NCBI RefSeq assembly: GCF_014696065.1
Contig: NZ_JACJPL010000024.1
Coordinates: 62,001-126,000, forward strand
Origin: Leptolyngbya sp. FACHB-261
Lineage (GTDB): Bacteria; Cyanobacteriota; Cyanobacteriia; FACHB-261
Length of the DNA: 64,000 bases
Direction: 5' to 3'
Each line of letters starts with the position of its first letter. Position 1 is the stretch's first letter. This document shows, in pieces, positions 1 through 64,000 of this stretch. Position numbers and translations under genes: made by a program. The notes under the pieces are model-generated. The model had not been told where the DNA came from, did no database searches, and was given only the letters and a program-made list of their open reading frames with translations.

Positions 1-1868
1 TGAAACAGGTTGATTAGATTTTTGATTACCGAGCGGGGAGCAAACTTAACTGAGTTCAGTTTGAGTTCACCAGCCTCCAGTTTGGATAGATCCAGAATGT
101 CGTTGATAATTGCCAGTAGACTTTCACCACCGTGACTGATGGAGTGAATATATCCTTGCTGTTCAGGGTCAAGAGCGGTGGTTTCTAGTAACTGCGTGAA
201 GCCTAGAATGGCGTTCATCGGTGTGCGAATTTCATGGCTCATATTGGCTAGAAAATCGCTCTTAGCCTGGTTGGCTTTTTCGGCCTGGATTGCTGCTTCG
301 CGTAGGGCCGTCTGCGAAGATTCCAAAGCAGCCAGTAATAAACTATGCCGTAATTCCTGTGCCGCTTCGATTTCTAGAGATTCCCAGGGCAGAGAGTGGT
401 CTCGAACCAGTTCTCTCCAGACCTCAAATGAGCCTCTAGGCGAGAGCCGCACAGTCCCTTCTGGCGTGACGGATACAGCCTCGCTGGGATTGCCAGCCCA
501 GCTGACTGTGTAGCTTTGCTCAGGTCGGAACCAAATGATGTGATAGGAGGTTTGCCTAACGACGATCGAGATGGCTAAAATCCCACTGGCTTCGATTTTG
601 AGGTGCTCTGCTTTTGGATATTGCTCAACCAGGCTATCGGTATAAAAGATCTCCTGTTTTTGGGCTAGTAACCAAGTGAGGAGGTCTTGGATTTGTTCTT
701 TGTCAGGGGTTTGCCCGACTAGGATGAGTTGGCTGCCTAAGGCAATTGCTACGCCTTGGGCTCGCACTAGATTTAGGAGAGCATCTTTATTGCGTTTGAG
801 GACGGTTTCGACTCGGTCTGGATACTTCAACAGATCTTGCCTGAACCCTTCTCCAATTTGCCTAATTTGTTCGCGGTAGCCTTGTAATTCTCGCTCTTGC
901 TGCAAGACAAATTCTACAGAGATTAATTGGCCCAGGAGTTCGCATACTCTTCGGGTTTCATAGCCAATCAGCCTGGGCGTGTAGTGATGGCAAGCGATTA
1001 AGCCCCACAGCTGATTTTGATCGATTAAGGGAATGGATAGGGAGGCGGAGACGCCCATGTTGCGCAAGTATTCGAGATGGCAGGGTGAGACACCTCGCAA
1101 TCCGGATTGGCTTAGATCAAGGGGGAAGTTAGCCTCTTCAGTTGAGAGTAGATTGACAGGCTGATGATTCACATCAGGAATCATGCGCAGCCATTTTCGG
1201 GTGAATAAGCTTCTGGCTACAGGAGGGATATCAGCGGCAGGATAGCGCAGTCCCATATAACTCTCTAGCCCAGAGCTGAGTTCTTCTGCTACCACAGTGC
1301 CGCTATGGTCAGCATCAAAGCGGTAGATCATAACCCGATCAAATTCAATTATTTTACGAACTTCTCTTGCTGCATTTTGAAATAGTTGTGCGAGTGTAGA
1401 GGCTTGTTTAATGTTAATAATAGCGGGTCTTAAGCGGTCATAAAATTTGTTTAATTGAGAGCATTGTAGCGATGGTAGGGGTTCCAATTCAAGGATCAGG
1501 GCTTCAGCAGACTGATGCACACAGGCTAAGAAGGTTTCAGCTTGAGTGCGCGGCTGATCAAAGTGCTGTTGGGGCTTTAGGGTGACTGGGAAGGGATTGG
1601 AGGTCTCAGACTCTTCTGCTAGTGCTGCGGTGATGTCTTGAACGGTTGTTTCAGCAAAAACCTGCGTTAGCCTCTGACCCAGTAAAGATTCTGGTGCAAG
1701 CCCCAAATATTCCTGAGTGTTCTGGCTGAGCTGCACAATTCTAAGATCTGGTTGTTGCAGCGCTAGGAGCACACCGTGAGGCTGGATCTGGCCAATGATA
1801 TGGAGCGGCTCGCGGTCGTCCATTGCTAGACCAATCAGCTCAGAGGTAACTTGCTTCAGAGGCTTCAT
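1..1868 (-). CDS. Phytochrome-like sensor histidine kinase, C-terminus cut by window edge
   Basis: A red/far-red type photoreceptor kinase read on the minus strand; 622 codons are visible and the frame runs off the window at position 1. Domain order is PAS (QPHGVLLAL near residue 33), GAF, PHY, then HisKA. The GAF domain carries the phytochrome motif [14 protein letters not shown] and the bilin-attachment context [13 protein letters not shown], so the chromophore Cys used by cyanobacterial Cph1-type proteins is present. The H-box [17 protein letters not shown] lies near residue 560, and the ATP-binding HATPase domain is outside the window. The ATG at 1868 is the first good start, giving the short N-terminus typical of the family, although the frame stays open further upstream. 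Light input and autophosphorylation are family knowledge; no response regulator is visible next to it. Confidence 0.93.
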
Positions 1869-2625
1869 AACGAGGGTTGGAGTGATGTCCCGTTTAATAT
1901 GCCCTTCCAGGGCTGCCAACGCACGGTTCTGACAGCAAATTTGACTGTTCCTACAGCAAGGTCAGTGGCATAGCAGCTAAAGCTTAGTAGCGATCAATAC
2001 CTTTAGGGTGCTGATGCCTAAGTTAGACGCTTGGCATAGAGGCTGTTAGCGAAATGAGAAACCCGACGATGAAGCGCGATACTTGTTTGGGATCAAGAAG
2101 AAGGCTCTGCTTGGTAGCTCAGTTGACAATTAGAGGTGATGCTCTCTATTAGCTTCTTATATTAAGACATGCCTTGTGCTTAGTAGCAGATTCATTCCAT
2201 GTACTCATCAAAATCTTCTAAAGGCCTGTCAAAATAGAAGCTATTTAAATTAAGCCTTTAGCACTACCACTTTGACGACGCTTGCCGGATAGAATAAAGC
2301 ATACTAGTTTTAGAATCGTTGATTGTTCTGCGTGCTCATAACGTCATCGCCGCTCAGTGCAGCTTGGAACAATCTTTGCCATTGATTTTTTGCTCGGTCA
2401 ATCTCGACTTGGTGCATTGCCACTCAGTTAGAGGATTACATGGTGAATCTAGTCTATTGCAGCAAGGAATAGCCGTCTGGGATCTTGAGGCTACCCTGTA
2501 GCGCATCCTCAATTGCCAATTTAGCGCCCGATATTGGGATTGGCCTTTTTTGGGTGAGGGCTCTCATGAAGTGTATTGAGCCATTTGCCATAGCTCGTCA
2601 ATGAGCATGCTTTACAATTGAGACA
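1869..2625. other. Intergenic region without recognised gene
   Basis: About 750 bases between the phytochrome gene start and the DUF433 gene. Short open frames exist but none resembles a known protein or has a convincing ribosome-binding site. It presumably holds the phytochrome promoter; I see no strong hairpin. Confidence 0.5.
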
Positions 2626-2871
2626 ATGTACAGCTTTGCGATAGCTATGGACAGAATTGCAGTTGACTCTCAAATTCATTTCGGCAAGCCCTGCATTGCA
2701 GGTACACGTATTACTGTGCATAGCGTTCTCCAATTACTAACGGAAGGACTTTCGTTTGAAGAAATCATTCGGGACTATTATCCAGACATTCAAGTTGAGG
2801 ACATTCGAGCCTGTCTGCGGTACGCAATGGCGTTGGTGACGGCTGAAGACATTCACCTTGCATCGGCTTAA
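2626..2871 (+). CDS. DUF433 protein, probable antitoxin
   Basis: An 81-residue DUF433 protein. The core reads HFGKPCIAGTRITVHSVLQL followed by LSFEEIIRDYYPDIQVEDIRACLRYA, the DUF433 signature of a short beta segment and a helix-turn-helix-like half. DUF433 proteins commonly act as DNA-binding antitoxins next to PIN-like DUF5615 proteins. Its stop TAA shares one A with the ATG of the next gene, so the two are translationally coupled. An alternative start is the ATG at 2647 (MDRIAV), which gives a more usual family N-terminus; neither start has a strong Shine-Dalgarno sequence. The antitoxin role is inferred from family and gene order. Confidence 0.85.
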   Translation: MYSFAIAMDRIAVDSQIHFGKPCIAGTRITVHSVLQLLTEGLSFEEIIRDYYPDIQVEDIRACLRYAMALVTAEDIHLASA

Positions 2872-3233
2872 TGATGAAACTTCTCCTTGACCAGGATGTT
2901 TATGCCCTGACAGCGAGATTTTTAGTTGATGCTGGATATGATGTACTCCTGGCTGCTCAACTTGGTCTTTCACGAGCAACTGATGAGGAGATATTGAAAA
3001 CAGCCCAGGATCAGAACCGGCTTCTTATCACTCGTGACCGAGATTATGGCAACCTCGTTTTCGTTAAGGCAATGGGTACTGGTGTTATTTACCTTAGGGT
3101 GCTGCCCGATAACATTGATAGAGTTCATCATGAACTAATACGGGTTTTGAAAACCTACACTGCGGAGGAATTATCAAGAGCATTTGTGGTTGTAGAGTCA
3201 GATGGATACAGATTTAGAAAGCTGGTCTCATAG
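2871..3233 (+). CDS. DUF5615 PIN-like protein, probable toxin
   Basis: A 120-residue DUF5615 (Mut7-C/PIN-like) protein. Acidic residues typical of the fold are visible in MKLLLDQDVYALTARFL (residues 2-18), SRATDEEILKTAQ (about 54-66) and LLITRDRDYGNLVF (about 71-84). PIN-fold proteins of this type are probable ribonucleases and pair with DUF433 antitoxins, as here. The start may be either of two adjacent ATGs (2871 or 2874). The cassette stands alone between a phytochrome gene and accessory DNA, consistent with a mobile stability or stress module. No experimental evidence for nuclease activity can be read from sequence. Confidence 0.85.
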   Translation: MMKLLLDQDVYALTARFLVDAGYDVLLAAQLGLSRATDEEILKTAQDQNRLLITRDRDYGNLVFVKAMGTGVIYLRVLPDNIDRVHHELIRVLKTYTAEELSRAFVVVESDGYRFRKLVS

Positions 3234-3425
3234 GTTCTATAGTTTTAGCCGCAGTAGCCAATAAGGGCCTTAGGGTATTAGAACTTAGAAGTTGATTCAG
3301 AGTTGGGTCGCGGTCCTTACAACATCTTGTTTAGGGCAACAGAGTCTTGAGTGACAAACAATTTTTCGGCTACCCGCTTGACTCCAGCGTCCAGTGCCTG
3401 GTATGTTCCGTCACAGGTCACTGGA

Positions 3426-3507
3426 CCCCTAGCGTCCCCCAAAGTCTTGTACGAACTTTGGGGAACTAACCGCCGGGTTGTGAATTTGACAACCTGGCGG
3501 CTAGGGG
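3426..3507. repeat. Nested inverted-repeat element (three-stem fold)
   Basis: Outer arms CCCCTAGC (3426-3433) and GCTAGGGG (3500-3507) enclose two hairpins. The first is CCCCAAAGT (3437-3445) with ACTTTGGGG (3455-3463). The second is a 12-base arm (3470-3481) with 3489-3500, with one G-T wobble. The result is a closed three-way-junction-like fold in DNA or RNA. It lies between the toxin-like gene and two small unknown genes. The identity is unknown: it could be a small palindromic repeat, a transposon end or a structured RNA. Confidence 0.7.
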
Positions 3508-3585
3508 GCAGTTTAGCACCTGCCTTTATTGGCCCTGCATAAGGGTCAAAGGCTTCTATTGCCCTCAAGAATTGGAGTTTTTGCT

Positions 3586-3936
3586 ATGCACCTGACTCGG
3601 GTGTTGCAGCCGCAGCTTTGCATTTCCTTAGCTCAAGTCGCGCAGTTTCTAGGCATCTCTCCGGCCCTGATCTGCCGCATCGAACACTGGGCACAAATCC
3701 TCTTCGTGCATCGCGCCGACCGAGGCGGCCTGTTCCTCAGCTATCGCAAATTTGCCGCTTGGGTCGAAGCCTGCGCCCAAACCATTCGCGTCTGCACCGA
3801 TCTGCACCTACTCGAATGGCTAGGCGAAGTGATCAAAGCCGAACTTCAGCGCTTTCAATACCCCGAAACTACGCTCAACTACTGGCGACAACTCTGGAGC
3901 CAGCAACACTACAAGCTGCGGCTGCAAACCGCCTGA
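3586..3936 (+). CDS. Small hypothetical protein with helix-turn-helix-like segment
   Basis: A 116-residue basic protein that I do not recognise. The N-terminal part LAQVAQFLGISPALICRIE looks like a helix-turn-helix, so DNA binding is possible. The C-terminal half is aromatic and basic (LNYWRQLWSQQHYKL). The ATG at 3586 is preceded by TTGGAG with about 8 bases spacing, so I prefer it to the upstream in-frame codon at 3529. It is followed by a second small gene at 3985 with the same C-rich codon use; the two may be co-transcribed and end at the hairpin at 4554. Codon bias supports a real gene; the function is unknown. Confidence 0.65.
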   Translation: MHLTRVLQPQLCISLAQVAQFLGISPALICRIEHWAQILFVHRADRGGLFLSYRKFAAWVEACAQTIRVCTDLHLLEWLGEVIKAELQRFQYPETTLNYWRQLWSQQHYKLRLQTA

Positions 3937-3984
3937 CCTGCTCCCTGACCGGCATTCCAGTCCCCAACTTTTTGCCCATCCCCC

Positions 3985-4302
3985 ATGACTTCCCAGCTCC
4001 GTCTGCGTCTAGCCGACCACATCGTCCGCCGACTGCAACTGCCCGCCCTGCTCAAGCTGATGCTGCTGGTGATTGCCAACTACATCGAGCCTAACGGCAG
4101 CCAGTCCCGCGTCACGCTCGACCTGCTCAGCTGCAACAGCAACCTCGACGCCGACCAACTGAAACTGCTCCTGGTCAGCCTCGAAGCCCGCGACTTGGTT
4201 CGCAAAGTCACCGTCCATCCCGAAGGTGGTGGCCCAAGCGTATCGCTCTACAGCCTGTCGCCTAGCTTGCTCCGCGTCGTGCAGAACAGCGACGGCGCTT
4301 GA
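3985..4302 (+). CDS. Small hypothetical protein, winged-helix-like
   Basis: A 105-residue protein without a recognised family. The pattern of helices followed by DLLSCNSNLDADQLKLLLVS, LEARDLVRKVTV and a beta-hairpin (GGGPSVSLYSL) resembles a small winged helix. It follows the gene at 3586 by 48 bases on the same strand. Beyond its TGA stop the same frame stays open for 22 more codons (NAADITNVTRYIDTLRYSQ), which looks protein-like. The ancestral protein may have been longer, or the stop may be read through. Function unknown. Confidence 0.6.
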   Translation: MTSQLRLRLADHIVRRLQLPALLKLMLLVIANYIEPNGSQSRVTLDLLSCNSNLDADQLKLLLVSLEARDLVRKVTVHPEGGGPSVSLYSLSPSLLRVVQNSDGA

Positions 4303-4391
4303 ACTCATTTGAACGCCGCCGACATCACCAACGTCACCCGGTACATTGACACCTTGCGCTACTCGCAATAGACATGCAACCACTCACCAGT

Positions 4392-4454
4392 GCAATGTCG
4401 CTCAGTGCATTAGCAATGTCACTGCCTACATTGGCAATGTCAGCGCTTGCAGAA
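4392..4454. repeat. Three direct repeats with 21-base period
   Basis: GCAATGTC begins at 4392, 4413 and 4434, exactly 21 bases apart, and the intervening bases are partly conserved. Just downstream, ATTGCAGCC occurs twice in tandem (4521 and 4531). The array is iteron-like but has only three units. It lies between a small accessory gene and a terminator. Confidence 0.6.
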
Positions 4455-4553
4455 ACTATGGGCGCTCCTCACATTCGTCTTGTCACTGCTCCGATCTCGA
4501 ATGCAGGCCGATGCATTCGTATTGCAGCCCATTGCAGCCGCTGGACCCAAAGA

Positions 4554-4579
4554 AAAGAGGCTGGTTCGCCAGCCTCTTT
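4554..4579. terminator. Bidirectional terminator hairpin
   Basis: AAAGAGGCTGG pairs perfectly with CCAGCCTCTTT around a TTCG tetraloop. T-rich bases follow on both strands (TTTATC on plus, TTTTCTTT on minus). It separates the plus-strand small genes from the minus-strand pseudokinase gene ending at 4606. Confidence 0.85.
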
Positions 4580-4605
4580 ATCATCCCCCCTTAACCACGT
4601 GCTTT

Positions 4606-7600
4606 TTACAACAGACCGCGTGAGCGCTGGTAATCTCGAATCAGAATGGCGTTGCGTAACTCGGTTGACGACAGCACCGACATGGGGAACTCCCCAGGTG
4701 AGTAGCGAGGCTGATACCAGCTCTGGCGCTTGAAGTAGCTCTGCAACTGCGGGTCGGTAAACTGACGACCGTGACGAGCGTAGATCTCATTGCGCATCAG
4801 GCTCAGTTGCCAAGCACTCCGCCCCGACAAATCACTAAGCGTGAGCGGACGCGTCAAGCTACCGCTCGGCACAGGCTGCGCTGCTGCGGACGTGCCACCT
4901 GAATTGTTAGGCGGCAAGTTGCCACCGGAGCCATTAGCACTGGCCATACTAGGCCGTGGTGTTGAATCCAACTGCGGCGTGGTGCGAACCGGTCTAGGTG
5001 CCGTTGCTGTTGCCGAGTTTGAGGCGGGAGCTTGAGGCGCTCCTGCCTGTGAGCCTGCCTGAGTTCCACCTAGAGCAGCAGCACCGTTGGTGGCACCATT
5101 GGAGGCCGTGCCAGGGGAATTAGAGCTGGGAGCATTACCCAAACCGCTATCCGAGCCAGAGCTGCCACTATTGTCAGGCGCGGCATTAGCACCATCCTCA
5201 GAGCCAAGGTCTGGTTGTCCACCTTCCAAATCACCGGAGTCAGGCAACTGGTTGTTAGGAGTCACAGGCGCAGTAGGCGCAGGTGCAGATGGCGCTGCGG
5301 GCGTCACTGGTGAAGCTGGATTCACTGGCAACGGACGCGAAGCCGAAGGCACAGTAGGCGAGGGCAGGCGCAGATTGGGCTCCGCCACAAAGGGATTGGG
5401 CGATATCGGTGGCGGCGGCATCGGTGCCGCTGCCATCGAACTTGGAGGCTCGGGCAGTGGCGGTGCAGACTGCGTTTTCAAGACATCCTTCAGCCGAGCC
5501 ATCGAGTCGGTCAGGCCACCGGTTGCTGACATCTGTGTGCCTGCACCTATTGGCGGCACCGGCCCAGGTGCGACGGCACTGGTTTCTGGCGGGCTGCCCT
5601 CAGGCGCAGTGGCGATCTCCGGTTCCCCGTTTGCAGGCGCAGTCGTCTGGTCGGGATTTACAGCGGTTGCTTGTCCCTCACCGCCCAGATTGGGTGCAGG
5701 CTGCTGGTCAGACATCAACATCCACGACCAAACCCCCGCTCCCGCGAACAGCAGCGAAGCCGCCCCCACACTGGTCACCAAATCGCCAGCAAAGCGCCGC
5801 CGCGAAGGACTCGGTTCGGCATACAGTTCGTCTTGCAGATGAGGTTGGACTTCTGGGCTGTAGAAATCCGGCACCTGCTCCGCATCCACTTCCACCGAGT
5901 GCAGGCGAATGGCGTTGAAGAAATCCTGCTCTTCTGGCGTTGGCTTGCGGTAGGGTGGCTGAGCCTGAGCGCCCACACTGCTGGGCGGCGTAAACCCTGG
6001 GTTGAAGCCAACTGCCGGTGCATCTGATTGCAAGTTGGACTGAGAATTGGACAGCGTCAGTGGCGCTGGGTCCAAGTGGTCCAGTCTGAGACTGAAGATC
6101 GGATCCGAGGCCGAGCTGCGCTCCATAGACGCAGTGTCGTCTAGCCTTGGCCCTTTGCCTAAGCCGTTACTTGAGCCATTGCGGGAGGCAAAACCGTTAG
6201 CTCGTTGAGCCTTAGACTGACGCGCTGCCGCTTGATCCAGTTGTTGCAGCAGCGCATCCACCACGGCATCCGGCGGCTGGTCTTCGTCCTGAAAGAAGTT
6301 AGGTGGCAGCGGCGGCACCGGGGGAGCCGGTTTGGCGGGAGTCGTTTGGTTGACCTGATTAAGCCAGGCTTCGACCACATCCTCTAGAGGTTCTGGCGGT
6401 TCCCCATTGGTCTGAGCCGCTGAGCTGGCAGTCGGCGGTTGCAGATAAACAGTCGCCTCATCATCCGGTGTCAGCTTAAAAGTTGCCTCTGCACTGGGCT
6501 GATGCAGAGGCGTAGACAGATTGTTAGCTGGGAAGCCCACTTCTGTGTCTACGTCTGCATGGGATGAGAGGTCAAACGCTGACTCCGCCCGTGGACTGGC
6601 GGCAACCGGCACCGAGCTAGACTCAGGCAAATCGTAGGGTGCAAAGCCAGCTTCTGTATCTACATCAGCTTCTTCATCGGCTTCATCGGCACCGGCCTGC
6701 TTAGGCATCGAGCCGTTCACTGACCCATTGGCATGCACAGGCACTTGAGCCGCGAAATCAGGCGCTGCCTCTGCGGCCACATCGTAAGTGACAGCTGAGG
6801 CCGCGCTGACTTGAGGCGTGGTCCATTCAGCAGGGTCGAGCTGGTCGAGTGCTTCTAAAACGCTTTGGACAGTGGGAAAGCGATCGCCAGGTTGGGGAGC
6901 CAACAGCTGCTCTAGCAGCCGCAGCAGACCAGCGCTAATCGGTTCGCGGTTGCTGCTGAGGTCCAGACTTTGCTGCCAGGTCATGTTCAGCGTGGTTGGC
7001 AGCGGCGTCAGCAGGGGCGCTTGATAAAACAGTTCCTCGGGCGGTTGGCCGGTCAGCAGTTGCAGGGCAATCACCCCCACTGCATAGAGGTCACTGTGGC
7101 AAAAGGCACGACCCGTTTGCATCTGATCCAGCGGCGCGTAGCTGGGGATGAGGGCATGACCACCGGGTTCATCTAACACCGAAGATTGCAGGCGGCGCAA
7201 CGCCTCTGCAAACACGCCGAAGTCGCTAAGCAACGGCTGGTGGGAGCTGCTGTGCAGCAAAATGCTGTTGGGTGTCAGGTTGCGGTGGATGATGCCTGAC
7301 TGATGCAACGGCAGCAGCACCGCCAGAATGTCCCGCATCAGCCCGACCACCTCTGGCTCGGCTAAGTGAGGCAAGCGATGGGGCTGAGTCTGCTCAAACT
7401 GGTTGGCTATACGGTCGCGCCAGTGGCCCCGTTCTTGCTGGCTGAGCAGGTTTAGGAGAGGCTCAGCATCGGGGTGTGCCTGCACCAGAAACAGTCGGTC
7501 CTGCTCTGTAAAAGCCGCAACTGGCTTCAGAATCTGAGGATGATCGAGCCCTCGCAAGTCAGCAATGGCATCTTCAAAGGCTTCCAGGCAGTGCTCCAGC

Positions 7601-7785
7601 ACATACACCCCCGGATTGCGGGGCGTGAACTCCTGGAGTTCAACCAACTGCTCGCCATCTTCGAGGTCCACCGCCAGATACAGACGACTATTGGTCGCTT
7701 GACGGAGGAGGCTCTGAATGCGAAAGCGCTTATGCAGCAGGGTGTCGACAGCCAGATCGGCAGTGAGCAGGCAGGGGGACGTCAT
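4606..7785 (-). CDS. Membrane-anchored pseudokinase with C-terminal YARHG domain
   Basis: A 1059-residue Hanks-type kinase homolog in which the catalytic residues are lost. The glycine loop is absent (LLRQATNSRLYL), the ATP-binding Lys position is Gln (LVELQEF, about residue 47), HRD is HRN, and the Mg-binding Asn is Ser (IIHRNLTPNSILL, about 160-172); SDFGVF remains. The kinase-like region spans about 1-305. A long acidic then Pro/Ser/Ala-rich linker follows, with one membrane segment near 665-690 (VGAASLLFAGAGVW), and the last 65 residues contain NEIYARHGRQF, the YARHG domain thought to bind cell-wall or extracellular ligands. The ATG at 7785 has GAGGAA 8 bases upstream; an upstream TTG in frame is less likely. 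It lies 221 bases downstream of the active-looking kinase at 8007-9896 and may work with it. Confidence 0.9.
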   Translation of the reverse strand: MTSPCLLTADLAVDTLLHKRFRIQSLLRQATNSRLYLAVDLEDGEQLVELQEFTPRNPGVYVLEHCLEAFEDAIADLRGLDHPQILKPVAAFTEQDRLFLVQAHPDAEPLLNLLSQQERGHWRDRIANQFEQTQPHRLPHLAEPEVVGLMRDILAVLLPLHQSGIIHRNLTPNSILLHSSSHQPLLSDFGVFAEALRRLQSSVLDEPGGHALIPSYAPLDQMQTGRAFCHSDLYAVGVIALQLLTGQPPEELFYQAPLLTPLPTTLNMTWQQSLDLSSNREPISAGLLRLLEQLLAPQPGDRFPTVQSVLEALDQLDPAEWTTPQVSAASAVTYDVAAEAAPDFAAQVPVHANGSVNGSMPKQAGADEADEEADVDTEAGFAPYDLPESSSVPVAASPRAESAFDLSSHADVDTEVGFPANNLSTPLHQPSAEATFKLTPDDEATVYLQPPTASSAAQTNGEPPEPLEDVVEAWLNQVNQTTPAKPAPPVPPLPPNFFQDEDQPPDAVVDALLQQLDQAAARQSKAQRANGFASRNGSSNGLGKGPRLDDTASMERSSASDPIFSLRLDHLDPAPLTLSNSQSNLQSDAPAVGFNPGFTPPSSVGAQAQPPYRKPTPEEQDFFNAIRLHSVEVDAEQVPDFYSPEVQPHLQDELYAEPSPSRRRFAGDLVTSVGAASLLFAGAGVWSWMLMSDQQPAPNLGGEGQATAVNPDQTTAPANGEPEIATAPEGSPPETSAVAPGPVPPIGAGTQMSATGGLTDSMARLKDVLKTQSAPPLPEPPSSMAAAPMPPPPISPNPFVAEPNLRLPSPTVPSASRPLPVNPASPVTPAAPSAPAPTAPVTPNNQLPDSGDLEGGQPDLGSEDGANAAPDNSGSSGSDSGLGNAPSSNSPGTASNGATNGAAALGGTQAGSQAGAPQAPASNSATATAPRPVRTTPQLDSTPRPSMASANGSGGNLPPNNSGGTSAAAQPVPSGSLTRPLTLSDLSGRSAWQLSLMRNEIYARHGRQFTDPQLQSYFKRQSWYQPRYSPGEFPMSVLSSTELRNAILIRDYQRSRGLL

Positions 7786-7933
7786 AGACTGTTCCTCAGT
7801 CTCCAAAAGCGCAACGGGTAGAAGTTGGCACTGCTTATCCCTACAGCAAAGTTCGGTTGCGACCGGAAAATACTCAGCTCGGCTTTAGCGAACTCAGCCT
7901 TAAGTCAGTTGATCTGTGCCTGCACCCAGACCA

Positions 7934-7973
7934 GAAAAACCCGTCCAGTCCCAGAACTCTGGGCAAGACGGGT
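7934..7973 (-). terminator. Rho-independent terminator of the kinase gene
   Basis: On the minus strand ACCCGTC pairs with GACGGGT, enclosing an inner CCCAGA/TCTGGG stem, and is followed by a run of Ts (A-run 7935-7939 on plus). It lies 33 bases past the stop of the gene at 8007 and separates it from the pseudokinase gene. Confidence 0.85.
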
Positions 7974-8006
7974 CAGAAGTTATCCACTCAGGAGCTAACG
8001 AATTCG

Positions 8007-9896
8007 TCAGCGAGCACTGACATCCAACGAGAAGTCACCAGCTCCTGCACCCACAACGTCAATCGAGTAAGTGCCGCCCGTTGGCACCTGCGCTTGCCAC
8101 TGCGACAAGCCCTCAGCATCTTCAACGACACGACCATCAGGATAGCGAATAGTGAACTGGGCATTGCCGCTGACCCTCGTTACAGTCAGCGTTTGGTTCT
8201 CTTGCACGGTGATCGGGTAGCGCAGCACCGTGCCCGCCGGAGCCTGATCGGAAACCGTCGTGCTGGTCTCGCCATTGCCGAACTGAATCGGAGCGCGCTC
8301 CTGGACCTGGGGTTCAGCTTGCGTAGGGCTAGGCGATGGCGCCGTGGTCGGGGCAGCGGTGGGGGCTGGCTGCAAGTCAACGGTCAGGTTATAACTGCCT
8401 CGGTCAATACCCTCTGCCGTTTTTAGCTCAATCGAATAGTCATCTTTGTAGGGCACTTCGCCATCCCAGGCCGAGACACCCGTAGCGTTCTGATCCAGCG
8501 GATTGCCGTTGGAATCCAGCACGCTCATGACAATGCCCCGACTGCCTTGGAGCCGAACACTGAGACGCTCACCCTGTCCAGCTGAGAGCACGTAGGCCAG
8601 AGTCTGATTGCCAGCGAGGTTACCCGACTGCTGAACTGTAGTCCCCGGATTGATACCCAGGCGCACTTCTTCGCGGGTGGGTTCGGGGTTGGTCGTGGGG
8701 GCGTCAGCGGTTGCCAAGGGAGTCGGTGCTGGGGTTGAGGCCAGCGGCGTGGGAGTGCTGGTAAAGACCGGCGTGGGGCTCACTGTGGTCTGCGGCTGAT
8801 CGGAGTCTCCCCGCAGCAACAAGCTGACCACGGCCCAGGAGCCAAAGCCAGTCACCAACATCAAGCCCACAATTACCAGAGCTGGAAACCAGGGCTTGTC
8901 CCAAATTGATTCGGGAGGCGCGGCGTTGACCGCTGGAATCGCCATTGTGGGTCGGGGACGGGCGGCGGGTCCAACGGGCGGCGCCACATTAGTATCAGGT
9001 GGACGTCCTACTGCCATGGTTGCCACCCGCGACAGATTAGGGTCAGGTTGGCTGGACTGCAAACTCATCAGCGCTTGCGAGGCTTCATCGGCAGTCTGAT
9101 AGCGGTCACCTGGTTTGTAGGCCAGCATGCGGTTGAGCACCTGCGCCAGACCAGGACTCACCGGCTGGGACAAGTAGCGTTGCCACTGCCAGGTGAGGCT
9201 TTCATCATCAAATAAATCTTGAGGTTCGTGTCCGCTCAGCAATACGACTGCTGTCGCCGCCAGCGAGTAAAGGTCACTGCTGGGGTAGGCTCGACCGGTT
9301 TGCAACTGCTCACTGGGCGCGTAACCCAACTTACCTACCATCGTGGCTTGATGACCCTGATCGCCCTGAAAGCGAGTGGCAGCTTCTTTGACCACGCCGA
9401 AGTCGATTAGGACAGGCTTGCTGTCGCTGCTGCGCAGAATCAGGTTATCGGGAGCAATGTCGCGGTGAATAATGTTTTTGCCGTGGATGTAGCTTAGTAC
9501 CGGCATCACTTGGGCCAGCAGCCGAATAATTTCCTCTTCGCTGAAGGTTTGCCCCTGGAGCTTGCGCTCGTTGAGCAAAGCACGATAGGTTTTGCCGTCG
9601 ATGTAATCCTGCACTAGGAAAAAGCGTCCGCCTTCTTCGAAGGTGGCGCGGAACTGAGGCACCTGGGGATGCTGAAGCTGGTAGAGGGTGCTAGCTTCAC
9701 GGCCAAACAGCTCGCGTGCCTTGTCCATCACAGTCTCACCCCGCTGGATCGGGATGAATTCTTTCAAAGCACAAGCTTCGTTAAAGCGTCCTTGATCCTC
9801 CGTCAGGTAGGTCCGCCCAAAGCCTCCCTGCCCTAGAACACGGGTAATACGGTAACGATTGGATAGGACGGTGCCAGGGGGAAGAGGAGGCTGCAT
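8007..9896 (-). CDS. Serine/threonine protein kinase with extracytoplasmic beta domains
   Basis: A 629-residue Hanks-type kinase with all key motifs: glycine loop LGQGGFGRTYL, Lys in ACALKEF, HRD in IIHRDIAPDNLIL and DFG in LIDFGVV. The kinase domain covers about 1-270. A transmembrane helix (WFPALVIVGLMLVTGFGSW) lies near 333-352. A Thr/Pro-rich spacer and two beta-rich repeats follow (about 410-510 and 530-629), resembling bacterial pre-peptidase C-terminal domains. Topology suggests an outside sensor and inside kinase. It phosphorylates Ser/Thr of unknown targets. The neighbour at 4606-7785 is a pseudokinase of related architecture. It resembles cyanobacterial Spk proteins, but I cannot assign a specific spk name. 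Confidence 0.93.
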   Translation of the reverse strand: MQPPLPPGTVLSNRYRITRVLGQGGFGRTYLTEDQGRFNEACALKEFIPIQRGETVMDKARELFGREASTLYQLQHPQVPQFRATFEEGGRFFLVQDYIDGKTYRALLNERKLQGQTFSEEEIIRLLAQVMPVLSYIHGKNIIHRDIAPDNLILRSSDSKPVLIDFGVVKEAATRFQGDQGHQATMVGKLGYAPSEQLQTGRAYPSSDLYSLAATAVVLLSGHEPQDLFDDESLTWQWQRYLSQPVSPGLAQVLNRMLAYKPGDRYQTADEASQALMSLQSSQPDPNLSRVATMAVGRPPDTNVAPPVGPAARPRPTMAIPAVNAAPPESIWDKPWFPALVIVGLMLVTGFGSWAVVSLLLRGDSDQPQTTVSPTPVFTSTPTPLASTPAPTPLATADAPTTNPEPTREEVRLGINPGTTVQQSGNLAGNQTLAYVLSAGQGERLSVRLQGSRGIVMSVLDSNGNPLDQNATGVSAWDGEVPYKDDYSIELKTAEGIDRGSYNLTVDLQPAPTAAPTTAPSPSPTQAEPQVQERAPIQFGNGETSTTVSDQAPAGTVLRYPITVQENQTLTVTRVSGNAQFTIRYPDGRVVEDAEGLSQWQAQVPTGGTYSIDVVGAGAGDFSLDVSAR

Positions 9897-10107
9897 AGGG
9901 AAACTCGTACAGCGAAGGGCTGAATCGGTAGACGGGTTAGGAACACTACAGACAGATCTAAACAGCCAACCGCGAGACTAATCGGGATAAAACTGGATAG
10001 AACTAACATATTGCTTAACCTAGCCGGTTTGCCTCCCTGTTTGAGTGGAGAGCTTTGCTAGGTCTGCTCTACAATTTTGCGATATTGTCCAGCCCATCTT
10101 CTGAACT

Positions 10108-11349
10108 TTGACTTCAGTTCGCTCATCTGATGCTGCCTTTGAGGCCAAACTGCTCAAGCTTAACCAACGGCTAAAAGCGGCCCGTCTGGGTTTCGTGGTT
10201 GAACAGCGGGGCAACAGTCTAGTACTGCGCGGCACGCTGCCGCCCCGTCCGGGTACCGGTCGCCTGCGCCCCTACCAACAACGCCTGAGCCTGAGTCTAG
10301 CCGCCAATGCTGATGGCTTGAAACAGGCTGAGCAAGCCGCCAAAGTGATCGCAGCACAGCTGATTCAGAAGACCTTTGACTGGCAGGATTATCTGAAGTG
10401 GGGTAGCGCCCGCAACTTGGCGTTTAGCGAGCTGACTGTGCCGCAGCAGGTTGAGGCATTCGAGCGCTGGTTTTTCAACCAGCGAGGCGAGCAAGCGGCC
10501 AGCCGCAGCACTTGGGCAACGGCTTACGCGCCGTACTTGCGTCAAGTGCTCGAAGTGGCTCAAGCTCATGCGGACTTCAGTATCAGCGAGGTCATCTACA
10601 GCGCTCTGCTCAAAACGCCACCGGACAGCCGCAGCCGTCAGGTTTGCAGTACAGCACTACGCAGCTTTTGCCAATTTCTCAAGCTAGAGGTGCCCTTTGA
10701 AGTGGGCGAATCTGGTTTGGGCTATCAGCATCCCAGCCCACGCAACTTGCCGGATGACCAACTGATTATTGAGTGGTTTGAGCGCATTCCCAACCCTCAG
10801 TGGCGGTTCGTTTACGGCTTAATGGCCGCTTACGGGCTACGCAATCACGAGGTTTTCTTCTGCGACTTTGCTGAACTGCGTAATGCAGCTGTCGCCAATC
10901 CCACGGTGCAGGTTCTAACCACCACCAAGACTGGCGAACATGAAGTCTGGCCCTTCTATCCGGAATGGGTGGAGCAGTTTCAGTTGCGTTCTGGCTGCTT
11001 GCCGCCAGTCAAAACTGATCTCACCCGAACAACTCTCCAGCAAGTCGGGGCCACAGTAACCCGGCAGTTCAGGCGCTACGACCTGCCCTTCTCTCCCTAT
11101 GACTTGCGCCATGCTTGGGCAGTGCGCACGATCCACTTTGGGCTTTCTGATACGGTTGCGGCTCGAATGATGGGCCACTCGGTTGCCATTCACACCCGCA
11201 CCTACCACCGTTGGTTGGCCCGCCGCGACCAGCAGCAAGCGGTTGAAACAGCACTAGCACGTTCAGGACTGAAGCCCCCAGTCAAGCCCCCAATTCCGGC
11301 CGCATCAGCTGCGGTGGCTGCACCTGAAGTAGCCACCTCTGAAGTCTGA
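10108..11349 (+). CDS. Tyrosine recombinase/integrase-like protein
   Basis: A 413-residue member of the phage integrase (tyrosine recombinase) superfamily. Visible catalytic positions are Arg in AYGLRNHEV (about 247), Lys in TTKTGEHEV, the box SPYDLRHAWAV (about 330) in which the usual His before DLR is Tyr, His in MGHSVAIH and the nucleophile Tyr in RTYHRW (about 365). The N-terminal 100 residues hold an Arg-rich arm domain. The only start is TTG at 10108, since an in-frame TGA sits at 10102. Nearby DNA shows no prophage or attachment site, so it looks like a stand-alone chromosomal integrase-type protein of the kind common in cyanobacteria. Its substrate is unknown, and the His to Tyr change may lower activity. 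Confidence 0.85.
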   Translation: MTSVRSSDAAFEAKLLKLNQRLKAARLGFVVEQRGNSLVLRGTLPPRPGTGRLRPYQQRLSLSLAANADGLKQAEQAAKVIAAQLIQKTFDWQDYLKWGSARNLAFSELTVPQQVEAFERWFFNQRGEQAASRSTWATAYAPYLRQVLEVAQAHADFSISEVIYSALLKTPPDSRSRQVCSTALRSFCQFLKLEVPFEVGESGLGYQHPSPRNLPDDQLIIEWFERIPNPQWRFVYGLMAAYGLRNHEVFFCDFAELRNAAVANPTVQVLTTTKTGEHEVWPFYPEWVEQFQLRSGCLPPVKTDLTRTTLQQVGATVTRQFRRYDLPFSPYDLRHAWAVRTIHFGLSDTVAARMMGHSVAIHTRTYHRWLARRDQQQAVETALARSGLKPPVKPPIPAASAAVAAPEVATSEV

Positions 11350-11445
11350 AGGCGAGGCTTCAGCACCTGGTCCAAGGGCCTTGCTTGACCCTCCTGGACT
11401 CTGAACTTTTGGGCAAACGCCCCCATCCCTTACTTCCACCCCCCT

Positions 11446-13032
11446 ATGAGTGAAGCCACGACCGATCAGCCCGAATTTGAGTCCGACATCCCTGACGACT
11501 GGGTTGAACGGGGAACCGTGCTAGCTGGTGTTGGTTGCTACACAGAAGCCATGGCCTGCTTCGACCGGGCTCTGGAGCTACAACCCGACCACGCAGATGC
11601 TTGGAACAACCGGGGCCACAGTCTGGCTGCCTTAGGCCGGATCGATGAGGCCTTTGCTTGTTTCGACCAAACTATCCGCTTTAACCCCGACCACTATTGG
11701 GCCTGGAACAATCGAGGGCTAGCGCTGGCCCGTCTGGGGCGATACCAAGAAGCGCTAACCAGCTTCGAGCGCGCCATTGAGTTCAATCCCAACGATGCGA
11801 ATGCCTGGAATAACCGGGGCTTGGTCCTGTCCAACCTGGGTCGTCATGACAAAGCGCTACTCAGCCTAGAGCGGGCAGTCGAGTTGCAACCAGACTACTA
11901 CCAGGCCTGGCTCAATCGAGGCGGTGCCCTGCTTGCCCTGAGCCGTCCTGCTGAAGCTCTCCGTTGTCTCGATCAGGCTTTGGCAATTCGGCCCGACTAT
12001 GGCAAAGTCTGGTTTCATCGTGGCAATGCCCTAGTTGGTTTGGGCTGCGTGGCAGAGGCGATTGCCGACTACGAGAAGGCGCTAGCCCATGACCCCAACG
12101 ACCGCCGCATTCGTTATGTGCGCGACCTGCTGTTGGCTAGCACCGGCCAACCACCAGAAGCCAACTCTAGTTTCTGCCGAGTTTTGGAGCCTGATCGTTC
12201 AGCCGCTGAGGCCAATGATGTTAATGCACAGGCTCAAGAGGCCAATAGTCAGGGGGATCAGGGCGATAGCTTAGACACACTCCTGGCAGAGTTTGACCGG
12301 GTTCTTGCGAGCAACCCCGATGACGCTGCGACCTGGGTAATGCGAGCAATGTTGTTGGGTAGCTCTAGACAACACGAGGCGGCAATCGCTAGTTACGATC
12401 AGGCACTGACCTTAGAGCCGCAAGAATATCGCTCCTGGTCCAATTGAGGCACTGAGTTGGCTAGTTTGGGGGGTCACGAGGAGGCAATCGCTAGCTACGA
12501 GCGGGCGCTAGGCCTCGAAGCTGGAGACATTGCAGTTTGGAGTAACCGTGGTGCTTCCTTGGAGCGCTTGGGCGATTATGCAGAAGCGATTGCCAGCTAC
12601 GACCAGATTCTGGGACTGCAACCTAAAGATGCCAGCACTTGGTATAGACGCGGCTGTGCTCTGATGCAGTTGCAGCGAGGTCAGGAAGCACTCGCTAGCT
12701 TTGACCAGGCACTAGCACTGGATCCCCATCGCGTAAACACCTGGTATCGGCGTGGTCACGTCCTGGCGCACCTCAACCAACACAGCGCAGCAATTGACAG
12801 CTACGACCAAGCGCTCCAGCTCCAACCTGCCTTGGCAGGAGCCTGGTACAACAGGGCCTGTTGCTATGCGCTCCAGGGTAATGCGGAGCAGGCCATTATT
12901 GACCTCCAGGAAGCGCTGAATCTAGACGCACAACAATATTGTCCCCTGGCGCAGGCAGACAGTGACTTTGGCCGGCTCCGGAACGACCCACGCTTTCAGG
13001 CAATTCTTCAAGCAAAAGACAGTGCTAGCTAA
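11446..13032 (+). pseudogene. TPR-repeat protein interrupted by one in-frame TGA
   Basis: A 528-codon frame of about a dozen tetratricopeptide repeats (pattern AWNNRGxxLxxLGRxxEA), split by TGA at 12445-12447. The repeat consensus predicts Arg at that position (WSN-R-G), so a single CGA to TGA transition explains the stop, and the downstream frame continues without shift. Other repeats give WNNRG, WLNRG, WYRRG and WYNRA. Translation might restart at TTG 12457, giving two polypeptides (333 and 191 residues). Possibilities are a recent nonsense mutation, a sequencing error or readthrough. TPR proteins are protein-binding scaffolds; no catalytic domain is visible. The gene ends in a strong hairpin that overlaps its stop codon. 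Confidence 0.85.
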
Positions 13033-13047
13033 GGGTCTTAGCTAGCA
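13023..13047. terminator. Perfect 11-bp hairpin between convergent genes
   Basis: TGCTAGCTAAG pairs with CTTAGCTAGCA around GGT. It includes the TAA stop of the TPR gene. A weaker AGAGC/GCTCT hairpin follows at about 13053. It is likely a two-way terminator for the TPR gene and the CAAD gene, although no long T-run is present. Confidence 0.65.
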
Positions 13048-13074
13048 ATACGAGAGCTGAGATTTCGGCTCTAT

Positions 13075-14136
13075 CTACTCTGCCGACTCACCGAGCACCT
13101 GATTCTTAAAGCTACGGATGTTGCTGTTGAGTTCCTGGCGGTTGGAGGCAAACAGCAGGTAGCGATAAACAAACCAAACCGTGTAGCTTGCACCAACGAG
13201 TTCAAAGGTCGGCGCTAGCAGAGGGGTTGAGTTGATGACACCCAGGATAGCCGAGAGGATCGACAGCACGGGGGTGAGAACTAGAACCAGCGCAAAAACA
13301 GTTAGAGGCGTTTTGTACTGGTTTACAACGTGGGACAGGCCCTCAGGGATATAGGCAAAGGGGGCTAGTAGTTCTCTGATTAGACGGCGCTCGGTCGTCG
13401 CTTCAGCAGCAGGAACCGTGGCCAACGGGGCAGCAGTCGGCGGTTGTACATTAACCGCTTCAGGCTGTTGAGCATCGGCGACTGCGTAAGTGGATTTTGC
13501 TTCGGTGTTCATCGTGTTCTCCAAAACAGGTTGCTCGCTTTGCCGGACTTCCTGGGCAGGGTGATCAACGAGATCAACGAGATCATCTTTGATACTAGAC
13601 GCCCCTCCGGAGATTGCATCAGTTACGTCAGAAATGATGCCCTGCTCCGCTGGCTCGGCTTTAACTGGCTCAGCTTTAAATTGATGCTCAGGCTCAGTGT
13701 AGCTACCCGCTTGGGTATCAGCTACGCCTTCAGGCGACTCAAAGCCAGAGCTTTTGTGGTGGGTGGGTCGAGGAGTCCTGCTATTAGCGCCTGAATAAAC
13801 TCTGGCTGCTTCTAGCGGCTCCAGCTCCGAGTCTTCCACCGCTTGCACAGCGGTTAGTACGGTATCCAGCTTAGACTCAGGTATCTTACCGGCCTTGGCC
13901 ATTGCTTCGTCTAATTCAGATTCTGGCGTCTCGGGAACTAAGGTTGTTACCTCGCTCAGCTCAGCTTCGGTTAACTCCTGCGTTGCCAGTGCCGCCTCTA
14001 ACTCAGATTCCGGTACAGCGTGAACTGCTTCAATCACTGTTTCCACAGCAGATAGCTGGTCCAATGAAATTACCTCGGCAGCTTGCTGCGGTTCATCTGA
14101 GTGGGTCACGTTGGGTTCCGGAGTTGGTTCAGGCAT
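13075..14136 (-). CDS. CAAD-domain membrane protein with acidic repeat region
   Basis: A 353-residue protein whose C-terminal 100 residues form a CAAD domain: amphipathic start, two membrane helices (LTVFALVLVLTPVLSILSAI and FELVGASYTVWFVYRYLLF) and a basic end with RQELNSNIRSFKNQVLG. CAAD domains occur appended to cyanobacterial aminoacyl-tRNA synthetases and in CURT1-type thylakoid curvature proteins. Here the domain follows an acidic low-complexity region with at least three degenerate units of the form PESELxxAL (about residues 42-100). GGAG lies just upstream of the ATG at 14136. It is likely a thylakoid membrane-shaping or anchoring protein, by family; the role of the repeats is unknown. 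Confidence 0.88.
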   Translation of the reverse strand: MPEPTPEPNVTHSDEPQQAAEVISLDQLSAVETVIEAVHAVPESELEAALATQELTEAELSEVTTLVPETPESELDEAMAKAGKIPESKLDTVLTAVQAVEDSELEPLEAARVYSGANSRTPRPTHHKSSGFESPEGVADTQAGSYTEPEHQFKAEPVKAEPAEQGIISDVTDAISGGASSIKDDLVDLVDHPAQEVRQSEQPVLENTMNTEAKSTYAVADAQQPEAVNVQPPTAAPLATVPAAEATTERRLIRELLAPFAYIPEGLSHVVNQYKTPLTVFALVLVLTPVLSILSAILGVINSTPLLAPTFELVGASYTVWFVYRYLLFASNRQELNSNIRSFKNQVLGESAE

Positions 14137-14273
14137 GGAGGGCTCCTAATTGTTAATTGCAGCCATTGTGTTCTTCCCTCTATAAATCGACGTTAGCGAA
14201 GCAGGGACACGGCTTCGCGCTCCCTAGGGTAGAGATACCCAGCCGGGGAAACAGTTTACCGTGTATTAACTCT

Positions 14274-14558
14274 TTAGGAATAGTGCTGTTGTACGTTCGC
14301 AAACGGTTGTGAACCAAAATAGTTAGTACTAAGGCGTCGCAAGCCTTCCTTCGCTATGGTGCTGGCAGCACCTACTGGATCTGCTTTGGAGTAGTGCAAC
14401 GTCACAGCATAACTAATCCACCAGTTTTGAGTTTCAATTGTGCTGCCTTCGGTGCGTGAGGATGTGGAGCGGTTCAAGCCTAACCGCGCTTCGTTTCCAC
14501 GCTGAAAAGCTGGATACTCGGTCACATGCCGGAAGCGCTTGACCAACGCTTTCAGCAT
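14274..14558 (-). CDS. Possible small hypothetical protein or gene fragment
   Basis: A 94-residue open frame with a mixed composition (NWWISYAVTLHYSKADP) that does not match a family I know. No clear ribosome-binding site is visible. The surroundings (14.3-16.4 kb) form a small accessory patch. Upstream on its strand lies a repeated TCATGACCTA (14615 and 14628). It could equally be noise or the remnant of a longer gene. Confidence 0.3.
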   Translation of the reverse strand: MLKALVKRFRHVTEYPAFQRGNEARLGLNRSTSSRTEGSTIETQNWWISYAVTLHYSKADPVGAASTIAKEGLRRLSTNYFGSQPFANVQQHYS

Positions 14559-14731
14559 GTGACAGATCAGAACACTTGGGAAGAAGTCGCAGCGGGTCTA
14601 CTCCAATACCCGGTCATGACCTAACTCTCATGACCTAGACAAGTCGAGAAACTGCCGAACACTTCAGCAGCTAACTTTTACAACAAACTATGAGCGAATA
14701 CATGACCACCCTAAACTGACCTGCGATAGCG

Positions 14732-15100
14732 ATGCACAACTTCAAACACTTACAAATCTGGCTAAAGCTAGAAAAGTTTGAGTAGGACAGCACTAACGAG
14801 GATAGCAACGTCACCTATCGTCACACTGTTCACAAAAAGGGTCTGCCAATACGCTTCTCCGTGGCGCATAACTTTTATGATTTATCGATCGTCATCGCAG
14901 TAAACGAAAAACAGGTAGGGGAGCGCGTTGCGTACGACCTCGGCAAGATAGATAGTTTCAAACAACTGTTATCGGCTTTCGGAAGTAGAACTTTGAAGAA
15001 CTTAAATACCTGGAAACCCTTTAATGAGTCGATGCACGACCATCAGAGCAATCCGTTGACGTCGCAAGCCGCGCGCACCTCTGATGTGTGCCATAACTGA
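14732..15100 (+). pseudogene. First copy of tandem small-protein family, nonsense codon
   Basis: Reading from ATG 14732 gives LQIWLKLEKFE, then TAG at 14783-14785, then DSTNEDSNVTYRH and FSVAHNFYDLS in the same frame to 15100. It aligns with the copy at 15556: WLKLEKFE/WLKLEHFE, STNED/GTNKH, SVAHNF/TVRHNF, YDLGKIDSFKQLLSAFG/YDLLQPDSVTRLVAAFG. The stop falls where both other copies have Tyr (FEY), so TAC or TAT to TAG explains it. A restart at GTG 14861 would give a 79-residue C-terminal piece. The family is unknown to me. Confidence 0.75.
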
Positions 15101-15126
15101 AGACGACCTTTACGGTGCATGTCAAT

Positions 15127-15432
15127 ATGAGCAGTCTCGAAATGAACGCAACTCTAACAAGAAACGTTGAGAACTTGTACAGGTGGTTTGCTGCTGAAGG
15201 CTTCGAGTACAACGGCACAGACGAAGACGGACGGATGCGTTATTTGAAGCGCATTGATGCAGTTCCACCCACTCACTTCTTTTTCGTTCTGCACAGCTTT
15301 GATGAGATGAAGACAGCCGTGGAGACGGGGGACACCTACGAGATGAGAAAAAGCTACAGCTTGAAAAACATGACCGGGCTGACAGAGATGATGGGCGAAT
15401 ACGGAGCGTGGCGTAACGCACTCTACCAGTAG
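15127..15432 (+). CDS. Second copy of tandem small-protein family, unknown function
   Basis: A protein of about 101 residues sharing the order NLYRWFAAEGFEYNGTDEDG with the neighbours (NLNAWLKLEHFEYKGTNKHG in the copy at 15556), then a beta-rich middle (THFFFVLHSFDEM) and an ending LTEMMGEYGAWRNAL, matching LVAAFGEWHES. The start is uncertain (GTG 15115, ATG 15127 or ATG 15142), as none has a clear Shine-Dalgarno sequence. The shared core suggests an N-terminal helix, an aromatic strand FEY and a C-terminal helix. There are no membrane segments and no signal peptide, so it should be cytoplasmic. It is followed by a 3' repeat also found after the third copy. Confidence 0.6.
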   Translation: MSSLEMNATLTRNVENLYRWFAAEGFEYNGTDEDGRMRYLKRIDAVPPTHFFFVLHSFDEMKTAVETGDTYEMRKSYSLKNMTGLTEMMGEYGAWRNALYQ

Positions 15433-15484
15433 ACGGAAAGCGGAGTAAAACCGAGGCGTTTTGGCTAAAGTCAAGGCGCTTCTA
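15427..15484 (+). repeat. 3'-flank repeat, copy A
   Basis: This stretch ends in a 30-base block (15455-15484) that matches 15991-16020 at 22 of 30 positions, and both copies begin CCAGTAGA. It includes the stop codon region of the second paralog. It shows that the gene duplicated together with its 3' flank. Confidence 0.6.
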
Positions 15485-15555
15485 GCATAACCCCTTAAGG
15501 CTACGCAAACAGGAGGAACAGTACAGGAAAATACTATGCGACTATAGGGAGTGAG

Positions 15556-15951
15556 ATGACAACACCAGACCAACAACACATAACTGAAAAGGACAAATAT
15601 ATGCCTAAGGACAATACAACCCACGACGCAGAAGCGGCTAGTGTTCTACGTGCCAACCTTGAAAACTTGAACGCATGGCTCAAGCTTGAGCACTTTGAAT
15701 ACAAAGGGACAAACAAGCATGGCCACCTCTGCTTCAACAAGGACTTCCTCGACTATCGCGATAGGGGCTACACCTATACCGTACGTCACAACTTCGCCAG
15801 CGCTGCTGCGATGGATATCCCTACGAAGGGCGATGAGACACTACCTTATGACCTTCTTCAGCCGGATAGTGTAACACGCCTTGTGGCCGCGTTTGGGGAA
15901 TGGCATGAGAGCGTATTCCCAGATAACCCACTAGACAGAAGCCCGCTGTGA
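15556..15951 (+). CDS. Third copy of tandem small-protein family, unknown function
   Basis: A 131-residue protein, the longest intact member of the family. The core runs NLNAWLKLEHFEYKGTNKHG (about 35-54), YTYTVRHNFASAAAMDI (about 72-88), YDLLQPDSVTRLVAAFGEW (about 100-118). The ATG at 15556 follows GGGAGTGAG at close spacing; ATG 15601 is an alternative. It is charged and soluble, with no known motif. Divergence between copies is high (about a third identical by eye), so the duplication is old while the nonsense codon in copy one may be recent. Confidence 0.65.
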   Translation: MTTPDQQHITEKDKYMPKDNTTHDAEAASVLRANLENLNAWLKLEHFEYKGTNKHGHLCFNKDFLDYRDRGYTYTVRHNFASAAAMDIPTKGDETLPYDLLQPDSVTRLVAAFGEWHESVFPDNPLDRSPL

Positions 15952-16465
15952 GAAGCCTCACCATAGCCTGAGTACACCCAGTAGAACGGAGTCGCTTTGG
16001 CTGAGGCTGAAGCGCTTCTAATTTGTAAACCTACCACGAGTGGAAACAAAGACTCAGTAAAGTGTTTTGATCTAAAGTTTATTGACAACACAAAGTTGAA
16101 CATTTGTGTTGTCATAGTGAAGTATCTAGTTGTTAAAATCAGCCCCAAGCAGTTTTCCATCTCTCGTTTCAACAGCTATCCAAGAACCTGAACCAGGGTT
16201 TCGAATAGAAGAGTCGACAAGTCTTGAAATACTGCTTCTGAAAACTCAGATATCTGATCTGACATCACACAAGGAGACGGCTACCACTGAGTAGTAAAAA
16301 TGCATCATTCTTCCTAAAAGAGCAACAGAGAACGCGACGTACAATTTGCAAAGGTACTCTTTACAAGAGACGATTGTTCCGCTAAGCGCGGCTTTTTCCG
16401 TACCCTCCCTTGCTTACTGCAACTGTAGAGGAGGAAATAGCAAGAGCTAGTGATTCCCGCTCACA
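15952..16465. other. Intergenic region after the tandem family
   Basis: About 500 AT-rich bases with the copy-B repeat (15979) and no supported gene. A weak hairpin with CCGC/GCGG followed by CTTTTT near 16379 could end transcription on the plus strand. Confidence 0.4.
15979..16020 (+). repeat. 3'-flank repeat, copy B
   Basis: Second copy of the block described at 15427, starting CCAGTAGA and ending GCGCTTCTA. It sits 28 bases after the stop of the third paralog. Confidence 0.6.
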
Positions 16466-17725
16466 TCACTCTTCACCAGCTTTCCAGGCAATCGCTTGAA
16501 CCGGTTTGGGGTCAGGCAAGCGAAAGGAAATCAGGGCTGCCACCAGCACAAAGAATGTAGAGATCCAGAGACAACCAACCAGGCCAAAGAGCTGATAGAT
16601 CAGTCCCGAGAGTACGGTGCCAGCCAGCCGTCCGCCTGAGTTTGCCATGTAGTAGAAGCCTACGTTCAGCGCTACCTTGTCATCCTCGGTAAAGGCCAGC
16701 ACCAGGTAGGAATGGACTGCTGAATTAAAGGCAAAGACCACACCGAACAGAGCCAAACCGCCCACAATGGTTAGCGTCGGCGAGACGCCTAATTGCAGCG
16801 CTAGAGCAATAGCTGCGGGCACTGCTGTCAGGAATGAGGTCCAGAACTGGATCGTCCGAGCTTGAGGAGGTTGACCTGAGCCTAACAGCCGCAACAGGTT
16901 GGGAGCTAAAAACTGAATCGTACCGTAGCCAATCACCCAACAGGCCAGAAAACCCCCAACCTGCATAAACGACCAACCCAGAGAACTGCGCAGGAAAACG
17001 GGTAAGCCAACTACAAACCAGACATCCCGCGAACCGAACAGGAAAAAGCGAGCGGCGGAGAGAATATTGATTTCCTCACTCTTCGAAAAGAGCTGCTTGA
17101 ACTTGACCTTAGCCTTGATTTTGCCCATGCCCTTAGGTAGCAATACCCCAGTTAGCAGAAGCAGAAACAGCCCTCCAGCCATAAGCAGCAGAGCTTTCAC
17201 AAAACCGAGAGATGCTAGCAGAGCTGCACCGACAAAAAAGCCCACTCCTTTGAGCGCATTCTTAGAACCCGTGAGAATGGCTACCCATTTGAACAGAGAG
17301 GATTGAGCGTCCTGAGGCACTACCAGCCGAATCGCACTCTTGGAACTCATCTTGGTGAGGTCTTTCGCAATGCCCGATAACGCTTGCGCTGCCATGACAT
17401 ACACAACACCAAAACCTACTGGCCAACTAGGATTCAGTAAGGCAGTCATCACCAAAGCGAACACTTGAAGCCCGATACCGCCGTAAAGGGTGACTTTCAA
17501 ACCAAACTGAGAACCAATCCACCCACCTAGAAAATTAGTAATAACGCCAAAGATTTCATAGAACAAAAATAGAGAGGCAATTTGTAAAGGGGTGTAGCCC
17601 AGCTGGTTGAAATGAAGCAGCACCAGCATGCGTAGAGCACCATCAGTGACAGTGAACCCCCAGTAGGCAGCGGTGACCAGCAGGTAATTTCGCAGGTTTG
17701 CGCGCTCAGCAGTCGTGGCAGTCAT
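16466..17725 (-). CDS. arsJ: Organoarsenical efflux MFS transporter ArsJ
   Basis: A 419-residue, 12-helix major facilitator of the ArsJ type. Family-like segments include the start NYLLVTAAYWGFTVTDGALR, LHFNQLGYTPLQIASLFLFY and QALSGIAKDLTKMSSKSAIR. ArsJ exports 1-arseno-3-phosphoglycerate made by the partner GAPDH; once outside the compound breaks down to arsenate, giving net arsenate efflux. The gene starts 31 bases after the stop of that GAPDH gene on the same strand, so the two form an operon. It acts in the plasma membrane. No ArsB, Acr3 or ArsC is seen in the window. Confidence 0.93.
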   Translation of the reverse strand: MTATTAERANLRNYLLVTAAYWGFTVTDGALRMLVLLHFNQLGYTPLQIASLFLFYEIFGVITNFLGGWIGSQFGLKVTLYGGIGLQVFALVMTALLNPSWPVGFGVVYVMAAQALSGIAKDLTKMSSKSAIRLVVPQDAQSSLFKWVAILTGSKNALKGVGFFVGAALLASLGFVKALLLMAGGLFLLLLTGVLLPKGMGKIKAKVKFKQLFSKSEEINILSAARFFLFGSRDVWFVVGLPVFLRSSLGWSFMQVGGFLACWVIGYGTIQFLAPNLLRLLGSGQPPQARTIQFWTSFLTAVPAAIALALQLGVSPTLTIVGGLALFGVVFAFNSAVHSYLVLAFTEDDKVALNVGFYYMANSGGRLAGTVLSGLIYQLFGLVGCLWISTFFVLVAALISFRLPDPKPVQAIAWKAGEE

Positions 17726-17756
17726 AGCTTTTCAGGAATGAAATTGCAGCAAAGCA

Positions 17757-18773
17757 TCAATGACCGGGCAAAGAAAGGGCAACCTTGCGGGCTAGTTCCA
17801 CCATGCGATTGGCATAACCCCACTCGTTGTCGTACCAGGCCAGAATCTTGACCTGAGTTTCATCGACCACCATCGTGGATAGGGCATCGATGATCGAGGA
17901 GCGGGGGTCATCTTTGTAGTCAACAGAAACCAGGGGACGCTCTTCGTACCCCAGAATTCCTTGAAGGGGACCTTCCGCAGCGGCTCTGAGCAGACTATTG
18001 ACTTCCGCCACAGTTGTAGGCCGTGCCACCTCAAAAACACAATCGGTTAGAGAGGCGTTCAACAACGGCACACGCACAGCCAAACCATTGAGTTTGCCAT
18101 CCAGCTCTGGGTAAATCAGACCAATAGCCGTGGCTGAGCCTGTGGTGGTTGGAATTAGGGAAAGGTTACTAGCCCTTGCCCGTCGCAGATCCTTATGGGG
18201 AGCGTCTACGAGGGTTTGAGTATTGGTCTGGTCATGGATGGTTGTGATCACGCCGTGCTTAATTCCTAAGCCTTCATGGATTACCTTGACCACTGGCGCC
18301 AAGCAGTTGGTGGTGCAGGAAGCGGCGGTGAGCAGATGATGTTGGTCAGGTTCGTATAGATGCTCATTAACCCCCATCACAAGGTTCAACGCTCCCCCTT
18401 TTACCGGGGCAGCCACGATGACCTTATGCACACGGTGATCAAAGTAGGGGGCCAGTAGCTCAGGGCTGCGGAACTTACCGGAGCACTCCAAAACCAGGTC
18501 AACGCCAAACTCCTCCCAGGGCACTTCCCCAGGGCTCGCCGACTCACTGAAGCTGAGGTACTTACCGTCAATGCAAACTTGGTCCCCCTCAGCTTCCACC
18601 TCCGGGGCCCAGCGTCCGTGAACTGAATCAAACTTGAGCAGATGGGCTGCCGTCTTTGGCCCACCTTTTAGCTCGTTGATATGAACAAACTCCAGTTCAG
18701 GCCAGCCCCAGCCTGCTCGCAGTGCCAACCGACCGATCCTGCCGAAGCCATTAATCCCTACCCGAGCTCTCAT
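17757..18773 (-). CDS. gap: ArsJ-associated glyceraldehyde-3-phosphate dehydrogenase
   Basis: A 338-residue GAPDH. It has the NAD-binding start [17 protein letters not shown] and the active-site Cys in [15 protein letters not shown] (about 150-164), and it ends with [18 protein letters not shown]. In arsJ operons this enzyme uses arsenate in place of phosphate, making 1-arseno-3-phosphoglycerate, the ArsJ substrate. The assignment rests on the arsJ gene 31 bases downstream rather than on diagnostic residues. The ATG at 18773 follows GAGAGGAAA. A candidate ArsR box (18847-18864) lies about 75 bases upstream, suggesting arsenic-controlled expression of both genes. Confidence 0.93.
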
Positions 18774-19114
18774 AATTTCCTCTCAACCTAGCGTCAGGTT
18801 TACTCATCTTGTCTAGAAGGAGACTTTATGGATAGCATCTCCGCCATTTCAAGAAAAATTGATTTCTCAAGAACGATAGCAGAGTTTTTTAGACAAGAAC
18901 TAAAACCTCGGCTTTTTCGTCAGAAGCGTATGAATGATCAAGCTAAGCTCAGGTTGGCCTTGAAAACTGTGCCAGTCTTACCTGCATAGTCGCAGTCGGC
19001 CCCAACACGAGTGACCGCTTGGGGTAATGGAATGTAGCCTATAGAACTGATTAATCAAGCCTTGTTTTGGACACAAAGGCACTGCAATAAATAAGACCCA
19101 GAAGGATCTGGCTT
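18774..19114. other. Intergenic promoter region of the gap-arsJ operon
   Basis: A 341-base region without a gene, between arsR and gap, containing the candidate ArsR box at 18847. A small CCAGA/TCTGG hairpin at about 19096-19109 may end arsR transcription. Confidence 0.5.
18847..18864. promoter_or_regulatory. Candidate ArsR operator upstream of gap-arsJ
   Basis: TTTCAA-N6-TTGATT, an inverted repeat with the TCAA-N6-TTGA core also seen at the arsR start (19435-19448). It resembles the AATCAA-N6-TTGATT form I recall for the Synechocystis ArsR site. It lies 74 to 91 bases upstream of the gap start. Confidence 0.55.
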
Positions 19115-19435
19115 TTACTCACATGGGCGAGTCGGGACCATCGGGCTAAAGCGGCGATATTCAGCCAGGTACTGCTCTAGGGCAGCGAACTGCGGTAGGT
19201 TGAGGCTGTAATAGATCCAGCGACCTTCCTGTCGAGAACGAACCAAGTCCGCTTCTTTAAGAGTCTTGAGGTGGAAAGACAGCTTGGACTGAGCCACTCC
19301 CAAATGCTCACAAAGATCGCAGACACACAGTTCCTGGTCCCGCAAAAGTTCTATTGTCTTGACTCGCAACGGTTCGGCTAGAGCATGAAACCCAGCAACC
19401 ACTAAATCTGATGCTGTTTTTGGGGTGGTTTTCAT
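19115..19435 (-). CDS. arsR: ArsR/SmtB-family arsenic-responsive repressor
   Basis: A 106-residue winged-helix repressor. The metal-binding loop LCVCDLCEHLGVAQSKLSFH carries the ArsR-type CVCDLC cysteines in the recognition-helix region, and RSRQEGRWIYYSL is the wing. It should repress the ars promoters and leave DNA when trivalent arsenic or antimony binds. The true start is the ATG at 19435; a TTG directly before it is in frame. The start codon is covered by a TCAA-N6-TTGA palindrome, which suggests autoregulation. It lies between arsH (upstream) and gap-arsJ (downstream), all on the minus strand. Confidence 0.93.
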   Translation of the reverse strand: MKTTPKTASDLVVAGFHALAEPLRVKTIELLRDQELCVCDLCEHLGVAQSKLSFHLKTLKEADLVRSRQEGRWIYYSLNLPQFAALEQYLAEYRRFSPMVPTRPCE

Positions 19436-19450
19436 CAATTTTTATTGAAA
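19434..19450. promoter_or_regulatory. Candidate ArsR operator at the arsR start
   Basis: ATCAA-N6-TTGAA palindrome overlapping the first bases of arsR, same core as the site at 18847. A related but imperfect TCAA-N6-TTGC lies at 20286-20299 over the arsH start. Confidence 0.55.
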
Positions 19451-19630
19451 CATAACCTAATTTTAACTAGAAGAGCCGACTGTCGTATCGAGAAAGCGCT
19501 AAACAGGGAGAAATCTGCGGGGCTATTGAGTGTGAAGATGAGATCCAGAACAGCACGAATCAGTAGCCTCCGTTAATCCCTACTGATCCGAATCTTTAGG
19601 ATATAAAGTCAAGAACCAATCTCTGAATAG

Positions 19631-20296
19631 TCAGGAACTTTGACCCGAGTCAAGTCCAAGGGCACGATTGGTGATTTCAAGGGTCTGCTTTGTTGTTGCC
19701 TCTTTGCGCTCACTGTAGCGGTCAGTTAGATAGTCAACCTTATCCCGCAGTAAGAGTGTGAATTTGTAAAGCTCTTCCATAACATCAACAACGCGATCTC
19801 GATAGAGCGAATCTTTCATTGTCCCGTCTTCATTAAATTCCTGGTAAGCCTTGGGAACTGAAGACTGATTAGGGATCGTGAACATCCGCATCCAACGCCC
19901 CAAAATTCGCAGTGTGTTCACGGCATTGTAGGACTGGGAACCGCCACAAACCTGCATCACAGCCAGGGTTCTGCCTTGAGTGGGTCGCACTGCCCCCATG
20001 CTCAGCGGAATCCAGTCAATCTGGAGCTTCAACAAACCGCTAACTTGACCATGCATTTCTGGGCTAGACCAAACTTGACCTTCCGACCACTGGCTCAGTT
20101 CCCGCAGTTCTTGAACCTTTGGATGGGTATCAGGTACGCTGCCGTGCAACGGCAAATCATGTGGATGAAAGAACCGAACTTCTGCCCCAAACCCTTCGAT
20201 GATTCGAGCGGCTTCCTCAGCCAATAAACGGCTGTAGGAACGCTCTCGTAGAGAGCCATATAGAAATAGAATTCTAGGTTTGTGATCAAAGTTCAT
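19631..20296 (-). CDS. arsH: ArsH NADPH-dependent flavin oxidoreductase
   Basis: A 221-residue flavodoxin-like ArsH protein: [20 protein letters not shown] (FMN phosphate loop), then [20 protein letters not shown] and [20 protein letters not shown], both ArsH hallmarks. ArsH oxidises trivalent organoarsenicals such as methylarsenite to less toxic pentavalent forms and reduces quinones or metals in some species. It is the first ars gene on the minus strand, about 195 bases ahead of arsR, so it may have its own promoter; an imperfect ArsR box covers its start codon. It is soluble and cytoplasmic. Confidence 0.93.
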
Positions 20297-20565
20297 TGCA
20301 CGATAGACACTAAATGTTCGCCAGACATGAGCAGTGATGGATACTTGAGCTGATTACAAGCCTTCAGTAACGCCAAGATAGGGGCGAAGGACACTTCAAG
20401 GGGAGAGTGATTTTTCAAGCCTTTGAAGACTTTAGTAGAGCCATTTCACCATTGAGAAAAGCGACATATAGAATGTACAACTGTTTCACTAGCCTCCAAG
20501 CTCCAGTCAGCAACAGGCAGAACTATACTCAGCAGTAGAAACACTGGGTCACCTTGGAACCTGCC

Positions 20566-22155
20566 ATGCGCCCCTTTTGGCCTTCGCTGCTCGCTAGCCT
20601 GATGGTATTGCCTGCTCTCGGCCCCACTCCATTCTCCGTTCAGGCAGCCACACCCAACCCACGAGTTGAGCCACCCCAATCGCTGCCCCGTGAACCGGCC
20701 CGTGAGCCAGCTAACGAACCAGCTAATCAGCCGGTACCCACGCCAAGCCCTGCGGCTCAAGAGCCAGCCTCAGCACCCCAACCCGCATCTGAGGTCGATG
20801 CTGACGCTGCTCAGCGCCAACGCCAGCTGGCTCAAGCGGATGAACTCTATCAGCAGGGCCAAATTGCAGCAGCTCAGTCGCTCTACCGCAAAGCAAAAGA
20901 TCCTTTTCGCGAGCAGCTTGAAACCAATCGCCCCATCCCTATCTCTGATCCCGAACAGCTTTCGCCGGCGGGACGAGTGTACTGGCGCGAGTATGAGGCT
21001 GGCGTAGCCCAAAAGCTGCAAACCCGGATTTTAGTCCCCCTGCGGTTGCTGGTTGAGCAGTATCCGCAGTTCATTCCGGGTCAGGTACGATTGGCCGAAG
21101 TCCTGCGGCAGCAAGGGCAGACGGCGGAGGCGGTTCAGGTGTTGGAGCGGGCTACCAGCCTCTATCCCAGCCAGCCAGACCTGATCCGGGCTCAAGTTGC
21201 TGCCCAGGCTGCGGCTGAACAATGGCTGGAAGCGTCAATTGCCGCTCGCCAGTTCGCCCTGCTCAATCCAGAGGACCCAGCAGCACCTGAGTTTCGCCAA
21301 CTTGCCGACGAGCATTTCAAACAGTTTCAGTCCAAGTTGCGCAGCCGCTTGACCGGACAGGCAATCGCCAGTGTCCTCACTGGCGCTTTAAGCTACGGTC
21401 TGACGGGCAGTTTGTTTGGGCCGATTTCCTCGCTGCAAGTCACCGTGCTGATGCTTCAAGGCGAGTCTACGGTCGGTAACCATGTGGCGGAGCGCGCAAA
21501 ACGGCAGCTCAAGGCAATTGATGATCCAGAAATTGTGGCTTATATAACGGAGTTAGGCCAGAAGCTAGCCCGGGCCGCAGGCCGGGACGATTTTAAGTAC
21601 GAGTTTTATGTGGTGCCTGAGGAAGATCTCAATGCCTTTGCTTTACCGGGCGGTAAGGTTTTTGTCAATGCAGGAGCAATTTTGGAGACGCGTTCTGAAG
21701 CAGAACTAGCAGGATTGCTCTCGCACGAGCTTGCTCATGCGGTGCTCTCGCATGGTTTTTTGTTGATGACTCAAAGCAGCTTCATTGAAAATATAACCGG
21801 GGGTAATTTGCTGGGCAGCCTGGTAGTGATGAGTTACAGCCGTGATATGGAGCGCCAAGCTGATATTCTGGGCACTCGCATTCTGGCGTCTTCTGGCTAT
21901 GCAGCCGATGGGATGCGCAATTTGATGGTGACGCTTAAAAAGCAAGTAGAACAAGCTGAACCACCCACGTTTTTGTCTTCGCACCCTACAACAGATGAGC
22001 GCATTGGCAACTTAGAAAGCTTGATTGAGCGCAATGGCTACAACCGTTATGCCTTTGAAGGCGTGACTCGCCATGAGCAAATCCAAGCACGTGTCAATCA
22101 AGTTTTAGCTGAGCAAAAACCTTCTGAATCACGCAGGAGGCGAGAGCGACGGTAA
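20566..22155 (+). CDS. Secreted M48-family metalloprotease with TPR-like region
   Basis: A 529-residue protein with an N-terminal signal peptide (about 1-28, ending PFSVQA). A Pro-rich linker and an alpha-helical TPR-like segment follow (about 60-250), then a peptidase M48 domain. The zinc motif is HELAHAVLSH (about 387-396), with the downstream Glu ligand expected in the SRDMERQADILG segment. It resembles BepA/YfgC-type periplasmic proteases, which clear misassembled outer-membrane proteins, although here the TPR part precedes the protease. The ATG at 20566 gives a clean signal peptide; a TTG 12 bases upstream is in frame. It stands as a single gene. Confidence 0.9.
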   Translation: MRPFWPSLLASLMVLPALGPTPFSVQAATPNPRVEPPQSLPREPAREPANEPANQPVPTPSPAAQEPASAPQPASEVDADAAQRQRQLAQADELYQQGQIAAAQSLYRKAKDPFREQLETNRPIPISDPEQLSPAGRVYWREYEAGVAQKLQTRILVPLRLLVEQYPQFIPGQVRLAEVLRQQGQTAEAVQVLERATSLYPSQPDLIRAQVAAQAAAEQWLEASIAARQFALLNPEDPAAPEFRQLADEHFKQFQSKLRSRLTGQAIASVLTGALSYGLTGSLFGPISSLQVTVLMLQGESTVGNHVAERAKRQLKAIDDPEIVAYITELGQKLARAAGRDDFKYEFYVVPEEDLNAFALPGGKVFVNAGAILETRSEAELAGLLSHELAHAVLSHGFLLMTQSSFIENITGGNLLGSLVVMSYSRDMERQADILGTRILASSGYAADGMRNLMVTLKKQVEQAEPPTFLSSHPTTDERIGNLESLIERNGYNRYAFEGVTRHEQIQARVNQVLAEQKPSESRRRRERR

Positions 22156-22403
22156 GGACTGCGCTAATAACGTCCATATTCAATCTAAATTGATGGAAAA
22201 GCCAGAGATTTTTGTGTATCTCCAAACGCATAAAGATCTAAGAACGAGCAGAACTGAGTTGTTTGCCTAGAGAGTGAGTTTCTAGATTCCCATCAAGCCA
22301 AAGCCTTTTGTTAGACTCTGGCTTGTTTATAGACCTCGAACTTCTATAATTTTGATTCGGGTGCTAGACCCTGGACCAGTTTCAACCACAAACGGAGTCA
22401 GTT

Positions 22404-22988
22404 ATGAAATTACCCAGCTTCACGACTATCCTTGTGCCAGTTATTGTTTTAGTCTCCCTGGTGATCGGGTTTATCGTGACCTCAGTTTCACCACCATTAG
22501 CAGCAGACTTACAAGCTAAAGCTCAAATTACAGGCCCAGGCATTACAGGTAATCTAGCCCTTCTACAAGGTACTGATGGTTTAGTCCGAGTCCGAGTTGA
22601 GTTGCAAGGGAATCCTCAAACTCTGACCCCCGGTCTGCATGGCTTGCATTTACATGAAACTGGCTCCTGCCAAGCTGCTGGTCAAACCGCTTTTGGTGCT
22701 GCGAAAGGCCACTTTGATCCAGGCCCATTTGGTTCCTCAACCCCAGTTGAGGCAAACCATCCCTATCACATGGGCGACCTGCCAAATATCCTAATCGACC
22801 AACGAGGCAGAGGCCGCTTGCAGACTTCGACTAACCGAATTGCGCTCACTAACGGTCCTCTAAGCCTATTTGATGCCGATGGCAGTGCGGTGATCGTGCA
22901 TAAGCTCAATGACCAATTTAAAGCAGGTGGCAGCGCAGCCGAAGCAGGTGGAGCACGTTTGGCCTGTGGTGTGATCGAAAAGACCTAA
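22404..22988 (+). CDS. sodC: Copper/zinc superoxide dismutase, exported
   Basis: A 194-residue Cu/Zn superoxide dismutase with an N-terminal membrane or signal segment (about 8-30). Metal ligands are visible in GLHGLHLHETGSC, AKGHFDP, NHPYHMGDLPN and AVIVHKLND, and a disulfide pair is likely between GSC and LACGV near the end. It converts superoxide to oxygen and peroxide in the periplasm or lumen. GGAG stands 7 bases before the ATG at 22404. This enzyme is less usual in cyanobacteria than Fe, Mn or Ni forms. Its own promoter probably lies in the 250-base region upstream. Confidence 0.93.
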   Translation: MKLPSFTTILVPVIVLVSLVIGFIVTSVSPPLAADLQAKAQITGPGITGNLALLQGTDGLVRVRVELQGNPQTLTPGLHGLHLHETGSCQAAGQTAFGAAKGHFDPGPFGSSTPVEANHPYHMGDLPNILIDQRGRGRLQTSTNRIALTNGPLSLFDADGSAVIVHKLNDQFKAGGSAAEAGGARLACGVIEKT

Positions 22989-23015
22989 CATAAGGCAGTT
23001 TCTGGGCAATTGGAC

Positions 23016-23038
23016 CCAATCGCAAAATCCCCGATTGG
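23016..23038. terminator. Hairpin between convergent sodC and ABC exporter genes
   Basis: CCAATCG pairs with CGATTGG around 9 bases. It lies 28 bases after the sodC stop. There is no T-run, so activity is uncertain. Confidence 0.45.
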
Positions 23039-23051
23039 CAAAAGATATAGC

Positions 23052-24923
23052 TTAAGCCCTTAAGCCCATTTGCACCTGCCAGAGGCCAGCATAGATACCC
23101 CGGTGCTGAATGAGTTCCTCGTGGCGGCCCTGTTCCACTAAACGGCCTCGTTCCATCACATAAATGCGGTCGGCATTGCGTACCGTAGACAAACGATGGG
23201 CAATTGCAATCGTGGTTCGGCTTCGGGTGATGTGCTCTAAAGAACGCTGAATCGCCGCCTCAGTTTCGTTATCCACCGCTGAAGTTGCCTCGTCCAAAAT
23301 TAGAATTGGCGGATTTTTGAGAATGGCACGGGCAATGGCTAAACGCTGCCGTTGACCACCTGATAACTTTTGTCCTCGCTCACCCACAATTGTGTCGTAG
23401 CCCTGAGGCAATTGCAGAATAAACTCGTGAGCCTCAGCAACTTTAGCAGCAGCAATTACTTCTGATTCTGAGGCGTCAAAACTACCGTAGGCAACATTCT
23501 CCCGCACGGTGCCGTGAAATAAGAATACATCCTGGCTGACTAGACCAATACAGGCACGCAGATCTCGAAGATTCAGCTCCCGCAATTCAACACCATCGAG
23601 GGTAATGCTGCCTTCCTGGATCTCGTAGAGACGCAGCAAGAGCTTGACTAGAGTGCTTTTACCAGAGCCGGTCGAGCCGACAATTGCTATCGTTTTACCA
23701 GCAGGAATATACAGTGATAAATCTTTAAGAATAGGGCGACGATCGCGGTAAGCAAAAGTCACTTGGTTCAGCCTTAACTCACCTCTCACGGCATTCAGTG
23801 GCAGGTTTCTGTTACCAGGATGAATAGCGACCGGTGTACCCAATAAGCGCATGACTCGATTAGTAGAAGCCATGGCCCGTTGATACTGATCCAAAGTTTC
23901 GCCCAAGCGAGTCAGGGGCCAGAGCAGCCGTTGCGTCAGAAACACCAAAACACTATAGGTACCGACCGAAAGATTGCCATTAGCCGCCTCGAGACCACCG
24001 TAAAACAGCGTGGCAACAAAGCCTAGCAAAATAACGATTCGAATCAGCGGCACAAAGGCTGAACTTAGGCTGATCGCCCGCGCATTGCTCTGACGATAAG
24101 CTTCACTGTCAATGCGAATGCGCTCGCGCTCGTAGTCTTCTGCGGTGAAGCTTTTGATCGTGGTCATACCACCCAAATTGTTGGCCAGGCGGCTGTTAAT
24201 CAGGCTGGCTTTCTCACGCACCTCAGCATAACGAGGCGCAAGATACTTTTGAAACGCGATTGAGCCCCACAAAATAAACGGCATCGGCAGCATCGCCATC
24301 CAGGCCACGCTAGGAGCCAGAATAAAGAACGCACCACCAATGACTATTACTGTTGTGGAGACTTGCAAAATTTCATTAGCACCGACATCCAAAAAGCGTT
24401 CCAACTGGTTGATATCGTCGTTCAGAACTGACATCAAACCGCCTGTGCTCCGCTCCTCGAAATAAGCCATTTCCAATTCCTGCAAATGGCCATAAGCATC
24501 CAAGCGCAACTCATGCTGAATAGTTTGGGCTAAGTTACGCCAGAGGCGGTTGTAAGCGTACTCAAAGACCGATTCAAGTACCCAGATAACTAAGCTCAGA
24601 AATGACAGCAATAGCAACTGCGTGAAGACATCAGCTACGCCAAACTTTGCCAGAACCGAGTCCTGCTTCTGCACCACCACATCTACGGCGGTCCCAATCA
24701 GAGCTGGTGGTGCTAGATCAAAAATTTTGTTCAAGACGGAGCAGATGGTTGCCAACCAGACCTGCTTGCGGTGTGGACGGCTATAACGCAGCAGTCGCTG
24801 AAGGGGATGTTGCAACTGCTCGTCGCTAGTCGCTGTGGTTTGTTTGTCTCGGTAGACCCCGGCCAAAGCCCGACGCAGTTGAACCAAAATCAAAGCTGAC
24901 ACCCTAGCGAATTGCCTTTCCAT
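23052..24923 (-). CDS. ABC exporter half-transporter (MsbA/lipid A-type)
   Basis: A 623-residue fused permease and ATPase. The N-terminal type I exporter domain has six helices (about 50-350); the nucleotide-binding domain carries Walker [18 protein letters not shown] (about 412), signature [16 protein letters not shown] (about 517), Walker [13 protein letters not shown] and the His switch [10 protein letters not shown]. It should work as a homodimer, exporting a lipid, peptide or drug; the substrate cannot be read from sequence. The ATG at 24923 gives a typical length. It ends against sodC and starts divergently from the gene at 25104. Confidence 0.9.
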
Positions 24924-25103
24924 CCTATAGGGGTATAGGGACTGAGAGGTTCTCCGACTTCAAAGCCCTTCTTCACAGCCCTTGTTGATAGTCCTTGATT
25001 GAGCTTTGCTTCGGCCCGGACTTCATGCAGTTGCACGGATACGCAACCTTCGCTAGCGTAACTCTGTCTAACTCCTGTGCAGAACTACGTTTGTTCCCTC
25101 TTT

Positions 25104-25724
25104 ATGAAGCGTCTGCGTTTACTGTCTGTGTTGCTGGTGTGCTTTACTACCTCGGCTCTGATCATGAAGGGCCACTCAGAGCCCACTGAGCAACCACAGG
25201 CGATTCTGGTGTTAGGGGGAGACCGAGAACGGGAAGATTTTGCTGCCGATTTTGCTCAGCAGCACCCTGACCTACCCATCTGGGTTTCTTCAGGCACCAA
25301 CCTTGAGTATTCTGAATGGACTTTTGACCAGGCAGGCGTCGCTCCAAGCCGTGTGCAGCGTGACTACCGAGCTGTCGATACCGTCACGAACTTCACAACT
25401 CTAGTAGACGACCTCGAAGCTCAAGGCATCCACAGCCTGTACCTGATCACTTCCGACTATCACATGCGCAGAGCGCGGGTAATTGGTGAGATTGTCCTGG
25501 GTAGTCAGGGAATTAGCCTGTGGCCAATTGCCGTTCCTAGCCACCGCTCACCTGAGCCGCTCAGCAAGGTAGCGCGAGATGGGGCAAGGGCATTGCTGTG
25601 GCTAGTAACAGGTCAAACGGGTTCGACTCTACATCAACGCTCGGGCAGTATGAACGCTAGTCCACCCGTTAGTCCTGCATCTAGCAGAGAGCCTTTACTC
25701 TGGCTGGCAGTGCTAGCTGACTGA
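25104..25724 (+). CDS. YdcF/DUF218-family envelope protein
   Basis: A 206-residue protein with an N-terminal hydrophobic segment (about 4-22) and a DUF218 fold: AILVLGGDREREDFAADFA, WVSSGTNLEYSEW, VDTVTNFTTLVDDL and LITSDYHMRRARVIGEIVL, where the SDYHMRRA motif is diagnostic. DUF218 proteins (YdcF, SanA, ElyC) are linked to envelope processes, and biochemical roles are poorly known. The ATG at 25104 opens a good signal or anchor sequence; an in-frame GTG at 25077 is less likely. It is only 9 bases from the convergent gene at 25734. Confidence 0.85.
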   Translation: MKRLRLLSVLLVCFTTSALIMKGHSEPTEQPQAILVLGGDREREDFAADFAQQHPDLPIWVSSGTNLEYSEWTFDQAGVAPSRVQRDYRAVDTVTNFTTLVDDLEAQGIHSLYLITSDYHMRRARVIGEIVLGSQGISLWPIAVPSHRSPEPLSKVARDGARALLWLVTGQTGSTLHQRSGSMNASPPVSPASSREPLLWLAVLAD

Positions 25725-25733
25725 GACATCGGC

Positions 25734-26807
25734 CTAATTGCGCAAACGACTGGGCTCATCCGAGCGGGAGCGGAGATTAGGATCCTCTCTCGGCCTCGAA
25801 TCGCGGTCTAGCATCACCGTAGACCGGGCCATTGACATCGCCTGTTCCGCTGTCCAGCAAGGCACCACCGGTAGATTCGGTACCGTACGGAAATTAGCGA
25901 ACAACTGCTTGTCCCCAGTCACGCTGGCAATGGTATGAGCTAGAGTCTTGGCACAACTGCGAGGGTGATTGAGCGCCTGCTCTTGGGTAAAGCGCAAGAC
26001 GACCCAGTTCTGATCAAGCAGGATATGCTCGCCATTGCGGGTGCCGCCAATAAAGTTACGAGGTTCGCAAGCCCCAGTCATAGGGTCAAAGTCGAAGGCC
26101 CGATCGATTTCAACAGCAATATGTAGCTTCAGCTGTGGGTCAATGTAGGCGATTTTGGGCAGGCACTCCACCGCGAGCCCTTCAATCATCAAGTTAATGC
26201 CTCGGTGAATGCGATCAGGAAACTCTTGCTGTAGCTGGGCAAGCAGTTCTGATTCCGCCGCATCATTTGGTCGGGTTTGAGCTAATCTTGCAGCCCGCAG
26301 GCATTGGATCTCAGCGAATAGAGGCTGAAGCCGCCCCACTCGAAAGGCGAGTAAACGGCGTGGATCGCTGAGGAGAGCCTCACGGTCCTGCGTCTGCTCT
26401 CGGTGTTCCGCTCGGGCTTGATCCTCCTGCTGCAAGTAGTCAGCCAATTGCCACTCATACTGCCGTTGCAGTGCTACCACGCGCCGGTTGTAGCGAAATT
26501 GCTGGATCAATCGCGTTCCTGACACACCTAGGGCCAGAGCCACACCGAGTAGCGCAATGCTGTCCCCCAAAAACTGCAACAGTACGGCGTAGAGCAGAAG
26601 GGCGACCACTAAGCCAGCCCCCGCAGAGATTGCCAACTGAGCTTTGGGAACCGGTTGTAGTTTTGTTTTTTCCGGAGCAGGACTAGAGCGATAGGTAGGT
26701 ACTGGCGGTGGCACACTTTGCAATGCCTCTGCCACAGCTGTAGACAACAGCAGGAGTGGATAGCTGTGTTGCTGCTGAGATAGCTTAGAAAGACTTGATT
26801 CGGCCAT
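25734..26807 (-). CDS. Hypothetical membrane protein with nuclease-like C-terminal fold
   Basis: A 357-residue protein that I do not assign to a named family. Two membrane helices lie at about 60-100 (ISAGAGLVVALLLYAVLLQF and SIALLGVALALGV), then a coiled-coil-like stretch. A C-terminal region reads KIAYIDPQLKLHIAVEIDRA, then NGEHILLDQNWVVLRFTQEQ. The latter pattern resembles DUF559-type PD-(D/E)XK endonuclease folds, but the usual ExK is EID, so catalysis is doubtful. The ATG at 26807 is preceded by GGGGGGAT, which favours it over the GTG at 26879. Confidence 0.6.
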   Translation of the reverse strand: MAESSLSKLSQQQHSYPLLLLSTAVAEALQSVPPPVPTYRSSPAPEKTKLQPVPKAQLAISAGAGLVVALLLYAVLLQFLGDSIALLGVALALGVSGTRLIQQFRYNRRVVALQRQYEWQLADYLQQEDQARAEHREQTQDREALLSDPRRLLAFRVGRLQPLFAEIQCLRAARLAQTRPNDAAESELLAQLQQEFPDRIHRGINLMIEGLAVECLPKIAYIDPQLKLHIAVEIDRAFDFDPMTGACEPRNFIGGTRNGEHILLDQNWVVLRFTQEQALNHPRSCAKTLAHTIASVTGDKQLFANFRTVPNLPVVPCWTAEQAMSMARSTVMLDRDSRPREDPNLRSRSDEPSRLRN

Positions 26808-27042
26808 TTTGGCAATCCCCCCTATCCTGATAAAGGCACCATAACCTTGCTCTACAGGCGATTCGCACCGTAGATTCACTTTAGGGCCTTGTAGCTTTAA
26901 ATACTTTCACCAGGATTGCTGGAGGATTCGGGCAGCCTAGTCTGCCAAACCTCTCAAGCTTAGTAAGCGTCCGGACAGTTCAGATTGATTTTTGCAACAA
27001 AGATTACCAAAAACTGCATAGCTTTGTGATCTGAGCAACCCC

Positions 27043-28371
27043 CTAAAGCGCTAAAGGGCTTTTTTTCTTCTTCTTACTCGTCTTTTTACCTGCGGCGCTC
27101 GGTTTCAGACTGGCTACAGCGTCTTGAAAAAGCTGACCGAGATGAGCTGGGGCACTCGCCGTCTCTGGCAACTCTGGTTCGGCTGGCTTACCAAACTCTT
27201 GCAATAGCGCCCCAAGCTGGGCTAGCTCAAACTCAGGCCGTTGCAAAGCCGTTCGTAATAGCGATTCCAGGGGCTGGGGATGCTGCTGAGCCGCCCGTAG
27301 CCACACTAGCGTTGGGAAGTTGGGATCCTTAAGCAAGGCCTGAACCGTACGCTCGTAGCCTTCAATCTCTCGAACATCTGGAGCTGTCAGCAGTCGCACC
27401 AGCCGCTCGTAGTTAGGCACAAATGCTTGGCCCCATTGCGGGTCGGAAAACACTGTGACTTGTTCGGCCTGCGTAATCGCAGTCGGTACTTCCAGCTTAG
27501 GCGTGGACTGTACCTGGTCGCGAGCATCAGCCGCAATTTCAGATAAAGACTTGCTTGTATCTAAGCCACTCTCAGCGGCCATTTGCTCTAGCTCTTCTTC
27601 ATCTACGCCAGCGGCAGCAGCCACTGAAGCTAGAGATTGGTTAGCATCCACTCCGGCTGTTTCTGCTTGCCGTTGCACTATCCAATCGTGGTACTCAGCC
27701 AGTTTTTTATTGAGCTTATAGCCGGGAATAGCCAGTTGGTCGCTGCCAAAAAATTCTACAAAATCCTCATGCTGTTTAGTGACTGAAGTCCAAGCTTCTG
27801 CTAGCAACTCAGGTGCATCTGCATAGAGGGAAGACTTGTAGTGGCGCCGAAAATTATCAACGGCAACGGCTAACTTGGGCTTTGACAAATTACCCAATAA
27901 GATAGAAGGCCCCGAGAAAATCCGCCGTTCTGAATCAAGAGGAGCCAAACGAGTGAGGATAATGTCTCCTGCTTTTAATCGCTCCAGTGAGGACTGAAGG
28001 GTTGCAGTGGTTGCATAAGCCGCGTAGACCCTAGCCGAGAGCCAGTTCATCAACTGCCAACCGCCTGCTAAAGGCTCTTGCAATTCGAACAGGCCCAGAA
28101 ACGTTTGCTGCCAACTCTCTAACAGTTTTTGTTCCTCAGGCTGCCAGTTTGAGCGACTACTTAGGAATAAGTCCAACAGAGTCTGCCCATTTTTCACAGG
28201 CACGTCGGTTAGAAACAAGTCGATTAATAAGTTGTCTTGGGCAATGTCTCGTCTGCGGTTGCTGGGATGGTTTAGAACGAAGGCATCCATTCGGCCTCTA
28301 AACTCACTGTTGAGCCCAAACTCGACGAGTTCCTGCTTCAATCGTCCGGCACGTTCTAAGGAGGCGTCCAC
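27043..28371 (-). CDS. Hypothetical conserved-type protein with Lys-rich tail
   Basis: A 442-residue soluble protein, mostly helical, that I do not recognise. A middle segment (about 240-290) has repeated AGVDxxxSLxxVAAxAGV-like units resembling the small helical repeats of LysM-free adaptor regions. The last 15 residues are strongly basic (KKTSKKKKKSPLAL), which could bind nucleic acid or ribosomes. It lies divergent from ffh with 454 bases between them. The even codon use supports a real gene, and no catalytic motif is visible. Confidence 0.6.
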   Translation of the reverse strand: MDASLERAGRLKQELVEFGLNSEFRGRMDAFVLNHPSNRRRDIAQDNLLIDLFLTDVPVKNGQTLLDLFLSSRSNWQPEEQKLLESWQQTFLGLFELQEPLAGGWQLMNWLSARVYAAYATTATLQSSLERLKAGDIILTRLAPLDSERRIFSGPSILLGNLSKPKLAVAVDNFRRHYKSSLYADAPELLAEAWTSVTKQHEDFVEFFGSDQLAIPGYKLNKKLAEYHDWIVQRQAETAGVDANQSLASVAAAAGVDEEELEQMAAESGLDTSKSLSEIAADARDQVQSTPKLEVPTAITQAEQVTVFSDPQWGQAFVPNYERLVRLLTAPDVREIEGYERTVQALLKDPNFPTLVWLRAAQQHPQPLESLLRTALQRPEFELAQLGALLQEFGKPAEPELPETASAPAHLGQLFQDAVASLKPSAAGKKTSKKKKKSPLAL

Positions 28372-28825
28372 AGCAGATCTCTAAATTTTGGCAAACGGCG
28401 CATCCATTATGCCGAGCTGGCTTAGACGAGCGGAACTGACTCTGGGAAGAGATCTGACCACAAGCTCCCATACAAGCCCTGCTGTTGTACCCATTTTTTA
28501 CTAAACAGTTCACGATACATTTCACACCCTAGTTCATACCAGTTCATAACAGTGGGCTCGCGGCAATCAGCCAAGCTTTATTCTCAGCGAACGCTAACAA
28601 TCGCCTCAACTGAGCATGAGTGATTTTTTTGCAGATTCGATTCCCTTGAAGGTTTAGCGGCGGATGCAGAGGTCTAGAGCTGACCTAGGAGGATTAGTGA
28701 CTCGACACCCTAGCGGTCTAGGCGCAGAAGTCTGGGTGTAGCTTGCTAAGATTAGAGAGGGCCGAATAATTGTCGGTTCAGAGCTTTCCGTGCGACGATA
28801 AAGAGCTGGCAAATTCGCCAATTGT
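28372..28825. other. Divergent promoter region upstream of ffh
   Basis: 454 bases without a gene. It holds a tandem repeat AGTTCATA (28531 and 28541), an AGGTC/GACCT inverted repeat near 28670, and TAAGAT near 28748 as a possible -10 element for ffh. Confidence 0.4.
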
Positions 28826-30250
28826 ATGTTTGACGCCCTCGCTGAACGACTAGAAGGTGCCTGGAAGAAGCTGCGAGGTCAGGATCGCATCACCCAGGAC
28901 AATATTCAGGACGCCCTGCGGGAAGTTCGCCGTGCTCTTCTAGAAGCCGACGTCAACCTCCAGGTCGTCAAAGAGTTTGTGGCTCAGGTTTCTGAACGGG
29001 CTCAAGGTTCAGAAGTCGTCTCTGGCGTTCGTCCCGACCAACAGTTCATCAAAATCGTCTATGACGAACTAGTGAAGGTCATGGGCGATACCAATGTGCC
29101 GCTGGCCCAAGCTACCACTGCCCCCACCGTCATCTTGATGGCAGGTCTCCAGGGCACAGGTAAAACCACAGCGGCGGCCAAGCTCGCTCTGCATCTGCGC
29201 AAGCAAGAGCGCTCGGCCATGCTGGTTGCCACGGATGTGTACCGGCCTGCGGCAATTGACCAGTTGGTCACGCTGGGTAAACAGGTAGAGGTGCCCGTGT
29301 TCGAGTTGGGCCGCGACGCCAATCCCGTAGACATTGCCCGTCAGGGTGTGGAGCGAGCTCGTGCAGAGGGCATCGACACCGTGATCGTGGATACGGCCGG
29401 TCGTCTGCAAATTGACCCGGCAATGATGGAGGAATTGGCCCAGATCAAGAAGGCCGTGCAGCCACACGACACCCTGCTGGTTGTAGACGCAATGACCGGC
29501 CAAGAGGCTGCCAACCTCACCCGCGCCTTTCACGACCAGATTGGCATCACTGGCGCAATTCTCACCAAACTCGATGGCGATACCCGAGGCGGTGCCGCGC
29601 TCTCAGTCCGCCAGATTTCTGGTGCCCCAATTAAGTTTGTCGGGGTGGGTGAAAAAGTTGAAGCGCTCCAGCCCTTCTATCCTGAGCGCATGGCTTCGCG
29701 CATTCTGGGTATGGGCGATGTGCTCACCCTAGTGGAAAAGGCCCAGGAAGAAATCGACCTGGCCGATGCGGAGAAGATGCAGGAGAAGATCCTGGCCGCT
29801 CAGTTTGATTTCACCGACTTCTTAAAGCAGACTCGTCTACTCAAAAACATGGGTTCGCTGGGAGGCATTCTCAAGATGATTCCCGGTATGAACAAGATCT
29901 CAGACGAGCAACTGGCGCAAGGTGAAACGCAGCTCAAGCGCTGCGAGGCCATGATTAATTCCATGACCTCCGAAGAGCGCCGTAATCCTGACCTATTAGC
30001 CAAGAGCCCCGCCCGTCGCAATCGCATCGCTCGTGGCTCTGGCTATGATGCTCAGGATGTCAACAAGCTGGTCAGCGACTTTCAGCGTATGCGCAACATG
30101 ATGCAGCAGATGGGCCAAGGTCGCTTCCCAGGCATGCCCGGTATGGGCGGCGTCCCCGGCATGGGCCAAATGGGTCCCGGTGCTGGCGGCAAGAAAAAGA
30201 GCGGCAAGGGTAAGAAAAAAGGTAAAAAGGGATTCGGTGAATTACTATAA
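28826..30250 (+). CDS. ffh: Signal recognition particle GTPase Ffh (SRP54)
   Basis: A 474-residue Ffh. The N domain (about 1-90) is followed by the G domain with G1 [15 protein letters not shown] (about 107), [23 protein letters not shown] and [10 protein letters not shown], then the Met-rich M domain (about 325-450) that binds SRP RNA and signal peptides. The C-terminus is Gly/Met-rich and ends in a Lys-rich tail. It targets membrane proteins co-translationally with FtsY and the SRP RNA; neither partner gene is in the window. rpsP and khpA follow on the same strand, a common arrangement. Confidence 0.97.
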
Positions 30251-30327
30251 TCCGCAATCCGCCGTTTCGAACCCCCAGCTGTCACCTCTCTAAAACTAAT
30301 CCCTCAGGAGATACTCCCTCAACTACC

Positions 30328-30576
30328 ATGATCAAACTGCGACTCAAACGCTACGGCAAAAAGTTCGAAGCCAGCTACCGCATCGTAGCCATCAACAGCC
30401 GCTCCCGCCGCGATGGGCGTCCCCTGGAAGAGCTAGGCTTCTACAATCCCCGCACCAACGAGACCCAACTCCAAGTCCCCAATATCATCAAGCGGCTTAA
30501 GGAAGGGGCACAGCCTACGGAGACAGTCCGGCGTATTCTGGAAAAAGCCAAAGTCTACGACCAAATTAACGTTTGA
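30328..30576 (+). CDS. rpsP: 30S ribosomal protein S16
   Basis: An 82-residue S16 with the standard start [20 protein letters not shown] and the segment [16 protein letters not shown]. It binds 16S rRNA during 30S assembly. It lies 77 bases after ffh, and its stop overlaps the start of the next gene by 4 bases (TTGA), so the KH protein is translationally coupled to it. Confidence 0.97.
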
Positions 30577-30848
30577 GTGCTACCAGAGTGGCTGCTGTTC
30601 CTGACTACACGCAACTGGCCCGTTTCTTAATCGCGCCCTTGCTCGACGATCCCAACTCCCTCAAGCTAGATTGCGAGATCAACTCTGCCCGGCAGCGAGC
30701 CTGGCTGCGAGTTGCTTTTGAGGGCTCAGACAAGGGACGCGTGTTTGGGAGAGGTGGTCGAACGATTCAAGCAATTCGTACCGTGCTTGAGGCAGCAGCT
30801 CAGCTCGTGGGCTACACCATTTACTTAGACATCTATGGAGACCGCTAG
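30573..30848 (+). CDS. khpA: KH-domain RNA-binding protein KhpA (YlqC)
   Basis: A 91-residue protein with a single KH domain. The GxxG loop is in [20 protein letters not shown] (about 50-70). KhpA proteins bind RNA and in other bacteria work with KhpB in cell-size control and small-RNA regulation. The likely start is TTG at 30573, overlapping the rpsP stop; a GTG at 30588 is possible. The gene pair rpsP-khpA is widely conserved. Confidence 0.9.
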
Positions 30849-30995
30849 CTGCTCGCTTGCGCCCAGACTTTGTAGTCTCCCCTTCGCTAGCGCGGATGGT
30901 TCACGTTTTCAGACCTCAAAACCCCCACCAGGGACCTTTTGAGGTCGTTGACGTTTGCTGTTTCTGTACTTGGCCTGGGAGGTGAGAAAGTAACA

Positions 30996-31169
30996 ATGTC
31001 CGAAATCCGGCTTGGTGAAAATGAGTCCATTGAATCAGCCCTACGACGCTTTAAGAAGAAGATTCAGAAGGCTGGAATCTTGTCTGAGATTAGGCGTCGT
31101 GAGCGCTACGAGAAGCCCAGTTTGCAACGCAAGCGTAAAGCTGAAGCGGCCCGTAAGCGGCGGAACTGA
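30996..31169 (+). CDS. rpsU: 30S ribosomal protein S21
   Basis: A 57-residue S21: [20 protein letters not shown] followed by a very basic end [13 protein letters not shown]. It helps mRNA binding and initiation on the 30S subunit. The ATG at 30996 has GGAGGTGAG about 10 bases upstream, so the in-frame codon at 30939 is not used. It is followed by a terminator hairpin at 31234. Confidence 0.95.
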
Positions 31170-31233
31170 GTTGGAGTCCCCTAAGGACTGCCCTATTTGT
31201 TAGATTCAAGGCAACCATTCTTTAAGCCTCATC

Positions 31234-31263
31234 AGACGCTCGGGCTCGACCGGGCGTCTTTGT
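31234..31263 (+). terminator. Terminator between rpsU and phoH
   Basis: AGACGC-CGG pairs with CCG-GCGTCT (31234-31259) and is followed by TTTGT. It lies about 65 bases after the rpsU stop and 7 bases before the phoH ATG, so it may also act as an attenuator for phoH. Confidence 0.65.
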
Positions 31264-31269
31264 CCTTCA

Positions 31270-32253
31270 ATGTCCTTTCAAAGCATTCCCTGTTCACCTG
31301 CTATGGGAGAGCCTCTCACCATTCATCTACCTGACCCTGAGAGCGCCATTCACTTGGCTGGACCTGGCGAAGAAAATCTCAAGCTGCTCAGCAAACAGAC
31401 AGGAGCAAGCCTAGTCCTGCGTGGTCAGGATCTATTGGTAAGTGGGCCTGAAGGTGCAGTCAACCTCTGCCGCCGCTTGATTGAGGCACTGGCGTACCTC
31501 TGGGGTCAGGGACGTTCAGTCACCTCAGTGGATATTCTCACCGCTCGCCATGCCCTGGATACTAACCGCACTGAAGAGTTTCAAGCCCTTCAACAGGATG
31601 TTCTGGCCCGGACCCGCAAAGGCGAGGTGATTCGGGCTAAAACCTTCCGTCAGCGCCAGTATGTCCAGGCAGTGCGCAATCATGACTTGACTTTCTGCAT
31701 TGGACCAGCAGGCACCGGTAAAACCTTTCTAGCCGCCGTGCTAGCGGTGCAAGCGCTTCAGGCAAACCAGTACGAACGCCTGATTCTCACCCGTCCCGCG
31801 GTGGAGGCAGGCGAACGCCTAGGCTTTCTACCCGGTGATTTGCAGCAAAAGGTGGATCCTTATCTGCGTCCGCTCTACGACGCGCTTCACGAACTGATGG
31901 ATCCAGAAAAGATTCCGGCCCTGATGGAGCGTGGTGTGATTGAGGTTGCTCCCCTAGCCTACATGCGTGGGCGTACTCTCAGTAACGCCTTTATCATCTT
32001 GGACGAAGCGCAAAACACCACACCGCCTCAAATGAAGATGGTGCTCACACGTCTGGGCTTCAAATCGCGCATGGTAGTCACAGGTGACGTGACTCAAACC
32101 GATCTACCAGAGCACCAGGCCTCTGGTTTGTCAGTTGCTCAGAAGATTCTCCACGGGGTTGAAGGAATTGCCTTTTGCCAGTTGGGTCGCGCTGATGTTG
32201 TCCGTCACCCGCTAGTGCAACGCATCGTTACTGCTTATGAAGGGCACGAATAG
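31270..32253 (+). CDS. phoH: PhoH-like ATPase
   Basis: A 327-residue PhoH/YbeZ-type ATPase. Walker A is FCIGPAGTGKTFLAAVLAV (about 141-159) and Walker B is FIILDEAQNTTPPQMKMVLT (about 240-260), with MVVTGDVTQTDLPEHQASGL after it. An N-terminal KH-like region precedes the ATPase. PhoH proteins couple to RNA processing and ribosome maturation with YbeY, which is not in this window. An alternative start is the ATG 42 bases in (MGEPLTIHL). Its 3' end overlaps the convergent PfkB gene by 19 bases. Confidence 0.92.
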   Translation: MSFQSIPCSPAMGEPLTIHLPDPESAIHLAGPGEENLKLLSKQTGASLVLRGQDLLVSGPEGAVNLCRRLIEALAYLWGQGRSVTSVDILTARHALDTNRTEEFQALQQDVLARTRKGEVIRAKTFRQRQYVQAVRNHDLTFCIGPAGTGKTFLAAVLAVQALQANQYERLILTRPAVEAGERLGFLPGDLQQKVDPYLRPLYDALHELMDPEKIPALMERGVIEVAPLAYMRGRTLSNAFIILDEAQNTTPPQMKMVLTRLGFKSRMVVTGDVTQTDLPEHQASGLSVAQKILHGVEGIAFCQLGRADVVRHPLVQRIVTAYEGHE

Positions 32254-33200
32254 ACCTTCACCAAAGCTTCAATCTGAGCCCGACCAGTGAAGCCACTATT
32301 TGCTCCTGAAACCTGTACGGTTAAAGCCCCGCAGGCATTGCCCCAGTTCATGGCTTGCTCCAAGTCTAATCCGAAGGAGCGGGCGGCAATGAAGCCAGCA
32401 CAGAAAGCATCCCCAGCACCAGTGGTATCTACCACTGCGGTCACCGGATAAGCCGGGATTTTGAGGCGCTGGTTACCTGTGCCAAGCATTGAGCCAGCTT
32501 CCCCCAGCTTGAGTATTACTGTTTTGGCACCTCGCTCAAGCAAAAACGCCAGGATCGTCTCCGGGTCTTCTGCGCCAGAGATTTGCTGAGCCTCAGCCAA
32601 GCTGGGCATCACATAATTTAGATGAGGCAGCAAAGGCAGCAGAGCTTGCCAGTTGTTGTCGTGCGTCCAGACTGTATCAAGGCTGGTTATCACACCAGCA
32701 TCTTGGGCTTGCACCAATAGACTTGCCAGTTCAGCCCCAAGCAGGCGGCGTAGCGAGTAAAGGCCCCCAATGTGCAACCAGCCCAAACCTTGGAGATTTA
32801 AGTTAGCCAAATCTAAGGGCGAGAGGGCATTACTGAGTCCAGGCCCCCGCAGTAGTCGTCGGTCTCCGTCAGGACCAACGAGCAGGGCAACAGCCTTAGT
32901 TGCCAGAGTTGGATCTTGAATGAAGAGATCTGCTGTGACACCCGCGCTGAGCAACTGCTGCTTGAGCAGATCTCCCAGAGCATCCTGACCCACTCGTGCC
33001 CAAATCCCAACCGGCAAGTCAAGCTGAGCTAACGCTATTGCAGTGTTTGCCGCACAACCACCTACTACCAAGCTAATTGTTTCGACCGCAGTCGAAGATC
33101 CTGGCAGAGGCAATTGCGGCAGGGGGCGAATCAGGATGTCCATCACCACGCCGCCAAGACAAATGATTGGCAGGGGAGTTGGGCGGTTATCCTGAATCAT
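32235..33200 (-). CDS. PfkB-family sugar or nucleoside kinase
   Basis: A 321-residue ribokinase-fold enzyme. The N-terminal region has VVGGCAANTAIALAQLDLPV (about 47-66), and the ATP and anion-hole motif is DTTGAGDAFCAGFIAARSF (about 259-277), with the catalytic Asp in GAGD. It phosphorylates a sugar, nucleoside or similar alcohol using ATP; specificity cannot be read from the motif. Its 3' end overlaps phoH by 19 bases on the opposite strand, and its 5' end faces the GNAT gene. Confidence 0.9.
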   Translation of the reverse strand: MIQDNRPTPLPIICLGGVVMDILIRPLPQLPLPGSSTAVETISLVVGGCAANTAIALAQLDLPVGIWARVGQDALGDLLKQQLLSAGVTADLFIQDPTLATKAVALLVGPDGDRRLLRGPGLSNALSPLDLANLNLQGLGWLHIGGLYSLRRLLGAELASLLVQAQDAGVITSLDTVWTHDNNWQALLPLLPHLNYVMPSLAEAQQISGAEDPETILAFLLERGAKTVILKLGEAGSMLGTGNQRLKIPAYPVTAVVDTTGAGDAFCAGFIAARSFGLDLEQAMNWGNACGALTVQVSGANSGFTGRAQIEALVKVYSCPS

Positions 33201-33815
33201 GAGGTTTCCTTCACTGCTCAGCCACTAAGTCTTGTCATTATCGACTGCAACCGTTGCCCACAACTAACTGTCCGTCCGGCTCGAGCTCGTGATCTGCCGG
33301 AGTTGGCGGATTTGCTTACTGAAAGCTTTCATCCCCCCGATGGGTGGATGATGAAGCTGGCCTACCCTTTATTACGCTTGGGTATCTATGAGGACCTGCG
33401 CAGCCGACTACGCCGTAACCAACGGGACCATGTTTGCCTAGTAGCAACCTGTCCTCAAGAAAGCAATCGGGAGGAGATCCTCCTAGGCACCGTTGAGCTG
33501 GCCTTGGGAACCCAGTCTCGAGAGGAACGTTCCCATCCTTACCCCTACCTGTCCAACCTAGCGGTTCGCCCACAGTGGCGACGTCAGGGCGTGGCCCAGC
33601 AGCTGCTAGTCGCCTGCGAACAGATTGCTCAATCGGCAGGCCAGCACAGTCTCTATCTTCATGTGCTGGAGAACAACTACTCAGCTCGGAAACTATACAG
33701 TCGAATCGGCTACCGATTACAAACCCTCGACCAGCACTGGAGCTTTTGGGTGTTAGGCCGTCCTCGGCGAATGCTTCTATGTAGAACTTTCGACCTCACC
33801 ACTGCCCAAAGTTAG
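33114..33815 (+). CDS. GNAT-family N-acetyltransferase
   Basis: A GNAT fold with strand LTVRPARARDLPELADLLTE, the acetyl-CoA loop YLSNLAVRPQWRRQGVAQQLL (Q/RxxGxG-like) and YLHVLENNYSARKLYSRIGY. The substrate amine is unknown. The start is uncertain: the frame reaches TTG 33114, which would overlap the divergent PfkB gene by 87 bases, while conserved sequence begins only near 33253 (LTVRPAR). No in-frame ATG exists before the domain, so a TTG or rare start is needed. Confidence 0.8.
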   Translation: MRQGANQDVHHHAAKTNDWQGSWAVILNHEVSFTAQPLSLVIIDCNRCPQLTVRPARARDLPELADLLTESFHPPDGWMMKLAYPLLRLGIYEDLRSRLRRNQRDHVCLVATCPQESNREEILLGTVELALGTQSREERSHPYPYLSNLAVRPQWRRQGVAQQLLVACEQIAQSAGQHSLYLHVLENNYSARKLYSRIGYRLQTLDQHWSFWVLGRPRRMLLCRTFDLTTAQS

Positions 33816-34300
33816 TAATTCAAGTCATGGGTAAGACAGAGGAAATTTTTTGATATTTAATCTATATTCCTAAGTAGCTCATAAAATCCTTCAGATTCAT
33901 TTAAGCTTCACTGCTTCTTCAAGCAGTCTGCAACTTAGCTTCATACAACCTTTAAAGTAAAACTTCTATGGCATTAGCAAAGAGCACAAAGATTCGGATT
34001 TAGCAATTAGGATTCAGAAACCTCCAACGTCTGAAGTCCTTGACCCACAGTGCTTTCAGAGAGGTGCTGTGTCATTTAGCGCCTAAAAATAAAGTTAAAA
34101 AGCAAAGTCCTGAGTTTTTACGGTTGCCTAAAATTCTATTGGTCTGGCAACCTCAAGAGAGCAGGGAGCAGTGTATGGTAGTAGCAGTAGTAAAAACAGA
34201 GCAGCAATTTAAAAAGTGCAGTTGTCTGCACAATTGCTAAACTGGACTACCTTGCTCTACCCCGGTTCCAGTTTTGTCCCCGAATGAAAGTGGATGCGGC
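33816..34300. other. AT-rich intergenic region
   Basis: 485 bases between the GNAT gene and the next conserved gene. Only very short open frames are present. I see no tRNA or strong hairpin. Confidence 0.4.
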
Positions 34301-34834
34301 ATGGATAGCAGCAACCATTCTGGTCAGATTGTTCGCCTTACCAGCCACGAGGTACTCAGAACCCTCAGCAGTGGCAAGTTCCTGTCGGTGGATAGCCGCC
34401 GCAAGAATGGTCTGATCATTTGTAAGCAGTACCACGCCGAATTCGCGGGACCTGGAGCTGCTGTTGGTGGCTTCTTCGACGCGGACTGTCATGAGGTTAT
34501 TCCAGTCGGGGACCTGAACTTGGTCGCGCCCGAAACCTATGAGGAGCGTCAGAAGGCATACAAAATCCGTATTCAATGGATGCGTCTGACTCACCAGGCC
34601 ACCACAAATGATCTGCCCCTCCAACGCGCCCGTACCATCCTGTCTCAGTTTGAGGCTTATTTTGACGCAATTACAGTGGCGCAGCTGCCCGATGATATTT
34701 TGGCTCGACTAGTCGGTGTGTTGCCGCAAACCATTCGTCAAGCCCGCCCTAGGCAGAGTGAAAACTACGTTAGCTTGATAAGCACAACCACTGCGCCTAG
34801 TCAGCAGCAGACACAAGTGGCTGCCTCAGCCTAA
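34301..34834 (+). CDS. Hypothetical protein, function unknown
   Basis: A 177-residue soluble protein without a recognised family. The first half is beta-rich (VLRTLSSGKFLSVDSRRKNG, VIPVGDLNLVAPETYEERQK) and the second half helical (RARTILSQFEAYFDAITVAQ), ending in a Ser/Thr/Gln-rich tail. ATG 34301 is chosen because the upstream in-frame TTG at 34274 has no ribosome-binding site. Its last 4 bases overlap the convergent hisC stop. Confidence 0.65.
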   Translation: MDSSNHSGQIVRLTSHEVLRTLSSGKFLSVDSRRKNGLIICKQYHAEFAGPGAAVGGFFDADCHEVIPVGDLNLVAPETYEERQKAYKIRIQWMRLTHQATTNDLPLQRARTILSQFEAYFDAITVAQLPDDILARLVGVLPQTIRQARPRQSENYVSLISTTTAPSQQQTQVAASA

Positions 34835-35913
34835 AGGACCTGTCGTAGACGAGCAAGGGTGCGTTGGTTCTCCTCGGCTGTGCCAACGGTAATTCGCAAA
34901 CCACCACAAGTCTGACGAACTAGGGTGCCCTGTTGCTGCAAGCCTTGGTGCAATTCAGCGGCTGAACGGCTGCCAAGAGTTTTTATAAATAGGAAATTGG
35001 CAGCACTGGGCCAGACTCTCAGGTCTGAATGGGTGAGTAGGACCTGATAGAGCTGCTCCCGTTCTTGTCGCAGTGACTTAACTTCCGCTAAGAGTTCCTT
35101 GCGGTGGGTTAGAGCAAGACATGCTGCAGCCTGAGAGACACTGGGCAAGTTGTAAGGCAGACGAATTTTTTCTAAAGCCAATGCAAGTTCAGGCTGGGCA
35201 ATGGCATAACCCAAGCGGTGTGCTGCCAGTCGGAATGCTTTGGAGAAGGTGCGCAGAATCATCCAATTGGAACGGCTCAGCTCAGCCACTGTTGTCTGAC
35301 CACTGAACTCGTAATAGGCTTCATCCACGACCACTAGAATTTCTGGCGGCAAAGCCTTGGCCCAAGTCAGTTCAGCCTCGGTCAGTGCGTTCCCGGTAGG
35401 CGAGTTGGGGTGAACCAGAAACACCACGCGAATTTCTGGGTGTTGGGCCAGTGCTGACTGAGCGGCAGCGATATCAATTTCAAAGTTTTCATGCCGCGGC
35501 ACACTGACGACTGGAATGCCCAGGCTGCGAGCCAAGATTGCGTACATCGAGAAGGTCGGCTCGGCAACCAGAATACTGCCTGCGTGATTGAGGCAAGTGG
35601 CAATGAGGATAGAGCGGATTAGCTCGTCGGAGCCGTTGCCGACGGAAATCTGCTCTGGTGTAACTACTGCGTCGGCAGACTCACTGACGTAGCGAGCAAT
35701 TTCCTGACGTAGCCCGACATAACTAGCATCGGGGTAGCGATTGGACTGGATCTGCTGCGCTGAAAGGAACGCCAGTTTTTCCTTCAGCGCCTCCGGTAAG
35801 TCCAAGGGAAATTCGTTGGTATCGAGCTTGTCGAACTCCGCCGCGTGGCTCTCGTGCCCTTCCGAGGAATAGGCAACCAGCTCAGACAGATCGCTCCGCA
35901 GGAAAGGCAACAT
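34831..35913 (-). CDS. hisC: Histidinol-phosphate aminotransferase
   Basis: A 360-residue class-I/II PLP aminotransferase of the HisC type. NEFPLDLPEALKEKL, the ISVGNGSDELIRSIL motif, VFLVHPNSPTGNALTEAEL, VVVDEAYYEFSG and the PLP lysine in RTFSKAFRLAAHRLGYAIAQ are visible. It makes histidinol phosphate from imidazole-acetol phosphate and glutamate in histidine synthesis. No other his genes are adjacent, as is usual in cyanobacteria, where they are scattered. Confidence 0.93.
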   Translation of the reverse strand: MLPFLRSDLSELVAYSSEGHESHAAEFDKLDTNEFPLDLPEALKEKLAFLSAQQIQSNRYPDASYVGLRQEIARYVSESADAVVTPEQISVGNGSDELIRSILIATCLNHAGSILVAEPTFSMYAILARSLGIPVVSVPRHENFEIDIAAAQSALAQHPEIRVVFLVHPNSPTGNALTEAELTWAKALPPEILVVVDEAYYEFSGQTTVAELSRSNWMILRTFSKAFRLAAHRLGYAIAQPELALALEKIRLPYNLPSVSQAAACLALTHRKELLAEVKSLRQEREQLYQVLLTHSDLRVWPSAANFLFIKTLGSRSAAELHQGLQQQGTLVRQTCGGLRITVGTAEENQRTLARLRQVL

Positions 35914-36228
35914 GACAAGTCTAGAAGAGTTCAGACTGCAATCCTACAACACCAAGGGATAAAGACTAAAGCTTGCGAACTGGCTCTGAGCCACGGGCTT
36001 AGTTCAGTTTCTCATCAGGTCAGCAAGTTGAACTTAGTCCTTCAAATTCTGTGATGGCTTCTCGCCAGACTTGATAGCACTTAATCACTGTTCTGACAGC
36101 TCATCGTACAGTTCAGAAGATTGTCACAATTCCTGTGCAATGCCCACTAACGGGTTTGAGGCTAGGCACACTAACGCTAACACCTTGTTGCCTTGGTCAC
36201 GTTGCTATCTAATGTGTATGGTGTTGTT
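35914..36228. other. Intergenic region, no gene seen
   Basis: 315 bases upstream of hisC. An inverted repeat TTCTGA (36092-36097) with TCAGAA (36114-36119) is present; nothing else was recognised. Confidence 0.4.
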
Positions 36229-36987
36229 TTAGTGCTTACTGCGACTTTGCAAATTCCTCATTCCTTTTTGAACCTCTACCGCAATCTGCACTGTCTCATT
36301 GAGTAGCCGAGCATACTCACTAGCCTGTTCACTAATTTGCAAGGCTCTCAAAGCTACTATATCAACAGAAAATGAGCCAGGATTGAAGTCCTGATTGTTT
36401 CTTAAAATTCTTTCTGTCTTTAAGGCTCGAGTCAAATCTTTTTTTGTAATTCTAAGAGCCTCAATAACCTTCTGTCTGTCATCGAGTCTTACATGGTTTC
36501 CAGCCTCTTCTAACTGATCAATAACATCTATGTCAGCAATGATCTTGTTATACCTACCGACTTCGTCGAGAAGAATTTTGAAAGATTTTGAGGTCTTTTT
36601 CCACTGCGCTTTCATTCTATTGTAGCTCTTGCTCGATTGATTACGCTCCTCCCAATACCGCACAGTATCACCCGAAAAACTTTGAAGGTCCATCCAGTAA
36701 TTCTTCCAAGGATCGCTTGTTTGAAAGCTCCTCCAAGCAAAACAAGCAAATACACTACTTATGGGAGGGAGAACGAATGCAAGGCCTAAGTAAAAAGCAA
36801 ATGTAACTAACCCGAGAATAACGCCAATAAATACACCGAGTAAAACGACAAAAACATTAATAATGGAAATAAAAACAGCAAGACAATATGGCTCTCGAGA
36901 CAGACTGGAGTATGCCAGTATTTCTAAGCCAGTTAGATCTACCACCTCAGTCCTGCTAACAACTAAACTCTGTAAGTCGTAGCGCAA
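36229..36987 (-). CDS. Hypothetical membrane protein with coiled-coil C-terminal half
   Basis: A 252-residue protein encoded by AT-rich DNA unlike its neighbours. Two adjacent membrane helices (CLAVFISIINVFVVLLGVFI and ILGLVTFAFYLGLAFVLPPI, about 35-80) are followed by a helical, charged region (about 110-250) that may form a coiled coil. The start is TTG at 36987 with AAGGAG 8 bases upstream. Codon use and composition suggest recent acquisition. No family is recognised; the topology resembles small membrane effectors of unknown function. Confidence 0.65.
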   Translation of the reverse strand: MRYDLQSLVVSRTEVVDLTGLEILAYSSLSREPYCLAVFISIINVFVVLLGVFIGVILGLVTFAFYLGLAFVLPPISSVFACFAWRSFQTSDPWKNYWMDLQSFSGDTVRYWEERNQSSKSYNRMKAQWKKTSKSFKILLDEVGRYNKIIADIDVIDQLEEAGNHVRLDDRQKVIEALRITKKDLTRALKTERILRNNQDFNPGSFSVDIVALRALQISEQASEYARLLNETVQIAVEVQKGMRNLQSRSKH

Positions 36988-37738
36988 TGTTTTATCTCCT
37001 TGTAATCATCCAACGTATTGACTGTCTGGATTGCCAGGGCGCCAAGCCTTGATATCTAGCATCTAGCACCACAATTTCTAAGGCAGAGACGTTCTTAAGT
37101 ATTCCGCAGATGCAAGCAAATCTAACTTCACAGTCTATGCTTGCGTTACAGGGGCCATCCTAGGGAAACCGTTGAGACGAAATTCAGGGGAAGAGGATTC
37201 TAGAATGCGAAAACTGAGATAGTGTGAGCCTCAGAAAAGTGGATACTACTATTCGTAGTTCAAAAAGAGGTGTTAAGAATGCATCAACCTCCTAAACTTG
37301 ACGCGTGATTATAACTTTAGACACGCCTATCAATTAGTCAACTGAATTGTTTCATCAGATTACAGGGGCAGTCTTCTAAGCTCAAACAACTCGCACCATT
37401 GCCAAAGTCAGTTCTATAATTTTGTTTTCTAGTTTGATACTACTTTGCCTGACTATTTCTCGTTTTCACGCCAGCAATGTCCTCAGCTTTGCCAGCACCT
37501 CTTCAAAAAATTCAGGAGAATTTACTTTATGAAATCTGGGATTCCGAGAAACTTATTTAGGTTTCTCACCGAGCCTAAAAGCCTTACACCGAACATGAGA
37601 GGCAGAACTACCAGACCTTACCACCAACTGTATACAAGTTATCAGGTGGTACTCCAGCCAACCATTCTTTCAAACTCTAAGTCTGGCACTAGAGCGCCAG
37701 ACTTGCCCAAGCACTGTACCTACGGGATATAAACAAGC
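36988..37738. other. AT-rich intergenic region
   Basis: About 750 AT-rich bases without a convincing gene, flanking the unusual membrane gene at 36229. A 9-base hairpin is annotated at 37679. Confidence 0.4.
37679..37704 (-). terminator. Hairpin downstream of the SDR gene
   Basis: AAGTCTGGC pairs with GCCAGACTT around 8 bases. It lies 35 bases after the stop of the minus-strand gene at 37739. There is no strong T-run, so function is uncertain. Confidence 0.5.
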
Positions 37739-38698
37739 TCAAGCTTTAACTAATTCGCGTAACACTTCATCAACGCTGCGCGGTTGCCAGCCCAATTCTT
37801 GACGAGCTTTGTCCGCTTTAACGCGCACAAGGCGGTCGTAGAGATAGTGGACTCGTTCCCGGCTGGCGGGAGGCTGCCAGTTAAAGGCTCGGCCTATAGG
37901 GTCTAGTAAGTACCCCAAGCTACGAACCAGAAATTCCGGCAACTCATAAGCAGGCGCGGGTACGCCGGAGTATCGAGCTAGACCCTGAAACATTTCGCGG
38001 GTGGTTAGCTCACCGGCTGAGAGGATATACCAGGCACCGGGTTGTCCACGTTCGGCAGCTAGAATCATGCCCTGCGCCAGGTCATCTACGTGGACGATGC
38101 CTGTGAGGCGGTCTCCACCCGCCAGAACCTTGAGTTGTCCTTTAAGAAATCGCTGTAGCACTGGACCAAAGTGAGGGTCGCCAGGACCGAAGATGCCTGA
38201 GGGCATGACGCTCACAGTCCAAAAACCTTGAGATGCAAATTGATCAACAAGTTGTTGGGCTTCGAGTTTAGTTCGGTCATAAACCGAGGAAAAACCAACT
38301 TGGGTGCGCTGGTAGGTCTCATCCACTGCTTCGCCCCTAGTATCGCCAAACACACCAATCGTGCTGCAATAGACCAGCTTGGTAACACTGGCTGTCTTGG
38401 CAACTTCGAGCACAGCACGAGTGCCCTCAAGGTTAACGCGCTCCATCTCAGCTGCGTTAACAACCCCAATTTCTACATAAGCAGCTGTGTGAAAAACGAT
38501 CTCTACACCAGTCATCGCTTCACGTAAAGCCTCATGGTTGGTGAGGTCACCTTTAACCAGTTTGAGCTTTAAATCGGCCAAAGATTGAAGGTTACTGGTC
38601 GGACGGACGAAGCCAATAACTTCATGCCCTTGAGCCAACAGTAGACGCACTAAATGAGAGCCAGTAAAGCCATTAGCGCCCGTCACTAGTGCTTTCAT
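37739..38698 (-). CDS. Extended short-chain dehydrogenase/epimerase (HpnA- or CerR-like)
   Basis: A 319-residue extended SDR. The nucleotide motif TGANGFTGSHLVRLLLAQGH (GxxGxxG) starts at about residue 6, the catalytic pair is YDRTKLEAQQLV (YxxxK, about 138-149), and STIGVFGD precedes it. It resembles dihydroflavonol reductases, hopanoid-associated HpnA and the NAD-dependent ceramide reductase CerR. Its ATG overlaps the stop of the upstream acyltransferase-like gene in ATGA, so the two are translationally coupled. The coupling and the oxoamine synthase 3 kb away favour reduction of a 3-keto lipid, but a sugar-epimerase role is equally allowed by sequence. Confidence 0.85.
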   Translation of the reverse strand: MKALVTGANGFTGSHLVRLLLAQGHEVIGFVRPTSNLQSLADLKLKLVKGDLTNHEALREAMTGVEIVFHTAAYVEIGVVNAAEMERVNLEGTRAVLEVAKTASVTKLVYCSTIGVFGDTRGEAVDETYQRTQVGFSSVYDRTKLEAQQLVDQFASQGFWTVSVMPSGIFGPGDPHFGPVLQRFLKGQLKVLAGGDRLTGIVHVDDLAQGMILAAERGQPGAWYILSAGELTTREMFQGLARYSGVPAPAYELPEFLVRSLGYLLDPIGRAFNWQPPASRERVHYLYDRLVRVKADKARQELGWQPRSVDEVLRELVKA

Positions 38699-39840
38699 AG
38701 GGCTTTTTCGTAGATGCGATAAGTTTTGTGGACCTGGCCGCCCGAGGCTTCAATCAGCTTACGCGAAGGCCAGTTATCTTCCCAGACCCAAGAGAGTTCG
38801 GCCCGCTGGTACTTCTTACCGCCTTGGCCACCCTGGGTCAGAATCAGGTAAACCAGCGCCAGAGGGACCATCTTGCGACGGTATTCTGGCAAAGCTGTCA
38901 CGATCATCACCCGGCCTTGGTTGATCGTGCGACGGTACCAGAGAAATTTGAGCGTTCCCCACCAGCCGAGACGACCGTTGAGGTGGCGCAGAACCAAGTT
39001 GTAGTCAGGGACCCCTAGGATCAGACCAATCATCTCGTTATTGCGGGCCGGGTCTTCAGCAATCCAGACACCATTGGGATCGATCAGGGCGCGCAGTTGT
39101 CGAGCTTCGCGCAGAAACTCAGCTTCTGTACGAGGACTGTAGCTCCAGTTATCAGCAAAGTTGGCGGTGAACAACTGGTAAATGCGGCGGCATTCGGCCT
39201 CAAACTGCTCCTGAGCGGTATCAATGCGCCGGAAGTTCAGGCCCGACTTGCGACCAACCTCGTAACCCCGCTTCAGAACCTCTGTAGGCGCAATATCCAG
39301 TGGCAAGATGTATGCAACTGCGTCTTTGGCCTTTTGCCAGCCCAGCCGTTCTAGAAACTGAGGGTAGTAAGGCGGGTTGTAGGGCATCATGAACATCGGC
39401 GGCGAGTCAAAGCCCTCTACCAAGAACAGGCAATTGTTGTGAGTAGATAGATCAATGGGCCCACGGACTCGCTCCATGCCCCGCTTGCGCAACCAATCCT
39501 GAGCTGCGTTCAAGAGAGTTTGGGCAACATCAAAATCTTCAACGCATTCAAAAAAGCCAAACAGACCGATATTGCAACCCTCTTTTTCGATCAGCCGCCG
39601 ATTGATTGCAGGGACAATCCGTCCTAGCACCTGCCCATCCCGGACGGCCAGTAATCGCTCCAATTCGCCGTATTCGAAGAAGGGATTATCAGCTGCAAAG
39701 TTCTCGGCCACACCGCTGCGTAAGGGCGGTACCCAGTTGGCATCCCCTTGATAGATTCGGGCTGGCAAATCCAAAAAGGCCTGCTCATCCTGGGAAGTAC
39801 TCACATAGCGGACCTCGATCGGCGTGCCAATCGTTTGCAT
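38695..39840 (-). CDS. GNAT-like acyltransferase family protein (YghO/bCerS-type candidate)
   Basis: A 381-residue protein of a GNAT-superfamily group. Landmarks are ANWVPPLRSGVAENF, VLGRIVPAINRRLIEKEG, IGLFGFFECVEDFDVAQTLL, RVRGPIDLSTHNNCLFLVEG and PYYPQFLERLGWQKAKDA. A double GNAT fold is likely, with the second half ending VLRHLNGRLGWWGTLKFL and RAELSWVWEDNW. Proteins of this kind are annotated as N-acetyltransferases, and bacterial ceramide synthase (bCerS) is also described as a GNAT-type protein. A role in transferring a fatty acyl group to an amine is therefore plausible. It is coupled (ATGA overlap) to the SDR gene. The family link is from memory, and the acyl-transfer role is inference. 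Confidence 0.7.
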   Translation of the reverse strand: MQTIGTPIEVRYVSTSQDEQAFLDLPARIYQGDANWVPPLRSGVAENFAADNPFFEYGELERLLAVRDGQVLGRIVPAINRRLIEKEGCNIGLFGFFECVEDFDVAQTLLNAAQDWLRKRGMERVRGPIDLSTHNNCLFLVEGFDSPPMFMMPYNPPYYPQFLERLGWQKAKDAVAYILPLDIAPTEVLKRGYEVGRKSGLNFRRIDTAQEQFEAECRRIYQLFTANFADNWSYSPRTEAEFLREARQLRALIDPNGVWIAEDPARNNEMIGLILGVPDYNLVLRHLNGRLGWWGTLKFLWYRRTINQGRVMIVTALPEYRRKMVPLALVYLILTQGGQGGKKYQRAELSWVWEDNWPSRKLIEASGGQVHKTYRIYEKAL

Positions 39841-39991
39841 AAAGAGGTCAAGATAGCTGTGGCAATGATTGTACCGTTCTCAGGCTAAGCGATAAATTTC
39901 CCAGTCATTGATTAGGATCAGACGAACAAACCGTTACAGTGCTGAAGAGCCGTTTTATATGGCTTACCTGCCCCTAGTCTTGGAGCTTTGA

Positions 39992-41566
39992 ATGCGTGTA
40001 TTGCTGCTCTATCCGCAATTTCCCCAATCATTTTGGTCGTTTGACAAAGCACTAGAGCTGATTGGGCGCAAGGTTTCGCTGCCCCCATTGGGGCTGATTA
40101 CAGTCGCCGCGATTCTGCCTCAAACTTGGGAATTTCGCCTGGTAGACCGCAATGTTCGGGCTGAAACAGAAGCAGATTGGGCCTGGGCGGACTTGGTGAT
40201 CCTCTCCGGCATGATCGTGCAGAAGCCAGACCTGTTGCATCTAATTCGTGAAGCTAAGCGGCGAGGTAAGCCGGTTGCAGTAGGTGGTCCCTACGCAACG
40301 TCGGTGCCAGGACCAATCGAGGAGGCAGGTGCCGATTTTTTGGTTTTGGATGAGGGTGAGATTACCCTGCCCCTGTTCGTTGAAGCGCTGGCGCAAGGTG
40401 CAACCTCAGGCGTGTTTCGGGCAGATGGCGAAAAGCCGGATGTGACAGGGACGCCCGTTCCTCGCTTTGATTTGCTAGACCTGAATGCCTACACGGAAAT
40501 GTCCGTCCAGTTCTCGCGCGGCTGTCCATTTCAGTGTGAATTCTGCGACATCATCGTGCTCTACGGGCGTAAGCCTCGAACTAAAGCGCCAAAACAACTG
40601 ATCGCAGAATTGCAAGCGCTCTATGACCTAGGCTGGCGACGCTCGGTGTTTTTAGTGGATGACAACTTCATTGGCAACAAGCGTAATGTCAAATTGCTGC
40701 TGCGAGAGTTAGGTCCCTGGATGGCAGAGCGTCAATATCCATTCCGTCTTGCAACCGAAGCGTCAGTTGACTTAGCTCAAGATGAAGAGTTGTTAGACCT
40801 GATGGTACATGCCAACTTCAGTGCTGTATTTTTGGGCATTGAAACACCAGATACTGACAGCTTGTCAGTTACACAAAAGTTTCAAAATACACGCAATTCC
40901 TTAGTGGAATCGGTACAAACCATCAACCGAGCTGGATTGAGTGTGATGGCCGGTTTTATTTTGGGTTTTGACGGTGAGAAAGCAGGCGCAGGCCAGCGAA
41001 TCATCGATTTTGTTGAAGCCACGGCAATTCCCAAAGCCATGTTTGGCATGTTACAAGCATTGCCCAATACCGCCCTGTGGCAGCGCTTGCAGCGAGAGGG
41101 ACGTTTATTGGAAGAGAAGCAGGAAACCCAGGGCCACCAGATGACCCTGATGAACTTTATTCCCACCCGCTCGCCTGAGGAGTTAGCTCGCGAGTATGCC
41201 AATTGCTTCTGGGAACTCTACGAACCCAAACGTTATTTGGCTCGTGTTTACCGCCACTTTATCAACATGCGGCCCGCACCTCACAAGATACCCTTACGCA
41301 TGCTAGAACCCATTGAGGTTCGAGCTGTCTTGACTATCTTTTGGCGGCAGGGAATTTGGCGCAGTACTCGCTATCAATTCTGGCAACAATTATTCTCGAT
41401 TCTGAAACACAATTCAGCTTTGTTTGTGCCTTACTTGAGCAACTGCGCCTTACTCGAACACTTCATTCAGTATCGCGAGATTGTGCGTGATGAAATCGAA
41501 GTCCAATTAGCCCAACACTTAACCGAACAGTCGGAACTACCTCAACCGACCGCCTTGGCCAGATAA
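39992..41566 (+). CDS. B12-binding radical SAM protein (DUF4070, HpnP-like)
   Basis: A 524-residue protein. An N-terminal cobalamin-binding Rossmann domain (about 1-140; PLGLITVAAILPQTWEFRLV) precedes a radical SAM core with the cluster motif RGCPFQCEFCDIIVLYGRKP (CxxxCxxC, about 175-194), and a DUF4070 C-terminal domain follows. HpnP, which methylates hopanoids at C-2, belongs to this group and has similar length, but many cyanobacterial paralogs have other roles. It sits between the acyltransferase/SDR pair and the oxoamine synthase, which suggests lipid modification. hpnP is not asserted. Confidence 0.88.
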   Translation: MRVLLLYPQFPQSFWSFDKALELIGRKVSLPPLGLITVAAILPQTWEFRLVDRNVRAETEADWAWADLVILSGMIVQKPDLLHLIREAKRRGKPVAVGGPYATSVPGPIEEAGADFLVLDEGEITLPLFVEALAQGATSGVFRADGEKPDVTGTPVPRFDLLDLNAYTEMSVQFSRGCPFQCEFCDIIVLYGRKPRTKAPKQLIAELQALYDLGWRRSVFLVDDNFIGNKRNVKLLLRELGPWMAERQYPFRLATEASVDLAQDEELLDLMVHANFSAVFLGIETPDTDSLSVTQKFQNTRNSLVESVQTINRAGLSVMAGFILGFDGEKAGAGQRIIDFVEATAIPKAMFGMLQALPNTALWQRLQREGRLLEEKQETQGHQMTLMNFIPTRSPEELAREYANCFWELYEPKRYLARVYRHFINMRPAPHKIPLRMLEPIEVRAVLTIFWRQGIWRSTRYQFWQQLFSILKHNSALFVPYLSNCALLEHFIQYREIVRDEIEVQLAQHLTEQSELPQPTALAR

Positions 41567-41574
41567 GACTGAAA

Positions 41575-41602
41575 GGGCACAGGAGAAAAATCTCCTGTGC
41601 CC
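41575..41602. terminator. Perfect 12-bp hairpin, bidirectional terminator
   Basis: GGGCACAGGAGA pairs with TCTCCTGTGCCC around AAAA. It lies 9 bases past the radical SAM stop and between convergent genes. The flanking T content is modest on both strands. Confidence 0.75.
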
Positions 41603-41614
41603 CAGCTCATTTGA

Positions 41615-41654
41615 CTGAAACGTTTCAGCAATATTTCAGCATTAGTTCAGCACT
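41615..41654. repeat. 14-bp palindrome followed by three 11-bp direct repeats
   Basis: CTGAAACGTTTCAG (41615-41628) is a perfect palindrome. GTTTCAGCAAT, ATTTCAGCATT and AGTTCAGCACT follow with an 11-base period from 41622. The location is between two gene ends, which is unusual for an operator. Confidence 0.65.
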
Positions 41655-41680
41655 GATTTTTAGGCACTACTTCTAAGCCT

Positions 41681-42961
41681 CTAAGCACTGACCGTTTCCC
41701 GATAGAACAGTGCCCGAGTAGAAACCAGACCATCCACGAGCTGGTCTATTTCTTCGCGGGTATGCAGGGCATTGACCGTGATCCGGATACGAGGCTTGGC
41801 GATAAACCAAATCGCGGAAGCCCAGATTCCCTTGTCTTCGAGCAAACGCCGGGCAAATTCCTTCGGGTTAATGCCCTCAGGTAACAGGACCGGCACAACA
41901 TTGGTTTCGCCCAGGGCGATGAAATCAGACGTCGCTAGACACTGGCGTAGATAGCGCGTATTCTCTTGCAACCGCTGGACCAGCTGCGGCGAGCGGCGCA
42001 GTTTGCGAACGCTCTCAAGCGCCGCAGCCGTTAGCGGTGGCGCTAGCGAGATCGTGCCAATCGAGGTTGGAGACACATTCAGCAGCGGCACCAGTTCTTT
42101 GACGTGGGTACTGATGGCGGCACCAGCTGAGGCGGCGAACTTGGAGAAGGTGGTCATGATCAATGGGTTAATGCCCATCTCAACCGCTTTATAGGGATCC
42201 AAGTCAAAGTGATCGTAGATGCCACCACCATAGGAGCCGAGCGACCCAGAAGCGTGAGCTTCATCCATGAGTAGGGTGCTGCCTTCATAGTGGCTCAAGA
42301 CTTGCAGCATGTCGGGCAGAGGTGCGACATCGCCGTCCATCGAGAACACGGCATCGGTCACGACTAGAATGCGGTCGTCAGGACGGGCGTAGCGCTTGAG
42401 CTTACGGGCCAGGTCGTCCACGTCACAGTGACGATAGGGTTTCACCCGCACTCGCGGACTATTGCCGAATACCTTACCTGAGCGTGTATTGGCATTGACA
42501 ACTGCCGAAATGATGCAACCGTGGTTGAGCACATCTGACAGAATCAGCGTTTCGCGCTCGTTGTGGAAACCGGGCACCGGAATTGCTAGATGGCAGAAGG
42601 CATCCATCACCGCCTGCATCGCCATCCAGGCATTGATGAACAGTTGCGTGTAGGGCAGGCGCTTGAAGCTTGAAATCTCTTGTTCGAGTTGACGGTGTAG
42701 ATCGATGCGCCCACTGAGCACCGAGCAGGAGCTATTGGAGGGACCGTAGTGAGTGGTTGCGTCGATTGCCGCTTGCTTAACATCCTCATCGACTGCAAAT
42801 CCCAAGATGTCGTTGGTGCAGAAGGTTAGGACCGTACGCCGAAAGCCGGTTGCAGCGTCTTCAACCTCGACCTGGTTGCCCTGCCTACCGTGGCAAATGT
42901 ATTCATCAGGAGCTAGCCCACTCTGTAGCCAGGCTTGGACGTAATCCTTAACAACTTGCAC
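41681..42961 (-). CDS. Alpha-oxoamine synthase (serine palmitoyltransferase-like)
   Basis: A 426-residue PLP enzyme of the alpha-oxoamine synthase family (Kbl, BioF, HemA, Spt). Seen are TFCTNDILGF, YGPSNSSCSVLSGRIDLHRQ, ILSDVLNHGCI, LMDEAHASGSLGSYGGG and the PLP lysine in MTTFSKFAASAGAAIS. The ending is PRIRITVNALHTREEIDQLV. These enzymes join an amino acid with an acyl-CoA and release CO2; Spt uses serine and palmitoyl-CoA for sphingolipids. Substrate specificity cannot be read here. GTG 42961 with GAGGAG 8 bases upstream is preferred; TTG 43015 is also open. Biotin or heme roles are less likely given the lipid-type neighbours. Confidence 0.85.
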   Translation of the reverse strand: MQVVKDYVQAWLQSGLAPDEYICHGRQGNQVEVEDAATGFRRTVLTFCTNDILGFAVDEDVKQAAIDATTHYGPSNSSCSVLSGRIDLHRQLEQEISSFKRLPYTQLFINAWMAMQAVMDAFCHLAIPVPGFHNERETLILSDVLNHGCIISAVVNANTRSGKVFGNSPRVRVKPYRHCDVDDLARKLKRYARPDDRILVVTDAVFSMDGDVAPLPDMLQVLSHYEGSTLLMDEAHASGSLGSYGGGIYDHFDLDPYKAVEMGINPLIMTTFSKFAASAGAAISTHVKELVPLLNVSPTSIGTISLAPPLTAAALESVRKLRRSPQLVQRLQENTRYLRQCLATSDFIALGETNVVPVLLPEGINPKEFARRLLEDKGIWASAIWFIAKPRIRITVNALHTREEIDQLVDGLVSTRALFYRETVSA

Positions 42962-43303
42962 AGAACTCTCCTCACTTACGGATGCTACAAGCCGGACGTG
43001 GAGGCGGACTGACAACCAGGTGCCCGACCCGCCTTTTTGATATTAAGTACTGTAATGGAAACAGCGGTGGTTGTAATCGCACTCTCCTGCCACCCCCTTT
43101 GCTTGTCCTCACAGTGATGATTACGACACTTTAGCGTCTCAAGAGTTTACTTGTTATGCCATCCACCAATCTGTTCGTCCAGATGGGGGTAGGCTGTACG
43201 CAAATCTTGTGAATCATTTAGATGTGAACTGCCAGATGTGAACTGCTAGAACAGGAGCATTGTCAGTCCCGTCCCTCAGCAAACCGACTGGTGACGTTAG
43301 TAC
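42962..43303. other. Divergent promoter region
   Basis: 342 bases between the oxoamine synthase start and the FtsX-type permease start. The direct repeat GATGTGAACTGC occurs at about 43220 and 43235; nothing else was recognised. Confidence 0.4.
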
Positions 43304-44518
43304 ATGGTTTCTATTGCCCGCAAAAATCTGCTCGAAGATTTGCCTCGGTTACTGGTTGCTCAGGCTGGCATCACCTTTGCGGTTAGCTTGATCGGCGTCC
43401 AGACTGGCATTCTCAACGGTTTTACCAATTCGGTCACCTTAGTGATCGACAACTCCCAAGCTGACATCTGGGTGACCTCCAAGGACTTTCTACACTTAAG
43501 TCTGACGCTACCACTGCCAGCTGAACGGGTAAACCAGGCACGAGCAGTGCCCGGCGTCGCCAAAGCTGAACCCCTGCTCATCAACAACACGCTCTGGCGA
43601 GACCCACAGGGCAAGATCGAGGCGGTGCAGATGATTGGCTACGAGCCAGATGCTGAGCTGTTTAAGCCCTGGGATCTGATCGGCGGCGCCCAACCCTCAA
43701 TCGTTGAGCAGGAGCACGCGATCATTATCGATGACACTAACACCAAGTTATTAGGAGTTAACAACATTGGCGACGTCGTGCAGGTCGGTGGGGTCACGGC
43801 CAAGGTTAAAGCCTTCACCCACGGTGTGTACTCTTTTGTTGCTAGCCCCTTCGTGTTTACGTCTCTTGAGAGTGGCCGGGATTTTCTAAGTTCTCGAACC
43901 ATTCCAGCCTCGTCGACCCAGAGTACCTCATTGCTAGAGGCATCCCGGCTGGCTACCGAAGCCCAAAAGGCTTCTTCTGGCCCAATCCCGATCCCCTACA
44001 TCCTGATCCGAGCCCAACCAGGGCAAGACCTACAGCAGCTCAAGCAAGCACTCGAACAGGCCCTACCCGATACCCAGGCTCACACCCGTGCCGAGTTGTC
44101 TGAGCTGACCCAACGCTACTGGCGAGACGAAACCGGCATCGGCTTCGTGTTGAGCTTGGGAGCAGGTCTGGGTTTGGTGGTGGGTACGGTCATTGTCGGC
44201 CAGGTGCTTTACGCCTCGGCGGTCGACCACATCCGGGAATTTGGCACGCTCAAGGCCATGGGAGCTTCCAACTGGTACATCTACCGGGTGATCGGGGAGC
44301 AAGCGCTGTGGATGGCAGTTTTGGGGTTTGCCTCCGGCATGGGCGTCTGCTATGGCATTGGTACTTGGGCACAGGCGACCCAGGGCATTGCCATTCTGAT
44401 CAGTCCTGCCACAGCGGCAGGAGTGTTTGGGGTCACCGTGCTGATGTGTGTGGGTTCAGCCGTGTTCGCCATTCAGAAAGTTACCCAGGTCGATCCAGTG
44501 ATTGTGTTCAAAGCCTGA
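43304..44518 (+). CDS. FtsX/MacB-type ABC permease (DevC-like)
   Basis: A 404-residue permease. One helix at about 15-37 (LLVAQAGITFAVSLIGVQTG) precedes a large extracytoplasmic domain (about 45-275), then three helices near the end (GIGFVLSLGAGLGLVVGTVI, LWMAVLGFASGMGVCYGIG and AAGVFGVTVLMCVGSAVFAI). REFGTLKAMGASNWYIYRVI is the FtsX coupling-helix motif. DevC-type proteins export glycolipids or other envelope compounds with an ATPase (DevA) and a membrane-fusion protein (DevB). Neither partner is adjacent here, so an ATPase from elsewhere is needed. The GT39 gene follows by 63 bases. Confidence 0.85.
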   Translation: MVSIARKNLLEDLPRLLVAQAGITFAVSLIGVQTGILNGFTNSVTLVIDNSQADIWVTSKDFLHLSLTLPLPAERVNQARAVPGVAKAEPLLINNTLWRDPQGKIEAVQMIGYEPDAELFKPWDLIGGAQPSIVEQEHAIIIDDTNTKLLGVNNIGDVVQVGGVTAKVKAFTHGVYSFVASPFVFTSLESGRDFLSSRTIPASSTQSTSLLEASRLATEAQKASSGPIPIPYILIRAQPGQDLQQLKQALEQALPDTQAHTRAELSELTQRYWRDETGIGFVLSLGAGLGLVVGTVIVGQVLYASAVDHIREFGTLKAMGASNWYIYRVIGEQALWMAVLGFASGMGVCYGIGTWAQATQGIAILISPATAAGVFGVTVLMCVGSAVFAIQKVTQVDPVIVFKA

Positions 44519-44581
44519 TGCAGTGAGTTGCCACTGAATCCGGTAAAGTCATCCCCAGTGGGTGTGTGGGAGCTTAGAGTC

Positions 44582-46327
44582 ATGTCGGTCAACCGAGTTG
44601 GTCGTAAGCCTTGGGCCTTGCAGGATGGTCTTGGGAGCACTCAGCGACCGGTGCCTGAGCATCTGCTGGCATTCACTTCTCTGTTGGGGCTACTGCTACT
44701 TTGCTGGGTCGCCTTTGGCTGGCAGCTGGGTGATATTGGCCTGATTGACGAGACTGAACCCCTGTTTGCAGAGGCCGCTCGTCAGATGCTGCGCACAGGC
44801 GATTTCATCACCCCCTATTTCAATGGTGTTACGCGCTTCGACAAGCCGCCCTTGATTTACTGGGGTATGGCTTTGGCCTATCAGTTGGTGGGCGTGAATG
44901 AGTGGGGCGTACGCTTACCGTCGGCGCTAGCAGGTACCGGGCTAACCCTTGGCGTGTTCTGGACGCTGCGCACCTTCACAGGCTCCTGGCGCGCAGCCTG
45001 GGTTGGGGCTGTAGTAACGGCACTATCGCCAATGGCCTTGGCCTGGGGACGCATTGGCGTTTCCGATATGCTTCTATGCGCCTGCATCGGCGCGACCATG
45101 CTCTCGTTTTTTGTGGGCTATGTGCGTCAATCCCGACTGGCTTACCTGAGCCTCTACGCCTGGATGAGCTTGGGCATTTTAACCAAAGGGCCGGTTGCGA
45201 TCGTGTTGCCAGCCTTGGCCATTGCCCTCTTCCTAGCCTTAGTGGGGCAATGGCGGCAAGTTCGCTCAGAGTTGCACCTGCTTCAGGGCAGCCTGATTGT
45301 GCTGCTGCTGGCCCTGCCCTGGTACCTGGCAGTTACTGCGATCAATGGTGAGGCGTTCATTGACAAATTTTTTGGCTACCACAATATCGACCGCTTCGTC
45401 TCAGTGGTGAACCGCCACCAGGCACCCCTGTATTTCTATATCCCAGTGATCCTGATTGGCTTTCTGCCTTGGTCTCCCTTTTTGCCTCTGGCTATTGCCC
45501 GCTTGCGCTTCTGGCGGTTAGGCGAATGGCGGACTCAACCGCGCTCGGAACACCTGGGCCTGTATGCGCTCTGCTGGTTTGGCGTGGTGCTGGTTTTCTT
45601 TACGGTGTCAGTCACCAAACTGCCCAGCTACATGTTGCCGCTCATTCCCGCCATTGCCTTGCTGCTGGGGTTGCTTTGGCGAGACGAAACGAGTCTCAAA
45701 AGTCGAGGCTTCCAAATTTCAGCCTTTGCAGCAGTGGGGGTCTACGCACTTTTGGCGGTTCTGAGTTGGCACAGTCTGAACTGGCTGCCTCCTGATCCCT
45801 GGATGCCCAATCTACAAAAGGAGCTAGCTCAGCAAAACTTAAATTTGACGGCAGCCTTAATCTGGGCTGGCATCGCGGTCCTTGGAGTATTAGCCGTGCT
45901 CTGGCGACAAGGCCGTTTTTGGTTCCCAATGGGCTGCAGTTTAGGATTTGCCGCTTTAATTGCCTTGGTGATTCTACCGACGCTTACAACTCTAGATTTG
46001 CAGCGTCAACTGCCTCTACGTCAACTGGCAGTTGTGATTGAAGACTATCAACAAATGCACCCTGAACAAGCTTCGGACCTAATCGTTTTGGGGCCAGTGG
46101 TTAAGCCCAGCGTGGTGTTTTACGCAAAGCGTAATGCTCGGTTTCTGCAGATATCGAAGCAACTCCGTGCCCGATACTTAAACCGTCCACATCCAGACCT
46201 ACTGGTTCTGGGATCAGAAAAAGACCTACGGCTGTCCCGCTTGCGTCCAGACGAGTATGAACCTCTGGCAACTGCGGGCTACTATCGCCTAGTTCGGGTC
46301 TATGCACCTCAAGCCAAGGAGAGGTAG
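44582..46327 (+). CDS. GT39/ArnT-like membrane glycosyltransferase
   Basis: A 581-residue polytopic protein of the PMT/ArnT family. The first loop IDETEPLFAEAARQMLRTGD carries the acidic motif typical of GT-C enzymes, followed by FNGVTRFDKPPLIYWGMALA and about 12 helices. A C-terminal soluble domain (about 490-581) follows. Such enzymes move a sugar from a polyprenyl-phosphate carrier onto lipid or protein at the outer face of the plasma membrane. ATG 44582 has GGGAG upstream. Together with the permease before it, it suggests a glycolipid or envelope-modification role; acceptor and sugar are unknown. Confidence 0.9.
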   Translation: MSVNRVGRKPWALQDGLGSTQRPVPEHLLAFTSLLGLLLLCWVAFGWQLGDIGLIDETEPLFAEAARQMLRTGDFITPYFNGVTRFDKPPLIYWGMALAYQLVGVNEWGVRLPSALAGTGLTLGVFWTLRTFTGSWRAAWVGAVVTALSPMALAWGRIGVSDMLLCACIGATMLSFFVGYVRQSRLAYLSLYAWMSLGILTKGPVAIVLPALAIALFLALVGQWRQVRSELHLLQGSLIVLLLALPWYLAVTAINGEAFIDKFFGYHNIDRFVSVVNRHQAPLYFYIPVILIGFLPWSPFLPLAIARLRFWRLGEWRTQPRSEHLGLYALCWFGVVLVFFTVSVTKLPSYMLPLIPAIALLLGLLWRDETSLKSRGFQISAFAAVGVYALLAVLSWHSLNWLPPDPWMPNLQKELAQQNLNLTAALIWAGIAVLGVLAVLWRQGRFWFPMGCSLGFAALIALVILPTLTTLDLQRQLPLRQLAVVIEDYQQMHPEQASDLIVLGPVVKPSVVFYAKRNARFLQISKQLRARYLNRPHPDLLVLGSEKDLRLSRLRPDEYEPLATAGYYRLVRVYAPQAKER

Positions 46328-46503
46328 CGAGGCGTTTCCAACTCAATTTCGCCGGTTAATACAGCTTCAAGCAATATATCGAGAGTTTCCATTTCTGCAG
46401 GGCTGTGACTAGGCTTGCACAGAGATTGTTCAACGCACTGCTGCGCCGTCAGCGAAAGACGACCGGTTCTGAAGGCTTCGAGAATGGCCAGGGAAAGAGT
46501 CAT
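46309..46503 (-). CDS. Small hypothetical protein
   Basis: A 64-residue helical protein (TLSLAILEAFRTGRLSLTAQ, then LDILLEAVLTGEIELE). AGGAG stands 9 bases before the ATG at 46503, which supports a real gene. Its 3' end overlaps the GT39 gene by 19 bases on the opposite strand. No family is recognised, but the small acidic-helical pattern is common among cyanobacterial unknowns. Confidence 0.65.
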   Translation of the reverse strand: MTLSLAILEAFRTGRLSLTAQQCVEQSLCKPSHSPAEMETLDILLEAVLTGEIELETPRYLSLA

Positions 46504-46620
46504 CAGTGGGCTCCTGGAAAAGTGTTGACCGAAGTGTCACTCCTTCCAATGTCCCAGGAATGCGCTAATTGGCTGATGCGCTAGATCACACACCCTAGGG
46601 GATTGCGATCACGAGCATCA

Positions 46621-46839
46621 TTAACGTCGGCTAAACCAACCAAACAAATTAATGTCCCCACGTAGCTTTAGCAGCTCTTCGCGGTTGCGCTCGGCAACCT
46701 CGCTGTACCACTGACAGTAGCGCTCATGCTCCTGACGCCAACTCACTTCCTGCTGGAATTCGGCAACTAACTGATACTCCGCCAGGGTGGGCGAGGCATC
46801 AGGCGGCAGAACTCGGCGCAATTCTTCACGAAAGCTCAT
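46621..46839 (-). CDS. Small hypothetical helical protein
   Basis: A 72-residue, charged, all-helical protein (FREELRRVLPPDASPTLAEY, then YSEVAERNREELLKLRGD) ending NLFGWFSRR. It sits alone between two other minus-strand genes. No motif was recognised; the function is unknown. Confidence 0.6.
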   Translation of the reverse strand: MSFREELRRVLPPDASPTLAEYQLVAEFQQEVSWRQEHERYCQWYSEVAERNREELLKLRGDINLFGWFSRR

Positions 46840-46939
46840 AACCCTATCTTAAGAAGGTTCGCCAAAGTTGATCTGAGCAAGTCTAAACCGGCGATGTTGT
46901 GGTGATAAGGGTGATGACGGCCATGACGCGCCTGCTCTG

Positions 46940-48442
46940 CTAAAGAGTACGTAGAGTCAAGACTTGATGGGGCGTGGCGTCGGGCGGATAAAAATAATCC
47001 ACCTGAACCAGTCGTTCTGAGCCTGGGGGCAATTGCAGGGTCACTAGCGGCTCGCCCTGCTGGCCTTGGCGCTGGACAAGATGCACAAAGCGATTTACGG
47101 GCAAACCCTGGTCATCTCGGTAGCGCAAGCGGATGGTGCCGCGAAACATCACCTGGCGTCCTGGTGGCTCTAGAAAACTTAGGCTGCCTTGAGCCTGGTC
47201 GTTAGGCAGTTTCAGCGGCGTTTGGATGGCGAGCGTTACCGTTTGTGGCTGAGCGGTAGGGTTGCGCAGGGGCAGAGTCAAGTCGTAGTGAATGCTGTAG
47301 TTGCCATGGGCTTGGTAGGCCGTATCCTCGTAGCGTCGCAGCAGCGGCGCGCTTTGGACTTGCCCTGTGCCAAAGGTATTGCGATAAACCGTGTTGAGTA
47401 CGTAGGAGAGGGCCTGCCCCGCCGCTGGAATCGTCAGGCTCCTCTGGGTGTCTGAGTCAGTGATGTAGGCCTGCCAGCGGACCCCTCGAGCAACGCCTGC
47501 TACCCGGCTGTAGATGACAGGTCCAGTTGGCTTCTCCACGATTGGAGTGGGTGGCCGATCACGGGGTCCAGCAATATCGCCCTCGCGCAGCAGAGTTTCC
47601 CATTCCTGGAGCGTTGGTGCTTGCTCACTGCCATCAGCATCCTGGCGCGCATACAAACCCAAGCTGGCAGCGTAAACCGGGCCATTGCTGCGAACTCGAA
47701 TCAGAGTAGAACGCCCATTGAGGGGCGGTGTTAGCTCCCGGATCGGAATGGGCAGGTTCATCAGCATTTGGCTCTCCCCAGGCGCTAGAACCAAACGGGT
47801 AGGCCAAATCTGAGCATCACGCTGCTGCGGAAACTGACGGCGGACAAAATCACTCGTGACCCGGGAGCCCGGACCCGCATACACACTGCCCGTTGGATCC
47901 TCAACTAGCGCAGGCAGGTCGACAAACGGCGCATCAGGCTGGCTGAGATAGCTGGCGGCGTTGAGCACATCAACCGTAACCGGCTGACGACCTGGGTTGT
48001 GGAGCAGAATGCCAATGTACAAGCTGGTGAGGTCACCTGGCGTCCGCTCCCGAGCAATGTGGTGAGCAAATAGCTCGAACTCGCCCGACAGCAGTTGGTC
48101 TAGATGGGCTCTGGCAACCCGGCCATAGCTGGGCGGAAACGTGGAGAGCAGGATCCCCTCCGTGACCACCACCTCCGGGCTGTTGCTGTTGAACATCAGA
48201 TCTCGGTCCAACCCACCGGGCAGGGCTCGCACCTGCTGGGGTTGAACGACCGTGACTGGCTGCGGGGGGCTGCTGTTGGGTGGGGGAGCCACTTGGGCGT
48301 GGGCAGATCCAGCCCAAAGTAGGACTAGTAGTCCCCAGGCGGCTCTGGCTTTTAGCCCTTGCACCTTAGAGGGAAATGCTTGCTTACTCCGAGGCTGAGC
48401 GCCCTCGCTCCCTACTTGCCGCTGTCCAGTCGCCGTCTGCAC
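46940..48442 (-). CDS. DUF3370 exported protein
   Basis: A 500-residue protein of the cyanobacterial DUF3370 family. A hydrophobic secretion segment (AAWGLLVLLWAGSAHA, about 34-49) with an Ala-x-Ala cleavage site precedes a Pro-rich linker. The conserved region follows: RALPGGLDRDLMFNSNSPEV, GRVARAHLDQLLSGEFELFA, LYIGILLHNPGRQPVTVDVL and STLIRVRSNGPVYAASLGLY. The protein is likely periplasmic or outer-membrane associated; its function is unknown. The start is uncertain: GTG 48442 gives a long N-terminal lead, and GTG at about 48364 is also possible. Confidence 0.88.
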   Translation of the reverse strand: MQTATGQRQVGSEGAQPRSKQAFPSKVQGLKARAAWGLLVLLWAGSAHAQVAPPPNSSPPQPVTVVQPQQVRALPGGLDRDLMFNSNSPEVVVTEGILLSTFPPSYGRVARAHLDQLLSGEFELFAHHIARERTPGDLTSLYIGILLHNPGRQPVTVDVLNAASYLSQPDAPFVDLPALVEDPTGSVYAGPGSRVTSDFVRRQFPQQRDAQIWPTRLVLAPGESQMLMNLPIPIRELTPPLNGRSTLIRVRSNGPVYAASLGLYARQDADGSEQAPTLQEWETLLREGDIAGPRDRPPTPIVEKPTGPVIYSRVAGVARGVRWQAYITDSDTQRSLTIPAAGQALSYVLNTVYRNTFGTGQVQSAPLLRRYEDTAYQAHGNYSIHYDLTLPLRNPTAQPQTVTLAIQTPLKLPNDQAQGSLSFLEPPGRQVMFRGTIRLRYRDDQGLPVNRFVHLVQRQGQQGEPLVTLQLPPGSERLVQVDYFYPPDATPHQVLTLRTL

Positions 48443-48564
48443 TTTAGCTTCAGTCCCATTTATCTCATCGCTACAATCCTAAGCAGCAACGGGCACGCTG
48501 AGGGCTTGCAGCAACTGGGCCTGCATTGGGTCACGAGTCAGTGCAGTCACCTTTAGAGGGACGT

Positions 48565-49719
48565 TTAGGAGGTTGGCAGTTCCCCAACTACCCCCTTGAC
48601 CAGGAAATCCATCGTTTCCACCTGCTCACGGGTCAGGTTCTGCCCACCAGAAACCTTTTGCTCACCCTTCTGGCTAATCACAGGTCCTTTAAATAACGCC
48701 AAACTGTTGCTATTTAAGGTTTTTTGACTGCTGAGGATTTGGTCTTGAGTTGCTTTATCGACCCCAGAGCCAAAGGGAGCCAGCTTCACGTAACCGTCCT
48801 TGACCTCGTAGCGCTCAATGCTGGGCTTGAAGGTTTTAGCGCGGATAGCCTCAACCTGCCTGACATATAGCGGTCCCCAGTTCCAGGCACCGCCCGTCAG
48901 CCAGCCCTCAGGATTGAACTGCTCAAGCTCAGCCGTGTGGTAGCCCACCGTTTTCAAGCCACGGCTCGCAGCGGTTTTGACGACCGTAACAGGCGAGTCC
49001 ACGTGCATAGAGATGACATCGGCTTTGAGGTCAGCCATAGCGTTGACAGCCTCAGCTTCTTTCGCCGGGTCAGCCCAGCTCAAGTTAAAGACGACTCGCG
49101 TTTGAATTGAGGGGTCTACCGATTGAGCACCAAGCGTGAAGGCATTGACGTTAGCTAGCAGCTGAGGAATGGGGAAGGCTCCGACAAAGCCCAGCACCTT
49201 GCTCTTGGTCGCCTTGCCAGCAGCAATTCCGCCCAAGTACATCAACTCAAAAATGTTGGAGAAATAGGTGCTTACGTTAGGAGCGGTCTTCGAGCCGCCG
49301 CAGTGTAGGAACGTGATGTCCGGATAGCGTTGAGCCACGTTCAGGGCTGAGTCTAGATAGCCAAAGCTAGTGGCATAGATAACTTTGGCACCGCCACGGA
49401 TCATGCGCTCCATGACCCGCTCTACGTCGGCAGTCTCTGGTACGTTCTCCGCAAATTCAGTTGTGATGCCGGGTAGATTAGACTCTAGGTATTTACGCCC
49501 GAGTTCGTGAGCCTGGTTGTAGCCAAAGTCTGTCGTTGGACCGACATAGATAAAGCCCACCTTAAATGGCTCTGCGCCGCTCGCAGCGGGACTGGCAGCA
49601 GGCTCTCCAGAAGTCGAAGCTGAGGACGTATTCCCGCCCTGACAGGCAGGTAAAATCAGCGTGGAACCGACTCCAGCTGCCATCCACTGCATGAATTGAC
49701 GACGCTGAAACTTGGGCAT
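48565..49719 (-). CDS. BMP/PnrA-family solute-binding lipoprotein
   Basis: A 384-residue ABC-type substrate-binding lipoprotein. The twin-arginine-like start MPKFQRRQFMQWMAAG and the lipobox LPAC (about residue 26) indicate export and lipid anchoring. Then VGFIYVGPTTDFGYNQAHEL, ERMIRGGAKVIYATSFGYLD, TFLHCGGSKTAPNVSTYFSN and GGIAAGKATKSKVLGFVGAF are typical of BMP proteins, which bind purine nucleosides in characterised cases. It is divergent from two permease genes (49835 and 50695) with 115 bases between. Those permeases are SsuC-type rather than the RbsC-type normally paired with BMP proteins. Confidence 0.9.
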   Translation of the reverse strand: MPKFQRRQFMQWMAAGVGSTLILPACQGGNTSSASTSGEPAASPAASGAEPFKVGFIYVGPTTDFGYNQAHELGRKYLESNLPGITTEFAENVPETADVERVMERMIRGGAKVIYATSFGYLDSALNVAQRYPDITFLHCGGSKTAPNVSTYFSNIFELMYLGGIAAGKATKSKVLGFVGAFPIPQLLANVNAFTLGAQSVDPSIQTRVVFNLSWADPAKEAEAVNAMADLKADVISMHVDSPVTVVKTAASRGLKTVGYHTAELEQFNPEGWLTGGAWNWGPLYVRQVEAIRAKTFKPSIERYEVKDGYVKLAPFGSGVDKATQDQILSSQKTLNSNSLALFKGPVISQKGEQKVSGGQNLTREQVETMDFLVKGVVGELPTS

Positions 49720-49834
49720 CCGTTGTATTCCTCACTACTGCGAGGCGTACCATAGCACAGCCAGCTTGGGCCGAATTGCATCATTGAAAACGTGTCATTG
49801 ACAAAAAGTCTGGTATTCATGAGGGGACTAGTCT

Positions 49835-50713
49835 GTGCGGCAAAGGATGAGAGCTTGGCTATTTGGCAAATTGCTGCCGATGCTCACGGTTCTGGCAGTA
49901 GCACTGCTCCTCTGGTTTCCACTCTCGGTCCTCGCCAATCTAGGGCGCGCTCAAGAATTGCTGAAGACAGGGGCACAGTTGCCCTGCGGACAGGATTTAT
50001 TTCGGTGTAGTCAAGCCCTCACAACGCCAGCCATTCCTTCGCCCTTGCAATTCTTGACTGGGGTTCTTGCCATGAGTTGGCCGCTCAGCAAAGATACGAT
50101 TCCGCTGAACTGGTTAGCCACTGCAGGGGCGACGCTAGTCGGTCTGGCCCTAGCACTAGTCGTGGGTGCGGTGATCGCGGTGCTGTTGGTGCAATTTGTG
50201 GGCTTTGAGCGAGCTGTGCTGCCTTGGGTGGTAGCTTCTCAGGTTATTCCGATTATTGCGCTTGCTCCCATGCTGGCAGTGCTACTGGGCCGTTACGGTG
50301 TAGAAGGGCTACTGCCCAAAGCTCTGATCGCCGCATACATTGCTTTTTTTCCAATCACCATTGGTCTTGCTAAAGGCTTGCGCAGCGTCAGTCCTCTAAG
50401 CGCTGACTTAATGCGCACCTACAACGCCGATACATTCCAGGTTTATCGTCTGCTCCGCCTGCCCACGGCCCTGCCCTTTCTATTTACTGGCCTGAAGGTT
50501 GGAGCTGCCGCCGCCTTGGTAGGCACAATGATCGCAGAAATCGCGACTGTGAATTTTCGGGGCTTGGGCACGATGATTTTAGGACGGGCCTACTTCGCTG
50601 ATACTGTGGGCTTGTGGGTGCTGATGTTTGCCTCAGCTCTTCTAGGAATTGCGCTAGTTGGCATGGTCAACTTTATCGAGAGGTGGGTAACGCCGTGGCA
50701 GATGCCCAGCTAA
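49835..50713 (+). CDS. SsuC-type ABC permease, first subunit
   Basis: A 292-residue binding-protein-dependent permease with about six helices. The EAA-type cytoplasmic loop is in PITIGLAKGLRSVSPLSADLMR, spanning about 180-202. An unusually long loop between helix one and two (about 40-85; GQDLFRCSQ) faces outward. GTG 49835 has GAGGGG 8 bases upstream; ATG 49847 is the alternative. Its last 19 bases overlap the second permease gene, so the two form an operon and a heterodimeric channel. Substrates of the subfamily include sulfonates, nitrate and thiamine precursors. Confidence 0.85.
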   Translation: MRQRMRAWLFGKLLPMLTVLAVALLLWFPLSVLANLGRAQELLKTGAQLPCGQDLFRCSQALTTPAIPSPLQFLTGVLAMSWPLSKDTIPLNWLATAGATLVGLALALVVGAVIAVLLVQFVGFERAVLPWVVASQVIPIIALAPMLAVLLGRYGVEGLLPKALIAAYIAFFPITIGLAKGLRSVSPLSADLMRTYNADTFQVYRLLRLPTALPFLFTGLKVGAAAALVGTMIAEIATVNFRGLGTMILGRAYFADTVGLWVLMFASALLGIALVGMVNFIERWVTPWQMPS

Positions 50714-51873
50714 GCACCTCTCACTCTCCTACTCAAAACCAACCTTGGGACTGGCTCGCCCTAGGCAGCAGTGCCTTTGTGCTGCTGAGCTTCCTCGTCT
50801 GGCCCTGGATCTACACGCCTGCCGGACAGGCAAACTCGGCTTTTCAGGTGTTGCCGCTGGCCCCCTGGCTGGGCTTGCTGCCGCTGCTAGCTGTTGGTAT
50901 CGCCCTAGGCTGGTTCGCTAGATTTTGGAGCATCAGCTATTTGCTAGTTGGCTTCGCAGGTCTAAGCGTCAACTTAAGCGCTCAGATCCACCTGGTCGAT
51001 CAAGGCTTTAAGCTGGCAGGCGATTTAGGTTTGGGTGGTTATTGGGGGCTGACTTGGGCATTTACCCTGCTCACAGCCTCTGGTCTTGGTGCTGTTGGCG
51101 CTGCCTTGCCTAAGCGTCTAGGGTTTTTGGCCGCCGCTCTAGCGATGGCTCTGGCACTGCTGCTGGCTGAGAGCTTAATTCGCGGCTACCAGATTCCGGT
51201 CGGGTTGATCCCAACCCCCAGCCGGGTTGCCCAAACTTTGACAGAAACTTGGCAAGCGCTGCTCCAAGATGCCCGACAGACTTTTTTGAATGAAGTTCTG
51301 CTGGGCTTTGTCGGGGGTGTACTAGCAGGGCTGCTAGTGGCGCTACTGCTGGTCCGCTTTAAGTTTCTGGCACAAGGCTTACTGCCCTATCTCACTGCTG
51401 CCAGTTCAATCCCGATCGTGGGTATTGCACCAGTTCTGGTGGCTAGCTTAGGCTCAGATTGGCCGTCTAAGGCGGCAATTGCGGCGATTGTCTGTTTCTT
51501 CCCGATTGCGATCAATACGTTTCGAGGTCTGACCGCTGTTGACCGCCAACAGTTAGACCTCATGCACAGCTATGGCGCTTCTATGTCACAAACCTTTACC
51601 TACCTACGTCTGCCAGGGGCTCAGCCCTACCTATTCACTGGTCTCAAAGTTGCTGCCCCTCTGGCACTTATCAGCGCTATTGTTGGTGAGTTTTTCGGGT
51701 CGCCAGCGCGAGGGCTAGGGTTTCGGATCAAGTTGGAAGCAGGGCGCTTTGGCTTTGATGTTGTTTGGGCTGCGATTGTCTACGCTAGCGTTCTGGGTCT
51801 GCTATTTTACGGGTTCATTGCTCTGCTTGAACGTCTAATTACTCACTGGCATTCTTCTATTCGGGAAGCCTGA
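50695..51873 (+). CDS. SsuC-type ABC permease, second subunit
   Basis: A 392-residue permease. It has an extra N-terminal set of four helices (about 15-165) followed by a standard SsuC-type domain (about 180-392) with the EAA loop in PIAINTFRGLTAVDRQQLDLM. The start is GTG 50695 with AGGTGG 8 bases upstream, inside the end of the first permease gene. The extra helices make it longer than usual SsuC proteins. No ATPase gene follows within the next kilobases, so the system must borrow one or its gene lies elsewhere. Confidence 0.85.
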   Translation: MADAQLSTSHSPTQNQPWDWLALGSSAFVLLSFLVWPWIYTPAGQANSAFQVLPLAPWLGLLPLLAVGIALGWFARFWSISYLLVGFAGLSVNLSAQIHLVDQGFKLAGDLGLGGYWGLTWAFTLLTASGLGAVGAALPKRLGFLAAALAMALALLLAESLIRGYQIPVGLIPTPSRVAQTLTETWQALLQDARQTFLNEVLLGFVGGVLAGLLVALLLVRFKFLAQGLLPYLTAASSIPIVGIAPVLVASLGSDWPSKAAIAAIVCFFPIAINTFRGLTAVDRQQLDLMHSYGASMSQTFTYLRLPGAQPYLFTGLKVAAPLALISAIVGEFFGSPARGLGFRIKLEAGRFGFDVVWAAIVYASVLGLLFYGFIALLERLITHWHSSIREA

Positions 51874-52286
51874 ATCCTGAAAATTGCCTGGGGATCTGCT
51901 AAGCTCCTTCCAAGGATTTTGCAGACCCTGATCGCAGACTCGATCAATGTTGTGTAAGCCTACGAAGGTCAGAGCTTAGTAAGCTGAACAATATTGTCAA
52001 TAAACTCTTTAGCGCTACCTGAGAAGTGCTCATTCAGCACTCTTAAGTCACAGTATCTAGGCCAAAATTTAGATAGTAAAACTCTGAGGTGCGATCCCCA
52101 CCTGAAGAACTTCTAAAGCCGAATTTTTTCTAGGCAAAAGCGCTAAAATTTTTGATGAATCTTAAGCAATACTGTGCACTCTATTAGTAGAGATAAAAGC
52201 TGAAGAGTAGCTTTTATCTGATCATCTAGCTGGTCGAAGTTTGGCTGTGGTCTCGCTCGATATCCTGACGTTCTCTACACTCTCCC
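51874..52286. other. AT-rich intergenic region with two hairpins
   Basis: 413 bases between the permease operon and the DUF1816 gene. It contains AGTGCT-CATTC-AGCACT (52025-52041) and the long inverted repeat listed at 52191. Confidence 0.5.
52191..52219. repeat. Perfect 11-bp inverted repeat upstream of DUF1816 gene
   Basis: AGATAAAAGCT pairs with AGCTTTTATCT around GAAGAGT. It sits 68 bases before the DUF1816 start, so it could be an operator, an attenuator hairpin or part of the 5' leader. Confidence 0.65.
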
Positions 52287-52547
52287 ATGACATTACTCGA
52301 TAGGATCAAAGAGATTTTTCTAGGGCCTGGCTCTGAGGCTCCTGGAACTGCCTGGTGGGCAGAAGTAACTACCAGTCAACCGCCTTGCACTTACTACTTT
52401 GGGCCTTTCGACAGCTCTGACGAAGCTAGGGATGCTTGCCCTGGCTATGTTGAAGACTTGCGGGACGAAGGGGCTCAGGGTATTGAGGTGACCGTTAAGC
52501 GTTGTAATCCAGAAGCACTAACGGTTGCTGAGAGTGAGGCTGACTAA
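52287..52547 (+). CDS. DUF1816 protein
   Basis: An 86-residue DUF1816 protein, a family essentially limited to cyanobacteria: TAWWAEVTTSQPPCTYYFGP, then FDSSDEARDACPGYVEDL and EGAQGIEVTVKRCNPEALT. The short domain has been compared to phycobilisome linker (CpcD-like) folds, so a link to light harvesting is possible but unproven. Single gene with its own leader and a conspicuous inverted repeat upstream. It is followed by convergent dprA. Confidence 0.88.
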   Translation: MTLLDRIKEIFLGPGSEAPGTAWWAEVTTSQPPCTYYFGPFDSSDEARDACPGYVEDLRDEGAQGIEVTVKRCNPEALTVAESEAD

Positions 52548-52581
52548 AGCCTAAGCGGATTGATTAAACAAGACTTTGGGG

Positions 52582-53805
52582 CTATAGCCGTTGGTAGCGC
52601 AGGCCAGCTATCTGGGTCACTAGTCCCATCAGTTCTAGTTGCAAAAGAGTGCCAGAAACCAAACCGGTTTCCAGACCGCTCATTTGCACAACTTTGTCTA
52701 ATGGTGTGGGATCAGAGCCAATAGCATTAAACACTTGCTGAAGCGGCTCTTCGAGTTTGGGTAGAGGCTTTTCAGCTTGAGATACAGATGGGGACAACGC
52801 GCTAGATTTTGGGGTTGTTCCTGCAATTGCTCGGCTTTTAGCTAGACCTTGATGCGCCACCTGACGGTCTAGACGATCTAATTGAGGCAAGGAGCCAAGC
52901 GCCGACAGCAGTTGTTCTGGCCCCAAAACCATCTGGGCTCCCTTTTCCAGCAACTTCAGGCAACCCAGAGCTTTGGGGTTATCTAAAGAACCCGGCAGTG
53001 CATAAACTTCGCGACCGTACTCATTGGCCTGATAGGCGGTAATCAGCGCACCGGAACGGTCTGGGGCCTCAATCACCAGCGTGGCACAGCAGAGCCCAGC
53101 GACGATGCGGTTGCGTCGGGGAAAGTGAGCTCGATCAGGGGGCGTGCCCAGAGGGTACTCGCTCAGGACTAAACCCTGCTGCAACACCTGCTGGTAGAGA
53201 CTTCTGTGGTGGGGGGGATAGATGCGGTCGACCCCAGTTCCCAAGACTGCCAGGGTCAGTCCACCGGCTTCCAGGCAACCTTTATGTGCCTCACCGTCTA
53301 CTCCTTCCGCCAAGCCTGACACGACTAGGTAACCGGCTTCGCCTAAAACCTGCCCCAGTTTCCGAGCCCAGCGATTGCCATAGGCGCTGGGATTACGTGT
53401 GCCAACAATCGCCACAGCGGCAGGCCATTGCTCCGGTAGCCCGACTTGACTGACTTCGCCTCGATAATAAAGCACAGGAGGCGGATCAGGGATCTCCCAC
53501 AACAAACGGGGATAGTCAGCATCAGCGGGCGTCCAAAAGTCAGGCGTTTTGGCCTCGGCCTGCGCCAGTAGACGCATTGGGTCAAGGCTGCGGCGCTGCA
53601 TCTGGATTGACTGAAGAGTTTGCGGGCCAATCCCTTCTACTTGGGTCAGTTGGTCGCCTTCGGCTTGCCAGGCAGTTGCCAGAGAGCCAAATTGCAGGTG
53701 TAATCGCTTCTGAAGCACGGGTCCAACACCCGCGACTTGGGACCAAGCTAGCCAGAAGGCTCGCTCTGTGGGCGCTGGAGTTGAGTCAAGTTGAGTAGAC
53801 AGCAC
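52582..53805 (-). CDS. dprA: DNA-processing protein DprA
   Basis: A 407-residue DprA/Smf. An N-terminal helix-hairpin-helix region (LTQVEGIGPQTLQSI) is followed by the Rossmann domain with AIVGTRNPSAYGNRWARKLG, VSGLAEGVDGEAHKGCLEAG and LAVLGTGVDRIYPPHHRSLY. NRIVAGLCCATLVIEAPDRS and a C-terminal winged helix (about 345-407) come next. DprA loads RecA on incoming single-stranded DNA during natural transformation. The start is GTG at 53805. Presence fits natural competence, known in several cyanobacteria. Confidence 0.95.
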   Translation of the reverse strand: MLSTQLDSTPAPTERAFWLAWSQVAGVGPVLQKRLHLQFGSLATAWQAEGDQLTQVEGIGPQTLQSIQMQRRSLDPMRLLAQAEAKTPDFWTPADADYPRLLWEIPDPPPVLYYRGEVSQVGLPEQWPAAVAIVGTRNPSAYGNRWARKLGQVLGEAGYLVVSGLAEGVDGEAHKGCLEAGGLTLAVLGTGVDRIYPPHHRSLYQQVLQQGLVLSEYPLGTPPDRAHFPRRNRIVAGLCCATLVIEAPDRSGALITAYQANEYGREVYALPGSLDNPKALGCLKLLEKGAQMVLGPEQLLSALGSLPQLDRLDRQVAHQGLAKSRAIAGTTPKSSALSPSVSQAEKPLPKLEEPLQQVFNAIGSDPTPLDKVVQMSGLETGLVSGTLLQLELMGLVTQIAGLRYQRL

Positions 53806-53927
53806 AAATGGATGACTGATTAGGCACTGCCTCTAGTCATCCCTAGCAGACGAAGTCACTTACAGAACCCGCTGAAATCTAACGCTGAACTTTCAAGCGA
53901 GAGCAACCTACTATGAACCTGCTATGA

Positions 53928-54524
53928 CTAATGGTGATCAAAGCGGCGCATTAGATAAGCCACCGCAAAATCGCCATGAGGATGGACTTCCAGTACCCGG
54001 GCTAAGTCAAATACCTGACTCGCTAAGTCTTCGCCCAACCGCTCAATCATCAAGCGGCGCTCACGTTGGGCCTGCTCGTTCTCACGCACCCGCATCTGCC
54101 ACTCCGCCGAAAACATCTGGGCGATAGTGGTTTGCAGCCCTAGCTTTTCGAGCACTTCCCACTCCCCGTAGTCGCACCAAATGCCGCCACAGTCGAGACA
54201 GCGCTCAACGTAGAAAGGCGTGCCAAAGCCAACGCGAGCCCGCGAAAGATAGCGTCCACAATCTGGGCATAGAGCCGCTTTGGTATCTAAGGGAGACTGG
54301 ACAAAATCCACCATCAGAGCCGGAATTGGGAAATCGTTTGGCGATTTGGCCACAGGCTCGGGTTGGGTCGCCAACCACTCTCGATACTCAAAGGCTGGAA
54401 TCCAGGTTCCCTTGCAGTCTGGACAACACTTAACCGGCAAGTTGCCAGACAAGACGCCATCAAGCAAGCTGATTTTCTTATCTTTCGGGCACTGAATGGC
54501 TCTGTCCTCCCACGATCGAATCAC
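53928..54524 (-). CDS. Double zinc-ribbon (TFIIB-type) protein
   Basis: A 198-residue soluble protein with two zinc ribbons. The first is CPKDKK with CCPDCKGTWIPAFEYREWLA (about 12-51), and the second is CPDCGRYLSRARVGFG with ERCLDCGGIWCDYGEWEVLE (about 87-125). The C-terminal part is helical. The pattern CxxCGGxWxDxxE is that of the zf-TFIIB family, whose functions are mostly unknown. The start is GTG 54524. It lies 122 bases upstream of dprA on the same strand. Confidence 0.85.
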   Translation of the reverse strand: MIRSWEDRAIQCPKDKKISLLDGVLSGNLPVKCCPDCKGTWIPAFEYREWLATQPEPVAKSPNDFPIPALMVDFVQSPLDTKAALCPDCGRYLSRARVGFGTPFYVERCLDCGGIWCDYGEWEVLEKLGLQTTIAQMFSAEWQMRVRENEQAQRERRLMIERLGEDLASQVFDLARVLEVHPHGDFAVAYLMRRFDHH

Positions 54525-54570
54525 GATCCTATCGCACTACCTGCACCCTACAATTCGGTATGATCAAACC

Positions 54571-54840
54571 ATGAATATGCCAGCCAAAATTCAAACTGTG
54601 CTTCGGGATCAGCTTGGTGCTCTGGTAGTTGAAGTGGAGGATGAGAGCCATCGCCACGCCGGTCATCGGGGTAACAATGGGGGTGGTCACTACAATGTTG
54701 TCGTTGTCTCTCCTGAGTTCTCAGGAAAGACATTGATGGAGCGGCACCGGATGGTTCATGATGCCCTGGCCGATGAGATGAAGGTAGCGATCCACGCTTT
54801 GTCTTTGAAGACCTATACACCTGAGCAGTGGCAAGCCTGA
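54571..54840 (+). CDS. BolA-family protein, copy 1
   Basis: An 89-residue BolA: KIQTVLRDQLGALVVEVEDE, SHRHAGH with a Gly-rich insert, HYNVVVVSPEFSGKTLMERH and RMVHDALADEM. BolA proteins pair with monothiol glutaredoxins to handle iron-sulfur clusters and iron sensing. The invariant His near the C-terminus is in IHALSLKTYTPEQW. ATG 54571 gives the usual length; ATG 54577 is next. The C-terminal LKTYTPEQWQA is shared with the second copy. Confidence 0.92.
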   Translation: MNMPAKIQTVLRDQLGALVVEVEDESHRHAGHRGNNGGGHYNVVVVSPEFSGKTLMERHRMVHDALADEMKVAIHALSLKTYTPEQWQA

Positions 54841-55000
54841 GGTTAAGCTTTGGGTATCTGATGAGCGTCTGAATTCAAGGTTGCAGTTGACCACAACTTG
54901 ATCGCAGATAAGATCACAGATAAATAGTGATTTCGGCTCCAAGTGCGGCTTCAAAATTGCCTCAGTTCTTCAGTCATTTCTCTTAGCCAGATTAATCCTC

Positions 55001-55267
55001 ATGAATCCAAGTGCGATCCAAGCTCTAATTGCTGAAGGTCTTCCCGGAGCTTCAGTTGAAGTCATTGATCTCGATGGGGGCGGACAACATTTCCAAGCCC
55101 TAGTTGTTTCAGAACAGTTTGTCGGTCTGAATAAGCTGAAACAACATCGGTTGGTGAATGAAACAGTGCAGGCCCACATTAATAGCGGTCAACTACATGC
55201 ACTCACGCTTAAAACCTACACACCTGAACAGTGGCAAGCAGCTTCGGTCCAGGTCAATCTAGGCTAG
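55001..55267 (+). CDS. BolA-family protein, copy 2
   Basis: An 88-residue BolA paralog: AIQALIAEGLPGASVEVIDL, DGGGQHFQALVVSEQFVGLN, KLKQHRLVNETVQAHINSGQ and LHALTLKTYTPEQW. The DGGGQHF loop matches the IbaG (YrbA)-type subgroup with a His in place of the longer loop of copy 1. It follows copy 1 by 160 bases on the same strand. No glutaredoxin gene is adjacent, although BolA and a CGFS glutaredoxin are often neighbours in cyanobacteria. Confidence 0.92.
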   Translation: MNPSAIQALIAEGLPGASVEVIDLDGGGQHFQALVVSEQFVGLNKLKQHRLVNETVQAHINSGQLHALTLKTYTPEQWQAASVQVNLG

Positions 55268-55291
55268 AAAATCACGCGTTTAAGGAATGTG

Positions 55292-55654
55292 CTAGGGGGT
55301 GTGGATCACAGGACACTGCACCTCTTGTACCCAGAAGCCACGCCGAACTTCACAACGGGCATTGACTTCAACCCGCTTCACTTCAGTGACTTGGACAGGT
55401 GGTGCTGGCTTAGAGACCCACACGGCTAGCAGTGCCAATCCGCCCAAGATGCCAATGGGCAAGGAGAAAGCCACGCTCAGCTTCAGCAACTCACTCGCTT
55501 CTGAGGGACGGCTGAGGTGGGACTCCTGTAGCAGTCCTTCAGGGCTGTAAAGCTTAGATTCATGGCAAGTTCCAGGCGGGTAATTGCGTCGTAGGGCTTC
55601 GATGTCAACTTGATAACCCATACGCCCGTTGCGGTGAATCTCGTGCTCATTCAT
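55292..55654 (-). CDS. Hypothetical single-pass membrane protein
   Basis: A 120-residue protein with a soluble N-terminal part (GYQVDIEALRRNYPPGTCHE) and one membrane helix (VAFSLPIGILGGLALLAVWV, about 71-90). A short outer tail carries two Cys (ARCEVRRGFWVQEVQCPV) that may form a disulfide. The ATG at 55654 has AGGA 8 bases upstream, which is better than TTG 55687. Its 3' end faces the BolA gene. Function unknown. Confidence 0.65.
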   Translation of the reverse strand: MNEHEIHRNGRMGYQVDIEALRRNYPPGTCHESKLYSPEGLLQESHLSRPSEASELLKLSVAFSLPIGILGGLALLAVWVSKPAPPVQVTEVKRVEVNARCEVRRGFWVQEVQCPVIHTP

Positions 55655-56135
55655 GACCAAATTCCTGTAATGGGATGACTCGCTCAAGATCTCTGAAGTT
55701 ACTCAGAAGCACTTATGGTCTCAATGGGACCTCAACGGGATCTCAATGCATTACTGGGAGATTGTCAGTAGATTTTTCGGGTACCAGGATAGCTATCAGC
55801 AATCCTCCAATGAACCATCTTCCGATGAAATGGCAAAGCTGAACCGGGGTCAATCGAAACAACCCACGAAACACCCCAGAAAAAGAGCAGAGCTTTACAT
55901 TTCTAAAACATTTAGCCAATCTTGTTCGTGAGCGTTTTCCTGGTACGGATCTACAGCAGACGGATCGTCCAGCCGCCCTTCAGAATCTAATCTTTTCAAA
56001 TCCTATTTTGTTTGCACTTTAGAAAAAGACTAAAGTAACGCCAAGCAATTTAAGAATCCATCGTTACTCAAAAGAATTACTCAAAGCAATACTTAAAACC
56101 TTTTGCTCTAAATAATTTCAAATAATAAATAATAG
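55655..56135. other. Intergenic region, AT-rich, no supported gene
   Basis: About 480 bases. A 61-codon frame at 55746 lacks a recognisable domain. The short repeat TCTCAATG occurs at 55719 and 55741. The region ends in the pgk terminator. Confidence 0.4.
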
Positions 56136-56157
56136 GGAGGTCGCATTCGCAACCTCC
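56136..56157 (-). terminator. Terminator of pgk
   Basis: On the minus strand a 9-base stem (GGAGGTTGC with the partner ending ACCTCC) closes a GAAT loop. The AT-rich run CTATTATTTATTATTTG follows. It lies 71 bases after the pgk stop. Confidence 0.7.
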
Positions 56158-56227
56158 ACTGATTAATGGGGTTAATGCAATTACTGGCTCAGCTAGTCTA
56201 GTGATTGGCCAGTAATTGAGTGATGGC

Positions 56228-57430
56228 TTAAACTTCTGTCAGGGCAGTCAGGCCAGGCAGCTCTTTGCCTTCCAGCAACTCTAGGCTGGCACCACCACCC
56301 GTGGAGATGTGGCTCATACGCTCAGCCACTCCTACTTTTTCAACCGCAGCAACCGAGTCACCGCCGCCGATAATTGTGGTCGCGCCCTCACCCGTTAGAT
56401 CCGCGAGAGTGCGAGCAATCGCTTCAGTACCCACTGCGAACTTGTCAAATTCAAACACTCCCATTGGGCCATTCCACAGCACGGTTTTAGCCCCAGCAAG
56501 AGCATCCTGAAATACCTTGACAGCGTCAGGGCCAATATCTAAACCCATCCAGCCATCGGGAATGCTCTCGATGCTCACAGTTTGAGCATTAGCATCTGGC
56601 GCAAAGGCATCAGCAATTACCACATCGGTTGGCAACAGTAGCTCAACGCCGCGTTCTTTGGCTTTGGCCTCTAGGGTCTTAGCCAGTTCCAGCTTGTCTT
56701 CTTCTACCAGTGATTTGCCAGTTGCTAAGCCGCGAGCCTTGTAGAAGGTGAAAATCATGCCGCCACCAAGTAGCAGCTTGTCCACCTTATCTAGCAGGGT
56801 TTCAATCACGCCGATTTTGCTTGAAACTTTCGAGCCACCAATGATTGCCACTAACGGGCGCTGTGGGTCTTCGATCGCACTGCTGAGATACTGAATCTCT
56901 TTTTCTAGGAGATAGCCCGCCACCGAGGGCTGCAAATAGTGAGTTACCCCTTCAGTGGAGGCATGAGCACGGTGAGCTGTCCCGAAAGCATCGTTCACGT
57001 AGAGATCAGCGACGGAGGCGAGCTTTTTGGCGAATTCGGGATCGTTCTTTTCTTCTTCGGCGTAGAAGCGCACGTTCTCTAAGAGCGCAACCTGGCCGTT
57101 CTGCAGCGCACCAACTTTAGCGGCCACTTCATCCCCAATCGAGTCATCGCACTTGACGACGGCTTGCCCCAACAGCTCCGACAAGCGCGCAGCAACTGGG
57201 TTCAGGCGCAACTTCTCGGTCACACCTTTGGGACGTCCCAGATGGCTCACGAGGATCGTGCGGGCACCACTCTCACTCAATTTGCGGATCGTGGGCAGCG
57301 CAGCCCGAATGCGGGTGTCATCAGTAATCTGGAGGTTGTCATCGAGGGGCACGTTGAAATCAACTCGCACCAGCACCTTCTTACCCGTCAGGTCCGCAGG
57401 CGCTAAATTTGCTAGAGTTTGCTTGGACAC
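56228..57430 (-). CDS. pgk: Phosphoglycerate kinase
   Basis: A 400-residue Pgk: [79 protein letters not shown] and [20 protein letters not shown]. It transfers phosphate between 1,3-bisphosphoglycerate and ADP in glycolysis and the Calvin cycle. The start is GTG 57430 with AGGAGG 7 bases upstream; the frame stays open further upstream, but that part overlaps uspA antisense and is not pgk. It is divergent from uspA with 70 bases between starts. Confidence 0.96.
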
Positions 57431-57500
57431 CGAGAACCTCCTGTTGCGTTGAGCCGCAAACATTTTACTGGAGTGAGTGTCCACCGAGGAGTTTGCTGCC

Positions 57501-57896
57501 ATGTTCAAAACAGTTCTGTTCCCCGTTGACGAGAGCCGCGAATCCCGTGACTGCGTGGAAGTCGTGGTCAACGTGGTCCAAAAATACGGCAGTCGTTTAC
57601 TCCTGCTGTCAGTCGTTGAGACTACCGAAGGCCAAGAGGCCAGCACCGAGCTACTACACAAGGTGAATGCCTTTCTCAATAAGGCCAAAGCCACATTAGC
57701 TGAGCACGACATCGCAGCTGAGACGCTCCTGCGCGAGGGCAAGCCAGCCTTTGTGATTTGCGATGTTGCCGATGAATTGAACGTAGACCTGATCATCATG
57801 GGCAGTCGGGGCCTTGGCCTGACCGACGAAGCTGAGGACAGCGTCAGCACTCGCGTGATTAATCTTTCCCCCTGCCCGGTTCTGGTAGTGCCCTAG
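57501..57896 (+). CDS. Universal stress protein (UspA family)
   Basis: A 131-residue Usp: [56 protein letters not shown] and [13 protein letters not shown]. The nucleotide loop [14 protein letters not shown] retains the G-2x-G pattern but lacks the full Gx9GS of ATP-binding members, so ATP binding is unclear. ATG 57501 has GAGGAG 8 bases upstream. The next gene (57902) starts 5 bases after its stop, giving an operon with the GTPase. Confidence 0.92.
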
Positions 57897-57901
57897 CGAC
57901 C

Positions 57902-58753
57902 ATGACCACCCCACCCATTCAGTGGTATCCCGGCCATATTGCCAAGGCCGAAAAAGCTCTCATTGAGCAGCTCAAACTGGTCGATGTGGTGCTGGAGGTG
58001 CGGGATGCCCGCATTCCCATTTCTAGTCGCCACCCCCAAATTGAGAGCTGGATTGGTTCTAAAGCCCGTCTGCTAGTCCTCAACCGCACAGACATGATTC
58101 CTGACCGCGACCGGCAGCGTTGGGAGCGCTGGTTTGCCGCGCGAGGGGAAACTCTCCACTACACCGATGCTCAGCATGGCAAAGGGATTGCGGAATTGCT
58201 CAAAGCGGCTCAAGCGGCAGGGGCTCAGGTCAATCAAAGACGTAAGGGCCGTGGCATGTTACCCCGCCCGGTTCGCTCAGCGGTGATCGGTTTTCCCAAC
58301 GTGGGTAAGTCTGCCCTGATCAACCGGTTGGTCAAGCGCCGTGCTGCTGAAAGTGCTCGACGCGCGGGGGTTACACGGCAGGTTCGTTGGATTCGCGTCT
58401 CCGATGAGATCGAATTGCTTGATGCGCCCGGCATCCTACCGGTCAAGCTTAGAGACCAAGAGGCTGCGCTGAAGCTCGCAATCTGTGATGACATCGGCGA
58501 AGCAGCTTACGACAACATCGGCGTAGCGGGTGCCGCCATCGAACTGCTCAGCCAATTAATTCCCGACCGTCTGATTGAACGATACGGGCTCGACCCGATC
58601 CATTGTCCTGGTGGGGTTTATCTAGAGCAAGTCGCCGAGGCACGCTTCAAAGGCGATACTGAGCGCGTTGCCCGCCAAGTTCTTAATGACTTTCGCAAGG
58701 GTTTATTGGGAGCAGTTGCCCTAGAACTGCCAGATCCCCAAGAGATCGCCTGA
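57902..58753 (+). CDS. ylqF: Ribosome biogenesis GTPase YlqF/RbgA
   Basis: A 283-residue circularly permuted GTPase. The order is G4 (LVLNRTDM, about 61), G5-like region, G1 (GFPNVGKSALINRLVKRRAA, about 130-149), then G3 (LLDAPGILPVK, about 174). The start PPIQWYPGHIAKAEKALIEQ is typical of YlqF. It promotes late 50S assembly. It is co-transcribed with uspA, an arrangement without obvious functional reason. Confidence 0.94.
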   Translation: MTTPPIQWYPGHIAKAEKALIEQLKLVDVVLEVRDARIPISSRHPQIESWIGSKARLLVLNRTDMIPDRDRQRWERWFAARGETLHYTDAQHGKGIAELLKAAQAAGAQVNQRRKGRGMLPRPVRSAVIGFPNVGKSALINRLVKRRAAESARRAGVTRQVRWIRVSDEIELLDAPGILPVKLRDQEAALKLAICDDIGEAAYDNIGVAGAAIELLSQLIPDRLIERYGLDPIHCPGGVYLEQVAEARFKGDTERVARQVLNDFRKGLLGAVALELPDPQEIA

Positions 58754-59024
58754 ATTTGCCGAATTCGCTTTGCCTTTAGGCTGAATCAAGCCCAAGATCA
58801 ATCAGGCTAGATTTAGCAAAGCGGGATGCTTCCTGAGATAATCTTCCCCACGGGTCGGGCAGTCTGAGAGCGAGGAGAGAACCAACTGTATCTGCGCAGT
58901 CTTCCGCAATACTTCGTAACAAGCCGTTACTGTGGCAAAATCCTAAGTAATCTAGCCGTTTCCGAAACGGATCGGGGTTGCGCTCATCAGTTCTTGCCTG
59001 TCCCTCATCAGATCGCCTCAACAT

Positions 59025-59771
59025 ATGCCGGAGAGGAGAGTGGACCAATCCCTATTGCAGCGTTTTAAGCAGGGTCTCAAGAACGACTTGATTGCAGGTC
59101 TACTGGTGGTCATTCCGCTAGCGACCACTATCTGGTTGACCTTTAGCATCTCGGCTTGGGTCATTGAGCTGCTGACGCGCATTCCCAAGCAACTCAGTCC
59201 CTTCGATAATCTCAATCCCTTCCTGGCGGATCTGATTAACGTTGGCGTTGGTCTGTCGGTTCCCTTAGTGGGGATTCTGCTCATTGGCCTAATGGCGCGA
59301 AATATTCTGGGCCAATGGTTATTGCACATGAGCGAGCGCTTGCTGCAAGGCATTCCGTTAGCGGGGGCCGTTTACAAAACGCTCAAGCAGCTCTTAGAAA
59401 CCCTGTTACGGGACTCTGAGAATCGGTTTCGTCGCGTCGTTCTCGTGGAATATCCACGTGCCGGTGTCTGGTCGATTGGCTTCGTGACAGGGGTCGTGAG
59501 CGAGGAGATGCAGGCACATCTGGCCCGCCCAATGCTCAGTCTGTTTATACCAACCACCCCCAATCCCACGACTGGCTGGTATGCGGCAGTACCTGCTGAT
59601 GAGGTGATTAACCTCTCAATGTCTGTGGAGGATGCCTTCAAAATCGTGGTCTCCGGTGGCATTGTGACTCCTACGCGCGTGACCAACACCCTGCCGCCTC
59701 CCACAGCTAAAAAGATTTACTCGTTAGTCAATCTCAGCCGTAAGCCGGTATCTGAAGAGTTGTCGAGCTAG
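59025..59771 (+). CDS. DUF502 membrane protein
   Basis: A 248-residue DUF502 protein. Two membrane helices are visible (DLIAGLLVVIPLATTIWLTF and VGVGLSVPLVGILLIGLMAR), then GIPLAGAVYKTLKQLLETLL and VVLVEYPRAGVWSIGFVTGV. The family conserved segment is FIPTTPNPTTGWYAAVPADE, followed by MSVEDAFKIVVSGGIVTP. Function unknown; it occurs widely in cyanobacteria and plants (LCV-like proteins). A terminator at 59855 follows. Confidence 0.9.
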   Translation: MPERRVDQSLLQRFKQGLKNDLIAGLLVVIPLATTIWLTFSISAWVIELLTRIPKQLSPFDNLNPFLADLINVGVGLSVPLVGILLIGLMARNILGQWLLHMSERLLQGIPLAGAVYKTLKQLLETLLRDSENRFRRVVLVEYPRAGVWSIGFVTGVVSEEMQAHLARPMLSLFIPTTPNPTTGWYAAVPADEVINLSMSVEDAFKIVVSGGIVTPTRVTNTLPPPTAKKIYSLVNLSRKPVSEELSS

Positions 59772-59854
59772 CCAGACGGTGGGCGTGATTTAGCGCCTGA
59801 TTTCTTAGCTTCTAGCGTTGCTTCTAGCGTTTAACTTCTAAATTCCAAGATTCA

Positions 59855-59900
59855 AGGGGTGCAAAGAGGGGGTGACATCCCTCAGGCCACCCCTGTTTTT
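59855..59900 (+). terminator. Rho-independent terminator after DUF502 gene
   Basis: GGGGTG pairs with CACCCC, enclosing a GAGGG/CCCTC inner stem, and TGTTTTT follows (59894-59900). Confidence 0.85.
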
Positions 59901-60095
59901 AGGTGTTAAGTTGTGCCTGCTGTCCCTTAACGTGAACGCCGCGTTCGATAAGCCTTTGTTGCGGGCTTACAGGTTCCAGCCCTGCATAGTGACTGCAACC
60001 GGGGCGTAGATTAGGCAAACGATTCAGCAGTGGTCCCAACGCCCGTGCTATCCCACTTCCAGGAACCTGCTGCTCAGCCACCCAAAGGGCTTACC

Positions 60096-61739
60096 ATGTT
60101 GCCGGACTCTGCTCTATCGAGTTCTAGTATCTGCTCGTCGGATCCAATTCCTCTGCCGATCACCGCAGCTCATTCTCAAGCCCAAAGGTCCGATTCTGAT
60201 TGGACAGATTGGAAGGCAAAAGCGTCCTGGAGTGCTGATCCCCACAGCAGTCACAGCAACTCCACAGCACCCTCCATTTCAGGGCACACTGGAGCAGTCT
60301 CTGCTGCACAGACCCGACGAGGACGGATGGCTGAAACCCTAGAAGGACTTCTACACCAAGTGAGCGCCCTACTGGGCCAGGCCCGTGAGCAACATCGGGC
60401 GGGTGGGGAGACCTCAGGTCAGACAACCCAAGCACAGCTCGCTCGCCTGCTGCGATCACTCTTAGCTCAGCAGGGCGATTACCTAGATAAGCTCATGCAG
60501 GCTTACACGCTGCTATTTCCAGACTGCCTAGTTGAACTGGATCTTGAGCGGCAAATTCAAGTCACGGTACAACATCTGGTTTTGATGTCTGAAACGGTGC
60601 TGAATCAGGAATACACTCGCCTCAATCGCAGTAATAATCAGCGACTGCGCCAGATGATCCTAGGGTTCACGCGACCGGTGCTGGGCTCGACGGCAGTAGG
60701 AGTGATAGTTCCTCAACTGGCAGAAGGGGAATGCATTCTAGCGGTGTTTTTGCAGCGTCTCCGCCAAAACTTAGGCGCGCAGGTACTCAAGAGCCCTAGC
60801 TTCCGAGCTAGCTACCGTGAGGTTTTGCTTAGCTCTCTGCGTAACCGCCACAGCGAGGATGCGGAGAGCCGCTGGGACACAGTCCGGGCTTGGTTAGGCG
60901 AGGCTATGCGCTCGTTCGATCCCCTACAGGCCTACGGCCACAGTGGTCACGATCGCTCAACCTTCATTGCCTGGGCACGCGAGGTCATCCAGAACCGCCA
61001 GAACGATGAGGCTCGGCGCTATCTACGGCGCGAGACCGATCAGTTCTTGGTTCTAGGAGCCGAGGCGATCCGCCTGTTCAACAGTCGTTGGCAAGCCCTA
61101 CCCGCTGAAGTGCGGGACGGCTTTGACCGTAACCGTTGCCTCCAATTTATTGAAACGGTACAGCAACGGGTGCCGTCAACCCATTGGCGGCCCACGCTGC
61201 GCTTAAGGCGGCGTGTGGCAGAGCTAACAGGCTGGAGCTTAGAGCAAACAGTTCAGGTTCACGAGCAGGTGCGCCGGGTACTGGAGCAATATATCCAAGC
61301 CACGTTACCGCTCAATGATCAACTGCCTTACCTAGCTGCTCATGGCAGCGCCTCTGACGAACCCCTGTCGTTCATCACGCAGTTTCTAGAAGATACGGGC
61401 ACACCCTCTTGGGTCCGGGATTGGTGCAATCAGCAGCGCACTCAAGCAGAAATTGCGCGGTTGCTCTGTGTTAGCCAACCCACCGTGTCCCGCTGCTTGC
61501 GTCGGGAGTATCGGGAGTGGCTCTACCGCAGCTTTCTGCGCGACCCACACACGCCCTCTTGGATGCAGCGATGGTATGACACCCGCAATCTTCCAGATGC
61601 TAATCGTCGTCAGGAGCGTCGCTCCATTCATTCTGACTATGCCAACGGTCAGCGCTCGGTTCAAGTCATTGATCAGAGCATCGAAGCAGCCCTGCGTGAC
61701 TGGTGCGAGCTGAATGACATTCGTTATCTCACCCCCTAA
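60096..61739 (+). CDS. Unknown protein with C-terminal helix-turn-helix
   Basis: A 547-residue soluble protein with a Ser-rich N-terminus (about 1-75). A helical middle includes YLDKLMQAYTLLFPDCLVEL and DRSTFIAWAREVIQNRQNDE. A helix-turn-helix at about 448-475 reads RTQAEIARLLCVSQPTVSRC. Tryptophan-rich repeats TPSWVRDW and TPSWMQRW flank it. I do not recognise the family; the last part looks like a transcription regulator, and a DUF1822 gene follows by 77 bases. In cyanobacteria DUF1822 genes often sit beside sigma-factor-like genes, which would fit a divergent regulator. ATG 60096 is preferred; GTG 60030 and a later ATG are also open. Confidence 0.65.
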   Translation: MLPDSALSSSSICSSDPIPLPITAAHSQAQRSDSDWTDWKAKASWSADPHSSHSNSTAPSISGHTGAVSAAQTRRGRMAETLEGLLHQVSALLGQAREQHRAGGETSGQTTQAQLARLLRSLLAQQGDYLDKLMQAYTLLFPDCLVELDLERQIQVTVQHLVLMSETVLNQEYTRLNRSNNQRLRQMILGFTRPVLGSTAVGVIVPQLAEGECILAVFLQRLRQNLGAQVLKSPSFRASYREVLLSSLRNRHSEDAESRWDTVRAWLGEAMRSFDPLQAYGHSGHDRSTFIAWAREVIQNRQNDEARRYLRRETDQFLVLGAEAIRLFNSRWQALPAEVRDGFDRNRCLQFIETVQQRVPSTHWRPTLRLRRRVAELTGWSLEQTVQVHEQVRRVLEQYIQATLPLNDQLPYLAAHGSASDEPLSFITQFLEDTGTPSWVRDWCNQQRTQAEIARLLCVSQPTVSRCLRREYREWLYRSFLRDPHTPSWMQRWYDTRNLPDANRRQERRSIHSDYANGQRSVQVIDQSIEAALRDWCELNDIRYLTP

Positions 61740-61816
61740 TTTGTCGTTCTAATATCTGCAGTTCAAAACCCCTGGAATTGACCCCTAGTAAGTACTTCTA
61801 GAGAAGTCTTTTTGCG

Positions 61817-63112
61817 ATGTCTCTTTCTCTTCTCGGCCTGACTCTTCCGCTGCGCCCCCTCCACTGGCACCGCGCGAACCAACTCCTGAGGCAGTGTAGT
61901 CAACGTCGCCGAGCCGAGCTTCTGCCCTATCTGTTGGCCCGTTGCGCGGTGCTTGACTGGTGGGAAGATCAGCAAGGCGGCTGGGATGAAGCTGAAAACA
62001 GCGATTGGCTACCTGTATTTAACGATTCGTTAGCAACTGAGCTGTCCTGGTCAGAGCGACCAGAAATTCTCGAATTGGTCTCGCTCGCAGACTTGAACTT
62101 GGCAAACAGTCGCGTGCTTCTTTGCTTAGCGAAGGCACAGACTCTGTCGGTTGAGATCCCCTTACTCCGTGATCTGTTGGGTGCTAGCTTCTGCCTGGGT
62201 GTAGCGGTAGACGAGTCCAAGCAGCAAGTACAGTTGCTGGGCTTTTTGAGCGCCGCTGCGGTGCTGCGGCGTGCTGGTGAACAACTCACTTACAGCTTTG
62301 ATGTATCAGACCTGGAGCCAATGCTCTATTTTGCTGACCGGCTAGGTGAACCAGCGCCAGCTGCGGCTGTGCTGCCTGCTCTCAGTCCGGAGCAACAGCA
62401 AGAGGCTGTCCAGAGCTTGAGCCAGCGTTATGCTTCGCCCTTTGAGATGTTTGAGCCTGGTCTGGCGATTCAGGTTCTACAGGATGCGACAGTTTGCCGT
62501 CAGGTTCTGGCCGTGCGCTGTCTATCTGAGCAACTGGCTCAGCCCTTGGCTCGAGCTCACGAGGCAGTCCAGCAACGCCCAGCTATCAATTTGAGTCATT
62601 GGATCCAGAACCAACTGGACGAAGCCGCGCAGGCTCTGCACTGGCTGCTGTTACCGCCCTTGGCGAGTGGTGTGCGTTCCCGCTCTACGCTGGTTCGCCC
62701 GGATGCCTCTGATACCCTGACCAGCTTGTTTGCCGATTTGCGCCGCCAGGGTATTCGGGTCCCACAAAGCTCTGGGGGAGCCAGCCACGACTTCAGCCTT
62801 GGCTCTTTGCGCTTGCGACTCTACATCTTGACCTGGATGGTTTCGGACCAGGAGTGGTCCATGGTAGCAGTGCTGGGTCCTCAACAACCTGGACAACTGC
62901 TGCCTGCCGAGTTGCTACTGCGGGTCGAGGACCAACAGGGGCTAGTGGATGAACACTTCCCACGACAGCCTTCTCAGGAACCACTGTGGCTTCAGGTGAT
63001 CCCCGAAGTCGGTGAAACCATCTTGCTCAAGGTTGCCCTAGGCGGCATTCAGGTTAGCCCGAGTGGTCGCTTGCGGTCCCTAGTCCAAGAGTTTCCTCTG
63101 ACCTTCAGTTGA
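61817..63112 (+). CDS. DUF1822 family protein
   Basis: A 431-residue DUF1822 protein, a cyanobacterial family of unknown function. Family-like parts are LPYLLARCAVLDWWEDQ, SWSERPEILELVSLADLNLA and GASFCLGVAVDESKQQVQLL, with LGFLSAAAVLRRAGEQLTYS after them, then INLSHWIQNQLDEAAQALHW and RRQGIRVPQSSGGASH in the second half. It is soluble, with no membrane segment. It lies 77 bases after the HTH gene on the same strand and may be its partner or part of a signalling module. The start ATG 61817 gives the typical N-terminus. Confidence 0.85.
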   Translation: MSLSLLGLTLPLRPLHWHRANQLLRQCSQRRRAELLPYLLARCAVLDWWEDQQGGWDEAENSDWLPVFNDSLATELSWSERPEILELVSLADLNLANSRVLLCLAKAQTLSVEIPLLRDLLGASFCLGVAVDESKQQVQLLGFLSAAAVLRRAGEQLTYSFDVSDLEPMLYFADRLGEPAPAAAVLPALSPEQQQEAVQSLSQRYASPFEMFEPGLAIQVLQDATVCRQVLAVRCLSEQLAQPLARAHEAVQQRPAINLSHWIQNQLDEAAQALHWLLLPPLASGVRSRSTLVRPDASDTLTSLFADLRRQGIRVPQSSGGASHDFSLGSLRLRLYILTWMVSDQEWSMVAVLGPQQPGQLLPAELLLRVEDQQGLVDEHFPRQPSQEPLWLQVIPEVGETILLKVALGGIQVSPSGRLRSLVQEFPLTFS

Positions 63113-63242
63113 AGTTTCGCTAGTTCGTTCGTGCGCTAGCCTACCCGAAGAGCTATCGAGTCCCCCTCAAGCGCTTGGCCTTCCTACGCCTGGTTCTTAA
63201 ATTCCTGACTCTATTCCTGACTTCCAAGTTCAGGAGCGTAGC

Positions 63243-63386
63243 CTATTTGCGGTCTTGCTCTTGGCGGCGTCGGTCCCGCCATTCAGCATAGGTCAAATAG
63301 GCTATGCCACCTGTTACAGTCAGCAGCAGCACCAAGGCCAGCAGGACAAGGACTGTAGTCAGTGTGTTGGTGGTCAGTTCCCCCAT
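63243..63386 (-). CDS. Single-pass micro-protein, NdhP-like candidate
   Basis: A 47-residue protein found by reading the minus strand. A short polar start (MGELTTNTLTT) is followed by one membrane helix (VLVLLALVLLLTVTGGIAYL) and a basic end LTYAEWRDRRRQEQDRK. Length and topology fit small thylakoid complex subunits; the YLTxxEWRDRRR ending recalls NdhP of the NDH-1 complex from memory, but I cannot confirm this. It lies 58 bases downstream of petN on the same strand and may be co-transcribed with it. It is easily missed by gene callers. Confidence 0.65.
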   Translation of the reverse strand: MGELTTNTLTTVLVLLALVLLLTVTGGIAYLTYAEWRDRRRQEQDRK

Positions 63387-63444
63387 GGCTGGCCTTTAGA
63401 TAAGCTCTGCAATCAATTCTTAACTGTCTGTAAATTCGAGTGAG

Positions 63445-63534
63445 TTAGAAGCCATTGCGGCCCCAGACTACCATGGCAATGGAGAAGGTGAAGATGGTGA
63501 GTACCGCAACCCAACCCAGCGTCAGAATGTCCAT
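63445..63534 (-). CDS. petN: Cytochrome b6f complex subunit PetN
   Basis: A 29-residue protein reading [20 protein letters not shown] then MVVWGRNGF, the classic PetN sequence with the invariant MVVWGRNGF ending. It is a single transmembrane helix that stabilises the cytochrome b6f complex in the thylakoid. ATG 63534 to TAA 63445. It confirms an oxygenic phototroph. It is divergent from the TonB-like gene at 63753. Confidence 0.95.
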
Positions 63535-63752
63535 AATTAGCGTCCTGCAAGCCTTTTAGATCATTACACTGGACTCATCATAGGGCAAACTGCTCCCGCT
63601 AAGCTGCTCTTAGCATCACCTGGCTTTAACTGGGGTTCCAATTGCATCTGCGCGGGGAACCTGTACGGGCTACGGTTTCCAGTTTTTGTAGAAGTCTGCT
63701 TAGATTGCAGGCAGCCCCTATTGCCTCCCTTCGTCGTATCTCGCTCAGTCGT

Positions 63753-64000
63753 ATGTCCCTCGCTCGGAAGTTTCGCCACCGCTACGAGGTTCGCCGCAGC
63801 GATCGCCTGACCTTCTTTCTAGCGATGTCAGCGCTCCTGCATGCCACCTTGCTGATGGCGGCTGTGGCCTCAATGCGTTGGTTGGGTGACCTGTTTCCCA
63901 AGCAAGCTGAAGCACCGATTCCGCTGGAATTTATTGACGTCCCGCCTACTATTGAGGCTAAGACTCCCCCAGACAATGCGGTGAAGATTGCTGCGGCCAA
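63753..64000 (+). CDS. TonB-like energy transducer, N-terminal part
   Basis: 82 codons visible, cut by the window end. A basic cytoplasmic start (MSLARKFRHRYEVRRSDRL) is followed by one membrane helix (FFLAMSALLHATLLMAAVAS), then LEFIDVPPTIEAKTPPDN, the beginning of a Pro-rich periplasmic region. This layout is that of TonB proteins, which pass energy from ExbB/ExbD to outer-membrane receptors. Only the N-terminal part is visible, so the C-terminal TonB domain is unconfirmed. A HIP1 octamer lies inside at 63799. Confidence 0.7.
   Translation, partial: MSLARKFRHRYEVRRSDRLTFFLAMSALLHATLLMAAVASMRWLGDLFPKQAEAPIPLEFIDVPPTIEAKTPPDNAVKIAAA

Follow-up and report, generated by a model that had tools for sequence, protein, structure and literature searches.

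Gene layout of the locus

The locus lies within a 64-kb stretch of DNA (hereafter the window) and comprises three genes on the reverse strand. The first (41681..42961) codes for an alpha-oxoamine synthase (AOS) of 426 aa belonging to a cyanobacterial subfamily (Pfam Aminotran_1_2, GTG start), the second (38695..39840) for a GNAT-type N-acyltransferase of 381 aa assigned to the bCerS/YghO (CC_1154) family by full-length homology, tree and predicted fold, and the third (37739..38698) for an extended SDR reductase of 319 aa (Pfam Epimerase/3Beta_HSD; motifs TGANGFTG and YDRTK). As reported in the initial annotation, the stop of the GNAT gene and the start of the SDR gene have the four bases ATGA in common (38695..38698, reverse strand; ...ccctATGAaagc...). 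This overlap of −4, which likely reflects translational coupling, was found again in 31 of 61 named loci. The open frame of the AOS extends from 43015 to 41681 on the reverse strand; the true start is likely the GTG at 42961, which lies downstream of a gaggag site, and each of the 36 relatives taken from named genomes had a GTG start at the same point. The distance between the AOS and the other two genes, first given as 1.8 kb, was measured as ∼1.84 kb from the AOS stop to the GNAT start. Divergent from the AOS, on the forward strand, lies a gene for a DevC/MacB-like ABC exporter permease (43304..44518; FtsX and MacB_PCD), a candidate lipid exporter subunit.

The interval between the AOS and GNAT genes holds a divergent gene on the forward strand specifying a B12-binding radical SAM protein (39992..41566; DUF4070, by Pfam). 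The idea that this protein is a lipid modifier is weak because its family occurs in 176 of the 213 cyanobacterial genomes, in several copies, and it was rejected as a core member of the set for the same reason. A radical SAM gene was seen near the trio in 10 of 81 stretches, in varying orientations, and relatives at least 72% identical occurred in trio genomes only (29/29). The gene would be involved at most sometimes, with a side role possible.

Co-occurrence of the three genes and their recurrent neighbours

A search for the same trio in other cyanobacteria, as had been proposed, was positive: among 213 genomes the GNAT was found in 79, the AOS in 78, the SDR in 76 and all three in 75, often as an operon. 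Neither the AOS nor the SDR appeared in any of the 134 GNAT-negative genomes, all copies falling inside the GNAT set (AOS-GNAT association, Fisher p = 2e-58 with phylogeny ignored). A second set of 22 genomes included 15 with both AOS and GNAT, five with neither and two with one alone. The SDR was restricted to AOS/GNAT genomes even where the genes lie far apart, and contiguous AOS-GNAT-SDR operons were present in many cyanobacterial lineages. Cultivable carriers of the trio include Chlorogloea sp. CCALA 695, Gloeocapsopsis crepidinum LEGE 06123 and Calothrix parasitica NIES-267. The same gene order was observed in the Actinomycetota, in the plasmid trios of Rubrobacter radiotolerans and Streptomyces sp. 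NBC_01001, the GNATs of which are 34–35% identical to the cyanobacterial protein. These sequence data support the view that AOS, GNAT and SDR form one functional set, inherited together.

An unbiased survey of the surroundings of the set in other genomes returned a Rieske oxygenase, a PF04116 fatty-acid hydroxylase, a GH3 ligase, an MFS protein and DevA/DevC as recurrent neighbours. Within the 64-kb window, no Rieske, DevA, hydroxylase or GH3 gene was found beyond a 30% ABC match, and no dedicated ACP or acyl-ACP synthetase (acpR, aasR) of the kind present in Rhodobacteria was seen beside the trio. Of 80 other loci, 22 (about a quarter) had DevC or DevA close to the GNAT, a likeness to the DevBCA exporter of heterocyst glycolipids. 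Unlike DevBCA, these proteins scored under the family cut-offs (the window permease reached 152 bits with the DevC model, against a cut-off of 290), and the set also occurs in non-heterocystous strains.

The composition of these neighbourhoods bears on the possibility that the set makes a small secondary metabolite (of the pyrrole, alkaloid or peptide type) and no membrane lipid. AOS enzymes do act in such pathways; in Streptomyces NBC_00158, a PKS locus encodes a fusion protein in which an AOS follows an SDR, and a condensation-domain gene lies downstream of the Streptomyces trio. However, the set is present in about one third of the sampled cyanobacterial genomes, with AOS identities of 65–76%, and PKS/NRPS genes are absent from the recurrent neighbours, which are typical of lipid metabolism and export, rendering this explanation unlikely.

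Family placement of the three proteins

The ceramide loci of E. coli and Sphingomonas, which contain the same three kinds of gene as the cyanobacterial trio, were used as yardsticks; they are tied to CC_1154 and CC_1164 through a publication in which CC_1154 and yghO are listed as one gene, aca, of ceramide loci (PMC9386255). The window GNAT showed 29.8% identity to E. coli YghO over 379 columns (E = 1e-60) and 28.2% to Sphingomonas bCerS over the full length (E = 2e-49), and hhalign gave an E-value of 2.4e-42. A branch with 100/100 support united the cyanobacterial GNAT with those of Sphingomonas, E. coli, Roseomonas and actinobacteria, against the cyanobacterial paralogs; on that branch it was sister to the proteobacterial group, not nested within it. 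The predicted structure had a tandem-GNAT fold (Z 16.8). When the window protein was compared by sequence with Pfam, NCBIfam and the PDB, no match was obtained at 0.001, and across the GNAT family only weak matches to Acetyltransf_1 were found. The full-length homology and the 100/100 clade bear out the proposal that the acyltransferase belongs to the bCerS family, of which, judged by sequence, it is a full-length member.

The reductase had been taken for CerR. That it is an extended SDR carrying the cofactor motif and the YxxxK motif held good, the glycine motif (TG..GFTG) and Y140-K144 being invariant in the alignment, but the protein formed a clade of its own, nearest to the HpnA of the same genome (90/91), and its union with the CerR group gave an AU p of 0.057. 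The placement puts it beside the CerR group, probably not inside. CerR is periplasmic in Caulobacter (PMC11087976); the window SDR begins directly at the Rossmann strand. It reached 222 bits with the NCBIfam HpnA model (cut-off 368) and 158 bits with SdmB, also below the cut-off, while the best model for the Rieske oxygenase that accompanies the set elsewhere was SdmA (227 bits, again below the cut-off). SDR and Rieske protein might thus act on sterols or hopanoids, in the manner of SdmB, SdmA or HpnA, the AOS and GNAT being mere neighbours in an outer-membrane lipid region. This is very unlikely: a separate HpnA in the same genome passes the model with 466 bits, HpnA is likewise the best match of the CerR-like SDRs from Sphingomonas, Rubrobacter and Streptomyces, and the SDR is confined to AOS/GNAT genomes.

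The PLP lysine of the AOS, described at the outset as intact, was confirmed (TFSK), and the other PLP-site residues were kept as well: in the alignment with Sphingomonas SPT, counterparts of the lysine K265, the ring-stacking H159 and of D231, H234, S264 and R390 are all in place. The AOS also carries two insertions absent from every other AOS in the alignment; in addition, W occupies the R378 position, and the loop ahead of the Arg that corresponds to R390 is shortened. None of the curated SPT models of NCBIfam was passed (154, 147 and 106 bits against cut-offs of 640, 500 and 670, respectively), whereas Sphingomonas SPT, the yardstick, passes with 833 bits against 670. The initial identification as an SPT is not borne out by these scores, although a profile of the AOS family gave as its top PDB match the Sphingobacterium SPT 3a2b (156 bits), ahead of the best Kbl (138), the cysteate acyltransferase 28eh (123) and E. 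coli BioF (100). In the tree the AOS sat on a branch of length 2.76 and joined cyanobacterial BioF weakly (73/72); a tree with the AOS and the SPTs as one clade was not rejected (AU p = 0.196). The AlphaFold model was poor (pLDDT 65), and its fold matches confirm the superfamily only. Scoring under all SPT and BioF cut-offs and sitting on a long branch, the AOS represents a new subfamily.

Comparison with BioF/Kbl, best matches to which had been named earlier as a refutation, gave a divided answer: the best single-sequence NCBIfam model was bioF, while the family profile came closest to SPT, above both Kbl and BioF. That the protein is a second BioF/Kbl serving biotin or threonine metabolism, accidentally grouped with the other genes, is nevertheless highly improbable. 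The bioF score of 225 bits fell short of the cut-off (426) and a canonical BioF is encoded elsewhere in the same genome, for which reasons the AOS was rejected as BioF; its occurrence with a bCerS-family protein in 78 of 79 genomes already contradicts an accident. Cyanobacterial BioF of the Npun_R3567 type belongs to the same superfamily (32% identity to the window AOS), but forms its own clade (100/99) and, unlike the window AOS, is found in almost all cyanobacteria.

The features that set the AOS apart (distinct subfamily, two insertions, W in place of R378, shortened loop) could instead indicate that the same three steps start from another amino acid, such as cysteate or glutamate, so that the product would be a sulfonolipid or a different N-acylated aminolipid that is not a sphingolipid. 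The presence of 28eh among the profile matches and a weak match of GH3 relatives to OlsH, an aminolipid enzyme, point the same way. This is rather unlikely since the top profile match is an SPT, the residue at the R378 position differs among SPTs too (R, L, V), and the list of recurrent neighbours carries no sign of cysteate synthesis.

Putative lipid pathway and its significance

The ceramide genes of Rhodobacteria comprise spt, acpR, aasR, epi/cerR and aca/bcerS (CC_1162-1165 plus CC_1154 in Caulobacter, ECD_02850-02854 in E. coli); among E. coli strains, BL21 carries an spt locus. The cyanobacterial loci resemble them in bringing together an AOS, a bCerS-family GNAT alignable over its full length and an SDR, and differ in that the AOS, with its two insertions, and the SDR belong to separate lineages, and in the extra partners (Rieske, GH3, MFS and DevA/DevC). 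They differ here also from the Rubrobacter and Streptomyces trios, in which the AOS clusters with known SPTs (96/87) and the SDR with the CerR group. Of the ceramide pathway originally proposed for the trio, the single functional set and the bCerS-family GNAT thus stood, while orthology of the AOS to SPT and of the SDR to CerR is more doubtful.

Taken together, the gene families and their linkage suggest, with a probability of about two in three, that the trio represents the bacterial ceramide pathway in a cyanobacterial version, making and exporting a ceramide- or 1-deoxy-type lipid. In the pathway that we infer, the AOS would form a 3-keto long-chain base by condensing an amino acid (most likely serine, possibly alanine or glycine) with a long-chain acyl thioester, the GNAT would place a second acyl chain onto the amine, and the SDR would reduce the 3-keto group, either before the N-acylation or following it. 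The product would be a ceramide or a lipid of the 1-deoxyceramide type. In many genomes the Rieske oxygenase and the fatty-acid hydroxylase would decorate this lipid, the GH3 ligase might serve to activate a group or to attach one, and the DevA/DevC exporter would move the product toward the outer membrane. More tentatively, and at somewhat less than even odds, the product may represent an undescribed class of cyanobacterial lipids, N-acylated and derived from an amino ketone, made through a separate lineage of AOS, oxidised by Rieske and hydroxylase enzymes, exported by a DevC-type system and present in about one third of the sampled genomes.

To our knowledge, no genes are known for ceramide-type lipids in cyanobacteria. 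Chemical work has reported two ceramides in cyanobacteria, with Scytonema julianum and Moorea producens as the sources (PMC8895605); the novelty claimed at first would therefore apply to the genes and not to the lipids. AOS and GNAT are both missing from the two genomes nearest to a plasmid gene of Moorena producens, and the reported Moorea ceramide is therefore not explained by this set. A genetic study of a cyanobacterial BioF, that of Nostoc punctiforme, was negative, the Npun_R3567-type protein making no ketosphinganine in E. coli (PMC8895605). This result probably does not bear on the window locus because the AOS was found in only one of 53 genomes of the genus (the database-defined genus of Nostoc sp. 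WHI, through which alone N. punctiforme was covered).

The question is directly testable, since the gene set is defined and is present or absent in close relatives. If the proposed pathway is correct, the cyanobacterial membrane would hold an extra lipid class, and the bacterial ceramide pathway would reach a major phylum in which its first enzyme is distinct. This would have a bearing on sphingolipid biomarkers in sediments as well as on host signalling.

Conservation of the gene set in cyanobacteria

All three genes proposed as a ceramide-type lipid set were confirmed as real and located as first described: an extended SDR reductase (37739-38698, minus strand; 319 aa), a GNAT-like N-acyltransferase (GNAT; 38695-39840, minus strand; 381 aa) and an alpha-oxoamine synthase (AOS; 41681-42961, minus strand; 426 aa from a likely GTG start at 42961). 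A GTG start stands at the equivalent point in 36/36 AOS relatives taken from named genomes. The ATGA reported as common to the GNAT and SDR genes, a stop/start overlap, is present in the sequence. A divergent B12-binding radical SAM gene (39992-41566, plus strand) separates AOS from GNAT; the one-strand order AOS-GNAT-SDR is common in diverse cyanobacteria, mostly with the radical SAM gene missing. Among 80 named loci around GNAT, the SDR was nearby in 61 (the 4-base overlap being kept in 31 of these) and AOS in 37.

The initial annotation had suggested looking for the same trio in other cyanobacteria. When 213 genomes of the class (≥95% complete) were surveyed, strong GNAT, AOS and SDR matches were found in 79, 78 and 76, respectively, and the complete trio in 75. 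All AOS genomes and all SDR genomes were GNAT genomes, neither gene occurring outside them among the 213 (Fisher P = 2e-58 for AOS with GNAT, a statistic that ignores the relatedness of the genomes). Since the three genes lie far apart in many trio genomes, the association is more than synteny alone. Families showing both presence and absence (f13, f16 and f26) obey the rule; in a second family of 22 genomes, AOS and GNAT occurred together in 15 and were both missing from 5, and the other 2 had just one of them. One surveyed genome (G076, locus L147) bears GNAT and SDR without an AOS of this subfamily; it may either rely on its own BioF/Kbl-type AOS or be a relic.

Kinship of the three proteins

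Sequence searches with the GNAT family found no solved relative, and Pfam matches were marginal only. Full-length identity was 30% to E. coli YghO, 28% to the Sphingomonas protein, 35% to those of Roseomonas and Rubrobacter, and 34% to that of Streptomyces. CC_1154 and yghO (ECD_02850) are given as one gene, aca, of dihydroceramide loci (PMC9386255); the E. coli ceramide locus holds five genes together. The tree joined cyanobacterial GNAT and ceramide-locus acyltransferases (100/100) against cyanobacterial paralogs, with the cyanobacterial clade as a sister within the joined group. The predicted model (pLDDT 82.5) is a tandem GNAT, matching MAB_4324 (Z 16.8, rmsd 4.4, 304 aligned), MshD (Z 16.2, rmsd 4.5, 278 aligned) and also N-myristoyltransferase (Z 11.7, rmsd 5.9, 278 aligned). 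The concern that the acyltransferase might fall outside the bCerS clade was thus not borne out: judged by the 100/100 branch and full-length kinship to YghO and the Sphingomonas protein, GNAT belongs to the bCerS/Aca family.

A second, distant GNAT family (25–30% identity) occurs in some cyanobacteria, mostly beside the main GNAT (loci L020, L021, L038 and L039). On a Roseomonas plasmid (L121:225-12019), a bCerS-family gene annotated as dATP pyrophosphohydrolase neighbours a sterol desaturase, LptF/G-like genes, an acylglycerol kinase and a CDP-alcohol transferase, so that the region looks like a cluster for ceramide modification.

The AOS had been described as having an intact PLP lysine, and indeed every PLP-contacting residue compared is present. 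The position of R378 in Sphingomonas SPT is Trp, a position that varies among SPTs, and two insertions are missing from every other AOS aligned. The best solved chain for the family profile was Sphingobacterium SPT (156 bits), followed by Kbl (138), ThAOS (130), human SPTLC2 (125) and E. coli BioF (100). In NCBIfam, AOS scored below every cut-off, whereas Sphingomonas SPT passed. In the tree, the AOS sequences formed their own clade (100/100) with a long branch (2.76) that joined cyanobacterial BioF weakly (73/72), and union with SPTs was not rejected (P = 0.196). An ordinary BioF is encoded elsewhere in the FACHB-261 genome. Residues, scores, profile and tree therefore point to a separate AOS subfamily, a candidate SPT compatible with that function.

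The SDR motifs are intact. Its closest model was HpnA, with a score below cut-off; a true HpnA is encoded elsewhere in the genome, and HpnA is also the best model for the CerR-like SDRs of Sphingomonas, Rubrobacter and Streptomyces. In the tree the SDR was closer to HpnA than to CerR, union with the latter being borderline (P = 0.057).

Recurrent neighbours

An unbiased clustering of the 914 ORFs surrounding GNAT revealed a Rieske oxygenase in 28/37 AOS loci, in most cases immediately upstream of AOS; where AOS lay apart from GNAT, the Rieske gene was still close to AOS in 14/20 genomes. Its best model was 4beta-methylsterol monooxygenase, with a score far below cut-off. MFS (20), DevA (20), DevC (18), a PF04116 fatty-acid hydroxylase (18), the radical SAM gene (10) and a GH3 protein (8) also recurred. 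Hydroxylase, GH3, MFS, Rieske, AOS, GNAT, SDR, DevA and DevC lie within ∼11 kb in Chlorogloea CCALA 695 (L062:1824-12219) and Vasconcelosia LEGE 07310 (L055:4056-14852). Within the 64-kb window, DevC (43304-44518, plus strand), beside AOS, is the sole recurrent partner apart from the radical SAM gene; a search there for Rieske, DevA, PF04116 hydroxylase and GH3 genes gave nothing more than a 30% ABC match. Radical SAM relatives of at least 72% identity fell in trio genomes in 29/29 cases, and the broad family in 176/213 genomes; the gene could encode a lipid methylase, or shared ancestry alone could explain its presence. Directly behind DevC lies an ArnT/PMT-like glycosyltransferase (44528-46327; it scores 158 bits where the lipid A aminoarabinose transferase model requires 567), for which lipid glycosylation could be a role.

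A proposed ceramide-type pathway

Belton et al. detected no sphingolipids in Nostoc punctiforme, and the single AOS that they found was a BioF (PMC8895605). Since trio-type AOS occurs in 1/53 genomes of the genus that includes Nostoc sp. WHI, this negative probably leaves the trio unaddressed. The same authors refer to reports of ceramides in Scytonema julianum and Moorea producens (PMC8895605). AOS, GNAT and SDR are present in a Scytonema MAG; AOS and GNAT are lacking in the two genomes with the closest match to a Moorena plasmid gene, so the trio does not explain the Moorea report. A Black Sea survey widened the reach of Spt-like proteins to 38–40 phyla; in its main text, as available, 'cyanobacteri' occurs once, within a reference (PMC11334938).

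Going by the gene set and its linkage, the families to which the proteins are related, the catalytic residues and the predicted GNAT fold, all of which were observed, AOS would condense an acyl thioester with an amino acid to a keto base, GNAT would N-acylate and the SDR would reduce the ketone, either ahead of N-acylation or following it; Rieske oxygenase and hydroxylase would add later oxidation, and DevA/DevC would provide export. The trio would work like a bacterial ceramide pathway, as initially proposed: the proposal is upheld in part and extended, with GNAT placed in the bCerS family, AOS below the SPT cut-offs and the SDR borderline for the CerR group.

The Streptomyces NBC_01001 plasmid operon (L128:4902-9428) has 4-base overlaps and continues into a condensation-domain gene; in Streptomyces NBC_00158 (L129:1169-5206) one protein is an SDR fused to AOS, adjoining a PKS. 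AOS, GNAT and SDR stand on the Rubrobacter radiotolerans and Streptomyces NBC_01001 plasmids in the same order as in cyanobacteria, and the AOS of these trios group with SPTs in the tree, which supports the three-gene module as a putative general bacterial unit.
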